Below the pieces are notes generated by a model, which saw only the letters and a program-made list of their open reading frames with translations, was not told the origin of the DNA and ran no database searches. From an uncultured Deferribacterales bacterium (GTDB taxonomy: Bacteria > Chrysiogenota > Deferribacteres > Deferribacterales > Mucispirillaceae): a stretch of DNA of 64,000 bases. The DNA lies in the NCBI GenBank assembly GCA_947853665.1, contig CANTXF010000065.1, positions 1-64,000 on the forward strand. The letters are read 5' to 3'. Below are positions 1-64,000 of this stretch, in pieces; positions within the stretch are counted from its first letter, which is position 1, and every line of letters begins with the position of its first letter. The position numbers and the translations under genes are program-made.

Positions 1-17
1 CACAAACTGACCTATTC

Positions 18-150
18 TTATGTCAAATATCAATCACGCCGCTTAAAGCATTCCTGCCTCTTGCGACCCCCTCTCTCAAGGGAGGGTTAATTTAGTACAT
101 CTTAATTCTTTTGTCAAGAAAAAATTAAAAGTTTTTTTCTCCGCCGCCAA
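18..150 (-). promoter_or_regulatory. rRNA-type promoter and leader (minus strand)
   Basis: Read on the minus strand there is TTGACA (112-117), a 17-bp spacer and TAAATT (89-94). A run of A and T (about 119-145) sits directly upstream, like an UP element. The transcript would start near 82 and run off the left edge. It would begin with a small hairpin (CCCTC/GAGGG, about 71-86) and carry a boxA-like stretch (TGATATTTGACATAAG, 33-18), as in leaders ahead of 16S rRNA genes. No rRNA lies inside the window, so the rRNA assignment is inference; the promoter boxes are directly visible. Confidence 0.5.
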
Positions 151-1164
151 CAACCGAATAATCTCTTCGTTCTCAACGATTCATACCCCGTCACCAGCAA
201 CTATATTAAACTTTCAAAATATCCCGCAAAAAAACAAGACGCACCAGCACATGGGCCAAACAAAAACGCGCACATAAATAACGCCGCCTCTAGCCCATAT
301 AAAACCCGGCAGCGCCGGGAACAAACTTCTAACAAATCAGCCCCCATATTGTCAAGAACTTTTATAAAAAAAATGAAACTATACCCTGCATAGTTCAATA
401 GAGTTATGGAAAATATTTATAATACATCTACTTATGCCTGCAATAAATAATAAAACTGAAAGCGTTCGGCTGGTACTGCCTGAAGGACTGGCCCCAAGTT
501 TGCCTTGCCTGAGCGGATCTTATTATAAATGCTTTTGACGACCAGGGAGCATTATTGTAATTATTTGCCATAACTATCTGCGTTAGGGGGCAGCCGCAAA
601 AAAATTCTACATTCCCCACAAACACGCAAAAACACTTAGATATATACTATATCTTAAGCAATAACGGCAAAAAAATGGTTATGCGTTAATATAGGTAAGT
701 CGTCAGGTATGGAAAATATTTTACCTATTTGTTTACGGCAGTATGGAATTAAGGCCAAAGCCAACGGCAGGAGGAGCGAACGACGCTGCGCCGCGGGAGC
801 GGATACGGTTATTTTACGCGCATATATACCCTAAGGTATGGCAGCCAAAACAGTTACGAAAGACTATTTAAAGAGAGTAAAGCCTGATGCCGCCTGACGT
901 TTCAGAATATAAACCGCGAGCCTTCCCAGTCGCACCCTCTGGATGACCGGGCCTTATATTTGCTATGTTTCAAGAGGAATATATAAAAAAATATTCAAAA
1001 AAACCGATAACGTATCAGACAAGGGGCGCGCCTTATCTAATTAAGAGAAAATAAGTTTTCGTTTTCCATTCGCAGCTTTATATCGAAACAGATATAACAA
1101 TATATTAATGTTGCCGATAGAGATTATTTTGCTTCTGATAAAAACTTATATCAGAGGTGTTATA
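151..1164. other. gene-free stretch
   Basis: About 1 kb with no coding region I can support. Short open frames on the minus strand (201-398 and 428-625) have no ribosome site and no recognisable family. The stretch is AT-rich at both ends. It holds a 13-nt element (cgttttccattcg, about 1060-1072) that recurs upstream of the RgpF-like gene at about 1605-1617. Confidence 0.5.
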
Positions 1165-1446
1165 ATGAATCTGGAAGAACTTGTTGTAAAAAACATCAAA
1201 AAGTACAGAAAGATAAAACACATATCCCAGGAAAAGCTTGCGGAAAAATGCGACACCTCCACCAGCTATATCGGACTAATGGAGATAGGAAAAAACGTTC
1301 CCAAGCTATCAACCATAGAGCGCATAGCCCGGGCCCTGGAGATAGAGCCGCACATGCTTTTCGTAAACAGCGACAGGGATTTTGCGGAAGGCAAAAAGAA
1401 AGCGATACTGAACGAAATGAAAAAGGTTCTGGACGAAAACATCTGA
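1165..1446 (+). CDS. Xre-family helix-turn-helix regulator
   Basis: Small (93 aa) DNA-binding protein of the Xre/Cro/C1 family. An HTH_3 domain covers roughly residues 5-65: it starts with KNIKKYRKIKHISQEKLAEK, has the recognition helix around TSTSYIGLMEIGKN, and ends with KLSTIERIARALEI. The ATG at 1165 is preferred over an upstream in-frame ATG (1108) because AGAGGTG (1153-1159) stands 5 bp before it and the HTH begins soon after. It probably acts as a repressor; the target is unknown. A 13-nt sequence upstream of it is repeated upstream of the next gene, which could be a shared control element. Confidence 0.85.
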   Translation: MNLEELVVKNIKKYRKIKHISQEKLAEKCDTSTSYIGLMEIGKNVPKLSTIERIARALEIEPHMLFVNSDRDFAEGKKKAILNEMKKVLDENI

Positions 1447-1698
1447 CGGAAATTGCCGCGTAATCAAATCTTAACTACGCGCGGCAAAACGGGCAGAGCT
1501 GCGCCCGCAGATATTACGCCCGGCATGATCGCCGCCCCGCGAAACGGCCGGCCCGCCGCCCTTGACGCCTGTTTTAAGCTTTGCCTGCGCTTTTAAACGA
1601 TATACGTTTTCCATTCGATATAATATCTGGTATAATATTTTATCTTTTTTACAATAAAGCCGGATCATGACGCAGCTTATCCGCGCGGGAATATTTTT

Positions 1699-2700
1699 AT
1701 GGATACTTGCGGTGCGAAAGCAAAAACGCTTAACGGAGCGATAAAAAGAATATGCCTGTTCGCCGCTTACGATAAGGGCGGCATAGTCCACGATTATGCG
1801 GTTTATTATTTAAAGGAGCTGTCTTCTTTCGCGGATATTTACTATCTTGCGGAGTGCGAAATGCCGCAAGGCGAGCTGGAAAAGATAAAGCCGTACGTAC
1901 GCGCCTCTTACGCTTATAAGCACGGCAAATACGACTTCGGCTCCTGGCAGGAGTTAATCGGAAAAATAGGCTGGCCCGCGCTTGCGGAGTACGACGAGCT
2001 GATACTGGCAAACGATTCCTGTTTTGCCCCGCTATCAAGCTTAAGGAAGTTTTTTGCCGAAGCGGACGCCGATAAGGAATGGGACGCTTTGGGCATAACG
2101 AAAAATTACGACATGGCCTCCCGCACGTGGTATCTGAACAGCTACTTTATAATACTGCGCAGAAAACTTATTTTATCTGACATATTCCGCGGACTGATCG
2201 ACGGGATAGAGCCTCAAAAAAATTTCAGCGAAGTATGCTCGAAGTATGAGTTTCCGTTCACAAAGGAATGTATAAGGCAGGGATACAGCGTAAAATGCTA
2301 TTGTTCCTATGTAGGCAGAATGTACTCAGAATGGCGCGAAATGATAAGGCACGGCTGTTTATTCCTGAAGAAAAAGAGCTTCGCGGGATATTCCAACGCG
2401 GAAACGGTCTTATGGGAAAGGTTTATAAAAAAACACACAGACTACGACACAGAGCTTATTAAAAAATATATAAACTCGGGCGGATTATACGAAAACCCGC
2501 GAAAAACAAGGCTTAAAATGATATTCAGATATATGGCCAAAATCGCGTCCCGGTTCGCATATCTACAATTTCACAGGGGAAAAAGAAAACTTCGCCTTTT
2601 CGGGGTATATTTGATAAATAACCGGCCGAAGGGAGACGAAGCTTATTATGAGGACGGCTCTATCCCTCAGTTAAAAATAACGCGGAAGCGCTCTGAATAA
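1699..2700 (+). CDS. RgpF-like rhamnan/O-polysaccharide synthesis protein
   Basis: A 333-aa protein matching the rhamnan synthesis F family. Conserved features are RICLFAAYDKGGIVHDYAVYYL near residue 17, KYDFGSWQELIGKIG near 75, YDELILANDSCFAPL near 100 and a later WRE motif. Members act in cytoplasmic assembly of rhamnose-rich polysaccharide or O-antigen, often as glycosyltransferase-like modules. Two family-2 glycosyltransferases lie convergently just downstream (8 bp between stops), which supports a surface-glycan role. The ribosome site before the ATG is weak, so the exact start is uncertain. The sugar and acceptor cannot be read from sequence. Confidence 0.75.
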   Translation: MDTCGAKAKTLNGAIKRICLFAAYDKGGIVHDYAVYYLKELSSFADIYYLAECEMPQGELEKIKPYVRASYAYKHGKYDFGSWQELIGKIGWPALAEYDELILANDSCFAPLSSLRKFFAEADADKEWDALGITKNYDMASRTWYLNSYFIILRRKLILSDIFRGLIDGIEPQKNFSEVCSKYEFPFTKECIRQGYSVKCYCSYVGRMYSEWREMIRHGCLFLKKKSFAGYSNAETVLWERFIKKHTDYDTELIKKYINSGGLYENPRKTRLKMIFRYMAKIASRFAYLQFHRGKRKLRLFGVYLINNRPKGDEAYYEDGSIPQLKITRKRSE

Positions 2701-2708
2701 ATACGCCG

Positions 2709-3731
2709 CTATCTTAACCTTATTTTAAATATCATCAAAACGTTTCTTAATATTCTCGCCGCTTTCGGATAAAACTTAAAAATATTATTACGCAAAAGAA
2801 ATTTATAGAAACGCCACTCGATTCTGAGAGCTTTGCCGGGTATTTGGGGAGACAGATCGATATTTAACAAAACATCCTTATAACCTTTGATCAGGTTCTC
2901 TCCATAATCGGGCAGTTTAGCAATGATGGAAGATCCGAATTTTTCTCCCAGCAGAAATGTAACAACCCGCCTAGCCGTATAATCGCTAAGAATACCCCCC
3001 CCCACATTTACCAGCTTAATGCATACGCCTAATTCCTGCTCAGCCCAGAGCGGCGACCCAACGTTGGAAGAAGCGTTATCGCTGCGGCCCATGAAATAAT
3101 AATAAAGCCCCTTGTCCATAAACGATACATTCCGGCAGCAGCTAAGATACTGAACTACAAACAGAAAATCCTCAACGTAGCGCAGAGCGCAGTCAAAGCG
3201 TACATCGTTATCCTTTATTATGCTTGATTTAAGGAGTTTCCCCCAGCAGACTCTACCTGAGACAAAAATATAATCCAAAGCGAGGGAAGAACCCCCACTG
3301 CCGAGATTATATATACCTGCCGGAGGAAAACTGCATCCGCAGGCCCGACCCCTGAAGTCCGAATTTTTCACATAAAGGTAAGGCACTATCGCCATATCCG
3401 CATCCGGCTGGGCCATCCCCGCAAGCAGAGATTCCAGATAATCTACGGATACGTAATCGTCCCCGTCGATAAAGGCTATATAATCGGATAAAGATAAAGA
3501 CAAACCCACGTTTCTCGCATTGCTGACTCCCGGTTCTTTTACGGAAACAAGCTTAAAACGTTCTTTACCTTTAATATATCCGGCCGCGATTTCCAGGGTA
3601 CGGTCGGACGACGCGTTTTCTACAATAATACATTCAAAGTCCTTAAAGGTCTGCCGGTCGATACTCTCCAGGCATCTTACTATGTAATTTTCGATATTAT
3701 GAACGGGTACTATTACGGATATCGTCGGCAT
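2709..3731 (-). CDS. glycosyltransferase family 2 (G9 tract, in frame)
   Basis: A 340-aa GT-A fold glycosyltransferase. The N-terminus reads MPTISVIVPVHNIENYIVRC, followed by IIVENASSDRT, a donor-binding region SNARNVGL and the metal-binding acidic motif FIDGDDYV near residue 90. The C-terminal half is variable and probably binds acceptor. It starts 3 bp after the stop of the upstream glycosyltransferase, with GGGGAG as ribosome site, so the two are likely co-transcribed. The reading frame contains nine consecutive G (2995-3003) encoding VGGGI near residue 244. The frame is intact here, but a one-base slip would truncate the protein. The product is likely part of LPS or capsule assembly. Confidence 0.85.
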   Translation of the reverse strand: MPTISVIVPVHNIENYIVRCLESIDRQTFKDFECIIVENASSDRTLEIAAGYIKGKERFKLVSVKEPGVSNARNVGLSLSLSDYIAFIDGDDYVSVDYLESLLAGMAQPDADMAIVPYLYVKNSDFRGRACGCSFPPAGIYNLGSGGSSLALDYIFVSGRVCWGKLLKSSIIKDNDVRFDCALRYVEDFLFVVQYLSCCRNVSFMDKGLYYYFMGRSDNASSNVGSPLWAEQELGVCIKLVNVGGGILSDYTARRVVTFLLGEKFGSSIIAKLPDYGENLIKGYKDVLLNIDLSPQIPGKALRIEWRFYKFLLRNNIFKFYPKAARILRNVLMIFKIRLR

Positions 3732-3734
3732 TAT

Positions 3735-4699
3735 TTACTCCCCTTTACGAGACGTCACGGCTTTCGCATAATCCCCGGACATACGTATCAAAGCCCTGTC
3801 GGAAAGGACCGACCGCGTTTTTTCGATTTTCCTCCCGCAGAATATCTGCCTGCGCATGGCAAAGACTTCCTTTAAGGCTTTCCTTTCCATCGGGGAAAAC
3901 AATCTGAAAGGGATCATAAAAAAGGTTTGGAGCAAAAGAAAGGGCGAGTGTATATGCAGCAACACGAAAATATATCTGTTTCTTATGGAAAGGTAGCGGG
4001 TTTTCTCAGATGTTTTGCTGCTGATCGTGCCGCCGCAGTAGTGAAGGCACTTAGTATCGTGGGCGTAGGCTATTTTATAGCCGGCTTTTAATATTTTATA
4101 CGCTAAATCGGTTTCTTCAAGCAGATACGGTTCCAGCAGTTCGTTTATGCCGCCTGCCAGGTCGAACAACGAACGTCTGCACAGAAAGTAAGCCCCTTGA
4201 AGACCGTAGGAATAATATGGTTCCCCCCCCCGATTTCAGCTATGCGCCCGTTTAAAATATTACGGGTAAAACGCGGAAACCCGCGCCGCCATTCCAGCAG
4301 CTTTATGCCGTCAATCTGCCTGCCGTCCTTCATAAGGTAGCCAGCGCAGGTTACAGCGCCGATTTCAGGCTTATCAAAGTATTTCAATACCTTGCCGAAA
4401 AAGCCTTCCTCCAAAACTACGTCGTTGTCGATAAAAAGCAGAAAACGACCGCGGGAAACAGACACTCCGTAATTTCTCGCGGAGCAGGCCCCCTTTCCCG
4501 GGTTTGATAAAATTTTTACGTTGCTTTCCGGGCCGTAAGCGTCGCGAAGGCGCTCAACCGTGCCGTCCGAAGAATTATCGTCGACTATTATTATTTCAAT
4601 ATCGCAGTCTGACGATTCAGCGGCTTTAATAACCGACGGCATATACGCATCAAGATGTTTAAAACCGTTTAAAGACGGTATAATAACCGAAACGTCCAT
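3735..4699 (-). pseudogene. glycosyltransferase family 2, frameshifted at a G9 tract
   Basis: Two adjacent open frames (4145-4699 and 3735-4169) form one family-2 glycosyltransferase broken by a frameshift. The first has the GT-A start (MDVSVIIPSLNG), IIVDDNSSDGT, SARNYGVSVSRG and the FIDNDV acidic motif, then runs out of frame after EIGGGN. The second resumes with the expected SLFDLAGGINELLEPYLLEETDLAYK. The break coincides with nine consecutive G (4223-4231). Adding one G, or removing two, joins the halves into a roughly 321-aa protein reading EIGGGEPYYSYGLQGAYF. This is either a phase-OFF contingency gene or a homopolymer sequencing error; sequence alone cannot decide. Confidence 0.75.
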
Positions 4700-4740
4700 A
4701 ACCTGCCCTCCCTATTAAATAAATATGCAGCCGCGCTTCC

Positions 4741-4756
4741 TGCGCCTATAGGCGCA
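4741..4756. repeat. 16-bp perfect palindrome
   Basis: TGCGCCTATAGGCGCA lies in the 90-bp gap between the lipoprotein gene and the glycosyltransferase, both on the minus strand. Flanking GC-rich arms (about 4729-4738 and 4766-4775) could extend it into a larger hairpin. It could separate the transcription units, although there is no clear T-run after it. Confidence 0.4.
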
Positions 4757-4790
4757 AAATTGCCTTGCGGCCGCGATAAATATAAAATAC

Positions 4791-5186
4791 TTAACTATCG
4801 CCGTCAAGATAGAGGGACATCAGTATCAATGTGAGCTTCTCCGCTATCCGGCGGGCCTGCTCCGCAATATCCCCGTCGGAAAAGTTATCCGCGTTGGCCG
4901 ATAAAAATTTAAGCATAGCCACAACTTCGTCTTTTTCCGGAAGTTTGTCTCCGCTGATGGCAAATTCCACATACAGCCTGAAAACATTAAGCGCCTTTTT
5001 AACGAGCTTGATAGAGAGCTTCTTTTTGGCTTCGTCTGAAATATCCGCGGAGCCTATGGCAAGGCCCGCGTCCATTATCTGCCCCGGAGTGACGGCTCTC
5101 GATATCTGCCTGTTAAGCTGGCCGTATCTGGCGGAACATCCGGCCAATACGAATATAAAGAGTATTATAAATATTTTTTTCAGCAT
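4791..5186 (-). CDS. small lipoprotein of unknown function
   Basis: A 131-aa protein with a lipoprotein signal: [19 protein letters not shown], with the lipobox ending at Cys17. The mature part is helical, charged and without a family I recognise. The chosen ATG overlaps the aroC stop (ATGCTGA) and is preceded by AAGGAG. A longer frame upstream would lie inside aroC and lack a signal peptide. The overlap implies translational coupling to aroC. It is probably anchored in the inner or outer membrane. Confidence 0.7.
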   Translation of the reverse strand: MLKKIFIILFIFVLAGCSARYGQLNRQISRAVTPGQIMDAGLAIGSADISDEAKKKLSIKLVKKALNVFRLYVEFAISGDKLPEKDEVVAMLKFLSANADNFSDGDIAEQARRIAEKLTLILMSLYLDGDS

Positions 5187-6241
5187 CCGCCGCTCCTTGC
5201 TCTGTGGATGAGCGCCATATCGGCTATTACCAGGGCGGCCATAGCCTCGGCCACAGGAACGGCCCGCGGAGCAAGGCACGGGTCGTGGCGGCCTTTCGTA
5301 ACTATTTCCGCAGGCTCCCCTTTAATATTAACCGTTTTTTTAGGCACTAGTATGGAGGAGGTCGGCTTTATGACAAACCGCATAACTATATCCTGCCCCG
5401 TGGTTATCCCGCCCAGAGTGCCCCCGGAATTGTTGGACAGGAAACCGCCGGGAGTTATCTCGTCATTCATGGCGCTGCCTTTCATGGAAGCGGCGGCAAA
5501 GCCCGCCCCGAATTCCACCCCTTTCACGGCGGGCATGCTCATGACCGCATAAGCGAGCCTTGCGTTCATTCTGTCGAAAACTGGTTCTCCGAGACCGGCT
5601 GGAACGCCGGCGGCTCTCATCTCTATAACGGCCCCCACGGAATCGCCCTCCTTTTTGGCGTCCATAATAAGCCTTTCCATAAGGGGAAAAGCCTTTTCAT
5701 CCGCCGTTCTTACCGGATTCTGCTCTATATAGCTTCTGTCGAAATTATCGGCTTTAACGTCTCCCACCTGTATAACGTGGGCGAAAATATCCACGCCCAA
5801 ACCGGCGAGAAACCTTTTTGCCACCGCGCCGGAGGCCACACGGCCTATCGTCTCCCTGGCGGAAGCGCGCCCGCCCCCGCGGTAATCGCGGATTCCATAT
5901 TTTTTATAATAGGTATAATCGGCATGGCCGGGACGGAACAAATTTTTGATGGCTCCGTAATCGCCGCTTTTATGGTTTTTATTGCGCACAAGCACGGCTA
6001 TCGGCGTGCCGGTAGTACGCCCCTCGAACACGCCGGAAAGGATTTCCGCCCTGTCCTCCTCGTCTCTTGGCGTGGAAAGCTCGCTCTGCCCCGGCCTGCG
6101 GCGCTCCAGCTCGTACTGTATCACGGATTCGTCAAGCTCTATGCCGGCAGGGCAGCCGTCTATAACTACCCCTACGCCGGAGCCGTGGCTTTCCCCGAAG
6201 GTGCTTATCCTGAATATTTCTCCGAAAACGCTTCCTGACAT
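5180..6241 (-). CDS. aroC: chorismate synthase
   Basis: Converts 5-enolpyruvylshikimate-3-phosphate to chorismate, the last shikimate-pathway step, using reduced FMN. The 353-aa sequence shows the family signatures [23 protein letters not shown] at the start, [63 protein letters not shown], and [14 protein letters not shown] with [14 protein letters not shown] later. The ATG at 6241 is preferred to an upstream in-frame GTG (6250), because GGAG stands 8 nt before the ATG and abuts the GTG. It lies downstream of crcB and a membrane protein and overlaps the lipoprotein gene that follows. Confidence 0.97.
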
Positions 6242-6295
6242 TACTTTCACTCCGAATAAATATAATTCCGCCCCGGGCGGGAAAAGCGGCCGTTT

Positions 6296-6748
6296 TTAAA
6301 AGAAACCGCCGTTATACTGCAACGAGATATAGGCAAAAACGCAGGCGAAGGCGGCCGCAAAGAAAGACAGCAGAGAAACCGCAGCCCCTCCGGCGAGCTT
6401 CATAATCCAGCTTTTCATATTTTCCTCGCGCAGCAGGTCCATTTCCTCGGAATAAACCCAGAAGGAAGAAAAGGTGGAAAGAAGAACGGCGGCGAGAGTA
6501 AGCAGTATGTATCCGTATAAAGAAAACCTATCGTCGCCAAAATACGCCCCAGGAAAAATACAGACCGCCGCCACGAACATAAAAGACGTGATAAAGGTGG
6601 CGAATATGTTTCCTTTAAGGGGCCCGTCCCTGAACCCCCAGCCGAAAACTCCCGCAAGAAAAGCGGAAACGAAATATTTAAAAATCAGCGCCGCCGCAAG
6701 CAAGAGAATAAAAGCGGGAAAACCCCGCAGAAGGGACGAATCCTCCAT
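6296..6748 (-). CDS. integral membrane protein of unknown function
   Basis: A 150-aa hydrophobic protein with about four predicted membrane segments (near residues 12-35, 50-68, 78-96 and 115-143). A charged loop (EEMDLLREENMKSW) lies between the third and fourth. I do not recognise a family. It begins 8 bp after crcB and ends 54 bp before aroC on the same strand, so it is probably part of that operon. Confidence 0.65.
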   Translation of the reverse strand: MEDSSLLRGFPAFILLLAAALIFKYFVSAFLAGVFGWGFRDGPLKGNIFATFITSFMFVAAVCIFPGAYFGDDRFSLYGYILLTLAAVLLSTFSSFWVYSEEMDLLREENMKSWIMKLAGGAAVSLLSFFAAAFACVFAYISLQYNGGFF

Positions 6749-6756
6749 AAAAACCC

Positions 6757-7140
6757 CTATCTGACCCTCAGTATGAAATCCACGGCGGCAAAACCGGCGT
6801 AAGCCGCCCCCAGAGAAAGAACCACATTGGCAGCGATATTAATAAAAGCCGCGGCAATATGGCCTGATTTAACAAGCAGCAGCGTATCCGCCGAAAAGGC
6901 GGAAAAAGTGGTAAAACCGCCTAAAAAACCTGTAACGCATAAAATCCGGGCGGAAGCGCCCGCAATATCGAAAGGAACGGCAAGAAAAACTCCGGCTGCC
7001 AGAGAACCGGCGACGTTAACGGCAAGTGTGCCGTAGTAAGGCATAACGCCCAGAGACACGGTAACGAAATGAACCGCCAGATATCTGGCGGAGGCTCCGC
7101 CGAAACCTCCGGCCCCGGCAAGAAGTATGCCCTGCCACAT
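6757..7140 (-). CDS. crcB: fluoride channel FluC/CrcB
   Basis: A small (127 aa) four-helix dimeric channel that exports fluoride and limits its toxicity. Family motifs are GGFGGASARYL in helix 1, YGTLAVNVAGS with the pore Asn in helix 2, and GFLGGFTTFSAFS with the phenylalanine-box region in helix 3. The ATG at 7140 follows GGGAG by 7 nt and is favoured over an in-frame TTG at 7158. I looked for a fluoride riboswitch upstream and did not see one. Confidence 0.92.
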   Translation of the reverse strand: MWQGILLAGAGGFGGASARYLAVHFVTVSLGVMPYYGTLAVNVAGSLAAGVFLAVPFDIAGASARILCVTGFLGGFTTFSAFSADTLLLVKSGHIAAAFINIAANVVLSLGAAYAGFAAVDFILRVR

Positions 7141-7202
7141 GAAAAAGCTCCCGGTCAAAAGATAATTTACATTAACCCGTCCCTTATGTATAACATAATC
7201 CT

Positions 7203-7466
7203 ATGAGTTATGAAATCCTTTTAAGCGTTTTAAAAGTAGGCGTGGCGTGCTTTTTTATAAATATTCCCTTCGGCATGATAAGAAGCAGGGTAATTTCTTA
7301 CGGATTTTTATGGTTTGCGTGTATTCACGCCCCGATTCCCGTATCCGCCGTAATGCGCAGAGCGGCGGGGTTAAGCTGGTGGTACGTGGCCATATTGATG
7401 CTTTTCGGCATAGCCGGGCAGATAGTCGGCAAAAAAGCCGCCCTGAAATACTTTCCGCCTGGGTAA
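7203..7466 (+). CDS. small membrane protein of unknown function
   Basis: An 87-aa hydrophobic protein with probably three membrane segments (roughly residues 5-25, 30-48 and 58-76) and a short basic tail. There is no recognised family. It lies alone between divergent crcB and the tRNA-Val promoter. The coding evidence is an uninterrupted frame and base composition like its neighbours. Confidence 0.55.
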   Translation: MSYEILLSVLKVGVACFFINIPFGMIRSRVISYGFLWFACIHAPIPVSAVMRRAAGLSWWYVAILMLFGIAGQIVGKKAALKYFPPG

Positions 7467-7493
7467 AAGGCGCTGCACGCGGCCAATTCTTCC

Positions 7494-7522
7494 TTGACTT
7501 GAGGACAAATAGTCTATATAAA
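7494..7522 (+). promoter_or_regulatory. sigma70-type promoter of tRNA-Val
   Basis: TTGACT (7494-7499), a 17-bp spacer and TATAAA (7517-7522) stand 18 bp before the tRNA. Spacing and boxes fit a strong housekeeping promoter. Confidence 0.75.
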
Positions 7523-7539
7523 ATTAATCTCTTATAACT

Positions 7540-7611
7540 AGGCGCGTAGCTCAGTGGGAGAGCATTGCCTTGACGTGGCAAGGGTCGACGGTTCAATCCC
7601 GTCCGCGCCTA
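7540..7611 (+). tRNA. tRNA-Val (anticodon GAC)
   Basis: A full cloverleaf can be drawn. The acceptor stem is AGGCGCG/CGCGCCU, the D arm GCUC/GAGC, the anticodon stem UUGCC/GGCAA with loop UUGACGU (anticodon GAC), and the T stem GACGG/CCGUC with UUCAAUC. The discriminator is A at 7611. CCA is not encoded. It decodes GUC/GUU valine codons. Confidence 0.95.
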
Positions 7612-7652
7612 TTGGTTTCAAAACCCCCAAAACACGGAAAAACCTTTTGTAA

Positions 7653-7678
7653 GACCCGTGAATTGACGGGGCTTTTTT
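7653..7678 (+). terminator. hairpin plus T-run between tRNA-Val and thrS
   Basis: CCCGT/ACGGG stem with a 6-nt loop followed by six T. It would end tRNA-Val transcription. It also lies in the 5' region of thrS and could act as an attenuator for read-through. I see no T-box signature next to it. Confidence 0.6.
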
Positions 7679-7698
7679 CGTTGGCACGGAGACAAACT

Positions 7699-9618
7699 AT
7701 GAATATAACACTGCCTGACGGCAACCAACTGGAATTAAAAAACGGCGCGAGCGTAATGGACGCAGCCGAAACCATATCCAAGGGCTTGGCAAAAAAAGCC
7801 GTGGCCGGAATAATCAACGGAAAAGCGTCCGACCTTTCCGCTAAGCTTTCCGAAGGCGACAAAATAAAAATAATAACGGAAACGGACGAGGAAGGTCTGG
7901 AAATAATACGCCACTCCACCGCCCACCTTATGGCGCAGGCGGTTCAGAGGCTCTTTCCCGAAACCCGAGTTACAATAGGCCCTGTTATTGAAAACGGTTT
8001 TTATTACGATTTTGACAGAGACACTCCATTTACACCGGAAGACCTTGAAAAAATCGAAAATAAAATGGCGGAAATCGCAAGGGAAAACCTGCCCGTCGAG
8101 CGCACGGAGCTTTCCGCGGACGAAGCCGTTAAAAGGTTCGAGGCCGAAGGCGAAAAATATAAATGCGAAATAATAACGGATTTGGGAGCCGATAAGGTAT
8201 CCCTTTACAGCCAGGGGGATTTTACCGACCTCTGCCGCGGGCCTCACGTGCCCGGCACCGGCAAGCTGAAGCATTTTAAGCTGCTTTCCGTTGCGGGCGC
8301 CTACTGGCGCGGCGACGAGAAAAACAAACAGCTCCAGCGCATATACGGAACGGCCTGGGCGACGAAGCAGGAGCTGGACGATTACCTGCGTATGCTGGAG
8401 GAAGCCAAAAAACGCGACCACCGCAGGCTTGGCAAACAGCTTAAACTTTTTACCGTGGAAGAGGAAGCCGGAGCGGGATTTCCCATATATCTGCCGAGGG
8501 GAGGCATGCTAAGGGCCACCCTGGAACAGTTCGAGCGTTCGGAGCATATAAAAAGAGGCTACGAAATAGTTTACGGCCCTACCATCCTTAAAAAGGATCT
8601 GTGGGTATGCTCGGGCCACTACGCCAACTATAAGGAAAATATGTACTTTACCGAAATAGACGGCGTGGAATTCGGCATAAAGCCCATGAACTGCCTTTCC
8701 CATATACTTATTTATAAATCGGAGCTGCGGAGTTACCGGGATCTGCCCCAAAGGTATTTCGAGCTGGGCACGGTGCACCGCCACGAAAAATCAGGGGTTC
8801 TGCACGGCCTTATGAGGGTGCGGGCCTTTACCCAGGACGACGCCCACATATTCTGCCGCCCAGACCAGCTGCTTAAAGAAATAGGCGATATACTGGATTT
8901 TGTGAAAGACGTTATGAATATGTTTGGCTTCGAGTTTATACATACCGTGTCCACGAAGCCGGAAGAAAAGTATATCGGCAGCGACGAAATATGGGACACG
9001 GCCACAAAAGCCCTTATAGAAGCCCTTGACGCCAAGGGTCTGCCCTATACGGTAAACGAGGGGGACGGAGCTTTTTACGGCCCTAAAATAGACATAAAGC
9101 TGAAAGACGCCATAGGCAGGCTCTGGCAGTGCGCTACCATTCAGTGCGATTTTAATCTGCCGGAGCGCTTCGACCTTACCTATGTAGGCGACGACGGCGA
9201 AAAGCACAGGCCGGTTATGCTTCACAGGGTCATATTAGGCTCCGTGGACAGGTTCCTCGGCGTACTGATAGAGCATTTCGCGGGAGCTTTCCCTTTCTGG
9301 CTGGCTCCGGTACAGATAAAAATAATGAATATAACCGACGATTCGGCGGAATACGCGGAGGAAATCGCCTCCAGGCTGCGTATGGCCGGGTTCCGCGTGG
9401 AAAAGGATTTGCGCAACGAAAAAATAGGCTTTAAAATCAGGGAAGCCCAGATGGATAAAATACCCCACATGATAGTGCTGGGTAAAAACGAGGCCGAATC
9501 CGGCACCGTCTCCGTAAGACTGCGCACCGGTGAAAACAAAAATAATCTTGATTTTTCATCCTATCTTAGTGTAATAAATTCTCTTACGGCAGAAAAATCA
9601 CTGGACTTATGGAGGTGA
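7699..9618 (+). CDS. thrS: threonyl-tRNA synthetase
   Basis: Charges tRNA-Thr in the cytoplasm; 639 aa, the usual bacterial length. Domains in order: TGS (about 1-60), editing domain with [10 protein letters not shown] (HxxxH) and an ESGFYYDF-like segment (ENGFYYDF), then the class II core. The zinc ligands are recognisable as the Cys of KPMNCLSH, the His of VHRHEKSG and a C-terminal His. Motif 2 and the [12 protein letters not shown] segment are present, then an anticodon-binding domain from about residue 540. The ATG at 7699 follows CGGAG by about 8 nt; longer frames would run into the tRNA. Its last codons contain the infC ribosome site. Confidence 0.97.
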
Positions 9619-9621
9619 GCC

Positions 9622-10158
9622 ATCCCGCCAGCTAAAGACGCAGATAAAGAAAGGACTAACGAGGAAATAACGTCCCCCGAAGTGAGGGTCGTCCTCGAAG
9701 ACGGTACGGCGCTGGGAGTTATAACTATCGAAGAAGCCCTGCGCGCGGCCAGAGAAAAAGGGCTTGATCTTGTTGAAGTCGCGCCTCAGGCAAAACCGCC
9801 TGTGTGCCGCGTAATGGATTACAGCAAGTACAAATTCGAAAAAAACAAAAAAGAAAAGGAAGCCCGCAAGAAACAGCGCCAGCACCAGATAGACATTAAG
9901 GAAATCAAATTCCGCCCGAAAATCGAAGAACACGATTATAATGTGAAGCTGAAGCATATAAGGCGCTTTCTGACCGACGGCGACAAGGTAAAAATAGTAA
10001 TACGTTACCGCGGCCGGGAAATGATGTTCCAAAACGCGGGAACGGAGCTTCTTAATAAAGTCCTTGCCGATGTGGAAGATCTGGGCGTTATGGAGAAAAA
10101 GCCCGAAGTCTTGGGCAAACAGCAGATAATGGTTATCGCTCCGAAAGCGAAGGCCTGA
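9622..10158 (+). CDS. infC: translation initiation factor IF-3 (ATC start)
   Basis: Binds the 30S subunit, discriminates against non-initiator tRNA and non-standard start codons, and prevents premature 70S joining. The frame encodes [23 protein letters not shown], then the N-domain ([43 protein letters not shown]), the basic linker and the C-domain ([33 protein letters not shown]). It is about 178 aa if started at ATC (9622). No ATG or GTG upstream fits, while GGAGGTGA (9611-9618), overlapping the thrS stop, is correctly spaced for ATC. Non-AUG starts are a known device by which IF-3 represses its own translation in other bacteria. Confidence 0.93.
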
Positions 10159-10182
10159 TTTTTAAGCCGTAAACCAAAAGCA

Positions 10183-10227
10183 TTATAACGCGCGGCGCAA
10201 ACGTTCCGCGCGTATAGTTATAAGGAG
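10183..10227 (+). promoter_or_regulatory. hairpin over the rpmI ribosome site
   Basis: An 8-bp perfect stem, ACGCGCGG (10188-10195) with CCGCGCGT (10206-10213), is followed by TTATAA, which can pair with an upstream TTATAA and would cover the rpmI ribosome site AAGGAG (10222-10227). The position between infC and rpmI is where L20-mediated translational control acts in well-studied bacteria. That role here is inference. Confidence 0.45.
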
Positions 10228-10233
10228 TTGTTA

Positions 10234-10437
10234 ATGGCCGGATGCAAAGTCAAAACGCACAGAGGTGCGAAAAAGCGCTTTAAAATCAGCGGGACTGGCA
10301 AACTCATATTCCAGAAAAACGGAATGCGCCACATCCTTACGAGCAAAAGCAGAAAGCGCAAACGTCAGCTTAAGGAGACCGGAGTTATCGAAGGCACCGT
10401 GGCTGCAAACGTCCGCAGGATAATGCCCTACGATTAA
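10234..10437 (+). CDS. rpmI: 50S ribosomal protein L35
   Basis: A 67-aa basic ribosomal protein. Characteristic sequence: CKVKTHRGAKKRFKISGTGKL near the start, then RHILTSKSRKRKRQL. The ATG at 10234 follows AAGGAG by 6 nt. It lies in the conserved infC-rpmI-rplT order. Confidence 0.96.
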   Translation: MAGCKVKTHRGAKKRFKISGTGKLIFQKNGMRHILTSKSRKRKRQLKETGVIEGTVAANVRRIMPYD

Positions 10438-10500
10438 TCGTTCAGAAAGGGCGAAGCCATGATTACGGCATTAAGGCCGCCGTATATCAGGTTAAAAATT

Positions 10501-10517
10501 TAAGCCGGAAAGGCTTA
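10501..10517 (+). promoter_or_regulatory. short hairpin directly upstream of the rplT ribosome site
   Basis: TAAGCC/GGCTTA, 6 bp with a GGAAA loop, ends 3 nt before GGAGG of rplT. It is stable enough to influence rplT translation and might be part of an L20 operator. It could also be a chance structure. Confidence 0.35.
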
Positions 10518-10530
10518 CAAGGAGGAAAAA

Positions 10531-10878
10531 GTGCCTAGAGCTAAAGGTGGTTACAAAACCAGAAGAAGAAGGAACAAAATCCTTGCCCTAGCAAAAGGTT
10601 TCAGAGGCAGGAACAGGACGGTCTACAATATTGCCCGTCCCAGAGTGGAAAGAGCCCTGTGCTATGCGTACAGAGACAGGCGCAGGAAAAAAAGAGATAT
10701 GCGCAGGCTCTGGATAACCCGCGTATCCGCGGCGGCCAAGCTTAACAACACTTCATACAGCAAACTTATGGGCAACCTGAAAAAGCACGGCATAGAGCTT
10801 AACAGGAAATCCCTTTCCGAAATGGCGATAAACGCGCCCGCAGCTTTCGCGGACCTGGTCGCTAAAGTAACGAAATAA
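10531..10878 (+). CDS. rplT: 50S ribosomal protein L20
   Basis: A 115-aa 23S-binding assembly protein: PRAKGGYKTRRRRNKILALAKGFRGR at the start, YAYRDRRRKKRDMRRLWITR in the middle, then the globular C-domain. It starts with GTG (10531) behind AGGAGG. L20 usually represses its own operon; two hairpins upstream are candidates for this. Confidence 0.97.
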   Translation: MPRAKGGYKTRRRRNKILALAKGFRGRNRTVYNIARPRVERALCYAYRDRRRKKRDMRRLWITRVSAAAKLNNTSYSKLMGNLKKHGIELNRKSLSEMAINAPAAFADLVAKVTK

Positions 10879-10903
10879 ATAACGCTTTCAAAAAAAGCAT
10901 AGA

Positions 10904-10929
10904 ACGGGGCCGAAAAGCCCCGTTTTTTT
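10904..10929 (+). terminator. rho-independent terminator after rplT
   Basis: ACGGGGC/GCCCCGT 7-bp stem, loop CGAAAA, then seven T. A strong terminator that closes the thrS-infC-rpmI-rplT operon. Confidence 0.9.
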
Positions 10930-10975
10930 ATGAAAATATTTAGTCTTTTAAAGTTATGGCACAAGAGAGCGCACC

Positions 10976-11602
10976 ATGAAAATAGAAATATGCGAATCCT
11001 TAATGCTAAGTTATATAAAGCACGTCAAAGAATGTATGTTTTACCAGACAAACTGGAAAGCGCCGGACAATAAAAATATAGACGGCCCTGCCTATGACAG
11101 AATCCGTAAAGATTATGAACGCATAAATAATAAGTCTGATTTTTACGGCATATTAGATAAATCCAAACTGAATCAGTTGATTAAACAAACCGAAATAGAC
11201 ATATTAGGTATAAACTCCGAAGGTAAAATATACGCTGCCGAAACGGCCTTCCATGAAAATGGATTAAACTATAAAAAAGAAACCAGAAACAGAATAATCA
11301 GAAAATTACTTCGTTCATATCTGGCGTTACGGGTTTACTTTCCTGAAAATAAGCAATACGAACTCCTTTTCGCATCACCGAAAGTAAAGGCAAAGAACGA
11401 CGAAGAGATAATACAAGCTTTTGATACCCTGAATAATATGTTTCCAGAAGAAAATGTTAATTTCAAATACATTTCCAACAATTTATTCAAACGCGAAATT
11501 CTTATTCCAACCATTGAAAAAACAAAAAAATATTCCGATTCAAACGAATTGTTTATAAGAGCCGTTAAAATGCTCGGTATGTTTGGGCTTATCAAATATT
11601 GA
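10976..11602 (+). CDS. uncharacterised protein with nuclease-like core
   Basis: A 208-aa protein, AT-rich compared with its neighbours. Residues about 68-95 read TEIDILGINSEGKIYAAETAFHENGLNY. The Asp-x10-Glu-x-Ala spacing and the following helices resemble the core of PD-(D/E)XK nuclease-fold proteins, with ETA where EVK is usual. LLFASPK follows, as a strand would. I infer a restriction-endonuclease-like fold but not a proven activity. It lies first in an accessory patch after a strong terminator. No methylase or toxin partner is adjacent. Confidence 0.6.
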   Translation: MKIEICESLMLSYIKHVKECMFYQTNWKAPDNKNIDGPAYDRIRKDYERINNKSDFYGILDKSKLNQLIKQTEIDILGINSEGKIYAAETAFHENGLNYKKETRNRIIRKLLRSYLALRVYFPENKQYELLFASPKVKAKNDEEIIQAFDTLNNMFPEENVNFKYISNNLFKREILIPTIEKTKKYSDSNELFIRAVKMLGMFGLIKY

Positions 11603-11907
11603 CGGAGTAAAACTCATATAAATATACGGGGCAGCCCTCCGCACGCAAATCACAGTAAAATTACAAAAAATATTGGCGGCTATCCCTGACGTAGATAGCG
11701 ATAGAAAATCTTTATAATTTCCGCTCCGCGCCGTTATAAATATTCATAATAAGACCTGCGCGGCGATGCAAACTAGGGGCATTGCCAGACGCTTCGAATG
11801 AAATTATCCATTGCCGTGAGCAAGTCGCCGTATTATAAATATTTCCATAATTTTACATTAATCTGCGTAAGGATATAGCTGCGATTTGAATTTATGGAGA
11901 AACGGAA
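11603..11907. other. AT-rich intergenic stretch
   Basis: No gene seen. It holds two similar motifs, CGCCGttATAAATATTcATAAT (about 11730) and CGCCGtattATAAATATTtccATAAT (about 11829), which may be degenerate promoter or operator copies. Confidence 0.4.
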
Positions 11908-12348
11908 ATGAAAGGAACATTAAAACTAAACAAAAATACTTATAACATAGAAGATACGGATACAAGATTATATCTTTTTAAGAGCGATGTTAATGATGGA
12001 ACATTAACCATTAGCGCAGATATTTATTTTCAGGATGGTCAATATGACGATATGGATGTTAGTCCATTTATCTGTATTAACGAACATGAAACAAATGTGA
12101 CGGACATAAACCAGATGGTGGGAATGAAATTTTTAGTAAACAATGTCAGCGAAGCGAACGAACGTGAAGATACTTTCTATTTATTTGAACATGAACCACT
12201 GAAAAACTATCAGATGACAATTCTTGAAGTAAAGAACGATGAAGCACATCTTGAAATTAAGGGCGTTGCAATAACAGACGGTTATACCGAACCGTATAAA
12301 GCTGAAGAATTTATGATTGATTGCTGGCTTCCCGTTCCAAAAATATAA
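11908..12348 (+). CDS. hypothetical acidic protein
   Basis: A 146-aa protein, acidic and AT-rich in coding sequence, with no signal peptide. It looks like a mostly beta protein with alternating strands (LTISADIYFQDG, MKFLVNNVSEAN, FYLFEHEPLKNYQMTILEV). A ribosome site (GGAG) precedes the ATG. I do not recognise a family. Small acidic orphans of this type are sometimes immunity proteins, but no toxin is next to it. Confidence 0.6.
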   Translation: MKGTLKLNKNTYNIEDTDTRLYLFKSDVNDGTLTISADIYFQDGQYDDMDVSPFICINEHETNVTDINQMVGMKFLVNNVSEANEREDTFYLFEHEPLKNYQMTILEVKNDEAHLEIKGVAITDGYTEPYKAEEFMIDCWLPVPKI

Positions 12349-12873
12349 TATAGGATAATACAAAGCTGATACTCAAACAATATCGTTACGAAAAAATGAG
12401 CGCGAAGCGGGCACGCAGACCGCCCTGCGAGTGCGGAAAATAAATTCGTTACGCAGTTAAAGAATATTTTTGAGATTCAATGGACAAATGCCTTACCCTG
12501 TCAGTTTCAGCGCCGGTAAATGCTGTATTTGCAGGGTTTATTAACCTTTAATGACTTGACATGAAAGCGTGAAACAAGGCCGGCCTGAATTACCTCGGCG
12601 GGGGCGATAACGCTGCCTTGAGCCTGTGTATAGCTTTAAAACCAGTTTATACGGCGATATGATAATAATTTCTCGCATATATAAACGCTTGCGGGAATCT
12701 GTTTGTAATACGTCTTTTGTATATAAAATAAATAAAAAAAGAAACGTATAACATTAATATCCGCAGGCAGGAAAACTATCCGGCAGGATAGACGATACGG
12801 GGTTGTTATTACCCGAATCCGCAAAAGGATAAAAATACGGCGGCAGAATAATCATACGGAGACTTAAAGCAGT
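12349..12873. other. gene-free accessory DNA
   Basis: About 525 bp with no supported coding region. No insertion-sequence ends, integrase or long inverted repeats were seen. Base composition switches between GC-rich and AT-rich patches, as in decayed DNA. Confidence 0.4.
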
Positions 12874-13416
12874 ATGAAGACAAGAGCTATAATTGTAGAG
12901 CCGTATCAGCGTAAGTGGAAAGACGATTTTAAGAAAATTGCGGCGGAGGCGGAAAACGCTCTTTCCGGCCTTATCATACGAATAGAACATATAGGAAGCA
13001 CCGCGGTGGAAGGGCTGGCCGCCAAACCTGTTATAGATTTGGATGTTGTGATAAAAGATTATTCCGTATTCGATGAAACGGTAAAACGTCTGCGTTCTAT
13101 CGGATATATATACGAAGGGGATTTGGGCATTAAAGAAAGAGAAGCTTTCCGCTATGAAAATAAGCCTCATCTGCGCAAACACAACTTATACGTATGCCCG
13201 GAATATTCAAGAGAATTACTCCGCCACACCGTTTTTCGGGATTATCTCCGATCCCACCCCGACGCCGTCAGAAAGTACGGAGAGATTAAAATGAAAGCGG
13301 CGGAATTATACCCGCGTGATATTGATAAATATCTTAAATATAAATCCGGCTTTATCTTGAATATTTATTCGTTATGTAATTTACAGCGCCTTCCCCCACA
13401 GTCAGAAACCGCCTGA
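12874..13416 (+). CDS. GrpB/UPF0157 family nucleotidyltransferase-like protein
   Basis: A 180-aa protein of the GrpB family, which has a nucleotidyltransferase fold. Hallmarks are VEPYQRKWKDDFKKIAAE at the start, RIEHIGSTAVEGLAAKPVIDLDVVI (GS..V.GL..KP.ID.D) near residue 30, LRKHNLYVCPEYS near 105 and FRDYLRSHPDAVRKYGEIK later. The cellular role is poorly defined; it occurs as an accessory gene in many bacteria. A terminator-like hairpin follows about 50 bp downstream. Confidence 0.85.
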   Translation: MKTRAIIVEPYQRKWKDDFKKIAAEAENALSGLIIRIEHIGSTAVEGLAAKPVIDLDVVIKDYSVFDETVKRLRSIGYIYEGDLGIKEREAFRYENKPHLRKHNLYVCPEYSRELLRHTVFRDYLRSHPDAVRKYGEIKMKAAELYPRDIDKYLKYKSGFILNIYSLCNLQRLPPQSETA

Positions 13417-13465
13417 ATACGGCGCAAAATAAATAATACGCGGGCACACATGAAAGACTATGTCT

Positions 13466-13491
13466 CCGCCGAAATACGCGGCGGATTTTTT
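13466..13491 (+). terminator. terminator-like hairpin after the GrpB gene
   Basis: CCGCCG (13466-13471) and CGGCGG (13479-13484) with a 7-nt loop, then A and six T. It lies inside the longest possible frame of the following acetyltransferase, which argues for the shorter GTG start at 13492. Confidence 0.6.
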
Positions 13492-14034
13492 GTGAATATA
13501 AAATGTTTCAGATACAATGATATATCAAATACGGATAACGGTTTATTAAATAATTTGATACGAAGCGTTTGGGAAGATACGGACACCTCTGAAATCCATC
13601 CGAAAGAAATGAACGCCGTGTCCTTTTGCGCAAAGATAAATGATATTTTTATAGGATACGCCGGAGTGATAGACTGGAACATCCGCGTTCGGAATAAAAT
13701 ATTTAAAATGTGCGCTCTAAGTTGTGTCTGCACACAGCCCTCATATAGAAAAAAAGGAACAGGCTCCTACCTGGTTAAAAAAGCTACCGAATGGATTATA
13801 AAAAACGATAGTATTGATGTAGGTTTATTTACCTGTTCTCAAGAAAATACAGGCTGTTGGGAAAGGGCGCCCCGTTTAATTCTTAAAGAAAGCGATAGAA
13901 ACCGGGCATACAGAAGCGATATTATGGGGCTGAACGTATTTAAATTATTAGTTTCCAACAGGGCAAAATCCCACGCAGAATATTTTGAAAACGGAATTAT
14001 CAATTTAAATTTTCCGGAAGGAAAATTTATATAG
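13492..14034 (+). CDS. GNAT-family N-acetyltransferase
   Basis: About 180 aa. The GNAT fold is indicated by KINDIFIGYAGVIDW (strands 2-4), LSCVCTQPSYRKKGTGSYLVKKATEWI (strand 4, pyrophosphate loop of the R/Q-x-x-G-x-G/A type, helix 3) and GLFTCSQENTGCWERA. It transfers acetyl from acetyl-CoA to an unknown amine. The frame can also start at ATG 13450, but that would read through a terminator-like hairpin and has no ribosome site. GTG 13492 follows GGCGGA and places the GNAT fold at the N-terminus. It belongs to the AT-rich accessory patch. Confidence 0.75.
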   Translation: MNIKCFRYNDISNTDNGLLNNLIRSVWEDTDTSEIHPKEMNAVSFCAKINDIFIGYAGVIDWNIRVRNKIFKMCALSCVCTQPSYRKKGTGSYLVKKATEWIIKNDSIDVGLFTCSQENTGCWERAPRLILKESDRNRAYRSDIMGLNVFKLLVSNRAKSHAEYFENGIINLNFPEGKFI

Positions 14035-14136
14035 CTAACAGCAATTATTTCTTTAAATATTAAGTGGCCGGCGGGATTAATTTATACAACCGCCAGACCG
14101 ACAAAAAAACGAAAGAGCTTCCCCTGATAAAACCTT

Positions 14137-14973
14137 TTACGCGCCCGTATTCATTACGGTTATTTCGGTAATAAGGTCAGGCTCCCCTTCTATGGACGTT
14201 CCGGTAACAACGACGGATAAATACCCGCCCGCTCCGGACGCTCTGAAAATAAACACCTCGTCCCCCGCCTCGACGGATTCGAAGCCGGGGAGAGCCGAAT
14301 AAAAATCCGCCGCAATAAGAGCGTCGTCCATAGAGCCGAAAACAAAGGTATCTCTGCCGTTTTCGGCGGTCATAGCGGCCGAGCGTTCCGGCAGAAAAAC
14401 GGAGTTAGGGTATTTGGGCACGCCCAAAAATACTTTCACATCCTCCATCTTTGCAAATTCCTTCAGCTTGGCTCCGTAAAGGGCGGATAAGCTTTCGTCC
14501 GCGGCGGCAGCCGCTTTGCCTGCCGCAGAGTGGACGGTTCGGCTTATTTTTACAATACGGCCGGAAGCAGCTTCCGACACCAGCACTTCAAAAACCGCCC
14601 AGCCGCCTTTAAACCTGTTCCCCCAGGAAAAAGAGGCGGATTTCAGCGTCCTGCCGTCCTCATAATAAACTGGCGCGTAAATAACCCCGGAAACAGCGCC
14701 TTCCTCCATTTCCTCATAAACCGGCATATCGCCGTCAAACTCTATTAAGTACGGAGCAAAAAAGTTTTTATAAAATTCCGATATTTCGGCGGCGCTTGCG
14801 CCGGATATATATTCCGCCGCATCAGAAAGCTCCTTGCCGCGATTTCCGGCTGGAACGGCGTCAGGCGGCAGCGGAATATCCGCAGTATTCTGCGGAACGG
14901 CAAAGCCCTCCGCCCACGCATGGGAGAACAGCGCGGCCCATAAAAACAAAACGGGCAAAAGCCTGGTACTCAC
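14137..14973 (-). CDS. secreted protein of unknown function
   Basis: A 278-aa protein with a clear signal peptide (MSTRLLPVLFLWAALFSHAWA, likely cleaved before EGF). The mature part may contain two related halves: each has a Pro-rich segment (PLPPDAVPAGN, VPKYPNSVFLPE) followed by a helix with YKNFFA or YSALPGF, a pattern seen in repeated extracytoplasmic domains. No enzyme motif was found. Its ATG overlaps the stop of the upstream NlpC/P60 gene by 4 nt, so the two are translationally coupled and may work together in the periplasm. Confidence 0.7.
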   Translation of the reverse strand: MSTRLLPVLFLWAALFSHAWAEGFAVPQNTADIPLPPDAVPAGNRGKELSDAAEYISGASAAEISEFYKNFFAPYLIEFDGDMPVYEEMEEGAVSGVIYAPVYYEDGRTLKSASFSWGNRFKGGWAVFEVLVSEAASGRIVKISRTVHSAAGKAAAAADESLSALYGAKLKEFAKMEDVKVFLGVPKYPNSVFLPERSAAMTAENGRDTFVFGSMDDALIAADFYSALPGFESVEAGDEVFIFRASGAGGYLSVVVTGTSIEGEPDLITEITVMNTGA

Positions 14974-15719
14974 AAATAGCTCCTTCCGCCTAAATACACC
15001 CTTTTCCAGTAAGCGTCGCCGAGATTGGCCTGACGCACGGTTTTGCCCCTGCTGGGAGCGTGTATGAATTTTCCGCCGCCTATATATATGCCCACATGGT
15101 TTACGCGGCCTTTTTTAGCCGTGCCGAAAAATACCAGATCCCCTTTCTGGAGGGACGCTCTCTTTACGAAGCGGCCGGCGTTAAACTGGTCTCTGGACAC
15201 TCTGGGTATCGAGATGCCGTTAAGCCTGTAAATAGCCCTGGTAAGGCCGCTGCAATCTATTCCGGCGGTGGTGTTGCCTCCCCACACGTAAGGCACGCCT
15301 ATATACCTATGGGCCGTGCTTACAAGCTGGTCCCTAACGTAAGAAGAGCCTTTGGTAGTCTTTTTCGCATAGGAATAGCTTTCCGGAGCCACAACGAAAA
15401 AATCGCCTATTTTCTTTTTTTTCTGCAGATAACGTCCCCTTTCGCGGGCTTCGTCCCTGGTGGCGTAGTTTCCGAAGCGGACTTTATATTTGCCGTCCTC
15501 CTTGAAAAGAAAAGCATCGAAGCCTTTGGAGTCCAGCTCGTCCACAAGACGGGCGGCGTTGTTTACGTTTTTAAAGGCGCCCACCTGTATGGTATAGCCC
15601 TCGCGATAAACGGCGCCGCCGCTTTTAGATGAAGATTTAGACGCGCAGCCGCAGAGAGCGAAAAGAAAAACACCCGCTAAAATCAGGCCGCGCCTTATTC
15701 CCAATGTTTTACCGTTCAT
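14970..15719 (-). CDS. SPOR-NlpC/P60 lipoprotein, probable peptidoglycan hydrolase
   Basis: A 249-aa cell-wall enzyme. A lipoprotein signal ends at Cys25 (FALCGC). A SPOR domain (about 42-112, YTIQVGAFKNVNNAARLVDEL) binds denuded glycan. The NlpC/P60 domain (about 128-249) carries the catalytic Cys in GIDCSGLTRAIY (Cys156), the His in RVNHVGIYIGGGKFIH and a later polar residue. It would cleave stem peptides in septal peptidoglycan. The gene order with a coupled secreted protein suggests a partner. Confidence 0.88.
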   Translation of the reverse strand: MNGKTLGIRRGLILAGVFLFALCGCASKSSSKSGGAVYREGYTIQVGAFKNVNNAARLVDELDSKGFDAFLFKEDGKYKVRFGNYATRDEARERGRYLQKKKKIGDFFVVAPESYSYAKKTTKGSSYVRDQLVSTAHRYIGVPYVWGGNTTAGIDCSGLTRAIYRLNGISIPRVSRDQFNAGRFVKRASLQKGDLVFFGTAKKGRVNHVGIYIGGGKFIHAPSRGKTVRQANLGDAYWKRVYLGGRSYL

Positions 15720-15756
15720 TCGTTTATCTTATATTACCTTTTTCGCAAAAGGCAAT

Positions 15757-15784
15757 AAAAAAGCCGCGGGAAGAACCCCGCGGC
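15757..15784 (-). terminator. terminator of serA
   Basis: On the minus strand: GCCGCGGG, loop of 6, CCCGCGGC, then six T. It lies 26 bp after the serA stop. Confidence 0.85.
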
Positions 15785-15809
15785 CCGTATATAAGCGAAA
15801 AATCGTTTT

Positions 15810-17438
15810 TTACAGTTTTATCGCTTTAGCTTCTATAATGCCGTCTATGCCCATTATCTTGCCGAGAACGCTCTGCGTTATGGGGTCGTCCACAAGGACG
15901 AAGGACACAGCCTCGGAGCCTTTGTCGCTTACGCGGGAAAGCTCGAAATTGGCTATGTTCACACCGTTTTCGCCGAGCAGGGTCCCTACCTTGCCCACGA
16001 CGCCGGGGCGGTCCGTATTTCTGAAATACAGATAGTTGCCTTCGGCCGTAAGGTCCAGGTTATATTTATCTATAAAGGTTATGCGGCCTTTCTGGTCCGG
16101 AAATACGGTGCCGCCTATGACGATTTCCCCGTCGTGGGTCTTTACTGTAAGCACGAGAAGGTCGTTATATTTGGCGTAATGGTCCGTTTTGGATTCCATA
16201 ACGTGGATATTTCTGTCTTTTGCAAGATATGGAGAATTTATATAGGAGACGGCGTCGGTAAGAGCAACCTCCATAAAGCCTTTAAGGGCGGCTATGGTAA
16301 AAGGCTGATAATTAAAGGGAGAGTCGAAAGTGCGCTCTCCGAAATCCTCCTCGAAACGCTTGCCCACCATGGTAAAACGCAGCTCCTCCGGCCTGCCGTC
16401 GATTATCTGGGAAGCCATTTTTCCCATGCTCTCGGCCAGTTCGAAATAACGCTGCATATCCTCGGGAAGCTGGGACTTCATATAAGGGATATTAACCGCG
16501 TTTGCGTAGGATTCTCCGTGGAGCGCGTTTACTATCTGCTCGCATATTATAACGGCCACTCCCTTCTGCCCTTCGTGAGTGTTGGCTCCTATATGGGGGG
16601 TAACGAATATGTTGTCCAGAGTAAGCAGCTTGTTTCCGACGGGCGGCTCGGCGGAATAAACGTCCGTAGCGGCAGAGAAAAGCTTGCCGCTTTTTACCGC
16701 GTCGTAAAGGGCGTCTTCATCCACAAGGCCGCCTCTGGCACAGTTGACGAGAACGGCCCCGTCCTTCATCAAAGCGAATTCCTTCGCACCCATAATGCCT
16801 TTGGTCTCCTGGGTAAGCGGAGTATGGAAAGTGAGTACGTCGGCGTTTTTAAGCACTTCCTCCATGGTGTCGCACAGAGTAACGCCTATGGAATCGGCTC
16901 TCGACTGTTTTATATAAGGGTCGTAAACCATTATTTTCATACCGAAGGCCTTGCACCTGACCGCAACGTTGCTTCCTATACGCCCCATGCCTATTATGCC
17001 AAGCACCTTGTTGGAAAGCTGTATGCCCATAAAACGCTTCCTGTCCCACTCGCCGGCCTTTACGGACTGGTCGGCCGCGGGGATCTTGCGGCAGGCTGCA
17101 AGAATCATGCCCATAGTAAGCTCCGTAGCGGCAAGGGTATTGCCCGTGGGAGCGTTCATAACTATAAGGCCCTTTTTGCTGGCCGCCTCTATGTCCACGT
17201 TGTCAAGGCCCACGCCTGCGCGGCCTATTATTTTGAGTTTGCCGGTATTTTCTATCAGATCGGCGTCCACGGTGGTGCCGCTTCTGGTTATAACGGCGTC
17301 GTAGTTGCCTATTATGGGTTTCAGGTCGACGTTTTTAATGCCCGCCTTTATCTCGTACCGTATGTCGGGGTGCTGGTTAAGTATTTCCAGACCTTCCTCG
17401 GCGATATGGTCGGTTATTAAAATATCGAATGTTTCCAC
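15810..17438 (-). CDS. serA: D-3-phosphoglycerate dehydrogenase
   Basis: First step of serine synthesis: 3-phosphoglycerate + NAD to 3-phosphohydroxypyruvate. The 542-aa long form has the substrate domain, the NAD Rossmann motif GIIGMGRIGSNVA, the catalytic segment LVNCARGGLVDEDAL with catalytic His in THIGANTHEGQ (TPHIGA), an intervening ASB domain (about 320-450) and a C-terminal ACT domain (NTDRPGVVGKVGTLLGENGVNIANFELSR) for serine feedback. It starts with GTG (17438) behind GAGGTGAT. Monocistronic, divergent from hemE and closed by a strong terminator. Confidence 0.96.
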   Translation of the reverse strand: METFDILITDHIAEEGLEILNQHPDIRYEIKAGIKNVDLKPIIGNYDAVITRSGTTVDADLIENTGKLKIIGRAGVGLDNVDIEAASKKGLIVMNAPTGNTLAATELTMGMILAACRKIPAADQSVKAGEWDRKRFMGIQLSNKVLGIIGMGRIGSNVAVRCKAFGMKIMVYDPYIKQSRADSIGVTLCDTMEEVLKNADVLTFHTPLTQETKGIMGAKEFALMKDGAVLVNCARGGLVDEDALYDAVKSGKLFSAATDVYSAEPPVGNKLLTLDNIFVTPHIGANTHEGQKGVAVIICEQIVNALHGESYANAVNIPYMKSQLPEDMQRYFELAESMGKMASQIIDGRPEELRFTMVGKRFEEDFGERTFDSPFNYQPFTIAALKGFMEVALTDAVSYINSPYLAKDRNIHVMESKTDHYAKYNDLLVLTVKTHDGEIVIGGTVFPDQKGRITFIDKYNLDLTAEGNYLYFRNTDRPGVVGKVGTLLGENGVNIANFELSRVSDKGSEAVSFVLVDDPITQSVLGKIMGIDGIIEAKAIKL

Positions 17439-17626
17439 GTATCACCTCATGCAGAAAATTGTAAACTATACTTCTATCAAATTTACGGTCTTTAAGCAAG
17501 CCGGAAAACCCGGCGGCGTACGCGGCGGGTATTTAAGCGGACGCAAAAACCTTATTCCTGTTGTAATTTAAAGTGCGAACGTATATGATTGATAAAAATT
17601 TTAAAATAAAAACGAGGATAAAATAT

Positions 17627-18637
17627 ATGGCTTTTAACGATCTGCTTCTGAAAGCTCTGCATAAGGAAAAAACTGGCCGTCCCCCCGTGTGGCTGATGCG
17701 CCAGGCCGGCAGATATATGCCGGAATACAGGGCCGTAAGGGAGAAAGTGTCCTTTCTGGAACTGTGCAAAAACCCGGAGCTGGCCTGCGAAGTTACCCTC
17801 CAGCCGGTGGACGCTCTGGGCGTGGACGCGGCGATACTGTTCTCCGATATATTAATACCCGTGGAGCCTATGGGCGTAAATCTTTCCTTTAACCCGGCCC
17901 CGCTAATATCGAACCCGGTACGAACCGCGGCGGACGTAAACGCCCTGCGGCTTCTGGAGCCGGAAAAAGACGTGCCTTTCGTTTACGGAGCCATAGACCT
18001 GCTCGTAAAAAAATTAAACGTGCCCCTTATAGGCTTTTCCGGCGCGCCATTTACCCTGGCCTGTTACATGGTGGAGGGAGCAGGCTCCAAATCCTTTCTG
18101 GAAGTGCGCAAAATGATGCTGAATTCCCCGGACGTTTTCCGCGAGCTTATGGAAAAACTCACGGACAGCACTATCGCCTATCTCCAGAAACAGATAGACA
18201 GGGGATGCGCCGCCGTGCAGATATTCGACACCTGGGCCGGCATACTGCCTCAGGAAGACTACGAAAAAGCCGTGTTCCCCCATGTGGAGCGCATAACGAA
18301 ATCACTGAAAAACGCTCCGGTAATATACTTTGCAAAAGACGGCGCGGCATATTTCGGCACCATGAAAAGCCTTTCCTGCGCGGGTATCGGCCTGGACTGG
18401 AAAACCGGGATAAAAGAAGCCGACGAAAAACTGGGGCATAAATTCTGCCTCCAGGGCAATATGGACCCGGCGGCGCTTTTCGCCGGACGGCAGGCCATAA
18501 AGCATTACGCGGAAACGGCCGTCGAAGAAGGCAGGCAGGCCGCTGGCCATATTTTTAACCTGGGCCACGGAATAATGCCCAAAACCCCGGTGGAAAACGT
18601 AAAATACCTTGTGGACACGATCAAGGGGATGGCGTGA
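17627..18637 (+). CDS. hemE: uroporphyrinogen decarboxylase
   Basis: Decarboxylates uroporphyrinogen III to coproporphyrinogen III in heme synthesis. The 336-aa sequence has the active-site start RPPVWLMRQAGRYMPEYRAVR, the Asp motif AAILFSDILIPVEPMG, GFSGAPFTLACYMVEG and the C-terminal NLGHGIMPKTPVENVKYLVDTI. ATG 17627 (behind CGAGGA) gives the usual family length; an upstream ATG at 17573 adds a non-homologous tail. Its stop overlaps the hemH GTG start (GTGA). Confidence 0.97.
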   Translation: MAFNDLLLKALHKEKTGRPPVWLMRQAGRYMPEYRAVREKVSFLELCKNPELACEVTLQPVDALGVDAAILFSDILIPVEPMGVNLSFNPAPLISNPVRTAADVNALRLLEPEKDVPFVYGAIDLLVKKLNVPLIGFSGAPFTLACYMVEGAGSKSFLEVRKMMLNSPDVFRELMEKLTDSTIAYLQKQIDRGCAAVQIFDTWAGILPQEDYEKAVFPHVERITKSLKNAPVIYFAKDGAAYFGTMKSLSCAGIGLDWKTGIKEADEKLGHKFCLQGNMDPAALFAGRQAIKHYAETAVEEGRQAAGHIFNLGHGIMPKTPVENVKYLVDTIKGMA

Positions 18638-19596
18638 GAGACGCTCTTATAGCTCTCGGAATGGGCGGGCCTGACGGAGTGGACGCCATACGCCCTTTCC
18701 TTTACAACCTTTTTTCCGACAGGGAGATAATAAACTTTCACATAGGGCCGTTGCAGACTCCGCTGGCGAAGCTCATAGCCGCCTCCCGCTCTAAAAAGGT
18801 AGCGCCGGAATACCTTAAAATGGGGCTGAAAGGAGCGTCCCCGCAAAACGTATATACGAAGGAGCTGCTCTCAGGCCTTGCGGAGGAATACGAAAAACGC
18901 ACCGGGCGGGAGCTTTCGGCTCTGGGAGCCATGTGCTACTATCATCCCTATATAAAGGACGCGGCGGAAATAATAAAAAAGGGCGGATTCGGGCGGATCA
19001 TAATACTGCCCCTTTATCCCCATTACTCCTCCGTTACTACGGGAGCCTGCTTCAGCAAGCTGCAGAAGGCCGCGCCGGTCCTTTCGCTCCCGGCGGAGGA
19101 AATAAAAATAATACCTTACTGGTATTCCAGCAAAAGCTACTGCCAATGCCTTTCTGAAAGGATAAAAAAAGCCGCCGCAAAACTCGGGAAAAAGCCGGAA
19201 GAATGCCACGGCGTATTTTCCGCCCATTCCCTGCCCCAGTCGGTAGCGGATTCCGGCGACCCGTACACGGGCCAGATAAAGGAGCACGCGGGGATACTTG
19301 CCGCCATGTCCGGACTGGGCGGCTTTGAAATAAGCTACCAGAGCAAGGTGGGGCCGGTCAAATGGGTGGGGCCTTCCACGATAGAGGCCCTTAGTTCCCT
19401 TGAGAAAAAAGGCAGGGATAACGTTATAGTTATCCCCATATCGTTTATATCTGACCATATAGAAACGCTCATAGAGCTGGACGAACAGCTTATACCAGAA
19501 ATAAGAAAAAGCGGCCTGAACATAACCCGCTCCGAAAGCCTTAACGCGGACGCGGATTTTATAAGCGCGGCGGCCGACATAATAACCGGAGAATAA
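18634..19596 (+). CDS. hemH: ferrochelatase
   Basis: Inserts Fe(II) into porphyrin; 320 aa. Family motifs are LYPHYSSVTTGACFS, VFSAHSLPQSV with the conserved metal-binding His, ISYQSKVGPVKWVGPST and the C-terminal VIPISFISDHIETLIELD with the conserved Glu. It starts with GTG overlapping the hemE stop by 4 nt. With hemE and quinone genes it forms a respiratory cofactor operon. Confidence 0.94.
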   Translation: MRDALIALGMGGPDGVDAIRPFLYNLFSDREIINFHIGPLQTPLAKLIAASRSKKVAPEYLKMGLKGASPQNVYTKELLSGLAEEYEKRTGRELSALGAMCYYHPYIKDAAEIIKKGGFGRIIILPLYPHYSSVTTGACFSKLQKAAPVLSLPAEEIKIIPYWYSSKSYCQCLSERIKKAAAKLGKKPEECHGVFSAHSLPQSVADSGDPYTGQIKEHAGILAAMSGLGGFEISYQSKVGPVKWVGPSTIEALSSLEKKGRDNVIVIPISFISDHIETLIELDEQLIPEIRKSGLNITRSESLNADADFISAAADIITGE

Positions 19597-19597
19597 G

Positions 19598-20452
19598 ATG
19601 AAGAGCTTGGCAGAATTTTTTAAGATGATAAAGCTGGAGCACTCGCTTTTCGCCCTGCCCTTCGCTTTTACCGGGATGTTCATCGCGGCGGGCGGCGTGC
19701 CTTCCCTCCGGGTGATACTGTGGGTGGTAGCCGCCATGGTGGGCGCGCGAAGCGCGGCAATGGGCCTGAACAGGCTTATAGACGCGGATATAGACGCCAA
19801 AAACCCCAGAACGAGCAAACGGGCCATACCTGCGGGAGCCATAACGAAGGGCCGCACTCTGCTTTATATACTGATAAGCCTCGCGGTGTATTTTTTCGCC
19901 GCTTTTATGCTGAACCCGCTTACGCTTATGCTATCGCCGGTGCCGGTGCTGGTTTTTATACTGTATTCGTATACGAAAAGGTTTACAAACCTGTGCCATA
20001 TAGTGCTTGGCCTGGCGCTGGGCCTTGCCCCCGTGGGAGCGTGGGCCGCCGTTGCCGGGTCCCTTTCCGTAACGCCATTTATCCTGTGCTTCGCCGTTCT
20101 TGCCTGGGCCGCCGGGTTCGACGTGCTCTACGCCATACAGGATATAGAATTCGACAGAAAGGAGGGCCTTTACTCCATACCCGCCCTGCTGGGGATTTCC
20201 GGGGCCCTTATAACGGCAAGGCTGCTGCACATAATAGCTTTCGCCCTGCTTATAATACTTAAATTCGCCGCAGGGCTGGGCTTTATATATCTTGCGGGAG
20301 TTCTGCTTTCCGGGGCGTTTATGCTTTACGAACATTCCCTTGTGTCCAAAAACGACCTTTCCAAGCTAAACATGGCCTTTTTTAATATCAACGCCTATAT
20401 AAGCATTACCATATTCGCCTTCACCTTTCTGGACCTTGCGGTGCTCAGATGA
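19598..20452 (+). CDS. mqnP: UbiA-family prenyltransferase, probable MqnP
   Basis: A membrane prenyltransferase, 284 aa with about eight helices. Both Asp-rich motifs are visible: NRLIDADIDAKNPRTSKRAIPAG near residue 56 and DVLYAIQDIEFDRKEGLYSIPALLG near 175. MqnP of the futalosine menaquinone pathway has this NRxxDxxxDxxNPRT form and is often next to a UbiX-type gene, as here. UbiA proper (ubiquinone) is the alternative, but the anaerobe-like context favours menaquinone. It follows hemH by 1 bp and overlaps the next gene by 4 nt. Confidence 0.85.
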   Translation: MKSLAEFFKMIKLEHSLFALPFAFTGMFIAAGGVPSLRVILWVVAAMVGARSAAMGLNRLIDADIDAKNPRTSKRAIPAGAITKGRTLLYILISLAVYFFAAFMLNPLTLMLSPVPVLVFILYSYTKRFTNLCHIVLGLALGLAPVGAWAAVAGSLSVTPFILCFAVLAWAAGFDVLYAIQDIEFDRKEGLYSIPALLGISGALITARLLHIIAFALLIILKFAAGLGFIYLAGVLLSGAFMLYEHSLVSKNDLSKLNMAFFNINAYISITIFAFTFLDLAVLR

Positions 20453-21030
20453 AAAAACGGGCTTTCGTGGCCATTACGGGAGCAAGCGGCGTAATATACG
20501 GCGCCTGCCTGCTGAAAGCTCTTGAAGAAGCCGGGATAGAAACATACGCCTGCGCCACGGCCGACGCTCTTGCAAACGCCAACGCGGAAACGGGCGGAAA
20601 ATACAGGGACATAAAAAGCTATCTCTACGATATGGGAGTTAAAAACACTATCCTTTACTCGGAGGACGACCACGGAGCGCCTCCTGCAAGCGGCTCTTTC
20701 AAAACGGACTATTATATAGCGGCCCCGGCCTCTATGGGCTTCGTGGGGCGCGTAGCCTCCGGCGTAAGCTCAAACCTGCCGGAGCGCTGCGCGGACGTGG
20801 CCCTGAAAGAGCGCAGGCCGTTAGCCGTTCTTTTCAGAGAAACCCCGCTCTCCGCCATACATCTTGAAAACCTGCTCAGGCTTTCGAGGGCGGGAACCTT
20901 AATAATGCCCGCCGCGCCCGCTTTTTACGGAAAGCCGGAAAGTATAGGCGACCTCGTTAATTTCACCGTAGGCAAAGTCCTTGACGTGCTTGGCATAGAC
21001 AACGGCCTTTATAAAAGGTGGGGCGGATGA
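20449..21030 (+). CDS. ubiX: UbiX/MqnQ-type flavin prenyltransferase
   Basis: Makes prenylated FMN for UbiD-type decarboxylases; 193 aa, dodecameric family. Motifs are AITGASGVIYGACLLKAL at the start, AAPASMGFVGRVASGVSSNL in the middle, and RRPLAVLFRETPLSAIHLENLLRLSRAGTLIMPAAPAFY near the end. Coupled to mqnP by an ATGA overlap, which supports a joint role in menaquinone synthesis. The partner decarboxylase is not in the window. Confidence 0.94.
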   Translation: MKKRAFVAITGASGVIYGACLLKALEEAGIETYACATADALANANAETGGKYRDIKSYLYDMGVKNTILYSEDDHGAPPASGSFKTDYYIAAPASMGFVGRVASGVSSNLPERCADVALKERRPLAVLFRETPLSAIHLENLLRLSRAGTLIMPAAPAFYGKPESIGDLVNFTVGKVLDVLGIDNGLYKRWGG

Positions 21031-21497
21031 AGATACTCTGCCCGGAATGTTTCTCGCAGATTACGGACGTAAAGAAAGGCACGGCCGTATGCGGAAACTG
21101 CGGCTCCCGGTTCGACATGAAAGCCAAAACCGGCATTTTCAAGGTGCGGCTGGACGGGGGATATATAAAAGAAGGCATGACCCACCGCGACGTTGTAAAA
21201 AGCCTTGAGGAAGGCGGCATTCTGGCCGATGAATATATAGCCGCCCCTAATGGGCCGTGGATAACTATTTACGATTCGCCGTTTGTAAGCTATATTCCCA
21301 AAAAGGGAACAAAAAAGCTGAAATCCGCCAGAACCGCAGTTACTCTGTACAGGAAACGGCGGGCGGGACGGGCCGCCATAATAGCCCTTACCGCCCTTCT
21401 GGGGCTTTCCGCGGCTGTAAATATATTTCTCCTCACCCTGATGAACAGGATGCAGGACCGTATAGAGATTCTCGTAGGCAAAATAACCGGAGGCTGA
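21027..21497 (+). CDS. zinc-ribbon protein with C-terminal membrane anchor
   Basis: A 156-aa protein. Residues 4-25 hold two CxxC pairs (CPECF and CGNCGS), a zinc ribbon of the kind found in MJ0042-like proteins. A middle domain (VRLDGGYIKEGMTHRDVVKSLEEGGILADEYI ... FVSYIP) resembles small GYF-like folds. Residues about 121-142 are a membrane helix. The ATG (21027) overlaps the ubiX stop as ATGA. Function unknown; perhaps a membrane sensor or scaffold. Confidence 0.65.
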   Translation: MKILCPECFSQITDVKKGTAVCGNCGSRFDMKAKTGIFKVRLDGGYIKEGMTHRDVVKSLEEGGILADEYIAAPNGPWITIYDSPFVSYIPKKGTKKLKSARTAVTLYRKRRAGRAAIIALTALLGLSAAVNIFLLTLMNRMQDRIEILVGKITGG

Positions 21498-21502
21498 AAA
21501 AA

Positions 21503-21886
21503 ATGGATAAGTCGGAAGGCAAGGACTGGTTTGCCAGAACCCTTAACAATTTTACGGAAGAAACGGCGAAGGTATATAAAATATCCCGGCTGAAGCTGGA
21601 AATAGGAACGGCGAACAAAAGCCGAAACGAAAAGCTGAGCCTTATAAGCCGCAGGCTGGTGGAGCTTATAAAAGAGGGAAAGATAGACCCTGCCCCTTTC
21701 GAGCCGGAATACTCCGCCATATTGAGCCTTGAAGCAAAAACCGCGGCTCTGGAGCAGGAAATATACGAATTGAAATCCACCCTGAAAATAGGCCTTGGCC
21801 GCCGGATGGACTCCAACCCGCCCGAAAACCTGCCTGCCGAGCGCCCGGAAGATACGGCGGATAAAACGGAGAACGCCCAAAAATGA
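21503..21886 (+). CDS. coiled-coil protein of unknown function
   Basis: A 127-aa soluble, highly charged protein. Residues 15-95 are predicted alpha-helical with heptad-like spacing (VYKISRLKLEIGTANKSRNEKL, LEAKTAALEQEIYELKS), followed by a disordered acidic tail (PENLPAERPEDTADKTE). GGAGG before the ATG supports this start. It overlaps the next lipoprotein gene by 4 nt. Confidence 0.65.
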   Translation: MDKSEGKDWFARTLNNFTEETAKVYKISRLKLEIGTANKSRNEKLSLISRRLVELIKEGKIDPAPFEPEYSAILSLEAKTAALEQEIYELKSTLKIGLGRRMDSNPPENLPAERPEDTADKTENAQK

Positions 21887-22332
21887 AGAAAACGCTGCTT
21901 TACGTCTGTTTTGTGGCGGCGTTGTTTCTCACCGGTTGCGCAGGCCTTTTCGCCACAAACGACAAATTGTCGGACGCGTACCCTCTGGCGGCATCGGACG
22001 GCAATATGACCGTCTTTTACGACCCGGGCCCGGCTGTTATAAATATGGCTGTAAAAAATACCGGCAGCGCATTTATGAGCAATCTCTCGGTAGCCTTTAC
22101 CTGCGTAATGCCGAAAAAAACGGACACCCGGATATATTCCCTGGGAAATCTGAAGCCGTATTTCAATAAAAAGCTCACGGTTCCCGCCGTATTTGCCGAC
22201 TGCGTCTCCTTTACGGCGGAATATACCTTCCTGCCCTACGCCGACGGCGGGTTTATAAACGACGGCAGTATAGACAACGGTTTCCAGAGGATACCTCCCA
22301 ACCCTGTGGAAGGGGTTATAGTATTTAAATAA
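21883..22332 (+). CDS. lipoprotein of unknown function
   Basis: A 149-aa protein with lipobox LTGC (Cys19). The mature domain reads as a beta-sandwich (MTVFYDPGPAVINMAVKNTGSAFMSNLSVAFTCVMP). It overlaps the coiled-coil gene and continues the same operon. No known family recognised. Confidence 0.65.
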   Translation: MKKTLLYVCFVAALFLTGCAGLFATNDKLSDAYPLAASDGNMTVFYDPGPAVINMAVKNTGSAFMSNLSVAFTCVMPKKTDTRIYSLGNLKPYFNKKLTVPAVFADCVSFTAEYTFLPYADGGFINDGSIDNGFQRIPPNPVEGVIVFK

Positions 22333-22364
22333 CCGGTATTGTTTCCGGCGGCAAGGTGACTATT

Positions 22365-22604
22365 ATGGAAATTAAAAAAATCAGGACTGAAGCCGAATAC
22401 GCGCGCGCCCTTATGAGGATGGAGCAACTTATGTTCAACGTGCTGCCGTTTTCGCCGGAAGGGGAAGAGCTTGAAAAGCTCTCCAAAATGGTGGAGCAGT
22501 ACGAAAACGAAAACTTCCTCTATGTGGACGACGGAGCAAACCCTAACAGAATGAACGGGGAAAATACCACCCTGACCCACCTTAAGAAAAAACCGCGCCC
22601 CTGA
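22365..22604 (+). CDS. HigA-like antitoxin fragment without HTH
   Basis: A 79-aa protein. Residues 1-47 (MEIKKIRTEAEYARALMRME, then LPFSPEGEELEKLSKMVEQYE) match the N-terminal part of HigA-type antitoxins of the COG5499 kind. The HTH that normally follows is missing; the chain ends in a short polar tail. No HigB toxin lies next to it. ATG 22365 has AAGGTG as ribosome site; GTG 22356 is in frame but lacks one. It may be a stand-alone antitoxin remnant or a co-opted small domain. Confidence 0.6.
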   Translation: MEIKKIRTEAEYARALMRMEQLMFNVLPFSPEGEELEKLSKMVEQYENENFLYVDDGANPNRMNGENTTLTHLKKKPRP

Positions 22605-22654
22605 AAAGGCGCTCTCCGTACGTCGGGCAATCCGCCGGCGCATATTGTCAGGAC

Positions 22655-22689
22655 GGCGCGCAGGCGGCTTTTCCGCGCCGCGCCTTTTT
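22655..22689 (+). terminator. terminator of the hem-mqn operon
   Basis: Outer stem GGCGCG/CGCGCC, inner stem GCGG/CCGC, loop CTTTT, then five T. It ends the transcription unit that begins at hemE. Confidence 0.8.
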
Positions 22690-22733
22690 AATATTAGCTT
22701 GAAAGAAGAGTGTATATGGCTTAATATGGCTCT

Positions 22734-23270
22734 ATGGATACCATAATAATAAACGCAAGCCCCCGGCCGGAAGGAAATTCCGCTTTTCTCGCCTCAAAAT
22801 TCAAAGAAAAATACGGCGATAAATGCAGGCTTATAAACCTTGCGGAAACGGATATCAAAAGCTGCCGCGCCTGCCGTTCCTGCCGTACGAACAACAGTCT
22901 GTGCGTTATGGACGACTCTATGAAAGACATATATCCCGGGCTTCTGGCGGCGGAGCGGATAATATTTATATCTCCCAACCATTTCGGCTTTCTTTCGAGC
23001 CTTGGCAAAATATTTGCGGACAGGTGGTACTGCCTTAAAACGGAAAGCAGAAAGTCCAGATTCGAGGAAGGCAAAAAAGCCCTTTTCTTTCTGGTTCAGG
23101 GAGACCCTTCACGGGACCGGGGAAAGAATATCTGCGAATGGGCCAGGCATTTTTTCACAAGCTACGGCTTCAAATACTTTGCCATGACCATACCCGGGTG
23201 TTCCGACGATAACGCGGACGGAGTAAAAAACAAGCTGGACGAAGCGATTATGAGCGCGTCCATATTTTAG
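22734..23270 (+). CDS. NADPH-dependent FMN reductase / Fe-S flavoprotein family
   Basis: A 178-aa flavodoxin-fold protein. The FMN phosphate loop is INASPRPEGNSAFLA (residues 5-19). SCRACRSCRTNNSLCVMDD near residue 44 is the compact Cys cluster of iron-sulfur flavoproteins and related reductases. ISPNHFGFLSS is the second FMN loop. It probably reduces FMN or an electron acceptor in the cytoplasm; whether the cluster is assembled is not provable here. It lies alone between the hem-mqn terminator and fba. Confidence 0.8.
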   Translation: MDTIIINASPRPEGNSAFLASKFKEKYGDKCRLINLAETDIKSCRACRSCRTNNSLCVMDDSMKDIYPGLLAAERIIFISPNHFGFLSSLGKIFADRWYCLKTESRKSRFEEGKKALFFLVQGDPSRDRGKNICEWARHFFTSYGFKYFAMTIPGCSDDNADGVKNKLDEAIMSASIF

Positions 23271-23310
23271 AGCGAAGGAACGAACAGTCATATAAATCAA
23301 GGAGGCTCCA

Positions 23311-24291
23311 ATGGCAGTATCTTACAAAGAACTCGGTCTGGTAAACACAAAGGAAATGTTTGCCGACGCCATGAAAAACGGCTACGCGGTACCGGCCTAC
23401 AACTTCAACAACCTGGAACAGCTTCAGGCCATAATACAGGCCTGCGCCGAAAGCAAATCGCCCGTAATACTCCAGATATCCAAAGGCGCCCGCAACTACG
23501 CCAACGCCACCATACTCCGCTATCTGGCGGTAGGCGCGGTGGAATACGCCAAGGAGCTGGGCTGCAATATACCCATAGCCCTCCATCTGGACCACGGAGA
23601 CAGCTACGAGCTTTGCGTGGACTGTATAGAAAAAGGCTTCTCGTCCGTTATGATAGACGGCTCCCACCTGCCCTTCGACGAAAACGTAGCCCTTACCAAA
23701 AAAGTAGTGGACTACGCCCATAAGCACGACGTTACCGTGGAAGGAGAGCTGGGAGTGCTGGCCGGCATAGAAGACGAAGTCGCCCACGAGCACTCAAACT
23801 ACACGGACCCTAACCAGGTAGAAGATTTCGTCAAAAAAACCGGCGTGGATTCTCTTGCCATATCCATAGGAACCTCCCACGGAGCATACAAATTTAAAGT
23901 AAAGCCGGGCGAAAGCGTGCCGCCGCTTCGTTTCGACATACTGGAGGAAGTGGAAAAAAGGCTTCCCGATTTTCCCATAGTTCTCCACGGAGCCTCGTCC
24001 GTACTTCAGGAATATGTAAAACTGATAAACCAATACGGCGGCAAAATGGAAAACGCGGTGGGCGTACCTGAGGAGCAGCTCAGAAAAGCGGCTAAAAGCG
24101 CGGTATGCAAAATAAATATCGACTCGGACGGCCGCCTGGCATTTACCGCCAAAGTAAGGGAATATTTGGCGCAGAACCCGGCCGAATTCGACCCGAGAAA
24201 ATATCTCGGCGCAGCCCGTTCGGAGCTTGTAAAGGCGTATAAGCACAAAAACGAGAGCGTTCTGGGAAGCGCGGGCCGCGTAAACTGTTAA
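23311..24291 (+). CDS. fba: class II fructose-1,6-bisphosphate aldolase
   Basis: Zinc-dependent aldolase of glycolysis and gluconeogenesis; 326 aa. AVPAYNFNNLEQLQAI is the typical start, LHLDHGDSYE carries the catalytic Asp and a zinc His, DGSHLPFDENV follows, GELGVLAGIEDE binds metal, IGTSHGAYK provides another zinc His, LHGASSV the third, and KINIDSD lies near the end. RBS AGGAGG precedes the ATG. A UUCG-capped terminator lies just after the stop. Confidence 0.96.
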   Translation: MAVSYKELGLVNTKEMFADAMKNGYAVPAYNFNNLEQLQAIIQACAESKSPVILQISKGARNYANATILRYLAVGAVEYAKELGCNIPIALHLDHGDSYELCVDCIEKGFSSVMIDGSHLPFDENVALTKKVVDYAHKHDVTVEGELGVLAGIEDEVAHEHSNYTDPNQVEDFVKKTGVDSLAISIGTSHGAYKFKVKPGESVPPLRFDILEEVEKRLPDFPIVLHGASSVLQEYVKLINQYGGKMENAVGVPEEQLRKAAKSAVCKINIDSDGRLAFTAKVREYLAQNPAEFDPRKYLGAARSELVKAYKHKNESVLGSAGRVNC

Positions 24292-24302
24292 AAATATCGC
24301 GC

Positions 24303-24322
24303 GGGCCTTCGGGCCCTCTTTT
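24303..24322 (+). terminator. terminator of fba
   Basis: GGGCC, UUCG tetraloop, GGCCC, then TCTTTT. It overlaps the leader of the next gene, so it could also attenuate read-through. Confidence 0.75.
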
Positions 24323-24344
24323 CTGTTAAGGAGAGGTATTTAAA

Positions 24345-24656
24345 TTGTTGGAAAACGGCACGGCCTTCTGCCGCCGCTGCGGAGAAAGAATACCCGAAAC
24401 CGCAGATACATGCCCTTATTGCCGCTCAAAGCAGTATATTTCCGCTGATGAATACGGCAAAAATAAAATAACCGCCGCCATACTTGCCCTTGTTCTCGGA
24501 GGCATAGGCGCTCATAAATTCTATCTGGGCAAGCCGGGGCAGGGAATACTTTATATCCTTTTCTGCTGGACCTTTATTCCGTCCATAATATCCCTGGCGG
24601 AAGCGATAATATATTTTACCATACCTAAAGAACAATTCCGAGCAAAATACGGATAA
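24345..24656 (+). CDS. zinc-ribbon TM2-domain membrane protein
   Basis: A 103-aa protein. An N-terminal zinc ribbon (FCRRCGERIPETADTCPYC) is followed by a TM2 domain with two helices around the signature GGIGAHKFYLGKPGQGILYI. It begins with TTG (24345) behind AAGGAGAGG; no ATG is available. TM2 proteins are small inner-membrane proteins of uncertain role. Confidence 0.8.
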   Translation: MLENGTAFCRRCGERIPETADTCPYCRSKQYISADEYGKNKITAAILALVLGGIGAHKFYLGKPGQGILYILFCWTFIPSIISLAEAIIYFTIPKEQFRAKYG

Positions 24657-25050
24657 AAGATCCTCCGCCGTATTGCACAAGATTACCGCGGAATTAACGG
24701 CTGGTGCAGGCAAAAGCGACCCCCGGTGAGAGAAAATACGCCTTAAACACACCGGCAAAGCGGCTTTTAGAGAGGAAACCCTCCTTTGCCGCGCTCCTCC
24801 AGCCTTAATGATGAACGCTGCCCCTTACGCTCACCATATATGAAACATCAGCGCAGTCCGCTCCACAGTAAAACAAGGCGGAGCAAAAGCTCTCAATGCC
24901 GTTTCCGAACCAGCCGTGAAATAAACCGCATAAGTAGAGCGAAGCAGGTATTACAAATATTTCGGCATAATCGCGGGCCCTAGGAAATAGCCGGCCGAAT
25001 TTATTAAAGAATACGCCCGTTTTCCGCGGCGGCAAAGCCTGACGGAGTAC
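24657..25050. other. gene-free convergent intergenic stretch with inverted repeats
   Basis: Nearly 400 bp between two 3' ends, unusually long for this compact region. It holds a perfect 8-bp inverted repeat CGGCAAAG (24753-24760) / CTTTGCCG (24784-24791) with an inner GAGG/CCTC stem. No coding frame is convincing. A small RNA is possible but not shown. Confidence 0.35.
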
Positions 25051-25081
25051 AAAAAAATACGGAGCATAATGCTCCGTATTT
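25051..25081 (-). terminator. terminator of the corC-like gene
   Basis: Arms of 13 bp, AAATACGGAGCAT and ATGCTCCGTATTT around one base, followed on the minus strand by seven T. It ends the dap-corC transcription unit. Confidence 0.85.
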
Positions 25082-25093
25082 AAGGGAATACGG

Positions 25094-26437
25094 CTATTCG
25101 TTTCCCGGTTCTTCTTCGTACTCCGGTTTATCCAGCTTAACGGCACGTATTTTCTTGATTCTGGGGCCGTCCGTCTCAAGCACCTCGTAGGAGCAGAAAG
25201 CGTCCTCCACCTTATCCCCCACGGCGGGAAGCCTGCCCAGCAGGTTAAAAACATAACCGCCCAGAGTTACCTGCTCGCATTCCTCATAATCCACGCCCTG
25301 CTCCTCCCCGGCGTCATCAAGGTCTATCATGGCGTCAAAAACGTAGGTCTTATCGTCCAGCTTTTTATATTCTTCAGTTTTAAGGTCGTGCTCGTCCGAT
25401 ATGTCGCCCATTACCTCCTCGATTATATCCTCCATCGTAAGAAGGCCGGCGGTACCGCCGTATTCGTCGATAACGAGGGCGGTATGTATCTGCTGGCGGT
25501 TCATCTTGGCAAGTATATCGGCGATGGAAGCCATTTCCGGAACTATTATCATTTCCCTCACCAGGTGGGAAAGGTCGTGGGAGGGGTTTTCCGAAAGCTC
25601 GTTTTCAAGCAGGTCCCTTATATGTATCATGCCGATAACCATATCTTTGCCGCCACGGCAGTAAGGATAGCGCGTGTGGCGGGTAGTGCGCACTATCTGT
25701 ATGTTTTCCTCGTAGCTGTTTTCCGCTTTAAGGCAGATAATATCCCTGCGGGGGGTCATTATTTCCTTTGCTGTTGTATCGGAAAAATCCACGGCGTTTT
25801 TGATTATCTCCTCCTCTACGGAGTCGATAAAACCGCCTTTAAGGCTCTCTCCCGCTATAAATTTAAGCTCCTCCTCCGAATGGGCGGACTCGCTTTCGGA
25901 AGCTGGCTTTATACCCATCCTGGCAAGGAAAAAGGCCGCCAGCTTATCGAACAGCTTGATGAGAGGATAAAAAAGTATCCAGAAACCGTGCAGAGGCCTT
26001 GCCACCGCAAGGGCTGAACTTTCCGAGCGGGCTATCGCTATGGATTTCGGTATCAGCTCCCCGGCAACGACGTGCAGCAGAGTAATAAAAGTAAAAGCTA
26101 TCGCAAAACTCACCGAATGGAGCAAAACCGTGTTGGAGCCGAAAAGGCCGCCGAAAATCTTTTCCAGAAGGCGGGCCACGGCAGGTTCCCCTATCCAGCC
26201 CAAAGCCAGGGAGGAAAGGGTTATGCCCAACTGGGTGGCGCTTAAATAAGAATCGAGCTTGCCGGTCATCTCCAGCGCCAGCCTGGCATTGCGGCGGCCG
26301 TTTTTAACAAGCTCCTCAAGGCGGGAGCGCCTAACTTTTACGATGGAAAATTCCGACAATACGAAAAAACCGTTCAAAAGCACAAGAAAAAACGCTAAAA
26401 GAAGCATTAGCACAGATTGTCCAAACTGGGCGTCCAT
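25094..26437 (-). CDS. CorC/HlyC-family membrane protein (CNNM + CBS)
   Basis: A 447-aa inner-membrane protein. A CNNM (DUF21) domain with about four helices (residues 1-190, including FVLSEFSIVKVRRSRLEEL and SYLSATQLGITLSSLALGWIGEPA), two CBS modules (about 210-335, with EIMTPRRDI and LVIDEYGGTAGLLTMEDIIEEVMGDI) and a C-terminal CorC_HlyC domain (about 350-435) are visible. Relatives handle magnesium or cobalt efflux. RBS AGGAGT is 4 nt before ATG. It follows dapB by about 90 bp and may belong to the dap operon. Confidence 0.9.
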   Translation of the reverse strand: MDAQFGQSVLMLLLAFFLVLLNGFFVLSEFSIVKVRRSRLEELVKNGRRNARLALEMTGKLDSYLSATQLGITLSSLALGWIGEPAVARLLEKIFGGLFGSNTVLLHSVSFAIAFTFITLLHVVAGELIPKSIAIARSESSALAVARPLHGFWILFYPLIKLFDKLAAFFLARMGIKPASESESAHSEEELKFIAGESLKGGFIDSVEEEIIKNAVDFSDTTAKEIMTPRRDIICLKAENSYEENIQIVRTTRHTRYPYCRGGKDMVIGMIHIRDLLENELSENPSHDLSHLVREMIIVPEMASIADILAKMNRQQIHTALVIDEYGGTAGLLTMEDIIEEVMGDISDEHDLKTEEYKKLDDKTYVFDAMIDLDDAGEEQGVDYEECEQVTLGGYVFNLLGRLPAVGDKVEDAFCSYEVLETDGPRIKKIRAVKLDKPEYEEEPGNE

Positions 26438-26528
26438 TTTACTCCTGGAAATGTTATTTGGCCCGGCCGCGCCGGAGCCTGTATTTTATGCAGAAAGACC
26501 CCTTACGCTCAAAGGGTCCCGTAAAAAC

Positions 26529-27326
26529 CTAAAAAAGCACGTCCTCCATACCGTATAAACCGGCGGGCCTGCCCTTTATCCATTTGGCGGCGGCAACGGC
26601 CCCTTCGGCAAAAGTGGCTCTCGTATGGGCTCGGTGGGTTATTTCTATACGCTCTCCCCCGCCGAAGAAAAATACTGTATGATCGCCCACCACGTCTCCG
26701 CCGCGAAGGGTCTGGATGCCTATCTCGCCGTCCCTGCGCTCCCCTATAAGGCCATGCCTGCAATAAACCGCGTCCTTATCAATATTCAGGCCGGCCGCTT
26801 CCGCCACGGCCTCCGCTATGCCTAGAGCCGTGCCGGAGGGAGCGTCCTTTTTCATACGGTGGTGAGTTTCCACGATTTCTATATCGTATCCTTTAAGGCT
26901 TTTTGCCGCCATAGCCGCAAGGCGGAACATCACGTTTACGCCGAGACTCATATTGGGAGCCACAAGCAATGGTATCCTGCCGCCCAGAGAGGCAAGCTCC
27001 GCCTTCTGCTCGGGAGAAAACCCGGTGCTGCCCACGACCACCGGCAGGCCGAGACCGGCGTAATCGGGTATGCGGGACACCGTAACCGGAGCGCCGGTAA
27101 AATCTATAATAACGTCCGCCCCTTCAGCGGCCTCTTTAAGTCCGCCGGATATAAGGGGGCCGCCTTTGCCGCAGCCTGCAAGCTCGTAAACGGGAACGCC
27201 TATGGCGTCTCCGTCCGCCCTGTCGGCGGCGCCGGAAATTTCCGTTTCGGGGTCCTTATAAGCCACGGCGGCAATATTTTTGCCCATGCGCCCCGCCGCC
27301 CCTACTATACATATCTTTAAAGGCAT
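26529..27326 (-). CDS. dapB: 4-hydroxy-tetrahydrodipicolinate reductase
   Basis: NAD(P)H-dependent step in lysine and diaminopimelate synthesis; 265 aa. Motifs are IVGAAGRMGKNIA (dinucleotide binding), VIIDFTGAPVT, VVGSTGFS, APNMSLGVN and the catalytic VETHHRMKKDAPSGTA with His and Lys. It lies 3 bp after dapA. Confidence 0.96.
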   Translation of the reverse strand: MPLKICIVGAAGRMGKNIAAVAYKDPETEISGAADRADGDAIGVPVYELAGCGKGGPLISGGLKEAAEGADVIIDFTGAPVTVSRIPDYAGLGLPVVVGSTGFSPEQKAELASLGGRIPLLVAPNMSLGVNVMFRLAAMAAKSLKGYDIEIVETHHRMKKDAPSGTALGIAEAVAEAAGLNIDKDAVYCRHGLIGERRDGEIGIQTLRGGDVVGDHTVFFFGGGERIEITHRAHTRATFAEGAVAAAKWIKGRPAGLYGMEDVLF

Positions 27327-27329
27327 ATA

Positions 27330-28214
27330 TCACCCGTTGACCGTTTTAACGCCGAGAGCGTTCAAAACGGCTTTTAATTTGGCCGAATTGCCGTCGGACA
27401 TGGGAATAAGAGGCAAACGTATCTCGTCGGAGGAAAGGCCCAGCATATACATTGCCCTTTTTACCGGTATGGGGTTAGTTTCCAGAAATACGGCCTTGAA
27501 AAGGTCGAAAAGTTTATAGTGCATTTCCGCCGCGCCTTTAAAATCCCCTGCGTCGAACCTGTCGCAAAGGAGAGCCATCATATCGGGCACAATATTTGTA
27601 ACTACCGATATCACACCCTTTGCGCCTATGGCCATAAGAGGAAAAGTAAGGGAATCTTCCCCGGAAAGAAGCACGAAGCCTTCCCGCGCGTTTTTCATTA
27701 TGGCGGAAGCCTGGTCCAGCGAGCCGCTCGCTTCCTTTATGCCCGCGATATTCTCAACGCCGGAAAGCCTTACCACAGTCTCCGGCAGCATATTGACCCC
27801 GGTTCTCGAGGGAACGTTATAAAGTATCTGCGGTATATCCACCTGCTCGGCCACATATTTAAAATGTCTGTAAAGCCCTTCCTGGGTAGGCTTGTTATAG
27901 TAAGGGGTTATCAGCAGCACGGCGTCGGCCCCGGCCTTGCGGGCGTGCTCGGCGAAAAACACCGTCTCCCTAGTGCTGTTGGAACCGGCCCCGGCGATAA
28001 CTGGCACGCGGCCTTTTACCTGATCTATAACGACCTCTATTACCCGGCAGTGCTCCTCGTAGGAAAGTGTGGCCGATTCTCCCGTGGTGCCGCAGGGAAC
28101 AAGGCCGTCCGTACCTCCGGATATCTGAAATTCTACAAGGTTTCTAAGCCCTTCTTCATCCACCTTTCCGTCTTTAAACGGCGTGATAAGGGCCGCTATG
28201 CTTCCGTGGAACAT
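27330..28214 (-). CDS. dapA: 4-hydroxy-tetrahydrodipicolinate synthase
   Basis: Condenses pyruvate with aspartate semialdehyde; 294 aa TIM barrel. GTTGESATLSYEEH, the catalytic Tyr in ILYNVPSRTGVN and the Schiff-base Lys in NIAGIKEASGSL are all present. It sits in the dapF-dapA-dapB operon. Confidence 0.96.
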   Translation of the reverse strand: MFHGSIAALITPFKDGKVDEEGLRNLVEFQISGGTDGLVPCGTTGESATLSYEEHCRVIEVVIDQVKGRVPVIAGAGSNSTRETVFFAEHARKAGADAVLLITPYYNKPTQEGLYRHFKYVAEQVDIPQILYNVPSRTGVNMLPETVVRLSGVENIAGIKEASGSLDQASAIMKNAREGFVLLSGEDSLTFPLMAIGAKGVISVVTNIVPDMMALLCDRFDAGDFKGAAEMHYKLFDLFKAVFLETNPIPVKRAMYMLGLSSDEIRLPLIPMSDGNSAKLKAVLNALGVKTVNG

Positions 28215-28228
28215 TAAGTCCTCCCGCG

Positions 28229-29044
28229 TCAGTAGTTGTAAGCCTCGATATTGACAGAGCCGGTATAAACCAGCCTGGCCTCTCCCTGCAGATAAACTTT
28301 GCCGCCTTCCGAGTAAACGGTGAGAGTTTTGCCGCCGGAGGTAAGCACCCTGACGGGGCTTTCCGCCATGCCCAGCCGTATGGCCGCAAGTGCGGAAGCC
28401 GTGCAGCCAGTGCCGCAGGCCAGGGTCTCCCCCTCCACTCCCCGCTCGAAAGTGCGCGCGCGCATATCGTGGGGGCCGTTTACCGTAACGAAATTTACGT
28501 TCGTCCCCTCCGGGCCGAACATGGCGTCCCGCCTTACCGCGGAACCCGCGGCCATTATATCAACAGCCTCGGCGTCATCCGTAAAAATAACGGCGTGGGG
28601 AACCCCCGTATTGATAAAAACGGGCTTGTACGAAACGCCGGCGGCATTTATGGAAGGCAGATCCGCGTTAAAGGAATGGGGAGGCGTCAACAGCACCTTT
28701 ACCTCCGCTCCGTCAAGAACGAAGCCCTCTATTATGCCGGCTCCCGTTTCAAAAGTCATCTCTTTGGGAGCGATTTTGTTTATGTAAGCGTATCTGGCGG
28801 CGCAGCGCGCCCCGTTGCCGCACATGGCGGGCATAGTGCCGTCCGAATTATAAAACCGCCACTTAAAATTAGCCTTGTCAGATTTTTCGATTAATATAAG
28901 GCCGTCCGCCCCGACGGATAAGCCTCTGGCGCAGACCTTGCGCACGAAATTCGCGTCCGCGATATCGTTTACCTCGCCGCTGCGGTTGTCGATTATTATA
29001 AAATCGTTGCCGTTGCCGCTCATTTTGCTGAAAGCTATGGGCAT
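28229..29044 (-). CDS. dapF: diaminopimelate epimerase
   Basis: Interconverts LL- and meso-diaminopimelate; 271 aa with two pseudo-symmetric halves. FSKMSGNGNDFIIID starts the protein. The catalytic cysteines are in MPAMCGNGARCAARYAY and TLACGTGCTASALA. First gene of the dap operon, behind a good promoter (29082-29110). The meso-DAP supplied fits the NlpC/P60-type wall enzyme in the window. Confidence 0.96.
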   Translation of the reverse strand: MPIAFSKMSGNGNDFIIIDNRSGEVNDIADANFVRKVCARGLSVGADGLILIEKSDKANFKWRFYNSDGTMPAMCGNGARCAARYAYINKIAPKEMTFETGAGIIEGFVLDGAEVKVLLTPPHSFNADLPSINAAGVSYKPVFINTGVPHAVIFTDDAEAVDIMAAGSAVRRDAMFGPEGTNVNFVTVNGPHDMRARTFERGVEGETLACGTGCTASALAAIRLGMAESPVRVLTSGGKTLTVYSEGGKVYLQGEARLVYTGSVNIEAYNY

Positions 29045-29081
29045 AGTCTTCTCTACCCCGAAATAAAACTGTTTGCACTAA

Positions 29082-29110
29082 AAAATAACATTACGCGGGC
29101 CAATTGTCAA
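29082..29110 (-). promoter_or_regulatory. sigma70-type promoter of the dap operon
   Basis: On the minus strand TTGACA (29110-29105), a 17-bp spacer and TATTTT (29087-29082), about 38 bp before the dapF start. Confidence 0.6.
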
Positions 29111-29253
29111 AATATGTTTATGAAAGGACGCCCTCTTTTTTTGTATAAAAACCCGTATGAACCGGGGGATTGCCGTCCGCACGTCATAAAAGTTGCCATT
29201 TAAGGGGATAAGGTATAAAATGAAAGCGTAGATTTATTAAGGAGCGTGCCGCA

Positions 29254-29694
29254 GTGTCCCTGGCGACAAATAAGAAAGCGTACCACGAGTACGAGATAAT
29301 AAGCGAAATGGAAGCAGGCATAGAGCTTGCGGGAACGGAAGTAAAATCCGTGAAGGCGGGCCGGGTCAATATGAAGGACTCCTACGTTAAGATAATAAAC
29401 GGCGAAATGTATCTTATAAACTGCCACATATCCCCCTACGAGCAGGGCAATATATTTAACCGCGATCCTCTGAGACAGCGGAAGCTGCTCATGCACAGAC
29501 GCGAAATAGACCAGCTTCTGGGAAAAGTGCAGGAAAAGGGCCTCGCCCTGACCGCAACCAAAATATACATAAAGGCGCGCCGCGTAAAAGTGCAGGTGGC
29601 TCTTGCCAGAGGCAAAAAGCTGTACGACAAACGCCGGACGATGAAAGAAAAAGACCTTAAAAGAGAATTGGAAAGGGATTTTAAAACGCGCTAG
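29254..29694 (+). CDS. smpB: SsrA-binding protein
   Basis: Binds tmRNA and carries it to stalled ribosomes in trans-translation; 146 aa. TNKKAYHEYEIISEMEAGIELAGTEVKSVKAGRVNMKDSY, the ISPYEQGNIFNRDPLRQRKLLMHRREI segment and the basic C-tail (YDKRRTMKEKDLKRELERDFKTR) are typical. It starts with GTG (29254) behind AAGGAG. The tmRNA gene lies about 1.5 kb downstream on the same strand. Confidence 0.96.
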   Translation: MSLATNKKAYHEYEIISEMEAGIELAGTEVKSVKAGRVNMKDSYVKIINGEMYLINCHISPYEQGNIFNRDPLRQRKLLMHRREIDQLLGKVQEKGLALTATKIYIKARRVKVQVALARGKKLYDKRRTMKEKDLKRELERDFKTR

Positions 29695-29957
29695 CGCCCC
29701 CGTCTGCGTCCGCAAACAGCTTCGGCGGTTTTAATACCGCCGGTACGCTTACGGAAAATAGAGATTTTTATTTTTCGCGCAAAAGCCAGCCTGCAGCACA
29801 TTTCTAACATTTTATAAATATCTAATAACAAAAAATAAATCATAACGTTCAAAAAATATCTTATTTTGTGTGTAACTATTTTTCGCGCCGCGCGACTAAA
29901 CCAGTAACAAGGCCGAACGAGCCTAAAAAAAGAACAGGATTAAATCGGAGGAAACAA

Positions 29958-30386
29958 ATGAAGAAACTTATTTTAGCTGCACTGGTATTCGGACTGATGG
30001 CGGCGGGCGCTCTGGCAAAAGATATGGTAGTATCCCCCGCCGCTCTGCCGCAGACGGCCCAGACTTTTATTCAGCAAAACTTTAAAAACGCCAACATAAT
30101 CTATGTAGAGCAGGATTGGGACGATTTTGAAGTGCGCCTGTCAGACGGCACCGAAATCGACTTCCACATAAACGGCGACTGGAAAGAAGTCAAAGCCTAC
30201 GGCACGCCGCTTCCGACTTCCATTCTGCCCGCACCTGTTGCAAACGCGGTAAAAAAAGCGCATCCGCAGGCAGTTATAATGAAAATTGAAAAAGAATGGA
30301 ACGGTTACGAAATAAAACTTAACAATATGATGGAAATGCTCATTATGGCGGACGGAACCCTCGTAGGCCAGAAACTGGACCACTAA
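29958..30386 (+). CDS. secreted PepSY-like protein (copy 1)
   Basis: A 142-aa periplasmic protein with a signal peptide (MKKLILAALVFGLMAAGALA). Two PepSY-like (BLIP-like) repeats follow: VEQDWDDFEVRLSDGTEIDFHINGDWKEVK and KIEKEWNGYEIKLNNMMEMLIMADGTLVGQK. ATG 29958 is behind CGGAGG; a longer frame upstream is not a signal peptide. About two-thirds identical by eye to the next gene, including the signal and the terminator, so this is a recent tandem duplication. Ligand unknown; such proteins often bind or inhibit proteases. Confidence 0.8.
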   Translation: MKKLILAALVFGLMAAGALAKDMVVSPAALPQTAQTFIQQNFKNANIIYVEQDWDDFEVRLSDGTEIDFHINGDWKEVKAYGTPLPTSILPAPVANAVKKAHPQAVIMKIEKEWNGYEIKLNNMMEMLIMADGTLVGQKLDH

Positions 30387-30414
30387 AAACGCATAAAACC
30401 GGAAAGCACTTAAG

Positions 30415-30442
30415 AACGCGGCCCGTATGGCCGCGTTTTTTT
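30415..30442 (+). terminator. terminator of PepSY-like copy 1
   Basis: AACGCGGCC, loop CGTAT, GGCCGCGTT, then T-run. Nearly identical in sequence to the terminator after copy 2. Confidence 0.85.
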
Positions 30443-30587
30443 ATATTTAAAATCCGAAGGAACAATAAACAATAACCCCTCGCAAAGCATACGCATATTT
30501 AACTGTAACCTTTTCCTCCTTAAAGCGACTAATAAAATAACGACACAAACATAGAGAGAAAAAACGTATAACATACCGGAGGAACCA

Positions 30588-31013
30588 ATGAAAAAATTTA
30601 TCTTATCAGCCGTAACGTTCGGCCTTTTAACAGCAGCCGCCCAGGCCGACATGCCTATGGCGCCCGCCGCCCTTCCGCAGCCGGCCCAGGCATTTATCCA
30701 GCAGCATTTTAAAAACACAGGCATAATGTATGTGGAGCAGGATGACGACGATGTGGAAGTGCGCCTGTCAGACGGCACGAAAATAGAATTTTACTTTAAC
30801 GGCGAGTGGAAGGAAGCAAAAGCCTACGGCAATCCGCTGCCTGTAACCATGCTGCCCAACCCCGTGGCCAACACGCTGAAAAAAGAGTATCCGCAGGCTC
30901 TGATAATAAAAGTGGAAAAAGAATGGAACGGGTACGAAATAAAGCTTAACAATATGATGAAACTCTTTATCGACGGAAACGGCACCCTGCTGGGGCAAAA
31001 GCTGGACCATTAA
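30588..31013 (+). CDS. secreted PepSY-like protein (copy 2)
   Basis: A 141-aa paralogue of the preceding gene with a signal peptide (MKKFILSAVTFGLLTAAAQA) and the same two repeats (VEQDDDDVEVRLSDGTKIEFYFNGEWKEAK and KVEKEWNGYEIKLNNMMKLFIDGNGTLLGQK). GGAGG precedes the ATG. Each copy has its own leader and terminator, so they are probably separate transcripts. Confidence 0.8.
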   Translation: MKKFILSAVTFGLLTAAAQADMPMAPAALPQPAQAFIQQHFKNTGIMYVEQDDDDVEVRLSDGTKIEFYFNGEWKEAKAYGNPLPVTMLPNPVANTLKKEYPQALIIKVEKEWNGYEIKLNNMMKLFIDGNGTLLGQKLDH

Positions 31014-31041
31014 AAAGAGCTTTAAGCATCAGGTTAATCAG

Positions 31042-31066
31042 CGCGGCCCGCATGGCCGCGTTTTTT
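31042..31066 (+). terminator. terminator of PepSY-like copy 2
   Basis: CGCGGCC, loop CGCAT, GGCCGCG, then six T. Confidence 0.85.
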
Positions 31067-31165
31067 ACGCGCAGCGGATATAAGAACGATTGTAATTGCT
31101 ATTTGGCTTAAGATAGTGTAACAGTATCAGTGTCAGCCGGTTACGCGGCGGATTTTTTCAAATAA

Positions 31166-31513
31166 GGGGGCGTACGGTTTCGACGGGGAGTCGAGGGTTT
31201 CGGATGCACGTCAAGGACTCGGGGCCTTGTAAAAAACCTGAGAAAACTAAATTAAACGCTAACGACGAATTAGCTCTCGCCGCCTAGTTGCGGCGACGTT
31301 CGTATGATCAGCCCGCCTGCGGCGGGTGATACGGGCGCAAAATAACGCAGGCTGGCCGGCCGCTTTGCCTCGAAGCGGAAGGCGAGAACAAGAGGCTTTC
31401 CCCAAACTTACTTTGGCTGTGGAGATGGGCGGGGGAGAAACAAGCATAGCCTAAACGTGTAGTATCCGGGATTGTAGGCTTTTCGGACAGGGGTTCGATT
31501 CCCCTCGCCTCCA
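31166..31513 (+). ncRNA. ssrA: transfer-messenger RNA (tmRNA)
   Basis: A 348-nt one-piece tmRNA. The 5' end GGGGGCG pairs with 3' CGCCTCC. The T arm is AGGGG-UUCGAUU-CCCCU and the discriminator A31513; CCA is not encoded. The tag frame starts at GCT 31258 and reads ANDELALAA before TAG (31285-31287), a typical degradation tag ending in LAA. With SmpB it rescues stalled ribosomes. Confidence 0.96.
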
Positions 31514-31641
31514 TTTCTATTATTATAAACAGCCCGCCAAGAACCCCAAGGCATTGCAAATTTATTTATTGTATATATCCGAAAATACATCGAGCCTAAA
31601 ATAAATATTCCTTTCCCGCTTTATCAGAAATTTTTATAAAA

Positions 31642-32469
31642 TTACTTTTTCCGCAGTTTTAGAGAAAACGAACGGCCATTATCCAAATCGAGTAAATAAA
31701 CATATCTGAATAATGAAACAAATTCATATGAATTAATTTCATCTGTAAATAAGGCGAAATTACCATTGCAATTATCAAAAACTACCAAAAGGTCGCATTC
31801 GTCACAATTATTTTTATAGGCTTCAAATTTATTATTTTTTGCACTAATTGTATTCTGGAGTTCTTCAAAAGGATTTTCTTTACACATTCCGCTGTTATTT
31901 ACGCAAGCGAACATATATGGTTCAAATATTTTGGAAACCGTAACGATAATTTTTTGAGATTTAATATCCACCCATTTTTTTATAACACCGAAAGATGTAA
32001 AATCTTCGTCTGCGAACGCCCGTATTATCTCGTTTTTTATATCCTTATCAGACGCGTTAAGATATTTAAAGCCCGGGTCATAAAGATAATTTATGTGATC
32101 TTCCCAATTCGTACTCCATTGACGTTCGTCATAAACATCTAACGTAATGGAAAGAGATACACCTTTTTTATCTTTAAAATAATAGCAGAGTTTATTAGCA
32201 ATATTTTGCAGTCTATATGTGGCGGATAATTTATCAGTATCCATATTGAGAGAAACAAGCTCAAGCCCAATAATTTTTCCGGAACACGTGTTAAATGTAA
32301 AATCTGGGCTTTCAGTGGCAGTTGCCTTTGTAATGCCGTTTACGGAGTACCACTCCATACCTGATTCTGTATCTAGAAAAAGTTTAAAATATATATTTTC
32401 TATACCTTTCTTAGGATCTTCATAGATCAAATATTTCCCGCCCTTATGCACAACGAAACCTTTTTTCAT
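31642..32469 (-). CDS. hypothetical AT-rich protein
   Basis: A 275-aa protein with no signal peptide or membrane helix and no family I recognise. It is strongly AT-rich compared with flanking genes and lies 128 bp from the 3' end of the tmRNA gene, a common insertion point for foreign DNA. It has a C-rich patch (NNSGMCKENPF and NNCDECDLLVVFDNC). Coding evidence is the long uninterrupted frame. Probably horizontally acquired; the function cannot be stated. Confidence 0.6.
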   Translation of the reverse strand: MKKGFVVHKGGKYLIYEDPKKGIENIYFKLFLDTESGMEWYSVNGITKATATESPDFTFNTCSGKIIGLELVSLNMDTDKLSATYRLQNIANKLCYYFKDKKGVSLSITLDVYDERQWSTNWEDHINYLYDPGFKYLNASDKDIKNEIIRAFADEDFTSFGVIKKWVDIKSQKIIVTVSKIFEPYMFACVNNSGMCKENPFEELQNTISAKNNKFEAYKNNCDECDLLVVFDNCNGNFALFTDEINSYEFVSLFRYVYLLDLDNGRSFSLKLRKK

Positions 32470-32900
32470 AACGTAATAAATCCAAAATATACAGTATTAA
32501 AACCACTATTCGTATCTTATATATATGAAATTACCAACATCTATATAGTAAACCGTAATTATTGTAATTCATAATGTAAAAATCCGATTTATGGGTACAT
32601 TTATTGAAGTTTAATACAATAGAATATAATAGTCGCTAAAAAAAGAATTATATTCAAGTTATAGACCAATTACAATAGTTTATGCGGCGGAACGAACAAT
32701 TACCAATACAAAGATTATACATTAAGAATTTTATTCATTAAGTATATTCTGGATAAATTTAAAGGAGCCGCTTATGGAGATATTTAAGTTCCAGAAGGCG
32801 GCAGCTTTGACGACATATTAGCGTTAATAAATATAAAGATATTGGTAAATACGGGAAATTCATTAAAAAATACGCTCTGTAATAATCTTTTAAAGCCGCG
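32470..32900. other. AT-rich gene-poor stretch with a possible decayed gene
   Basis: Mostly AT-rich. At 32774 an ATG behind AAAGGAG starts a 15-codon frame ending at 32821. One base back, another frame continues as VPEGGSFDDILALINIKILVN to about 32935. The two would join into one protein start with a one-base change, which suggests a broken gene remnant. No other feature is seen. Confidence 0.3.
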
Positions 32901-32924
32901 CGGGCGGAAAAGTGGTTCCGCCCG
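32901..32924. repeat. inverted repeat at the 3' end of the yej-type operon
   Basis: GGGCGGAA and TTCCGCCC with a 6-nt loop, plus a closing C-G pair, 28 bp after the DUF364 gene stop (minus strand). There is no convincing T-run; it may still end the operon or stabilise its mRNA. Confidence 0.45.
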
Positions 32925-32952
32925 TTAAGCCGATTTTATAAAAGTTTATCCT

Positions 32953-33777
32953 TTACGCTTTTTTTCTGATAACCGTCATTTCCGCCGATTTCCCGAAAAA
33001 GTGATAGCCCGAACCGCCTTCCGCGAGAATATCCAGCATATCGTCCGGTTTTGTTACCCGCACTCCGCCCACGATGGTGGCTCCCGCGCTGAAAAGCGCG
33101 TCGGGGATCATGCTGGCGCTTGGCCCGGTCACAAGCACCTCCGCTCCGTGTTTCACAAGCTTTAAAAGGCCGTCTATGGAATCGTTAATTATCGTCGTGC
33201 CGGTTATTATGGCCGTATCGGCTTCCGGCAGATATTTGGGAGCCTCCTCCGCCGGTCTGTAATATGGCATCTCATGCTCCATTATGGTTGCCGGGTCCTT
33301 TTCCAGCACGATATAAGGAGCGCCTTCCTTTACGCACTTTTTAAGAGCCGGCACAAGAGCGCCAACGATTACCACTTTTCCCGATTTATTAAGCTCCACC
33401 GCGTCTATGGCGTCTATGCCGTATTCAATATCGTATCCGGGATTTTTTTCTTTTTCCCAGTACATATTTGAAAGTGCGTTTAACACTGCAATACCCAGGG
33501 CTTTCCTTAACGGGCTTTTGCTGTTCAGATCTTCCAGATAATCGGCCACGGGCCTGTTTCCAAGCTTGCCGGATAAAGGCATTACTGCCGCCGAGCTGGG
33601 GCAGCATACGGCCTGGGGTATCGCTTTTACCGGAGTAAAGCACAAGCCTCCGTATCCGCCGGAAATTTTTACTCCGCTGAAAAACAGTCCCACCACCGCT
33701 TTTTCAACCTTTAAATCCCCTGCCCCGCCTATTTTTTTAAGCAGAATATCCGTGCTTTCTTTCAGAACGTTATTCAT
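32953..33777 (-). CDS. DUF4213/DUF364 protein (putative heavy-metal chelation family)
   Basis: A 274-aa protein. The N-terminal part (VVGLFFSGVKISGGYGGLCFTPV) fits DUF4213. The C-terminal two-thirds (KVVIVGALVPALKKC, ADTAIITGTTIINDSIDGLLKLV, VTGPSASMIPDALFSAGATIVGGVRV) fits DUF364, a Rossmann-like fold described as putative heavy-metal chelation. Relatives are often near metal or metallophore transport genes. It overlaps the alkaline phosphatase gene by 8 nt and is the last gene of the six-gene operon. Confidence 0.85.
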   Translation of the reverse strand: MNNVLKESTDILLKKIGGAGDLKVEKAVVGLFFSGVKISGGYGGLCFTPVKAIPQAVCCPSSAAVMPLSGKLGNRPVADYLEDLNSKSPLRKALGIAVLNALSNMYWEKEKNPGYDIEYGIDAIDAVELNKSGKVVIVGALVPALKKCVKEGAPYIVLEKDPATIMEHEMPYYRPAEEAPKYLPEADTAIITGTTIINDSIDGLLKLVKHGAEVLVTGPSASMIPDALFSAGATIVGGVRVTKPDDMLDILAEGGSGYHFFGKSAEMTVIRKKA

Positions 33778-35185
33778 TTTTACCCTCCATCATTTTGACA
33801 TATATATCCGTATTATCGTAGTAGCCTTTAAACAGTTCGGAATTTTCGCCTATGGCAAAAACGGGCACCGGCTGCCCGGTGTGGACGTAGGTTGTCCAGC
33901 CTATGCCCGCCCCGGCGTTAAAAATTTTTAAAAGCTCGTTGGAAAAAGGGTCGTTGCCGCCGTAAAGCATGTAAAGCTCTTTATTTTTCCAGTCGTAGTC
34001 CGGGTCGGTAAGGCTCTGAACAAAGGCTTTTTCAAGAGACGCTTTTTCCGCTCCGCTCAAAGCGTCCAGGTCTATGCCGAAAAACTCCATAACGGGCTTT
34101 TTCATATGGACCAGAGACGCGCCGGAGGTGTTTTTCTCCGAGTAAGGCTTAAATATCTCGTTTATAAATTTTTTATGGGAGCCTTTCTGAAGTGCAAGTC
34201 TCTCTATCGGAGCGTTAAAGCGGGACGATATATAACCTACGCTCATGCCGCCCGTTTCATGATCCCCGGTAACGACTATAAGCGTGTCCTTCGGATGTTT
34301 TCTATAAAACTCCAGCGCTTTTCCCACCGCTTCGTCGAAAGCGAGCACCTCTTTAACGGCGGCGGCCGCGTCGTTGGCATGGCACGCGTAATCTATATTG
34401 CCGCCCTCAACCATAAGAAAAAAGCCTTTTTCGTTATACAGCATTTCTATGGCTTTTTCCGTATGGTCCGCAAGGGACGGGCTCCCCTTTTCGCCGTCTA
34501 TGGCAAAAGGCATGGAGGAGCCGTTAAGAACCTCGTTTATAACTACCGCTTTCACGCCGGGCTTAAGAGCGCGCATGCCTTCTTTTGTGGATACGACGGC
34601 ATATTTTTCAGCAATTTTCTTTAAAACGTCCGGTTTGTCGGAGTTTCTTCCCCTGGCCTGCGCTATGCCTCCGCCGCCGAAATAATCGAAGCCGGAATCC
34701 GCAAGCGCCTCCGCAATGGCGTATGCGTCTCCACGGCCTACGCCGGAGGCGTAAAAAGCGGCGGGCGTGGCGTGGTTAAGGGCAACGGATGTAACGACGC
34801 CTATTTTATACCCCCTGCCTTTAAGGGTATGGGTAATAGGCGTGTAGGACGACTTTCCGTCGGGGGAGACGTTAACCGCCCCGCGGGACGCTTTGCGGCC
34901 GGAAGCCATAGCCGTGGCTGCGGAAGCGGAATCCGTTATATATGAACCCGCGTTATAGGTGCGCGCAAGCCCCAGAGCGGGAAATCCGGTAAAAATAAGA
35001 GGCTCCGGAGGGGAAAAGCCGTCTCTATTTTTATTTGCCGCTCCCTTATAGGCCTCTGCGGCGGAAATCTGCGGAAGCCCCATGCCGTCGCCTATAAAAA
35101 GAAAAATATATTTTGGCCCGGCATAGGCGGAAGCAGCAAAAAACAAAAAAGCAAAAATAAAAACGGCGGCCTTCAGACCTCCCAT
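33770..35185 (-). CDS. alkaline phosphatase
   Basis: A 471-aa periplasmic metalloenzyme with a signal peptide (cleavage after ASAYA). It has the first metal Asp in FLFIGDGMG, the nucleophile Ser in YITDSASAATAMASG, metal ligands in MVEGGNIDYACHANDA, and the Asp-His pair VVTGDHETGG. A later His is in YVHTGQPVPVFA. It removes phosphate from organic esters. Overlap with the methyltransferase (13 nt) and the DUF364 gene (8 nt) places it in the yej-type operon rather than in a typical pho context. Confidence 0.92.
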   Translation of the reverse strand: MGGLKAAVFIFAFLFFAASAYAGPKYIFLFIGDGMGLPQISAAEAYKGAANKNRDGFSPPEPLIFTGFPALGLARTYNAGSYITDSASAATAMASGRKASRGAVNVSPDGKSSYTPITHTLKGRGYKIGVVTSVALNHATPAAFYASGVGRGDAYAIAEALADSGFDYFGGGGIAQARGRNSDKPDVLKKIAEKYAVVSTKEGMRALKPGVKAVVINEVLNGSSMPFAIDGEKGSPSLADHTEKAIEMLYNEKGFFLMVEGGNIDYACHANDAAAAVKEVLAFDEAVGKALEFYRKHPKDTLIVVTGDHETGGMSVGYISSRFNAPIERLALQKGSHKKFINEIFKPYSEKNTSGASLVHMKKPVMEFFGIDLDALSGAEKASLEKAFVQSLTDPDYDWKNKELYMLYGGNDPFSNELLKIFNAGAGIGWTTYVHTGQPVPVFAIGENSELFKGYYDNTDIYVKMMEGKNE

Positions 35186-35916
35186 ATTATCATCTCCACG
35201 TTATAGGCGGTTTTTGATATATACATGCCGGTCTCCTCATCGCGGAACCGCTCTATATATTTTTCTATGCCGTCCATATCGGGATTTGCTCCGTGGGCTT
35301 CCACCACGTCGCGGCAGTTGTCTATCATATCCCGGCGGCTGCGGGGCGTAACCCACTCCCCCTGCACCGGATAGACGGAAAAAGGAACGGAGTTTTTCTC
35401 AAGCCAGTTCCTCATAACCGGCTCCAGCTTCGATTTGCCCCTTTCTATGCCGTGCAGCTCGAAAAGACCGTCCAGCACGTAAGCCGTCATAGGCCCGGCG
35501 AAGGAAATATTAACCACCCAGCGCCCGGCGTATTCTTTTATCTTATCGACGGACGCCTCGTCCTTCACGGCGGGGGTAAGGGAGGTGAATATCAAATCAA
35601 ATTTTCCGGAAGGCGAGTATTCGGCCCAGTCCGCGTTGACGTATTCTATATTTGTCAGGCCGCGCTCCTCCGCAGACTTCCTGACGGCGCCCAGCATAAC
35701 GTCCGATATGTCGAGAGCCGTTACCTTCCCCGCCTTTTCCGCCATGCGTATGGTATAGGCCCCGCTTCCGCAGCCCAGATCAATAACGTTCGCGCCCTCA
35801 AGCCTGACGCTGTGGTTTTCCATAATCTCCATCATTTTTGCCTGGTATGTGTCTCCGTCCCTGTGGCCGGGGAAAGATTTAGCCCTGATATTCCAGAATT
35901 CCTTTTGCTTGGTCAC
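35173..35916 (-). CDS. class I SAM-dependent methyltransferase
   Basis: A 247-aa cytoplasmic enzyme. Motif I is NVIDLGCGSGAYTIRMAE (about residues 43-60), motif II VTALDISDVMLGAVR, motif III YVNADWAEYS, then FDLIFTSLTPAV. The substrate is not evident. The C-terminal half resembles enzymes acting on small molecules rather than DNA or RNA. It lies between the fused importer and the phosphatase and is probably co-expressed. Confidence 0.85.
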   Translation of the reverse strand: MTKQKEFWNIRAKSFPGHRDGDTYQAKMMEIMENHSVRLEGANVIDLGCGSGAYTIRMAEKAGKVTALDISDVMLGAVRKSAEERGLTNIEYVNADWAEYSPSGKFDLIFTSLTPAVKDEASVDKIKEYAGRWVVNISFAGPMTAYVLDGLFELHGIERGKSKLEPVMRNWLEKNSVPFSVYPVQGEWVTPRSRRDMIDNCRDVVEAHGANPDMDGIEKYIERFRDEETGMYISKTAYNVEMIIWEV

Positions 35917-35950
35917 TTCTGCCTCCGTTTCTTAATGTATATTCCGCCGC

Positions 35951-38629
35951 TCAATCAAGAAAAGCGGCGTTTATAAGCGTTTTAGTATAAATGTTTTCCG
36001 GCGAGCGCAGCACTTTTTCCGCCTCGCCTTCCTCCACGGCTTCGCCGTCTTTCATAACGACTATCCTGTGGCACAGGGAGCGCACAAGGTTAAAGTCGTG
36101 GCTTACGAAAACATACGTCATGGAGTAGCGTTTTTGCAGGTCTTTAAGCAAAGCAACTATCTGAAACTGCACGCTTCTGTCCAGAGACGACGTAGGCTCG
36201 TCGAACATTACGAAATCGGGCCTCATAATCATGGCCCTTGCGATAGCCGCCCTTTGCCTCTGGCCTCCTGAAAATTCATGCGGATAGCGCTCCGCGGAAT
36301 CCGGCGGCAGCCCTACCTCCTCCAGGGAAAGGGCGACCCTTTTCTCTATTTCCTTTTTATCTTTCTCGCCCTGGGCTATAAGCCCTTCGGCTATTATGGC
36401 TCCCACGGTCATTCTGGGGTTAAGGCTGCCGAAAGGGTCCTGAAAAACTATCTGAAAGGATTTTCTCGCTTTCCGCAGATCGCGGTCGCTCATTCCCGTA
36501 AGAAGTTCCCCCTTAAACTCCACCCGGCCGGAATAGGGTATAAGCTGGTCCAGGGCTTTTATAAGGGAGCTTTTGCCCGAACCCGATTCGCCTACGACGC
36601 CAAGGTTCATGCCCTTTTCAATAGATAAGGAAACGTTTTTCACGGCTTCAAGGTCAGGCTTTTTCCCAAGCCTTCCGCTTCCGCCCCTGTAAACTACGGA
36701 AATATTATCCGCCTTTAGAAGCGTCTCCCCCGTTAAAACCGGCGGAGCGGCTTTTTCCGACCTTACCGCTATAAGCCGCCTTGTATATTCGCTTGAAGGA
36801 GCGGCAAAAATCCTTTCGGCGGTTCCTTCCTCCTCCACCCGCCCGTCCTTTACGACCACCACCCTGTCCGCGTAATTGCGCACTATGCCAAGATTATGGG
36901 TTATGAGCATAACGGATAACCCCAGCCTTTCCTTAAGCCCTGCAAGCAAATCCAGTATCTGTTTCTGTACCGTAACGTCCAGCGCGGTTGTAGGCTCGTC
37001 CGCTATCAACAGCTCGGCGGAGGAAGCAAGGGCGGAAGCTATCATTATGCGCTGCCTTTCCCCGCCGGAAAAACAGCAGGGCAGGTCTTTAAGGCGGCTC
37101 TCGGGATTTTTTATGCCCACAAGGTTAAGAAGCTCCAGTGCGCGGGCCCTGGCAATGCGCGGGCTTACGCCTTCCACATATATAAGCCTTTCCGTGATCT
37201 GCCTTTCTATATTATGCAGCGGATTGAGAGAAGCCATAGGCTCCTGAAAAATATAAGATATTCCTCCGCCCCTTATTTTTCTTAAAAGCCCCTCGTCCCA
37301 ATAGTCGATCTCATGTCCCATAAAGGAAACGAAGCCCCCTTCCTTAACGGCTCCGTCGCGTTTGAGAAGCCCCGTTATAGACAAGGCGGCGACGGTTTTC
37401 CCGGAGCCGGACTCGCCTACGACGGCAAGCATCTCGCCTTTTTTCATCCGGAAAGAAAAATCCTTCACAGCCTCTATTTTACCGCTGCCTCCGCATACGC
37501 AGAAATCCGCGTAAAAGGATACTTTAAAATTTTCCAGGCTTAAAAAGCCGTTTAAATCCTCCTTACGCCCGCTTTCCGGTTTTTTACGGCGTACTGCGGG
37601 AGGGGTGCTCCGCTTCACGTGCCTGGGGTCGAAAGCGTCCCGCAGGCCCTCCCCGATAAAAACGAGCAGGCTAAGCATAACTGAAAGCACCGCGAACGCG
37701 GATATGCCAAGCCAGGGAGCGTAAGGGTTGTTCTTGCCGGAGGAAAGCAGCTCGCCTATGGAGGGCGAACCCGGAGGCATGCCGAAGCCGAGAAAATCCA
37801 GCGAGGTAAGCATACCTATGGAACCGCTCAGTATAAAAGGGATAAAGGTCATAGCGGCGACTACCGCGTTAGGCAGGATATGCCTGAACATAATGGCGGA
37901 ATCCCTTACCCCCAAAGCCCTTGCGGCCTGCACGTATTCCAGATTGCGCCCTTTCAGAAATTCGGCCCTTACGACGGACACAAGCCTTACCCAGCCCATA
38001 AGGGTCATAATAAGCAGCAGCCACCAGAAGCCGGGGCGAATCAGGCTGGAAGCAATGATAAGCACGTACAGGGTAGGTATGCCCGCCCAAAGCTCGATCA
38101 ACCTCTGCCCCAGAAGATCGGCCCGGCCTCCGTAATAGCCCTGCACGGCGCCCACCGCTATGCCTATGGCGGACGACGTAAGAGTAAGCAGAAACCCGAA
38201 AATAACGGAAAGGCGGAAACCGTATATGAGCCTTGCGAACACGTCCCTGCCCTGCTCGTCCAGTCCCAGCGGGTTTTCAAGGGTAGGCGGGGACGGCGGC
38301 GGCACGTCGCTGCCGTACTCTATCGTATCGTAGCTGAAGCGTACCGGCGGCCATATACTGAAGCTCTTTTCCATTATGCCGGTCATAAAGGAATCCTTAT
38401 AATCCGGCTCTGACTCGAAAAAACCTCCGAAATCCGTTTCCGCGTATTTTATCACAGCGGGGAAATAGAGCTTTCCGTCGTAATACATAAATATAGGTTT
38501 GTCGTTTGCGGCAAACTCAGCAAAAAGGCTTATTACGAAAAGGGAAACGAATATAATAAGGGAATACCAGGCCCTCCTGTTGCGCTTAAAGCGCTTTACG
38601 CGCCGTAAGGTGATCGGAGAAAGCCTCAT
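35951..38629 (-). CDS. yejEF: fused ABC importer: YejE-type permease + YejF-type double ATPase
   Basis: An 892-aa fusion. Residues 1-340 are a peptide-importer permease: N-terminal helix, long periplasmic loop, core helices and the EAA loop EYVQAARALGVRDSAIMFRHILP (231-253), ending GEGLRDAFDPR. A roughly 25-residue basic linker joins it to two ATPase domains. The first has Walker A GESGSGKT (405-412), signature SGGERQ (521-526) and Walker B LLIADEPTTALD. The second has Walker A GESGSGKS (680-687), FSGGQRQR and VMFDEPTSSLD. In E. coli the YejE and YejF parts are separate proteins. The linker contains no ATG. The gene starts directly after the yejB stop, with a nine-G tract at the ribosome-site position. 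Confidence 0.93.
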   Translation of the reverse strand: MRLSPITLRRVKRFKRNRRAWYSLIIFVSLFVISLFAEFAANDKPIFMYYDGKLYFPAVIKYAETDFGGFFESEPDYKDSFMTGIMEKSFSIWPPVRFSYDTIEYGSDVPPPSPPTLENPLGLDEQGRDVFARLIYGFRLSVIFGFLLTLTSSAIGIAVGAVQGYYGGRADLLGQRLIELWAGIPTLYVLIIASSLIRPGFWWLLLIMTLMGWVRLVSVVRAEFLKGRNLEYVQAARALGVRDSAIMFRHILPNAVVAAMTFIPFILSGSIGMLTSLDFLGFGMPPGSPSIGELLSSGKNNPYAPWLGISAFAVLSVMLSLLVFIGEGLRDAFDPRHVKRSTPPAVRRKKPESGRKEDLNGFLSLENFKVSFYADFCVCGGSGKIEAVKDFSFRMKKGEMLAVVGESGSGKTVAALSITGLLKRDGAVKEGGFVSFMGHEIDYWDEGLLRKIRGGGISYIFQEPMASLNPLHNIERQITERLIYVEGVSPRIARARALELLNLVGIKNPESRLKDLPCCFSGGERQRIMIASALASSAELLIADEPTTALDVTVQKQILDLLAGLKERLGLSVMLITHNLGIVRNYADRVVVVKDGRVEEEGTAERIFAAPSSEYTRRLIAVRSEKAAPPVLTGETLLKADNISVVYRGGSGRLGKKPDLEAVKNVSLSIEKGMNLGVVGESGSGKSSLIKALDQLIPYSGRVEFKGELLTGMSDRDLRKARKSFQIVFQDPFGSLNPRMTVGAIIAEGLIAQGEKDKKEIEKRVALSLEEVGLPPDSAERYPHEFSGGQRQRAAIARAMIMRPDFVMFDEPTSSLDRSVQFQIVALLKDLQKRYSMTYVFVSHDFNLVRSLCHRIVVMKDGEAVEEGEAEKVLRSPENIYTKTLINAAFLD

Positions 38630-39712
38630 CTATTCCCCCCCCCGTGCGGATTTGAACGTTATCCTGGGGTCTATAAGCATATACGTTATATCGGTAACGA
38701 GATGCATAATAAGGCCCATAAGGGTAAAAATATACAGCGTGGAAAACATCACCGGGTAATCTCTTGACAAGGCCGCCTCAAAACCCAGAAGCCCCATGCC
38801 GTCGAGAGAAAATATTATCTCAATCATAAGCGAGCCGGTAAAGAACATGGAAAAAAACGCTCTTGGAAAACCGGATATGACTATAAGCATGGAATTTCTG
38901 AAAACGTGGCCGTAAAGCACCCTTTTTTCCGTAATCCCCTTGGCTCTTGCCGTAGTTACGTACTGCCTGCCCAGCTCGTCCAGAAAGGAATTTTTGGTAA
39001 GCATGGTAAGCGAAGCGAAACCGCCTATCGTTATGGCGCTTACGGGCAGGACCATGTGCCACAGATAATCCTTAACCTTGCCAAGAAAGCTCATTTCGGC
39101 AAAATTATCCGATACGAGGCCGCCCATGGGAAACCATGTAAGATAATTGCCCCCGGCGAAAAAAATAACCATAAACACGGCGAAAAGGAACACAGGAACG
39201 GCGCTTCCTATTATGATGAAAAAGGACGTCCACACGTCGAACCTGCCGGAATGGCCCACGGCCTTTTTTATACCCAGCGGTATGCTTACGAGATAAACTA
39301 TCAGTGTGGACCAGAGACCAAGCGAAACGGATACGGGCAGCTTTTCCTTTATAAGCTCCGTCACCGTTCTGTCCCGGAAGAAGCTCTCGCCGAAATCGAA
39401 GGTAACGAACCTCTTTATCATAAGCAGATAGCGCACGCATATGGGCTTATCGAACCCGTAAAGCTTTTCAAGGTCCTCTATCAGCTCCGGCGTAACGATC
39501 TGGGAAGTGTTGTAAAAAGGCGAGTTCTGGCCCGCCGCCGTATATTGCCCAGACCCTCTCTCATCCGCGGTAACCTCCTCCCCCGTGGCCCTTGCTATCA
39601 TGGTTTCGAGAGGGCCTCCGGGAGACAGCTGCACGAAAAAGAAATTCAGCGTTATAATACCCAGCAGGGTGGGTATCATAAGCAGCAGCCTTTTCAGTAT
39701 ATAACGCTTCAT
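38630..39712 (-). CDS. yejB: YejB-type peptide ABC permease
   Basis: A 360-aa inner-membrane permease of the OppB/DppB type with six helices: MKRYILKRLLLMIPTLLGII at the start, DFGESFFRDRTVTELIKEKLPVSVSLG, and the EAA loop region QYVTTARAKGITEKRVLYGHVFRNSML. It carries the long insertion between helix 1 and the core that YejB proteins have. Its last codons (RGGE, stop) contain nine G (38635-38643). Start overlaps the yejA stop by 4 nt. Confidence 0.93.
   Translation of the reverse strand: MKRYILKRLLLMIPTLLGIITLNFFFVQLSPGGPLETMIARATGEEVTADERGSGQYTAAGQNSPFYNTSQIVTPELIEDLEKLYGFDKPICVRYLLMIKRFVTFDFGESFFRDRTVTELIKEKLPVSVSLGLWSTLIVYLVSIPLGIKKAVGHSGRFDVWTSFFIIIGSAVPVFLFAVFMVIFFAGGNYLTWFPMGGLVSDNFAEMSFLGKVKDYLWHMVLPVSAITIGGFASLTMLTKNSFLDELGRQYVTTARAKGITEKRVLYGHVFRNSMLIVISGFPRAFFSMFFTGSLMIEIIFSLDGMGLLGFEAALSRDYPVMFSTLYIFTLMGLIMHLVTDITYMLIDPRITFKSARGGE
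38635..38643 (-). repeat. nine-G tract at the yejB/yejEF junction
   Basis: On the coding strand the tract is followed by AATAG (yejB stop) and the yejEF ATG. Length changes would shift the yejB stop and alter the spacing or strength of the yejEF ribosome site, so expression could be tuned by slippage. Confidence 0.5.
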
Positions 39713-41562
39713 TTAAAAAAACTTTTCAGCCTTGCTTCTTTTTCCGTATCCACCCACCAGGAGTCGAGGCCGGTGCTGTTTTTCGGCATGGTCTGGGGTA
39801 TGCCGAATTTATCCCAATAGGCGGACCTGAAAGCGCCGGAATACCCTCCGGGTATGCTGTACCAGCCTTCAAGCAGAAGCCTGTCAAGAGCCTTAACATA
39901 GTTTACGGCGGTTTTTCTGTCGGGCGCTTTCACTATCATATCGACCAGCTTATCCACGGCCGGGTCTTTTATACGCCAGTAGTTTCTGCTGCCCGGAGCG
40001 TCCGCGGCGGCGGAAGTCCACATATCCTTCTGCTCCTTTCCCGGGTAAAAGGGCGGCTTCACCAGGTCGTATATCATCATAAAGTCTTTGTCGGCTTTCT
40101 TTTCCACGTATGAGGACGAATCCACATACCTGATATCGAACCCGACGCCCATGCGTTCGAGGTTCTTTTTAAAGGAGAGCAGCTCGTTTTCGTTGTTTTT
40201 CGACATAACGGTTATTTCAAGGTTAAGAGGCTTTCCGCCGCCGTCCGTCATTCTGCCGTTTACCATTTTATAGCCGGCTTTTTCCAGAAGCTTCACCCCT
40301 TCCATAAGGTTTGCTCTGTTGTCACCCGTTCCGTCTGTTTCGGGCAGCCTGAACTCCTCCGTAAGCAGTTTTTCATCCGCGTCCGGCTTTACGGATTTTA
40401 TTATAGCGGCTATCTCCGGCGGCGGCACGGCTCCGCACGCAAGGTCGCTTCTTGCGAAATAGCTGTCGTTTCTGATCTCGCCGCCGAAATAGACGTTTTT
40501 ATTTATCCACTCCCAGTCGTAGGCGTAGTTAAGGGCTTTGCGCACAAGGATATTATCAAGCGGAGCGCGGGAGGTGTTCATAAGTATGCCCGCCATGCCC
40601 ATAGGCTGCAGGTTCGGCACGGATATTTTCTTTATATAGCCCATATCCACATATTTTCCCGCCACTCCCTTACTCCACACCCGGCTCGAATGCATTACTA
40701 TCATCGCGTCAAGGCGGCCTCCTTTAAAGGCTTCGAGAGCCATGGCCTGATCGCGGTAAAGGTCGTAGGTTATCCTGTCGAAATTATAAAGCCCATTACA
40801 CACGGGAAGCTCCGCCGCCCAGTAATCCTTTACCCTTTCAAGAACCACCCTTTTGCCCGGCTCGAAAGAAGCTATTTTATAAGGGCCGCTTTGCAGGGGA
40901 GGCTCCAGGGTAGACTGGGAAAGGTCTCTGTCTTTCCAGTAATGTTCCGGTATCACGACCATCTGAGCCAGCGTGACCATATTTCTCAGCGGCAGCTCAC
41001 TGCCCCCTATATAAAACTTTATCCTGCTGTCGCTTAATACTTCCGCTTTGGTAACGAAAGAATATCTGCTTTTAAATATCGGGTTCGCTTCGGAAGACGC
41101 TTTATACGTAAAATACACGTCGCGGGCCGTAATGGGCTTGCCGTCGTGCCAGCGGGCTTTTTTATTTATATTGAATATTATCCATTTTTTACTTTCCGGA
41201 TATTCCACGGACTCGGCTATAAGGCCGTAATAGGTGGCCGCCTCGTCGCCGGAAAGGGTCATAAGCGAATCGTGGAGCTTTACGTTGCCGGGAAACGTCC
41301 ATATATTTCCGGCGGCGGACACCACGCCGAAGGTATTGCCTTTAAGGGCGTAAACGTTGAAATTGTCAAAAGGCCTGGTCATATAGGTCCGGTACAGGCC
41401 GCCTTTCGGCGCCTCCGGATTGGCGTAGCGGTAGTGGCTGAAACCGGGAGCGTACATAACGCTCTCCGTAAGCGAAAGGGCGTGGCTCTTTATTACCGTC
41501 TCCCCGTGGGAAAACGCCGCCCCGGATAAAATAAAAAATAACGCAAAAAACACTCTAATCAT
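39709..41562 (-). CDS. yejA: YejA-type extracellular solute-binding protein
   Basis: A 617-aa periplasmic SBP_bac_5 protein with a signal peptide (MIRVFFALFFILSGAAFSHG). YejA-family features are YRYANPEAPKGG near residue 45, FDNFNVYALKG, ARWHDGKPITARDVYFTYKA near 140 and LQSGPYKIASFEPGKRVVLERVKDYW. YejA proteins bind peptides (in enterics, microcin C); the ligand here could be a peptide or a metallophore. First gene of the operon. Confidence 0.93.
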   Translation of the reverse strand: MIRVFFALFFILSGAAFSHGETVIKSHALSLTESVMYAPGFSHYRYANPEAPKGGLYRTYMTRPFDNFNVYALKGNTFGVVSAAGNIWTFPGNVKLHDSLMTLSGDEAATYYGLIAESVEYPESKKWIIFNINKKARWHDGKPITARDVYFTYKASSEANPIFKSRYSFVTKAEVLSDSRIKFYIGGSELPLRNMVTLAQMVVIPEHYWKDRDLSQSTLEPPLQSGPYKIASFEPGKRVVLERVKDYWAAELPVCNGLYNFDRITYDLYRDQAMALEAFKGGRLDAMIVMHSSRVWSKGVAGKYVDMGYIKKISVPNLQPMGMAGILMNTSRAPLDNILVRKALNYAYDWEWINKNVYFGGEIRNDSYFARSDLACGAVPPPEIAAIIKSVKPDADEKLLTEEFRLPETDGTGDNRANLMEGVKLLEKAGYKMVNGRMTDGGGKPLNLEITVMSKNNENELLSFKKNLERMGVGFDIRYVDSSSYVEKKADKDFMMIYDLVKPPFYPGKEQKDMWTSAAADAPGSRNYWRIKDPAVDKLVDMIVKAPDRKTAVNYVKALDRLLLEGWYSIPGGYSGAFRSAYWDKFGIPQTMPKNSTGLDSWWVDTEKEARLKSFFK

Positions 41563-41580
41563 AGTGCCGCTCCCGTCTTA

Positions 41581-41674
41581 TAAAGCATATTATTTATATT
41601 ATAATAAATATTACGTCGATTATATATTCTATTTTTTAAAGGTAAAGCATATATTTTTATAAATATTACGTTGA
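41581..41674. repeat. imperfect direct repeats between yejA and the ferredoxin operon
   Basis: Two copies, 41581-41619 and 41643-41674. Each begins TAAAGCATAT and ends ATAAATATTACGT(C/T)GA with a variable AT-rich middle. They lie in the divergent promoter region and could be tandem operators. Confidence 0.5.
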
Positions 41675-41725
41675 CCCCTCCGGGCGGCTCTCCGCCTTAA
41701 AATAATTCTTGCGCCGCGGCAAAAA

Positions 41726-41749
41726 ATATATTAGTAATTACTAATATAT
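41726..41749. promoter_or_regulatory. 24-bp perfect palindrome, probable ArsR-type operator
   Basis: Perfectly self-complementary, centred on GTAA/TTAC with flanking TATTA/TAATA. It ends 2 bp before the ribosome site AAGGAGG of the ferredoxin gene. ArsR-family repressors bind AT-rich 12-2-12 type inverted repeats; the third gene of the operon encodes one, so self-regulation is likely. Confidence 0.7.
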
Positions 41750-41762
41750 AAAAGGAGGTAAA

Positions 41763-41975
41763 ATGAAAGCGAAAAGAAAAAAAGCAACGGCGGACAAAAG
41801 CCTGTGCGTCGCCTGCGGCTCCTGCGCCAAAGCGTGCCCGCGAAAGGCGATAGAGATATTTAAAGGCATTTACGCGGCGGTGCGGGAAGAAAGATGCGTA
41901 GGCTGCGGAATATGCGCCAGGATATGCCCGGCCTCCGTCATAACCATAATAGTACGGGAGGCGGAAAATGGCTGA
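41763..41975 (+). CDS. 2[4Fe-4S] ferredoxin
   Basis: A 70-aa protein with two CxxCxxCxxxCP cluster motifs (CVACGSCAKACPRKAIEI and CVGCGICARICPASVITI). It is a soluble electron carrier. Behind AAGGAGG and the palindromic operator. It overlaps the next gene by 8 nt. Confidence 0.93.
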   Translation: MKAKRKKATADKSLCVACGSCAKACPRKAIEIFKGIYAAVREERCVGCGICARICPASVITIIVREAENG

Positions 41976-42546
41976 AAAAAAGAGCTGGCGCGATTATATG
42001 TGGATAATATCCGCATCCTATATAACCCTTGGCTTTTTCAACATTCTTTTCGGATGGCTGGGCCTGGCCTGTTTTTTCATACCGCTGCTCATATCCGTGT
42101 TCGGCGGCACCAAGTCCTACTGCAACAAATACTGCGGCAGGGGGCAGCTTCTGCAGCTTTTAGGCGATAAGCTGCGCCTTTCCCCTTACAGGGATATACC
42201 CGCGTGGATGAAGTCCAGAAAGTTCCGCTACGGATTTCTCGTATTTTTTATGTCCATGTTCGTCAATATGATATTCGTAACGTGGCTCGTTTTCTCCGGC
42301 TCCAGAAGCCTTGAGCAGACGGTAAGCCTCCTGTGGACGTTCAGGCTGCCCTGGCACTGGGCCTATTCCGGCGGCGTGGCTCCGGGAGTTGCCCAGTTCG
42401 CTTTCGGGTTTTACAGCATAATGATAACCTCCACCCTTTTGGGCATAGTTACGATGCTTTTATATAAACCGCGCTCATGGTGCGTTTACTGCCCTATGGG
42501 CACCATGACCCAGGCGATATGCGCCCTTAAAAACAAGAACAAATAA
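41968..42546 (+). CDS. membrane Fe-S/redox protein (NapH/4Fe-4S_5-like)
   Basis: A 192-aa inner-membrane protein with about four helices (residues 10-45, 85-110, 122-160). Two paired Cys motifs on one face are YCNKYCGRGQ (about 50) and WCVYCPMGTMTQ (about 172), as in the NapH/Fer4_5 family. It probably passes electrons between the quinone pool and the preceding ferredoxin. The natural partner is unknown. It overlaps the ferredoxin gene and lies 8 bp before the ArsR gene. Confidence 0.8.
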   Translation: MAEKKSWRDYMWIISASYITLGFFNILFGWLGLACFFIPLLISVFGGTKSYCNKYCGRGQLLQLLGDKLRLSPYRDIPAWMKSRKFRYGFLVFFMSMFVNMIFVTWLVFSGSRSLEQTVSLLWTFRLPWHWAYSGGVAPGVAQFAFGFYSIMITSTLLGIVTMLLYKPRSWCVYCPMGTMTQAICALKNKNK

Positions 42547-42554
42547 AATTAATT

Positions 42555-42836
42555 ATGGAAGAAAAAGCGAAATTTATAGCCGGCATACTTAAAATAATGG
42601 CCAACGAGCACCGGCTTCTTCTGCTTTGCGCCCTGCTGGAAAAAAGCATGTCCGTAAGCGCCCTTATGGAAAAAGCGCCCTCCATAACCCAATCCGCCGT
42701 TTCCCAGCACCTTGCCGTGCTGAAAGAGGGCGGCCTCGTGGAATGCAGCAGGCACGGCAGAGAAATAAGGTATAATATAAAAGACCGCCGGACGGCGGCC
42801 CTCATATCCGTTCTTAAAGAAAATTACTGCCGGTAG
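42555..42836 (+). CDS. ArsR-family transcriptional repressor
   Basis: A 93-aa winged-helix protein: KIMANEHRLLLLCALLEKSMSVSALMEKAPSITQSAVSQHLAVLKEGGLVECSRHGREIRYNI is the full fold. Cysteines at about 25, 64 and 92 could sense persulfide or metal, but no classical CxCxxC arsenic motif is seen. It likely represses its own operon through the 24-bp palindrome. Confidence 0.9.
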   Translation: MEEKAKFIAGILKIMANEHRLLLLCALLEKSMSVSALMEKAPSITQSAVSQHLAVLKEGGLVECSRHGREIRYNIKDRRTAALISVLKENYCR

Positions 42837-42957
42837 CTTACGCTGTAAGCCTTCCCGGCAGTCCAAAAAAGCAGGCAAAACCGCGCCGCCCTCTCCACAC
42901 CGTTTAAAAACAGCCCGCCGCGCTGCGGCCATCTTTCTAAAGATGATAAAACCAAGG

Positions 42958-42986
42958 CAAAAAAACATAAGGCCCCTTTCGGGGCC
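42958..42986 (-). terminator. terminator of the dctA-like gene
   Basis: On the minus strand GGCCCC, loop GAAA, GGGGCC, then TTATG and a T-run. It lies 16 bp after the stop. Confidence 0.75.
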
Positions 42987-43002
42987 TTAAAATGTTATCA
43001 AA

Positions 43003-44346
43003 TCAGATGGCTCTGAATTCGTCAGGATGGTCGAGAGCGTAGCGGAATTTATCCATATCTATCTTTTTATCCCAGATGGAAACTATCATACAGGCCACGG
43101 CGTTGCCGCAAAGGTTGCCTACCGCCCTCATTTCGCTCATAAATTTATCGACGCCAAGCAGGGTGGAAACGGTGGCGGCCGGTATGGTTCCGGGGCCGGT
43201 GCCGAGAGCCTGCAAAGTGCCTGCGAGAACTATAAAGCCGGAGCCGGTAACCCCGACAGCGCCTTTGGACGTTACCATAAGTATTATTATAAGGCTTATG
43301 GTCTGCTCTATGCTCAAGGGTATATTAAACGCCTGAGAAAGGAATATGACGCAAAGGGACAGATATATGTTCGTACAGTCCAGATTGAAGGAATATCCCG
43401 TGGGAAGCACGAGACCCACGGCGGATTTCTCCACGCCGGCTTTTTCCAGCTTGTTCATAAGCGGGGCGAGGGCCGTTTCGCTGGAGCTAGTAGCGAACAC
43501 CACAAGAACCTCTCTTGATATGAAACGCATAAATTTAAAAACGTTTACTTTTGCCAGAAGGCATATTAAGCCAAGTATGACAAATATGAAGAAAAGGCAG
43601 GTTATAAGCATTGCGAAAAGAAGATAAGCCATATTATAAAGGGTAGCGAAGCCGAATTTGCCTATAAGGAAGGCCATCGCCCCGAAAGTGGCGACGGGAG
43701 AAAAATACATTAAAAAGGTAAGTATCCTGAAAAAGATATTCTGAGCCGTCTCAACGGGCTTAAGCACCTTCTGCTTCATATCGTGTTTGAAAAACAGCAG
43801 TATGAAAGAAATAACAAGGGCCATAAAAAGCACTTGGAGAGTGTTTCCGTTGATAAAGGGCGTAATGGGGTCGTCCGGTATGGCGCCGATAAGTATGGTT
43901 TTCCAGGAACCTACGTCCTGAGTATTACCGGCGTACTTTGCTATGGTGCTGGAATCCAGGGAGCTTACCTCAAGATTCATGCCGTGGCCCGGCTTTAAAA
44001 GCTCGCCGAAAATAACGCCCACAGCCAGAGATATGGTGCTTACCACCTCAAAGTATATAACCGTCTTTATACCCAGGGAACCAAGGGCCTTTATCCCCTC
44101 CATATTTGCTATGCCGGATATTATGGTAAGAAAAATTATCGGGCCTACCAGCCATTTCAGAACCTTTATGAAAGGGTCTATGGTAAACGCTTTCAGCTCT
44201 ATTCCGAAAGCCGGGGCTATCCCTCCTACGGCAATGCCCGCGATAATACCCACTATTACCCAAAAAGCCAGGCTTTTCGCCAGCTTTCTGGCTATCGTGG
44301 GGTGCTGCGCGGCTTTCACGAACTCGTTTTCCTCATTCACGTCCAA
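43003..44346 (-). CDS. dicarboxylate/amino-acid:cation symporter (DAACS family)
   Basis: A 447-aa membrane transporter of the DctA/GltP type. GIIAGIAVGGIAP is the early helix, FATSSSETALAPLMNKLEKAGVEKSAVGLVLPTGYSFNLDCTNIYLSL the hallmark re-entrant loop, VTSKGAVGVTGSGFIVLAGTL and FMSEMRAVGNLCGNAVACMIV the C-terminal substrate site. It imports C4-dicarboxylates or Glu/Asp. I choose TTG 44346, 6 nt after AGGAGG. An upstream ATG (44385) lies inside a hairpin arm and would give a basic extension without a ribosome site. Confidence 0.88.
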   Translation of the reverse strand: MDVNEENEFVKAAQHPTIARKLAKSLAFWVIVGIIAGIAVGGIAPAFGIELKAFTIDPFIKVLKWLVGPIIFLTIISGIANMEGIKALGSLGIKTVIYFEVVSTISLAVGVIFGELLKPGHGMNLEVSSLDSSTIAKYAGNTQDVGSWKTILIGAIPDDPITPFINGNTLQVLFMALVISFILLFFKHDMKQKVLKPVETAQNIFFRILTFLMYFSPVATFGAMAFLIGKFGFATLYNMAYLLFAMLITCLFFIFVILGLICLLAKVNVFKFMRFISREVLVVFATSSSETALAPLMNKLEKAGVEKSAVGLVLPTGYSFNLDCTNIYLSLCVIFLSQAFNIPLSIEQTISLIIILMVTSKGAVGVTGSGFIVLAGTLQALGTGPGTIPAATVSTLLGVDKFMSEMRAVGNLCGNAVACMIVSIWDKKIDMDKFRYALDHPDEFRAI

Positions 44347-44375
44347 TGTGTGCCTCCTTTTATAAAACGCCCGAA

Positions 44376-44402
44376 TCCGCTTCATTTATAAAATGAAGCG
44401 GA
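44376..44402. repeat. 12-bp perfect inverted repeat upstream of the dctA-like gene
   Basis: TCCGCTTCATTT and AAATGAAGCGGA around ATA. Position about 30 bp before the TTG start suggests an operator or leader hairpin. Confidence 0.5.
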
Positions 44403-44562
44403 CGGCAAAAACATATTTCTACAGACAGGCTTAAAATCCCCAGAATCGACTATTTCAGTATTGTTATATTAAAAGCCGGATATGTCAAGCCGCTTTAAAT
44501 AAAAAACATTTATTCTGTATATAAGCATCATTAAATTTTATCCGTATATACCCTTTATATAT

Positions 44563-44586
44563 AAAAAAAAGAGAGCCGAAGCCCTC
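44563..44586 (-). terminator. terminator of hppA
   Basis: On the minus strand GAGGGC, TTCG, GCTCTC (one G-T pair), then eight T. Confidence 0.85.
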
Positions 44587-44616
44587 TTTTTTAAAACCGT
44601 TAAAATATATATCCGT

Positions 44617-46662
44617 TTACATATTGGCGATTATCGGCGCTATTATCAGGGCCACTATGCTCATAAGCTTTATAAGGATATTCATGGCGGGGCCGGACGT
44701 ATCTTTGAAAGGGTCGCCTACCGTATCCCCTACCACAGCGGCTTTATGTGCGTCGGAGCCTTTTTCCTCTCCGGGAACGTCGCCTTTTTCTATGGCTTTT
44801 TTAGCGTTGTCCCACGCTCCGCCGGCGTTTGCCATAAGAAGAGCCAGAAGAACGCCGGTTACGGTAGCTCCCCCCAGCATGCCGCCAAGAGCGTTTTTAC
44901 CGAGGATAAAGCCTACGAGAACGGGGGCAAGGGCCGCTATAACGCCCGGAAGTATCATTTCTTTAAGGGCGGCGGAGGTGGAAATATCCACGCATTTTTT
45001 AGGGTCAGGCTTGGCGGAAGGGTCTCCCTGAAGAAGGCCGGGTATTTCGCGGAACTGCCTGCGTATTTCGTCCACCATTTTACCGGCGGCTTTGCCGACG
45101 GAGGTCATCGTCATGGCTCCCACGATAAAGGGCAGAAGTCCGCCTATAAAGGCCCCTATTATTACTTTAGGCTCCATAAGGTTTATGGTTTCCACCTTGG
45201 CCGTGGAAGCGTAGGCGGAAAAAAGCGCCAGGGCCGTAAGAGCGGCGGAGCCGATGGCAAAACCTTTTCCCATGGCGGCCGTGGTGTTGCCCAGGGCGTC
45301 CAGGTTGTCGGTTATTTTGCGCACGTCCTTTCCGAGACCGGCCATTTCCGATATGCCGCCCGCGTTATCGGCGATAGGCCCGTAAGCGTCCACGGTCATG
45401 GTAACGCCCACGGTAGCAAGCATACCCACGGCAGCTATGCCTATGCCGTAAAGCCCCGCTACATAGTCGCCTACGAAAATGGCGCAGCATATTATAAGTA
45501 TGGGCCATATCGTGGATTCAAGACCCACCGCTATACCCTGTATCACGTTTGTGGCGGGGCCGGTCATGGAGGCTTTGGCAATGCGCATCATGGGCCTGCT
45601 GGAAGTATAAAACTCGGTAACGAGCCCTATTAAAGTACCTGCCACCGTACCCACAAGCACGGCTATAAATATTTTATAAGAAACTCCCATGCAGGCGGTA
45701 GTCACGAAATAAGCGAAAACGAGGAACAGGCCCGCGCCTATAAATGTGGAATACCTTAACGCTTTGGCGGGGTCGGAGTTTTTAAGCACCTTCATGGAAA
45801 AAACGCCTATGAGGGACGCTATAAGCCCCAGCATTGCAAGGGCTATCGGCACGAACATAAGAGCCGATCTGGACGCTCCCGAATCCCCTCCGGCTATGCC
45901 TATCTGGGATATGAGCAGGGGAGAAGCCGTGGCCGCTATCGCCATGGTGGCTATTATGGAGCCTACGTAGGATTCGAAAATATCCGCGCCCATTCCTGCT
46001 ATATCGCCAACGTTATCGCCAACGTTATCGGCGATAACGCCCGGGTTTCTGGGGTCGTCTTCAGGAATACCGGCCTCTACCTTGCCCACAAGGTCGCTGC
46101 CCACGTCGGCGGCTTTAGTGTATATGCCGCCTCCCACTCTGGAAAAGAGGGCGATGCTGGAAGCTCCCATTGCGAAACCGTTTATATACTGGACGTTTTC
46201 TGCGCTCCCGAGGAAAACGTAAAGAAGGCCCACGCCGAAAAGGCCCAGGGAAGCCACGGCCAGACCCATTACGGCCCCGCCGTTATATGACACGAAAAGA
46301 GCTTTGGCGATGCCGCCGCCCCTGGCCGCTTCCGAAGTTCTCACGTTGGCGCTGGTGGCCGAATGCATACCGAAATATCCGGCGGCTACAGAGCACAGGG
46401 CGCCGAAAGCGAAGGACACGGCGGTTTTTACGCCCAGATCCGGAGCTATCAGCATAAGGACGAAAATGACGGCCACGAAAACGGCCAGCACTTTGTATTC
46501 ACGAAACAGAAAAGCCATTGCGCCTTCGTGAATCAATCCGGCTATTTCGCGCATCTTTTCATTGCCCTGAGGCTGCTTCTTTACGGAAGCGAAAATGCAG
46601 TAAGCGATGAGCAGTCCTACCACGCCCAGAACGGGAGCGGCGTAAATCCATTGGAACATCAC
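44617..46662 (-). CDS. hppA: membrane-bound ion-pumping pyrophosphatase, K+-dependent type
   Basis: A 681-aa protein with about 16 helices that hydrolyses PPi and pumps H+ or Na+. The substrate site is [22 protein letters not shown] and [25 protein letters not shown] (187-235), with matching acidic segments around 425 and [14 protein letters not shown] near the C-terminus. [10 protein letters not shown] (458-467) has Ala462 and Gly465 where K+-independent enzymes have Lys and Thr, so K+ dependence is expected. Whether Na+ or H+ is pumped is not decided. It follows pth by about 30 bp. Confidence 0.95.
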
Positions 46663-46691
46663 CCAACCTCCAAAAAGTTATGTTTTATATA

Positions 46692-47249
46692 CTAGCGGTT
46701 ATATTCGGTCATGGCTTTGTCCACGCCGTCGGCCAAAACCGCCTCAACCGCCTTCGTACCCCTTAAAACAAAATCTTCAAGCTCTTTTTTCTCATCGGGA
46801 GCAAAGCGCCCCAGAACGTGGGCAGCCGCGTTTTCCCCGGCTTTTCTGCCTATACCCATTTTAAGCCTGGGAAACCTGTCGCTCCCCAGACACTCTATTA
46901 CGGAAGCAAGGCCGTTATGCCCTCCCGCCGAACCTCCGTGACGAAGCCTGAGCCTGCCGAAAGGCAGGTTCATTTCGTCGTGTACAATGAAAACTTCTTC
47001 CGGGGCTATTTTGTAAAACCCGGCCAAAGCACCCACCGACGCGCCGGAAAGATTCATAAAGGTCATAGGTTTTATAAAATGCACCTTTACGCCCCCGATC
47101 TCCTTTACGGCGGCTTCGCCCTGGAATTTATCGGAAAACGAAAGCCCCAGCTCCTCCGCCAGGCGGTCTATGACCATGAATCCAATGTTGTGCCTCGTGC
47201 CACGGTATTTTTCCCCCGGGTTGCCGAGACCCGCCACGATCCTTATCAT
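46692..47249 (-). CDS. pth: peptidyl-tRNA hydrolase
   Basis: Frees tRNA from peptidyl-tRNA; 185 aa. Start IRIVAGLGNPGEKYRGTRHNIGF with the catalytic His, KPMTFMNLSGASVGAL with the conserved Asn, HDEMNLPFGRLRLRHGGSAGGHNGLASVIECLG, and RLKMGIGRK. Conserved partner of prs. Confidence 0.96.
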   Translation of the reverse strand: MIRIVAGLGNPGEKYRGTRHNIGFMVIDRLAEELGLSFSDKFQGEAAVKEIGGVKVHFIKPMTFMNLSGASVGALAGFYKIAPEEVFIVHDEMNLPFGRLRLRHGGSAGGHNGLASVIECLGSDRFPRLKMGIGRKAGENAAAHVLGRFAPDEKKELEDFVLRGTKAVEAVLADGVDKAMTEYNR

Positions 47250-47256
47250 AAAACGG

Positions 47257-48201
47257 CTAATCCCCCACGAAAAGGGCGCTTATACTTTCTTTATTATGTA
47301 TCCTCTCTATGGATGTGGCAAGAACGCCGGAAACGCTTATGACCTCTATTTTGGAAAAGGATTCGGCGTTTTTATGCTCTATTGTGTCGGTGATTATCAC
47401 CTTTTCTATAGGGCTGTTCATTATCCTCTCTATGGCAGGGCCGGAAAGAATACCGTGGGTCGCCATAGCCATCACCTTAACTGCCCCGGCGTTCATAAGA
47501 GCGGTCGCTCCTTCCGTAAGGGTTCCGGCGGTATCTATCATATCGTCCACAAGTATCACGCATTTGCCCGCCACGTCGCCTATTATATTCATTGCTTTGG
47601 CCTGGTTCGGGCCGGAACGGCGCTTATCCACTATGGCAAGGGGCATTCCCAGCTTGGAGGCGAAAGTGCGCGCCCTTGCGACGCCTCCCGCGTCTGGAGA
47701 GACTATTATATAATCCTCTTTAGAAAATCCTTTTTCTTTAAGATATTTAGTAAACACAGGCAGAGCGTTCAGGTTGTCCACGGGAAGGTCGAAAAAGCCT
47801 TGAATCTGCCCTGCGTGCAGGTCCATGGTAACGAGCCTGTCAATCCCCGAAGACGTCAGCAGCTTCGCCACCAGTTTGGCGGTAATCGGCACCCTGGGTT
47901 CGTTGGCCCTGTCCTGGCGGCTGTACCCGAAATAAGGGGTAACCGCCGTTATGCTGTTGGCGGAAGCCCGTTTAAGGGCGTCCACCATTATCATAAGCTC
48001 CATAAGGTGGGTATCAGTAGGCGCGCTCGTAGGCTGGACGACAAAAACGTCCCTGCCGCGGACGCTCTCGTTTATTTTAACCATTATCTCGCCGTCGGAA
48101 AACCTGCCTACCGTCGCGGCTCCGAGCCTCATACCAAGGCGGCTTACTATGCCTTCCGCCAGCTTTCTGTTGGAATTGCCCGAAAAAACAAGAAAATCCA
48201 T
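47257..48201 (-). CDS. prs: ribose-phosphate pyrophosphokinase
   Basis: Makes PRPP from ribose-5-phosphate and ATP; 314 aa. FSDGEIMVKINESVRGRDVFVVQPT, YFGYSRQDRANEPRVPITAKLVAKLL, MDLHAGQIQGFFDLPVDNL and the PRPP loop ILVDDMIDTAGTLT are all present. The order ispE-prs-pth is widespread. Confidence 0.97.
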   Translation of the reverse strand: MDFLVFSGNSNRKLAEGIVSRLGMRLGAATVGRFSDGEIMVKINESVRGRDVFVVQPTSAPTDTHLMELMIMVDALKRASANSITAVTPYFGYSRQDRANEPRVPITAKLVAKLLTSSGIDRLVTMDLHAGQIQGFFDLPVDNLNALPVFTKYLKEKGFSKEDYIIVSPDAGGVARARTFASKLGMPLAIVDKRRSGPNQAKAMNIIGDVAGKCVILVDDMIDTAGTLTEGATALMNAGAVKVMAMATHGILSGPAIERIMNSPIEKVIITDTIEHKNAESFSKIEVISVSGVLATSIERIHNKESISALFVGD

Positions 48202-48206
48202 TATAA

Positions 48207-49073
48207 TTATCTCCCATCCCAGCGTAACGTTTCTGCTTTCTTTATAAAATAAGACGGATACTCCGCCCTGAAGGCCTCGTAATCCTCGTCCCTGAGGGAT
48301 TCGCTCTCATAAACCCCGAACACGGTGGCCCCGGAACCGCTCATGCGGCCCGCTCCCCTGCCGCGGGAATTTATTTTTTCCACCAGCTCTTTTACTTCAG
48401 CATACATATTAAATACGGGAAGTTCCATATCATTTTTCATAATGGCCGTCATTTCTCCGAAGGTCATGGGGGAAGTGATTTCCGGCACGTCGCAGTCTTC
48501 CGATAAAACAAGCTCCGGGCTGGAATATATATCCCTGGTGGAAACGTGTATCCTGGGGTTTATAAGCAGAACGTGGAAATCCGGCAGAAAATCGAAATCT
48601 TCAAGGACGTCTCCCCGGCCGCTGCCCAGAGCGGGACGGCCGCGCAGAAAGAACACAGTGTCAGAGCCTACGCGGCGCATAATATCCGCTTTATCTACGT
48701 CGGAAAGCTCAAGACCGGCCGCTCCGGCGGCAAGGTTAAGATAGCAGGCGGCGTCGGAGCTGCCCCCGCCGAGACCGGCCCCGGTGGGTATGCGCTTTAT
48801 CAGGTCTATGCGGAAGCACCGGTCGAAACCGTACTCTTCCCGCAGGATCTTATCGGTTTTAAGAATTATGTTTTTATGATTTACGGGAATATGGGGAACA
48901 TTGCACCGCAGGGAAGTATAAGGAGCCGGGGTAAGGGTTATGGTATCGTGCAGGTCAAGGGGAACGAAAAGGGTGCGTATATTGTGATAACCGTCGTCCC
49001 TGCGGCCCGTTATCCGCAGGAAAAGATTGATCTTCGCGTTACATTCGCCGGAAAGCCTGGCGCCCCTGCCCAT
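48207..49073 (-). CDS. ispE: 4-diphosphocytidyl-2-C-methyl-D-erythritol kinase
   Basis: GHMP kinase of the non-mevalonate isoprenoid pathway; 288 aa. CNAKINLFLRITGRRDDGYHNIRTLF is the substrate motif, RIPTGAGLGGGSSDAACYL the ATP loop, RRVGSDTVFFLRGRPALGSGRGD follows and RMSGSGATVFGVYES is the C-terminal motif. It feeds isoprenoids for the quinone enzymes nearby. Confidence 0.96.
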   Translation of the reverse strand: MGRGARLSGECNAKINLFLRITGRRDDGYHNIRTLFVPLDLHDTITLTPAPYTSLRCNVPHIPVNHKNIILKTDKILREEYGFDRCFRIDLIKRIPTGAGLGGGSSDAACYLNLAAGAAGLELSDVDKADIMRRVGSDTVFFLRGRPALGSGRGDVLEDFDFLPDFHVLLINPRIHVSTRDIYSSPELVLSEDCDVPEITSPMTFGEMTAIMKNDMELPVFNMYAEVKELVEKINSRGRGAGRMSGSGATVFGVYESESLRDEDYEAFRAEYPSYFIKKAETLRWDGR

Positions 49074-49078
49074 GATTC

Positions 49079-49717
49079 CTAACGCCCTTCCGCCGGGCCT
49101 TTCCAGCCGGCTCCGTTAAGGAAGCGTATAGTTATGCCGCCGTCTTTGCCTGAAAGCTCCGCGGTTCTTATGGACGCGCCGTCCCAGCCGTAGACGGCTT
49201 CCGAATTGCCGTCGAAATATTTGTAGAGCCTGAAATTGCCGTCGGCGTATATTTTTACCCCGTCACGGCCGGTAAATACGTAAGAATCCTTTTCCGCGGA
49301 AAGCACGAAGCCGCCGTCGGGAACCATAAGGGGAGATTTGATATATCTGTCAGCGAGAACGGCGTAAAAAACGCCCGCCGTGTTCAGATAATTCTTTATA
49401 TCCGGGTCGGAAGCCTCCACGCTGAAACCGTCCCGCGAATAATCCATACGCGCCAGCACGGAATTAAGCGCCCCCAGCAAGGTTATGCTCAATTTGCCGG
49501 AGCAGTTTTTATCAAGCAGGGCGTTAAAGGATACGGATTCGCCCCTTTCCTCCGCCTTTACTGCTATGCGGCCCTTATAGCCGCACAGTACGGGAGTGTT
49601 GGCCCCGGCAAGCTCCGCGGCTTTTTCCGGCGTAACGGAAACGTCCGGAAGCTCTCGCCCCGCGCAGGAGGAAAGAAGAAGCAAGACCGCCGCGAGAAAA
49701 ACCGCTTTCATTTTCAT
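49079..49717 (-). CDS. LolB-like outer-membrane lipoprotein
   Basis: A 212-aa lipoprotein (LLSSC lipobox, Cys18) whose mature part is a beta-rich, half-barrel-like domain (YKGRIAVKAEERGESVSFNALL, KLSITLLGALNSVLARMDYSRDGFSVE). It sits directly before ispE, where lolB lies in many Gram-negative genomes, so a LolB or related (DUF4292-like) role in lipoprotein handling is likely. The loop Leu of LolB is not identified with certainty. Confidence 0.65.
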   Translation of the reverse strand: MKMKAVFLAAVLLLLSSCAGRELPDVSVTPEKAAELAGANTPVLCGYKGRIAVKAEERGESVSFNALLDKNCSGKLSITLLGALNSVLARMDYSRDGFSVEASDPDIKNYLNTAGVFYAVLADRYIKSPLMVPDGGFVLSAEKDSYVFTGRDGVKIYADGNFRLYKYFDGNSEAVYGWDGASIRTAELSGKDGGITIRFLNGAGWKGPAEGR

Positions 49718-49729
49718 AACCGGCTCACC

Positions 49730-51280
49730 TTATTTGCCCAGCTTTTCTTTTATGGCTTTTACGTGGGATGAAACCTCCGGGTCGCCGGGCATGGCTTTAA
49801 GGGCCTTTTCCCCGTATTCCAGAGCTTTTTCGTAATCCTTCTTTTTAAATAGGACCCATGCCATGCTGTCCAGATAGGCCGGGTTCACCGGGTCCTTTTC
49901 AAGGGCTTTCGATATGAGGGAATAAGCCTCGTCCAGATTTACGCCCATATCAGCGTAAACGTAGCCCAGAAAATTCTGAAAAACCGGGTTGTCAGGCTCT
50001 ATGCCTATGGCCTTTTTTACCGTTTCCACTGCCTTGTCCCGCTCTTTCAGAAATTCGTACTGCATGGCCAGGGAATATAATATGCCCGTGTCGGTAGGGT
50101 TTTCGTTAAGGCCTTCCATAAGAACAAGAGCGGCCTTATTGTGGTCCTTCCTCATGCTCCAGATTTCGCCGCATATAAGGTAGTAATCCACGTCCCTTTC
50201 CACAGGGTCTATGCGTTCCAAATATTTCCAGGCTTCACCCGGCTTATCGTCGAGCATATATATGACGGCCATCCTTTTAAGGAGCTGGGCGTAAGAGGGG
50301 TGTATTTTAAGGGCTTTTTCGTATATATCCCTGGCTTTTTCCGTCTCGCCCAGATACTCGTAGATATATCCGGCGAAATAGGCGCTCATGGAATCCTCCG
50401 GAGTAAGCTCCGTAACCCATTCGAAAGTGCGGGACGCGTTGTCGTAATCCCCCGTTTCATACTGGAGCGACCCCATCTGTTTAAGGACGGCCGCCCTGTC
50501 CCTGCCTTCCAGCCTGTCCGCAACGGAAGAATAAAGCTCTATGGCTTTGCCGTAGTCTTTTTCTTCCTTATATATTTCGCCCAGCTTCAGCTCCGGCAGA
50601 ATAAGGTTCTGACCCCGCTCCGTTATGCTCTCCAGTATTTTTTTCGCTTCGGCTCTGTTGTTTTCGGAAAGGTAAATATCTGCCAGCCTCAGCATGGCGG
50701 GCATATCACCGTCCATATCCACGGCTTTTTTAAGGTCCGCCACGGCTTTGTCCCTTTCGCCCATACGCTGATATATACGGCCCCTGTCGGAATAATATGA
50801 AGCCGCCGCCCCGCTTTCTATAAGGCCGTTCATTATATCGAGGGCATCGCCGTACTTTCCGGAGGCTTCGAGCACCCTTGCCGCGGCAAGGCGGTACTGC
50901 GGCTCCGGGGAAAGCCCAGCCGCCGCGCTGTAATAGCGGTAGGCGGCTTCCCTGTCTTTTTTGTGAAATTCGTATAGCTGGCCCAGGGTAAATTTAAAAT
51001 AAGGCTCGCCGGGGAAGGCCTTTTCCGCTTCTTCCAGTAGCTTTACCGCCCCGTCGCCGTCGCCGGAAGCAAGAAGAAGCTCTCCCAGCCGGGTATAGAT
51101 ATGGGCGGATTTTTCCGTCTTTACAAGACGCTTAAGAATATCCGCAGCGGCTTTGTAATCGCCGGCTTCCTCAAGCTCTCCGGCTTTAAGGTATAAGGAT
51201 ATGGAGTTTTCTTCCCCCCATGAAGCGGAAAAAGAAAGCAGAACCAGCAAAGCCGCCAGAAGCGGCGGATAAAAACCCAT
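49730..51280 (-). CDS. secreted tetratricopeptide-repeat protein
   Basis: A 516-aa protein with a signal peptide (MGFYPPLLAALLVLLSFSASWG) and about 13 TPR units. Examples are YKAAADILKRLVKTEKSAHIYTRLGELLLASGD and DVDYYLICGEIWSMRKDHNKAALVLMEGLNENP; the last, DYEKALEYGEKALKAMPGDPEV, is canonical. Likely a periplasmic or outer-membrane-facing scaffold; upstream of the LolB-like gene in one operon. Confidence 0.85.
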   Translation of the reverse strand: MGFYPPLLAALLVLLSFSASWGEENSISLYLKAGELEEAGDYKAAADILKRLVKTEKSAHIYTRLGELLLASGDGDGAVKLLEEAEKAFPGEPYFKFTLGQLYEFHKKDREAAYRYYSAAAGLSPEPQYRLAAARVLEASGKYGDALDIMNGLIESGAAASYYSDRGRIYQRMGERDKAVADLKKAVDMDGDMPAMLRLADIYLSENNRAEAKKILESITERGQNLILPELKLGEIYKEEKDYGKAIELYSSVADRLEGRDRAAVLKQMGSLQYETGDYDNASRTFEWVTELTPEDSMSAYFAGYIYEYLGETEKARDIYEKALKIHPSYAQLLKRMAVIYMLDDKPGEAWKYLERIDPVERDVDYYLICGEIWSMRKDHNKAALVLMEGLNENPTDTGILYSLAMQYEFLKERDKAVETVKKAIGIEPDNPVFQNFLGYVYADMGVNLDEAYSLISKALEKDPVNPAYLDSMAWVLFKKKDYEKALEYGEKALKAMPGDPEVSSHVKAIKEKLGK

Positions 51281-51313
51281 CGCAGACCTCTGAAAAAATT
51301 AATGCCGCCGCTG

Positions 51314-51337
51314 AAAAAGCCCGCCGGAAAAGCGGGC
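51314..51337 (-). terminator. terminator of efp
   Basis: On the minus strand GCCCGC, 7-nt loop, GCGGGC, then five T. It separates efp from the TPR operon. Confidence 0.75.
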
Positions 51338-51353
51338 CGTAAAGGCGCGGAAG

Positions 51354-51926
51354 CTATTTCGCGCTTCTTACGCGCTCTATGTAAGTCTCGTCCCTGGTGT
51401 CTATTTTAAGCACGTCCCCCTCGTTGATGAAAAGAGGAACCTGTATCTTGCCGCCCGTGACCACCGTGGCTCCCTTCGTGCCGCCCGTAACCGTGTCGCC
51501 CTTGAGGCCCGGCTCCGTCTCCACTACTTCCAGCTCGACGAAATTGGGCAGAGTAACGCCTATGGGCTTGCCGTTGAAAAACTGAACGGAAACTTCCAGG
51601 TTCTCCGGCATGAACTCGTACGCGTCGCCCACCTCGTCCTCGCCGAGATGCACCTGCTCGTAGCTTTCCTGGTCCATAAAAATGTATTCCGCGCCGTCTT
51701 TATAAAGATACTGCATTTTCTTTTCTTCAAAATCGGGCTCTTTTATCTTCTCGTCCGACGAATAGGTCCTTTCCAGCACCCGTCCGGTTATGAGGTTTTT
51801 CATTTTCGTGCGGACCGTGGCTCCGCCGCGGCCGCATTTGATGTGCAGCCATTCTACTATGGCGTAGGGGTCTCCGTCCACCTCGATTTTCGCTCCCTTT
51901 CTGAACTGGTTTGGGGTAATTGGCAT
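51354..51926 (-). CDS. efp: elongation factor P, Arg at the loop tip
   Basis: Relieves stalling at polyproline; 190 aa, three beta domains. MPITPNQFRKGAKIEVDGDPYAIVEWLHIKCGRGGATVRTKMKNLITG at the start, YEFMPENLEVSVQFFNGKPIGVTLPNFVELEVVETEPGLKGDT in the middle and KIQVPLFINEGDVLKIDTRDETYIERV at the end. The modified loop has Arg33 where E. coli has Lys34. Arg-type EF-Ps are rhamnosylated by EarP in some bacteria; earP is not in the window. ATG 51926 follows GGAGAG; a longer frame is not homologous. Confidence 0.94.
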   Translation of the reverse strand: MPITPNQFRKGAKIEVDGDPYAIVEWLHIKCGRGGATVRTKMKNLITGRVLERTYSSDEKIKEPDFEEKKMQYLYKDGAEYIFMDQESYEQVHLGEDEVGDAYEFMPENLEVSVQFFNGKPIGVTLPNFVELEVVETEPGLKGDTVTGGTKGATVVTGGKIQVPLFINEGDVLKIDTRDETYIERVRSAK

Positions 51927-52121
51927 AAGTTGTTCTCTCCGTATTAAATATAAACTCGTTGGGCTTATACCATTATTTAAGCAATAAATCAAGTTCCCGC
52001 CGCATTTACGAAAAAGCCGGCGCGCTTTTTTCGGAGCCCCGTCCGAATTTGCTTGAAATATGGGCGTGCTGCATATATAAGTATAGTTTATTCAATCAGA
52101 TACCTTGAAGAGAGCGTAAAT

Positions 52122-54197
52122 ATGCCATTTTATCTGCTGGAAATAGGATGCGAGGAAATACCCGCGGCCTTCGTGCCGTCCTCCGCCGCCTACCTGAAAA
52201 ACGAATTCGAAAAGCAGCTGGCGGCTTACGGCCTGCCCGCGGAGGAAATCGTCTCCGGCGGAACTCCCAGAAGGCTTTACGTATGCCTTAAAGGGCTGCC
52301 GGAGCGCCAGATAGACAGGTCGGAGCTTATAATGGGCCCGCCCGCCCGGATAGCCTTTTCGGAAAACGGAGAGCTTACGGAGGTGGGAAGGAAATTCGCC
52401 GAAAGCAAGGGTCTGGATATTTCCACCGTAAAGAAAATAACAACGCCCAAAGGCGATTATCTCCAGGGGGAGAAAAAAACGGGAGGCGGCGAGGCCGAAG
52501 CCGTGCTTAAGGAAATAGCGCCCCGCATCGCAGCAGGCGTGCCCTTTCCCAAATCCATGAGGTGGGGAAACGGGGATTTCAGGTTCGCAAGGCCCGTCCA
52601 CTGGTTTCTTTCCGTATTTTCCGGCAAAACGCTTGATTTCGAGATAGACGGAATAAAGGCCTCCGGCTTCACTTTCGGCCACAGATTCCTGGCTCCGGGA
52701 AAAATTGCCGTAAAGGATTTCGAGCAGTATAAAAGCGCCCTGCGGGAAGCCTTCGTCATAGCCGACGGAGAAGAGCGCGTAAGCATGATAAAAGAACAGG
52801 CCGCGGCCCTTGAAAAAGAATGCGGCTTCAGAATACGGCTGGACGGCGAGCTGCTTGAAACCGTGTCCAACCTTGTGGAATATCCTCACTGCGTCGCCGG
52901 CGCCTTCGACGAGAGCTTTCTGGCCCTGCCGAAAGAGGTGCTCATAACCTCCATGAAGGTGCACCAGAAATATTTTCCCGTGGAAAGCGACTCCGGCGTG
53001 CTGATGAACAGGTTTGTGGGCGTTTCCAATATGCTGCCTCCTTCCGGCGACGGCCTTATACGCCAGGGATACGAAAGAGTGCTGAAAGCAAGGCTCAACG
53101 ACGCCAGCTTCTTTTTCGGAAACGACAGGACAGTCCCTCTGCAAGACAGGGTGGAAGCCCTTAAAAAAGTCGTTTATCAGGAAAAGCTGGGCACGAGCTA
53201 CGAAAAGATGGTCCGTTTCAGAAAGCTGGCCGTGATGCTTGCGGAGAAGCTGGCTCCGGAAAAGATACAAACCACGGAAACGGCGGCGACTCTGGCAAAG
53301 GCCGACCTTATGAGCGAAATGGTATACGAATTTCCGGAGCTGCAGGGCCTTATGGGAAGCTATTACGCCAGGTTTGAAGGCAGGCCGGAAAACGTGTGCC
53401 GGGCCATATTCGAGCATTATCTGCCGCGTTTCGCGGGAGACGCGCTGCCAGAAACGGACGAAGGACGGTTCGTTTCCATAGCGGATAAGACGGACACCAT
53501 AGCGGGAGCTTTCGCCGCCGGCATGATACCTACCGGCAATCTGGATCCTTACGGCCTGCGGCGCGGAGCCATAGGTATTTTGTCCATAATAGAGGACGCA
53601 GGCATAAGGCTCGACCTGCGGGAGCTTACGGAAGCGGCCCTTGCGGGCCTTGAGGATAAGATAAAATTTGACAGGGCCGCGACGGAAAATAAAATACTCG
53701 GCTTTATAATGCAGCGCTGGAGGCAGATGCTGGTTTCAAGGGGAACGGTAGAGGGAGAAATATTCGACGCCGTCTCCGGCGGCTCCGCGGACCCGATAGC
53801 CGTTATGAATCTGGCCGCCGTCCTTACGGGGGCAAGAAGCAGCGAAAATTTCCAGATAATCGCGGGAAGCTTTAAGCGCATAAACAATATTCTGAAAAAA
53901 AACTCCTGGACGGATACAAGCTACACTGCGGAGCTTTTCCGGACGGACGAGGAAAAGGTCGTGGCCGGGCTTATAGAAAACCAAAACATAAAAGAGCTTC
54001 TGGAGGCGGAAAAAAATTACGACGCCCTGGACCAGCTTATGAAATTCGCCCCGGCAGTGAACGCGTTTTTCGATAAGGTGATGGTAATGGCCGAGGACGA
54101 GGCCGTAAGGGCCAACAGGCTGGGCCTTATAGCGCGGCTCAGGTCCGTTTTTCTGTACGTCGGCAATTTCGACGCCATAACCCTAAAGGACAAATAA
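52122..54197 (+). CDS. glyS: glycyl-tRNA synthetase beta subunit
   Basis: Beta chain of the alpha2-beta2 enzyme; 691 aa. It starts MPFYLLEIGCEEIPAAFVPSSAAYLK and has SMRWGNGDFRFARPVHWFLSVFSG, VEYPHCVAGAFDESFLALPKEVLITSMKVHQKYFP, ARLNDASFFFGND and TGNLDPYGLRRGAIGILSII. The alpha subunit (glyQ) is not adjacent. ATG 52122 matches the family start; the longer frame adds a non-homologous tail. Confidence 0.96.
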   Translation: MPFYLLEIGCEEIPAAFVPSSAAYLKNEFEKQLAAYGLPAEEIVSGGTPRRLYVCLKGLPERQIDRSELIMGPPARIAFSENGELTEVGRKFAESKGLDISTVKKITTPKGDYLQGEKKTGGGEAEAVLKEIAPRIAAGVPFPKSMRWGNGDFRFARPVHWFLSVFSGKTLDFEIDGIKASGFTFGHRFLAPGKIAVKDFEQYKSALREAFVIADGEERVSMIKEQAAALEKECGFRIRLDGELLETVSNLVEYPHCVAGAFDESFLALPKEVLITSMKVHQKYFPVESDSGVLMNRFVGVSNMLPPSGDGLIRQGYERVLKARLNDASFFFGNDRTVPLQDRVEALKKVVYQEKLGTSYEKMVRFRKLAVMLAEKLAPEKIQTTETAATLAKADLMSEMVYEFPELQGLMGSYYARFEGRPENVCRAIFEHYLPRFAGDALPETDEGRFVSIADKTDTIAGAFAAGMIPTGNLDPYGLRRGAIGILSIIEDAGIRLDLRELTEAALAGLEDKIKFDRAATENKILGFIMQRWRQMLVSRGTVEGEIFDAVSGGSADPIAVMNLAAVLTGARSSENFQIIAGSFKRINNILKKNSWTDTSYTAELFRTDEEKVVAGLIENQNIKELLEAEKNYDALDQLMKFAPAVNAFFDKVMVMAEDEAVRANRLGLIARLRSVFLYVGNFDAITLKDK

Positions 54198-54213
54198 ATT
54201 CCGGGCGGCGCAG

Positions 54214-55644
54214 ATGCGTGTCATAGACGTTATAGAAAACTACTGCGAATGCCGGATACAAAGCGTTGCCGCCGGTCTGCGCGGCGGCAGGACGTTTCTT
54301 TACGGCAAAGACGGGGACGCTCCTTTCAGCCTGTCGGTAAACCGCGGGGGGATAGGGGTAGAAATAAAATACTCGGCGAAAAGCGAAATGACTCCTGACA
54401 AGGCGAAATTCGCCGGAGAGATGATAGGCTGCCTTCTTGAAAACAGGGAAAGCTGGAGCCTCCATGAGGAGCTTTCCAAAGTGGCCGAAAATTCCGCCGG
54501 GTCGGAAGACTTAGACGAGCTTCTGCGGCAGATTCTCAATACGATAATATGCTCCCACCTTTTCGACAAGGCGGCCGTAATGTTCTGCAACCCTAAAAAA
54601 AGCGAGCTAAGAGCCGTGCAGATAGCGGGCATACCGCCTTACACGGAGGAGCAGGCGGAATATTTCAAAACGGTGCGCATACCGTTTACGGAGGAAACGC
54701 TGAACGCCTTTTCGGAGGGCGGGCAGGCCGCTTCCGGGGACGTGGGCACGGTTTTCGAGCGGATAGATAAAAAAAGGCTCAAAAATTCCCTTATAATATC
54801 GCCGCTGAAAACAGGGCGGAAGCTGTACGGCTTTCTCGTAACCTACGCGGAAACGCCCTACGGGGAAAAGCATATACACGCAAGCATAAGCACCGCCCGT
54901 TTCATCACGGCCACAATGGCGGCCACGATAGTTTACAAGCAGTACGCCCTCTCCCTGGCCTCGGAAAAACAGATGGCCAGCCAGATAAAAAACGACGAGA
55001 ACCTGCTTGCCCTGGGCAATTACGCCGCCGCCATAGCCCATGAAATAAAGAATCCGCTTATTTCCATAGGCGGCTTTGCCAAGCGGCTCATGAAAGCCAT
55101 AAACGACCCAAGCCTGCAAAAAATGGCCAATATAATATCCACCGAGTCGGAGCGGCTCGAAAGGCTCACGGAGGATATACTCTCCTTCTCCAAAAAGCAC
55201 GAGCCCGATAAAACCCCCGTGCCTCTGCTTGAGGAAATGGAAAATATCAAATCTCTTTTCGACCTGCGCTCTCAGGAAACGGGCATAGACATCATCCTGC
55301 GTATTCCTGAAAGCGCCGTAATAAACGTGGACAGAAACCAGTTCCGCCAGGTAACGGTAAACCTGATAGCAAACGCCATGACGGCCATAGGGACGGACGG
55401 GGCAGTAACCGTGTCCCTGGAAGAAAAAGAACGCTTTTACGTTATCATAATAGCAGACACGGGCAGCGGAATACCGGAGGAAAACCTCCCGAAGCTGTTT
55501 AAGCCGTTTTTTACCACCTCGTCCAAAGGCACCGGGCTGGGCCTTGCCATAAGCAAAAAGATAATGACTAACCACGGCGGAGACATAACGGTAAGAAACG
55601 GCGGCCGCGGGGCGGAGTTTTCCCTGCTGGTGCCAAAGCCGTAA
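54214..55644 (+). CDS. sensor histidine kinase (GAF, HisKA, HATPase)
   Basis: A 476-aa cytoplasmic sensor kinase. There is no membrane helix. The N-terminal region (1-90) is unassigned, a GAF-like domain covers about 95-250 and the HisKA box is AAAIAHEIKNPLISIGGFAKRL (His about 275). HATPase motifs are NLIANAMTAIG (N), IIIADTGSGIPEENLPKLFKPFFTT (G1 and F) and KGTGLGLAISKKIM (G2). It lies 16 bp after glyS, likely co-transcribed. No response regulator adjoins it. Confidence 0.9.
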   Translation: MRVIDVIENYCECRIQSVAAGLRGGRTFLYGKDGDAPFSLSVNRGGIGVEIKYSAKSEMTPDKAKFAGEMIGCLLENRESWSLHEELSKVAENSAGSEDLDELLRQILNTIICSHLFDKAAVMFCNPKKSELRAVQIAGIPPYTEEQAEYFKTVRIPFTEETLNAFSEGGQAASGDVGTVFERIDKKRLKNSLIISPLKTGRKLYGFLVTYAETPYGEKHIHASISTARFITATMAATIVYKQYALSLASEKQMASQIKNDENLLALGNYAAAIAHEIKNPLISIGGFAKRLMKAINDPSLQKMANIISTESERLERLTEDILSFSKKHEPDKTPVPLLEEMENIKSLFDLRSQETGIDIILRIPESAVINVDRNQFRQVTVNLIANAMTAIGTDGAVTVSLEEKERFYVIIIADTGSGIPEENLPKLFKPFFTTSSKGTGLGLAISKKIMTNHGGDITVRNGGRGAEFSLLVPKP

Positions 55645-55708
55645 GCCCCGTAAACAAAAGGCCTTTTTATTTGTCGTATAAGTAATGAAACATATAAGGA
55701 ATTCTTAA

Positions 55709-57034
55709 ATGGTAACTAAAATCACCAAGGAAACCGTAGGCTCCATAAAAAACGAGGGGCTGAAACAAGACGCTCTGCGCTATGTAAACATGTACGGCGA
55801 GTTTATTAAAGCCGTAGAAGAATCCGGCGTTAAGGTTCACGATTCGGAGGACAGGGCGCAAAACGCCGCCCTTCTGGAAAAGCTGGAAAAAGCCGGGGCC
55901 GAAGTGCGCAACAACGGAAAAAGCGTGGTGCTCAACGCCATATCCCCCTCCTGCGAGGACTGCCGCACCGGTTTCGGTTCCTCCACATATATACTTACCC
56001 TGGCCTGCAACAGGGACTGTTTTTTCTGCACCAACAAAAACCAGATGGATTACGAAGGCGGCCAGCACAGGGTAAACGACGTAATATCCGGCTTCAAAAA
56101 CGACCTGAAACGGTATAAGGAAATGAAATCCGCCGCCCTTACCGGAGGCGAGCCTCTGCTCTATCCCGACAAATGCGCGGAATTTATAAAAAAAGTAAAA
56201 AAGACGTCGAAAAACGTGCAGACCCGCATATACACCAACGGAGATCTCGCCACGCCCGAAATACTTATGCAGCTTAAAGACGCCGGGCTGGACGAAATAC
56301 GCTTCGGCCTCAAGCCGGACGAAAGCGGAACGGTGGACGGTAAAATCCTCGACATAATGCGCGAGGCCGTCAAGTATATTCCCCGGGTAATGGTGGAAAT
56401 GCCCGTATTTCCCGGAACACTGGAAAAAATGAAGGAGCTTATGCTCACTCTCGACGAAATGGGCATATTCGGCGTAAACATACTGGAATTCCTATACCCC
56501 TGGGTACACCCGGAGGAATATTCGAAGCACGGCCACGAAGTGGCCCACAGGCCTTACGAAATACTTTTCAACTACACATACGCAGGCGGTCTGCCCGTAT
56601 CTGGAAGCGAGACGGAATGTCTGGAGCTGCTGCTTTTCTGCGCGGAGAAAAAAGTAAAAATGGGCGTTCATTACTGCTCCCTGGAAAACAAGCTCACTTC
56701 CCAGATATACCACCACAATTTCAACCTGCGCCTTACGGGGACCGAGGTTTTTTCTGAAAAAGACTTTTTCATAAAAACCGCCAAAGGCTACGGGCAGGAT
56801 ATAGAGTGGATAAAGGAAAAGCTGGACGAAGCAGGCTGCGACCACTATATTTTCAATAACAGCAGCAAGTTCATAGAATTTTCCCCAGAGCTCGTGCCGC
56901 TGCTTAAAGAAAGGGATATGGAGCTTGCCCTTACCTATCAGGCCGTCGATTTCGACGAAGAGGGCAACAAGGTGCTCAGAGAGGTTCAGATAGATATGAT
57001 AAACCCCAAAACCTTCCGGCCGGAAGACATATAA
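55709..57034 (+). CDS. radical SAM protein
   Basis: A 441-aa radical SAM enzyme. The cluster motif is CNRDCFFC (about residue 97) and SAALTGGEPLLYPDKC the SAM-binding GGE motif, followed by IYTNGDLATPEIL and DEIRFGLKP. The sequence before the cluster contains CEDCRTGFGSSTYILTLACN, with two further Cys that might bind metal. The C-terminal third has more Cys and His (VHYCSLENKLTSQIYHHNF) but no SPASM domain that I can name. It begins a coupled cluster; function not recognised. Confidence 0.85.
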   Translation: MVTKITKETVGSIKNEGLKQDALRYVNMYGEFIKAVEESGVKVHDSEDRAQNAALLEKLEKAGAEVRNNGKSVVLNAISPSCEDCRTGFGSSTYILTLACNRDCFFCTNKNQMDYEGGQHRVNDVISGFKNDLKRYKEMKSAALTGGEPLLYPDKCAEFIKKVKKTSKNVQTRIYTNGDLATPEILMQLKDAGLDEIRFGLKPDESGTVDGKILDIMREAVKYIPRVMVEMPVFPGTLEKMKELMLTLDEMGIFGVNILEFLYPWVHPEEYSKHGHEVAHRPYEILFNYTYAGGLPVSGSETECLELLLFCAEKKVKMGVHYCSLENKLTSQIYHHNFNLRLTGTEVFSEKDFFIKTAKGYGQDIEWIKEKLDEAGCDHYIFNNSSKFIEFSPELVPLLKERDMELALTYQAVDFDEEGNKVLREVQIDMINPKTFRPEDI

Positions 57035-57053
57035 GTGGAGGCTCCGGTTTTAA

Positions 57054-58145
57054 GTGTTCGGAAAACTCAATTTCGCCAACATGGTTCTGGACGGCGTTTC
57101 CAGGTCCATAAGCGTAAACCCCCAGCGCTGTTCCAGAATAAAGCATAAAAGCTCGCCCTGCACCGCATGCCACCTTAACTGCCCGGCGGACGCCATAAAC
57201 GTCGGCGGCCCCGGCATGACGATACGGGTGGACTGGGAAAAATGCACGGGCTGCGGGATATGCGTAAACGTATGCCCGTCCCAGGCTTACACTCTGCGCC
57301 ACGGCGGCTATAAACAGATAATAGACAACTGCTGCCGGGCCGTCTCTCCGGACGGAACGCTTATAATCGCCTGCGCTCAGGCGGATTCGGCCCTGGGCAC
57401 GGGCACGGCCACGATGGAATGTCTGGGCTTTCTTAACGCCGTAGATATTCTGGCCCTTTATCTGAGAGGGGCTAAAAAGATAATTTTCCGGCATGGAGAC
57501 TGCTCCGAATGCGCCTCGAAGCACGGAGATAAAATCCTTTCCAAAGAGACGGACGTGCTTAAGGAGCTTTCCGGCATTTTCGAGGATACGGCGGGCATGA
57601 CGGCGGATTTCTCCGGAAGCGGCCTGGTAATAGAATTTCCCAGGCAAAAACCCATAATAAGGCCGAAGGAAGAAGAAAAGCCAAACCCGGCGGTGGACAG
57701 GCGCGGGCTTTTTTCCTTTTTCACGCAAAATATCAAGGAATCGGCCATTAAAAGCGCCTCCATGATGACCGTGGAAAAGCTGGAGCCAAGAACGCTGATA
57801 TCCTTCGAGCAGTATCTGCCCCAAAGGCGCAGGCTGTTTCTCGACTCCATAATGAACCTGGGCGGCCTCGTATCGCCGGAAGCGGCAACGGGCAGGCTGT
57901 TCAACAACATAAGCATAGACGATTCCTGCGTTTTCTGCGGTATGTGCGTCAAATTCTGCTGCACCGGCGCGCTGAAAATGAACGAGGAAAAAACGGAAAT
58001 AACCTTTAACCCGTCGAAATGCACCTCGTGCATGCTTTGCGAAAAAGCCTGCTATCACGGAAAGCTCCATTATAAGGACTCTCTCGAGCTTAAAGACTTT
58101 TTCAGCGACATACCGACGGTAAAAAGAAGCCCGGAAGAAAAATAA
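57054..58145 (+). CDS. polyferredoxin-type [4Fe-4S] protein
   Basis: A 363-aa soluble protein with four Cys-rich cluster regions: CTACHLNCP (about 36), CTGCGICVNVCP (about 64), CVFCGMCVKFCC (about 292) and CTSCMLCEKACY (about 323). A middle domain (about 85-170; IIACAQADSALG, FRHGDCSECASKHG) resembles small Fe-S/flavin-linked electron-transfer subunits. It starts with GTG 57054. Its stop overlaps the next start by one base (TAATG), so it is tightly coupled to the thioesterase. Confidence 0.8.
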   Translation: MFGKLNFANMVLDGVSRSISVNPQRCSRIKHKSSPCTACHLNCPADAINVGGPGMTIRVDWEKCTGCGICVNVCPSQAYTLRHGGYKQIIDNCCRAVSPDGTLIIACAQADSALGTGTATMECLGFLNAVDILALYLRGAKKIIFRHGDCSECASKHGDKILSKETDVLKELSGIFEDTAGMTADFSGSGLVIEFPRQKPIIRPKEEEKPNPAVDRRGLFSFFTQNIKESAIKSASMMTVEKLEPRTLISFEQYLPQRRRLFLDSIMNLGGLVSPEAATGRLFNNISIDDSCVFCGMCVKFCCTGALKMNEEKTEITFNPSKCTSCMLCEKACYHGKLHYKDSLELKDFFSDIPTVKRSPEEK

Positions 58146-58900
58146 TGGACCCTCTCTACCGCGTCGGCGGAAAGGTAAGCTACAGCCAGGTTTCATCAGA
58201 CGGCCGCCTCGCCCTTTACGCCGCCATGAACTACATGCAGGACTGCGGAGCCTTCCAGATGGAGGAGCTGGGCCGCGGGGCGGAATATTTTAAGAATAAC
58301 GGCCAGGCCCTTTTCATAACCGCCTGGCAGGTGGAAATGGACGAAATGCCCCTTATGGGCACGGAAATATATACCGACACGTGGATATACGGCTACGACG
58401 CCATTTCCTGTTACAGAAACTATATTATAAGAGGCGCGGACGGCAGGGTTTATATAAGGGCTTACGCGGCGGGGGCGTTCGTAGACGCTTCCACCGGGAA
58501 GCCGACTCGCCTTACGGAAGATATTATGTCCCATTATCCTATGGATAAAAAAATGGACATGGATTATCTGCCAAGAAAGATAAAGCTCCCCTCCTCCTGG
58601 GACGCGGAAGGACACGGGCTTAAAATAACAAAGCGGCACCTTGACAGAAACTCCCACGTGAATAATTCAAGATACATCGCCATAGCGGAAGAGCAGCTGC
58701 CGGACGATTTCCGCGCCGTGCGTATGAGGGTGGAGTATAAAAAGCCCGCCGCAGACGGAGACGTAATGGTCCCCCGGCTAAAGCGCTCGGAAAAAAGCTG
58801 CGTCGTGGCTCTGTGCCCGCCGGAGGGGACGCCGTACGCGGTTACGGAGTTTTTCCCCGCGGGATGCGCCGGGCAAAGGGCGGGAGAAGGTCTTTGCTGA
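58145..58900 (+). CDS. acyl-ACP thioesterase
   Basis: A 251-aa double hot-dog enzyme that releases fatty acids from acyl-ACP. The first domain has SDGRLALYAAMNYMQDCGAFQMEELG and WQVEMDEMPLMGTEI; the second has the typical KRHLDRNSHVNNSRYIAIAEEQLP with Asn and His for catalysis. It overlaps the Fe-S gene by one base and the LysO N-half by 7 bases. Confidence 0.9.
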   Translation: MDPLYRVGGKVSYSQVSSDGRLALYAAMNYMQDCGAFQMEELGRGAEYFKNNGQALFITAWQVEMDEMPLMGTEIYTDTWIYGYDAISCYRNYIIRGADGRVYIRAYAAGAFVDASTGKPTRLTEDIMSHYPMDKKMDMDYLPRKIKLPSSWDAEGHGLKITKRHLDRNSHVNNSRYIAIAEEQLPDDFRAVRMRVEYKKPAADGDVMVPRLKRSEKSCVVALCPPEGTPYAVTEFFPAGCAGQRAGEGLC

Positions 58901-59172
58901 TACTTGCGATCATGGCGGCGGGAGCGCTGGCCGGTTTCTTTCTTTTCCCCGATAAAAGGCTGAAATGGAGCGAGCGGATACAGCTTATCTGCACCTGCCT
59001 GCTTATATTCTCAATGGGAGTAATACTCGGCGGCAGGGAAAATTTTATGGACGAGCTTCTGTCTTTAGGATTCAGAAGCCTGGTTTTCGCCATTATACCG
59101 ATAGCCTTTTCCATAGCGGCGGTTTATTTCCTCACTGAAAAGTTTCTCCGCGGCGGGGATAAAAGAAAATGA
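58894..59172 (+). CDS. LysO-family transporter, N-terminal half
   Basis: A 92-aa membrane protein with three helices (LLILAIMAAGALAGFFLF, LICTCLLIFSMGVILGG, SLVFAIIPIAFSIAAVYFL). LysO (DUF340) exports lysine; in several lineages it is split into two genes, as here. TTG 58894 overlaps the thioesterase stop and follows GGAG by 7 nt; longer starts lie deep in the thioesterase gene. Confidence 0.75.
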   Translation: MLILAIMAAGALAGFFLFPDKRLKWSERIQLICTCLLIFSMGVILGGRENFMDELLSLGFRSLVFAIIPIAFSIAAVYFLTEKFLRGGDKRK

Positions 59173-59774
59173 TGGCTTCAGCCGCCGTGATATGCCTCGT
59201 CCTGGGCGTGATATGCGGCCAGGCGGACGGCTCCGGAGCCGTATCCGGTTTTTTCGGGGCCAACGCCCACATCATACTTTACATACTGATGTTTTTCGTC
59301 GGGATAAGCGTAGGAGCCAACAGGACGGTATTTTCAAAAATAAGGCAATACCATGTAAAGATATTTATAATCCCCGCCGGGATAGTAGCCGGCTCCGTTG
59401 CCGCAGGCGCTCTGTGCGCCCCTCTTTTAGGCCTAGAATGGGGGCAAAGCATGGCAGTGACCTCCTCTCTAGGCTGGTACAGTCTTTCGGGAGTTATGAT
59501 AACGGAGCTGGGCGGGGCGGAAATGGGCGCTGTGGCTTTTATGAGCAGCCTTATGAGGGAGATACTTTCTTTCCTGCTTATACCTTTTATCGCCCGCTAC
59601 CTTAACGCCTACACCACCATAGCCCCGGCAGCCGCCACAAGCGAAGACACCACCCTGCCGGCCATACTGAAATACGGCGGCGCGGAAACGGCGGTAATGG
59701 CCGTGTTCAACGGAGTGTTCTGCTCGGCTCTGGTGCCGGTGCTGATACGCTTTTTCATGGGGTTAGGATTCTAA
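59169..59774 (+). CDS. LysO-family transporter, C-terminal half
   Basis: A 201-aa membrane protein, overlapping the N-half by 4 nt (ATGA). HIILYILMFFVGISVGAN, SSLGWYSLSGVMITELGGAEMGAVAFMSSLMREILSFLLIPFIAR and the C-terminal VMAVFNGVFCSALVPVLIRFF match LysO. It probably pairs with the N-half to export lysine or a similar cation. The 3' end overlaps the convergent M24 gene by 12 bp. Confidence 0.85.
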   Translation: MMASAAVICLVLGVICGQADGSGAVSGFFGANAHIILYILMFFVGISVGANRTVFSKIRQYHVKIFIIPAGIVAGSVAAGALCAPLLGLEWGQSMAVTSSLGWYSLSGVMITELGGAEMGAVAFMSSLMREILSFLLIPFIARYLNAYTTIAPAAATSEDTTLPAILKYGGAETAVMAVFNGVFCSALVPVLIRFFMGLGF

Positions 59775-60956
59775 TATTATTATATCCCCGTTATCCCCGT
59801 TGACGGATTCCCCGCCGGAAGAAGTAACGATATATGTGTTGCCCGTGCCTACAAGGCCGTAATTTTTCAACGCGGCTTTAGGCTCCAGGGTTATTACCAT
59901 GTTTTCTTCAAAAGGGGCGTCGAAGCCTTCGGCTATTACGGGATATTCGTCCGCGTAAAGACCCGTCCCCCGGCCGAGAAAGGCTGCCCCGTATGGCGGA
60001 AGCCCCATAAAAACGCCTTCCAGCGCCGGGTGGAGGCTGTTTATAAAATACTCGTAAACGCTTTCGGGAGAAACGCCGGGCTTCAGCATTTCCGCCGCCC
60101 TGTCCCTAATATAACGGCAGCGGTGCTGCTGGGCGTAAACGTAATCCGGCGCTTCCCGGAAGGAATAAACGCCCGTCATGGCGGTCATATAGCCTTCCAC
60201 CCCGCAGCACATATCGATATAAATCATGTCCTCCCGCTCAAGAATCCTGTGGGGACTGCCAAGAAACGGGGCCGCCGGAGAATTGCCCTCGCACCCGGAG
60301 GGGCTGTCCAGAGCGGTTTTTTTAAGGCTGTTCGTCCCGAAGCATACGGAGCCTACAAAAAGCTCCCTGCCGAAAGCCCTTACCCTCGATATGCCCTGAG
60401 CCCCCTGCCTCAGCAGCTCTCCCGTCATAAAAGCGGCGGCTTCCGCCTCCGTCATGCCGGGCTTTAAAACTTCCGGCATATATTCTTCAATAATATGGCG
60501 CTGTATCTCCCCCGCCCGGCGTATCATATTAAGCTCGAAGGCGCTTTTTACAGCCCGGCATATAGATAGCTCCCTGTCGCAGCTTTCCACGTTTTCAAAG
60601 GCGAAATGTTTGTTGAAACGGGCAAAAGCGTCCATAGTGACGAAATTTTTATCTATGAACACCCTTGAATATTTATTAAGGGACAGCTTCTCCGCCGCCG
60701 ACGCGTAGGAATCGACCGGCACTATCTCGGAAAAACGGGACTCCTCCCCGGCCCTTTCGGCGCTGCGCCTTACGAAATATTCCGGCGCGCGGCTTCCGTT
60801 CTGTATGAAAAGGAACCCGTCCTGCATGGTGCCGGTAAAATAAAAGGCCATAACCGGGTCAAATATGAAAACATACCGCCAGCCCTCGCAGGACATATCC
60901 ATTATGTTGGTAAACTTTTTGAGCCTTGTGGCAAGCTCCGCAGCCGGTACTTTCAT
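59763..60956 (-). CDS. M24-fold protein with lost metal ligands
   Basis: A 397-aa protein with the creatinase-type N-domain and pita-bread C-domain of M24 peptidases. Of the five metal ligands expected, only the first Asp (YIDMCCGVEGY) and a Glu (NMVITLEPKAA) are plain. The second Asp is Ala (TAMTGVYSF), the His of the GHGxG motif is Arg (LGRGTGLYADEY), and the last Glu motif is degraded (GTGNTYIVT). It is probably not a metallopeptidase and may be a creatinase-like or binding protein. Confidence 0.8.
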   Translation of the reverse strand: MKVPAAELATRLKKFTNIMDMSCEGWRYVFIFDPVMAFYFTGTMQDGFLFIQNGSRAPEYFVRRSAERAGEESRFSEIVPVDSYASAAEKLSLNKYSRVFIDKNFVTMDAFARFNKHFAFENVESCDRELSICRAVKSAFELNMIRRAGEIQRHIIEEYMPEVLKPGMTEAEAAAFMTGELLRQGAQGISRVRAFGRELFVGSVCFGTNSLKKTALDSPSGCEGNSPAAPFLGSPHRILEREDMIYIDMCCGVEGYMTAMTGVYSFREAPDYVYAQQHRCRYIRDRAAEMLKPGVSPESVYEYFINSLHPALEGVFMGLPPYGAAFLGRGTGLYADEYPVIAEGFDAPFEENMVITLEPKAALKNYGLVGTGNTYIVTSSGGESVNGDNGDIIILES

Positions 60957-61053
60957 TGACCCCCGCCTTCCCCGCGACCGATTTTCCTAATAATACTATG
61001 GACATTTATCAAAGGCAATATTATTATATTTGTTTAACTAAAGGGAGAACCCC

Positions 61054-61830
61054 ATGGAAAAAGAACTTGTAATAGCCGGGAGAAGATTTAAAAGCCGCCT
61101 TATGATAGGAACCGGCAAGTTTTCTTCCTCCGTAATAATGAGGGACGCCATAAAAGCCGCGGAAGCGGAAATCGTTACCGTGGCCCTAAGGCGCGTCGAT
61201 ATAAACGACCCGGCGGACGACATTTTAACCCACATAGAAAAGGGCCTGCTGCTTCTGCCCAACACTTCCGGGGCGAAAGACGCAGTGGAGGCCGTGCGCC
61301 TTGCAAGAATCGCCCGCAAAGCCGGGTGCGAGCCCTGGGTAAAGCTGGAAGTAACGCCGGACCCTTACCACCTGCTTCCCGACCCGGTGGAAACTTTCAG
61401 GGCGGCGGAAATTCTCGTAAAAGAAGGCTTCAACGTAATGCCCTACATAAACGCGGACCCCGTTCTGGCAAAACGCCTTGAAGAAACGGGCTGCGTTACC
61501 GTAATGCCTCTTGCGGCCCCCATAGGCACCAACAAAGGCGTTACCACGGGAGACGCCATAAGCATGATAATCGAGCGCAGCGGCGTGCCCGTGGTGGTGG
61601 ACGCGGGACTGGGAGCGCCCAGCCACGCGGCTCTGGCGATAGAGATGGGAGCCGACGCCGTGCTTGTAAACACCGCCATTGCCTCATCTGAAAATCCCGT
61701 TCTCATGGCAAGGGCTTTCAGGCTGGCCGTGGAAGCGGCCTCCGCCGCGAGAGAGGCGTCTCTTGCGCCGGTAAGGGCAAAAGCGTCCGCCTCCAGCCCC
61801 CTTACGGGATTTTTAAAAGATACGGAATAG
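61054..61830 (+). CDS. thiG: thiazole synthase
   Basis: Forms the thiazole phosphate moiety of thiamine; 258 aa TIM barrel. [11 protein letters not shown], the Schiff-base Lys in [37 protein letters not shown] and [33 protein letters not shown]. It follows AAGGGAG. No TPP riboswitch was seen upstream. Confidence 0.96.
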
Positions 61831-61832
61831 CC

Positions 61833-62954
61833 ATGGCTTTCAGGCAAATACTGGACGAATACGACCCGGGCGAGCTTTCGGCCTTTATCGGCTCCCGCAC
61901 GGATAAGGACGTGGAAACGGCCCTCGCTTCATCAAAAATAAACGAAAGCCACCTTGCCGCCCTGCTTTCGCCCGCCGCCCGCAAATATCTGGAGCCTATG
62001 GCGGCCATGGCAAGAAAAATCACTCTGGCAAGATTCGGAAAAACCATAAAGCTTTATTCCCCGCTGTACGTTTCAAACGACTGCGTAAACTCCTGCCTTT
62101 ACTGCGGCTTTAACAGAACTACCGGCATACCCCGCATAACCCTTTCGGGAGAGGAAATACGCCGCGAAGCGGAAATCATAGCCTCTACCGGCATAAAAAA
62201 CGTGATAATCGTAAGCGGAGACAATCAAAAAGCCTTTTCGGACGAAAGGCTTGAAGACGCCGTAAAAATATGCGCGGAATATTTCCCGATGGCGGCGGTA
62301 GAGGTAAGGGCCCTGCCGGAAGAAACATACCGCCGGCTTAAAAACGCCGGGGCGGACGGCTTTACCATGTTTCAGGAAACATACGTAAAAAGCGCCTACT
62401 CCGTTCTGCACCCTAAAGGGCCGAAAGCCGACTTTTATTACAGGCTGAGCGCCCCGGAAAGGGCCGCCGGAGCCGGGCTAAGGTCCATAGGGCTGGGGGC
62501 TCTGCTTGGGTTGGAGGATTTCAGGACGGACGTTTTCTTCATGTGCCTCCACGCCAGATACATAGCGGAAAAATACTGGCACAGTCAGGTTTCGGCCTCT
62601 TTTCCCAGAATAAGGGCCTCCGCGGGAGCTTTTTCCCCGGAAAAGCCCGTATCCGACGCTGGGATAATACAGGCCGTATCGGCTTTCCGCCTTTTTCTGC
62701 CGGACGGGGGAGTAAACATATCCACGAGGGAAACGCCTTTTTTCAGAGACAAGCTGATATATCTGGGGGCAACGATAATGAGCGCCGGCTCTAAAACGGA
62801 GCCGGGCGGCTACGCCAACGCCAGGGAAGAAGCGGGCCAGTTCCGCATTGAGGACGGCCGCTCCGTGGCCGAATTCGTAAACGCCGTAAAACGGGCCGGA
62901 TACGACCCGGTAATGAAGGACTGGGACGCCGGGCTCAGGGAGACAGCCCCTTAA
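61833..62954 (+). CDS. thiH: 2-iminoacetate synthase
   Basis: Radical SAM enzyme making dehydroglycine from tyrosine for ThiG; 373 aa. Cluster motif CVNSCLYCGFNRT (about 84), AADGFTMFQETY-like NAGADGFTMFQETY, and RASAGAFSPEKPVSDA. It lies 2 bp after thiG. The oxygen-sensitive ThiH route fits an anaerobe. Confidence 0.95.
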   Translation: MAFRQILDEYDPGELSAFIGSRTDKDVETALASSKINESHLAALLSPAARKYLEPMAAMARKITLARFGKTIKLYSPLYVSNDCVNSCLYCGFNRTTGIPRITLSGEEIRREAEIIASTGIKNVIIVSGDNQKAFSDERLEDAVKICAEYFPMAAVEVRALPEETYRRLKNAGADGFTMFQETYVKSAYSVLHPKGPKADFYYRLSAPERAAGAGLRSIGLGALLGLEDFRTDVFFMCLHARYIAEKYWHSQVSASFPRIRASAGAFSPEKPVSDAGIIQAVSAFRLFLPDGGVNISTRETPFFRDKLIYLGATIMSAGSKTEPGGYANAREEAGQFRIEDGRSVAEFVNAVKRAGYDPVMKDWDAGLRETAP

Positions 62955-62955
62955 A

Positions 62956-63453
62956 ATGGAAACGGCGGTTCTGATAAAACACGAACATATAGGCGATATA
63001 CATGTCAAATGGGACGAGGAGCGGCTCATTATAACGGGCATAAATCTTAACGAGCCTTTCGCCCATGCGGAATACGTTCCCGAAAGCTTTATGAAGGCCC
63101 GCTTTCCGGAGCTGCACGCGTATCTTGCGGATTTCGGCGGAAAAAACCGCGCCCGCTCTTACCCGGCGGAGTGTCTGGATTTTTCGTGGGCTTCCCCTTT
63201 TTACAGGCTGGTATATAAAAAGCTCCTTACGGTAGGCTTCGGAAAAACGGTAACCTACGGCGAGCTTGCGGCTATGGCGGGCAACCCGAGAGCCTGCCGG
63301 GCCGTGGGAAGCGCAATGAATAAAAACAGATACCCTCTTGCCGTGCCCTGCCACCGCGTAACGGGAAAAAACTACCTTGGCAGCTTCGCCTGCGGCATGG
63401 ACGTAAAAAAAATGCTGCTGCGCCTTGAAGGGCGCGGAGATTTGCTGGAGTAA
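62956..63453 (+). CDS. ogt: methylated-DNA-protein cysteine methyltransferase
   Basis: Repairs O6-alkylguanine by suicide transfer; 165 aa. The C-terminal domain has GKTVTYGELAAMAGNPRACRAVGSAMNKNRYPLAVPCHRV with the acceptor Cys in PCHRV, and YLGSFACGMDVKKMLLRLEG. The N-terminal RNase H-like domain is divergent. It starts 1 bp after the thiH stop. Confidence 0.92.
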   Translation: METAVLIKHEHIGDIHVKWDEERLIITGINLNEPFAHAEYVPESFMKARFPELHAYLADFGGKNRARSYPAECLDFSWASPFYRLVYKKLLTVGFGKTVTYGELAAMAGNPRACRAVGSAMNKNRYPLAVPCHRVTGKNYLGSFACGMDVKKMLLRLEGRGDLLE

Positions 63454-63459
63454 CGGCTT

Positions 63460-64000
63460 ATGAAAAAGATCCTTGCTTTTTCCGTCCTGCTGATTGCCGG
63501 GGCGGCTTTTTATCTGTGGAAAACGGATTTCAGACTGATAACGGAAAACGCCGACAGGATAGTGCCCGAAAGGATAAAAAATTACATAAACCCGCCCAAG
63601 CCCGCGATACCGGAATCCGTGTTCGACGCGGAAGCCGTGCCTATGGATCACCCCCTGCTCGCAAGCGTTAAAAAGGGCGTTAAAAGCGAGCTGCAGACCG
63701 TTCTTGCGTCAAACGGAAACGTAAACATTTTCGACGTAACGGGCAAAACCCCCCTTATGTATGCTTCATATAAGGATAACCCCGTAATAGTGCAGATGCT
63801 GATAGACGCCGGGGCGGATGTAAACGCCAGAGACCGCTGGAATTACTCTCCCCTTATGTACGCTTCAAGATACGGAAGCGAGCAGGTCGCTTCCCTGCTG
63901 ATGACAAACGGCGCCGACGCTTCCGCGAAAGGGGCAGACGGCGAAACGGCCGCATCCCTTGCCGCCGAGGGAGGCAACGGCGGCATAGTAAGGCTGCTTG
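63460..64000 (+). CDS. ankyrin-repeat protein (cut by window edge)
   Basis: The frame runs off the right edge. MKKILAFSVLLIAGAAFYLW is a signal peptide or anchor. From about residue 85, ankyrin units appear: GKTPLMYASYKDNPVIVQMLIDAGADVNARD, then NYSPLMYASRYGSEQVASLLMTNGADASAKG, then the start of a third. It is likely a periplasmic protein-binding scaffold. It begins 6 bp after ogt and is probably in the same operon. Confidence 0.85.
   Translation, partial: MKKILAFSVLLIAGAAFYLWKTDFRLITENADRIVPERIKNYINPPKPAIPESVFDAEAVPMDHPLLASVKKGVKSELQTVLASNGNVNIFDVTGKTPLMYASYKDNPVIVQMLIDAGADVNARDRWNYSPLMYASRYGSEQVASLLMTNGADASAKGADGETAASLAAEGGNGGIVRLL

Follow-up and report, generated by a model that had tools for sequence, protein, structure and literature searches.

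A radical SAM and polyferredoxin gene pair that probably assists DmsA-like molybdenum reductases in Mucispirillaceae and relatives

We conclude that a radical SAM protein and a polyferredoxin encoded side by side in a member of the Mucispirillaceae are a real pair, and that they are probably an accessory module, likely for maturation, of exported, Tat-dependent DmsA-like molybdenum reductases, on which they would act in trans in this genome. With moderate confidence, we reassign the pair to molybdoenzyme biogenesis. A preliminary description of the 64,000-nt stretch of DNA analyzed here (the window) had joined the pair to an acyl-ACP thioesterase and a split LysO. The five genes form a set in this genome only, and we judge the thioesterase and both LysO halves to be unrelated neighbors of the pair.

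The pair and its neighbors in the window

The five open reading frames (ORFs) all lie on the + strand with the spacing first described, downstream of glyS and a histidine kinase gene:

52053-54197, + strand: glyS, glycyl-tRNA synthetase beta subunit; 5'-most gene of the family's conserved block
54214-55644, + strand: sensor histidine kinase, directly 5' of the pair (PF00512, PF02518)
55709-57034, + strand: radical SAM protein, 441 aa; ATG start; PF04055
57054-58145, + strand: polyferredoxin, 363 aa; GTG start, 19-bp gap after the radical SAM gene; Fer4 families
58145-58900, + strand: acyl-ACP thioesterase; 1-base overlap with the polyferredoxin gene; PF01643/PF20791
58894-59172, + strand: LysO N-half; proposed TTG start, 7-base overlap with the thioesterase gene; PF03956
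59169-59774, + strand: LysO C-half; 4-base overlap with the N-half; PF03956

The gap and the three overlaps are all present, the 7-base overlap requiring that the LysO N-half start at TTG 58894. From this codon, just 5' of which stands GGAGAAGG, the N-half is about 92 aa long (relatives, about 90 aa); the mechanical ORF start, GTG 58813, would give an 88-base overlap. The histidine kinase and radical SAM genes are 64 bp apart, versus a few bases in Mucispirillum. It is plausible that the five ORFs are co-transcribed; a promoter scan found 7 candidates versus 7.5 expected, which is background level and therefore no test of co-transcription. No reductase gene lies beside the pair in the 64,000-nt window, nor does the block in the window contain a TorD-type gene.

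Gene order across relatives

Gene order was compared in a phylum set of 51 species, in which the window genome (G000, 2.43 Mb) represents a genus of its own within the family of Mucispirillum. We take genus g3 of this set to be Mucispirillum and family f6 to be Geovibrionaceae. The Mucispirillum locus has the order glyS, histidine kinase, radical SAM, polyferredoxin, followed, where the contig reaches, by a convergent M24 peptidase gene. The histidine kinase of this locus is a conserved neighbor (42-45% identical within the family). In genus g2, which has no radical SAM gene, glyS, the kinase gene, and the polyferredoxin gene run directly into thiG.

In many operons, the radical SAM gene either borders the polyferredoxin gene or is separated from it by a single gene. 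The radical SAM gene occurs inside DmsA-like reductase operons in Geovibrionaceae, in the Deferribacterota families f3 and f5, and in one Thermodesulfobacteriota MAG. The fullest operon encodes a porin-like protein, a multihaem cytochrome, a DmsA-like alpha subunit with a Tat signal, a DmsB-like Fe-S subunit, the radical SAM protein, a TorD-type chaperone, and the polyferredoxin. Subsets of it occur, the common core having the order DmsA, DmsB, radical SAM, TorD-type chaperone, polyferredoxin. The polyferredoxin gene is also the last gene of DmsA-DmsB-TorD-type operons that have no radical SAM gene, and two operons (L044 and L047) retain radical SAM and TorD-type genes with the polyferredoxin gene absent. 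A RiPP precursor gene was sought between the DmsB and radical SAM genes, where no ORF recurs and where several operons are too tightly packed to hold one.

The operon partners are best matched in NCBIfam by DmsA/YnfE (TIGR02166), with which they share a Tat signal, PF00384, and a DmsB-type partner, but they are 940-1000 aa long and carry insertions. Three of them score 441.9, 489.9, and 441.0 bits against a cut-off of 777.7, and we therefore call them DmsA-like.

More distant homologues of the radical SAM protein, in Eggerthellaceae and related organisms, share 33-40% identity with the window protein. DMSO-reductase-family genes are found nearby in 9 of 14 loci, versus 21-32% expected for a randomly chosen position in a genome that carries 40 to 60 genes of this kind, a rough comparison given that some loci are short and ORF calls in GC-rich DNA are noisy. 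The Nitrospirota homologues stand alone.

Two minor features of these operons may be recorded. In L044 (6235-7035) and L047 (6402-7199), a protein of about 265 aa with no Pfam match is encoded after the TorD-type gene. In L048 (13042-14960), upstream of the DmsA-like gene stand genes for a porin-like protein (no Pfam match) and a small cytochrome having about six CXXCH motifs; this arrangement recalls the extracellular DMSO respiration of Shewanella.

Co-occurrence, descent, and reductase content

The radical SAM gene is present in 25 of the 51 genomes, distant paralogues left out. Among genomes at least 90% complete, and with kinship ignored, the polyferredoxin accompanies it in 20 of 20, versus 5 of the 19 genomes that lack it. 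This co-occurrence and the adjacency of the two genes bear out one part of the preliminary description, namely that the two proteins belong together; the tie that it drew to the last three genes is contradicted by gene order.

A profile of the operon-linked DmsA-like proteins (matches at E of at most 1e-60) shows a similar pattern outside the window genome's own family: it matches in 13 of the 15 genomes that carry the radical SAM gene versus 0 of the 21 others, again with kinship ignored. Three genera (g5, g12, and g16) hold both states, and the rule is obeyed in each. The median number of matches to PF00384, the molybdopterin-oxidoreductase family, is 12 with the radical SAM gene versus 5.5 without it, kinship likewise ignored. 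The co-occurrence signal partly reflects inheritance of one operon, which in its own right argues for a unit. Within the window genome's family, the association is loose: G001, G003, G005, G006, and G013 (the last incomplete) have matches to the DmsA-like profile (in G005, a reductase of the linked subfamily) but no radical SAM gene, and G002, G017, G018, and G024 have the gene with no high-scoring reductase of that subfamily. In G017, the radical SAM gene (L042:8572-9894) contains one in-frame TAG, reflecting decay or a sequence error.

In a tree of 38 radical SAM proteins, those of the window and of Mucispirillum nest inside the operon-linked clade, in a seven-row group with L044, L045, and L047 (support 99/97). 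The operon-linked state is therefore probably the older one, the pair having been split from the reductases in Mucispirillaceae. Geovibrionaceae paralogues form a separate clade with Elusimicrobiota proteins, and the long branch of one Eggerthellaceae row (L164), apparently translated in the wrong frame, is to be ignored. The Geovibrionaceae paralogues (L062-L067) share about 30% identity with the window protein, and most of them are not next to reductase genes.

The window genome has 27 PF00384 matches, the most in the phylum set, and four reductases of the operon-linked subfamily, numbers that fit action of the pair in trans on several enzymes. One of its operons (L204:3959-10758, contig C32) encodes porin-like, multihaem cytochrome, DmsA-like, DmsB-like, and TorD-type proteins, which is the order of the Geovibrionaceae operon minus the pair. 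Many DmsA-DmsB(-TorD) operons occur in this genome (L202-L220). Strains of Eggerthella and Gordonibacter are reported to have 30-60 enzymes of this kind, near the 27 found here (PMC11574389).

Radical SAM protein

Membership of the radical SAM superfamily is clear from the Pfam match (PF04055, 59.9 bits; cut-off, 29.5), from barrel matches in the PDB, and from the CX3CX2C motif, whose AdoMet-cluster cysteines C100, C104, and C107 are invariant in both alignments (A1 and A3). Also invariant in these alignments are a cysteine pair just before the motif (C82 and C85) and C323, which lies in an HYCSxENK motif. Their conservation indicates that all six cysteines are likely functional, and C82, C85, and C323 could bind another cluster or a metal. 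C323 is the sole invariant cysteine after the core, which does not agree with a SPASM/twitch maturase. The tungsten cofactor oxidoreductase maturase TIGR04317 is comparable in that it, too, is a radical SAM protein with a Mo/W enzyme as partner; against its cut-off of 380 bits, the window protein scores 35.4. That maturase serves the AOR family, a different enzyme family. In all, 36 NCBIfam models match the protein, and none of the 25 listed comes near its cut-off.

Structure prediction gave a confident model (pLDDT 92.7) but no name: a search of the PDB with it returned only generic barrels at a query TM of at most 0.40, among them viperin, NifB, PFL activase, lipoyl synthase, and MqnE. We therefore do not name the protein from either NCBIfam or structure.

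Since viperin and MqnE are small-molecule enzymes, these matches would also suit a metabolic role, in which the radical SAM protein would produce or transform a small molecule (electron acceptor, quinone-like carrier, or modified pterin) for the respiratory chain of the reductase and leave the reductase itself untouched. Operon linkage fits such a role equally well. We nevertheless consider it unlikely, as the TorD-type chaperone and NapF-like ferredoxin encoded close by point toward biogenesis and the same radical SAM family accompanies reductases of different subfamilies.

Polyferredoxin

The polyferredoxin contains four tetra-cysteine motifs, whose 16 cysteines are invariant alignment columns, and three further invariant cysteines (C107, C150, and C153) in the stretch that separates its two ferredoxin parts. 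An internal twin arginine (R216-R217) is likewise invariant and in some relatives is part of an SRRxFF sequence. The structure model (pLDDT 75) found only weak FwdF-like and ferredoxin matches, and the structure search did not support reading the middle part, with C107, C150, and C153, as MvhD-like.

The closest likeness is to NapF: both are of the cytoplasmic type, have four tetra-cysteine motifs, are tied to an exported molybdoenzyme, and carry a twin arginine, internal or N-terminal (NapF details in part from PMC10609526). NapF interacts with NapA and has been proposed to aid its Fe-S assembly before export (PMC10609526). Unlike NapF, the window protein is about twice as long and has the three additional invariant cysteines, and its family accompanies DmsA-like rather than NapA enzymes. 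It scores 31.9 bits against the NapF model TIGR00402, and the L048 polyferredoxin scores 45.6; both fall below the cut-off of 102.2, so we describe the protein as like NapF rather than as NapF.

The polyferredoxin might by itself be the reductase accessory, the radical SAM protein doing something unrelated and merely traveling along. In keeping with this, the polyferredoxin gene closes reductase operons devoid of a radical SAM gene and has been retained in genus g2 despite loss of that gene, and the Nitrospirota radical SAM genes stand alone. Against it, L044 and L047 keep the radical SAM and TorD-type genes with no polyferredoxin gene, and the presence of the radical SAM gene still follows that of the DmsA-like enzyme. 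We regard a role for the polyferredoxin alone as quite improbable.

Proposed role in molybdoenzyme biogenesis

Maturation is our preferred reading for the pair because of the likeness of the polyferredoxin to NapF, the conserved residues, and the precedent of the Eggerthella accessory proteins. The pair would most likely work in the cytoplasm, during completion of the catalytic subunit. The NapF-like polyferredoxin, with four predicted [4Fe-4S] clusters, would provide electrons and perhaps Fe-S clusters, and the radical SAM enzyme would act by cleaving AdoMet and altering either the polypeptide or the cofactor of the reductase. The genes of Geovibrionaceae and some other groups lie within the reductase operon, beside that for the TorD-type chaperone; in Mucispirillaceae, the pair, placed behind glyS and the histidine kinase gene, would serve reductases in trans. 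The thioesterase and LysO genes were presumably added downstream in this genome and would have no part in the module.

A more specific proposal is possible, though we advance it tentatively: a new radical SAM maturase that modifies the DmsA-like catalytic subunit or its pterin, with the polyferredoxin as donor, and that acts in trans on several paralogues in Mucispirillaceae of the gut and perhaps in Eggerthellaceae. When operon-linked DmsA proteins were searched for a modified residue, the distinguishing columns reflected subfamily and yielded no single candidate. To our knowledge, modification of a reductase or its cofactor by a radical SAM enzyme would be chemistry new to the DMSO-reductase family. 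In the limited part of the literature searched, we found neither a radical SAM helper for a DMSO-reductase-type branch nor a paper that combines radical SAM, polyferredoxin, and TorD.

Among known systems, the TorD/DmsD/NarJ chaperones (REMPs) are maturation partners of the same reductases and are encoded beside the radical SAM gene, but they are chaperones with no redox cofactor. The accessory proteins of Eggerthella catechol dehydroxylases (DadhD-H and similar) combine a TorD-like chaperone with ferredoxins in support of DMSO-reductase-family activity; their ferredoxins are membrane spanning, and no radical SAM protein is described among them in the portions of the source used here (PMC11887054). 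The activity of these dehydroxylases depends on the accessory proteins, for the most part in ways that go beyond expression, and several dehydroxylases may share one set (PMC11887054).

Anaerobes of the gut and of sediments respire catechols, steroids, drugs, and oxyanions via DMSO-reductase-family enzymes, many of which are hard to make in standard hosts (PMC11574389, PMC11887054). An unrecognized helper pair could partly explain poor production of such reductases, and its genes would be an obvious addition.

Thioesterase and LysO as neighbors

The thioesterase matches PF01643 at 63.4 bits (cut-off, 23.7), and its PDB relatives are acyl-ACP thioesterases. The LysO C-half matches PF03956 at 197.5 bits and the N-half at 23.8 bits, exactly the cut-off of 23.8; the two halves are encoded together, and the motifs around the two essential acidic residues of E. 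coli LysO appear intact here. Neither thioesterase nor LysO genes occur near the radical SAM or polyferredoxin genes in the 98 neighborhoods compared, and both are missing from the glyS-kinase-radical SAM-polyferredoxin locus of the sister genus Mucispirillum. Elsewhere in the order, their homologues (at most 29% identity for the thioesterase and 28-44% for LysO) lie on other contigs or far off.

The preliminary description had suggested one pathway, in which fatty acid released by the thioesterase becomes a lipid- or amino-acid-derived product exported via LysO; tight coupling of the ORFs in this genome favors it, but the gene-order survey that the description itself proposed found thioesterase and LysO absent from this position in sister genera and located elsewhere in other families. 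LysO of E. coli is an exporter of lysine and thialysine (PMC8498466). On the basis of gene order, we reject the pathway as very improbable. The description was right that the five together are not a recognized set, as the combination occurs in no other genome examined.

The division of LysO is a separate matter. Most of the 19 examined loci (L119-L137) have a match to the N-half directly 5' of the C-half, and in most of the phylum's other families LysO is encoded as two halves that overlap or abut; the split is therefore not peculiar to the window.
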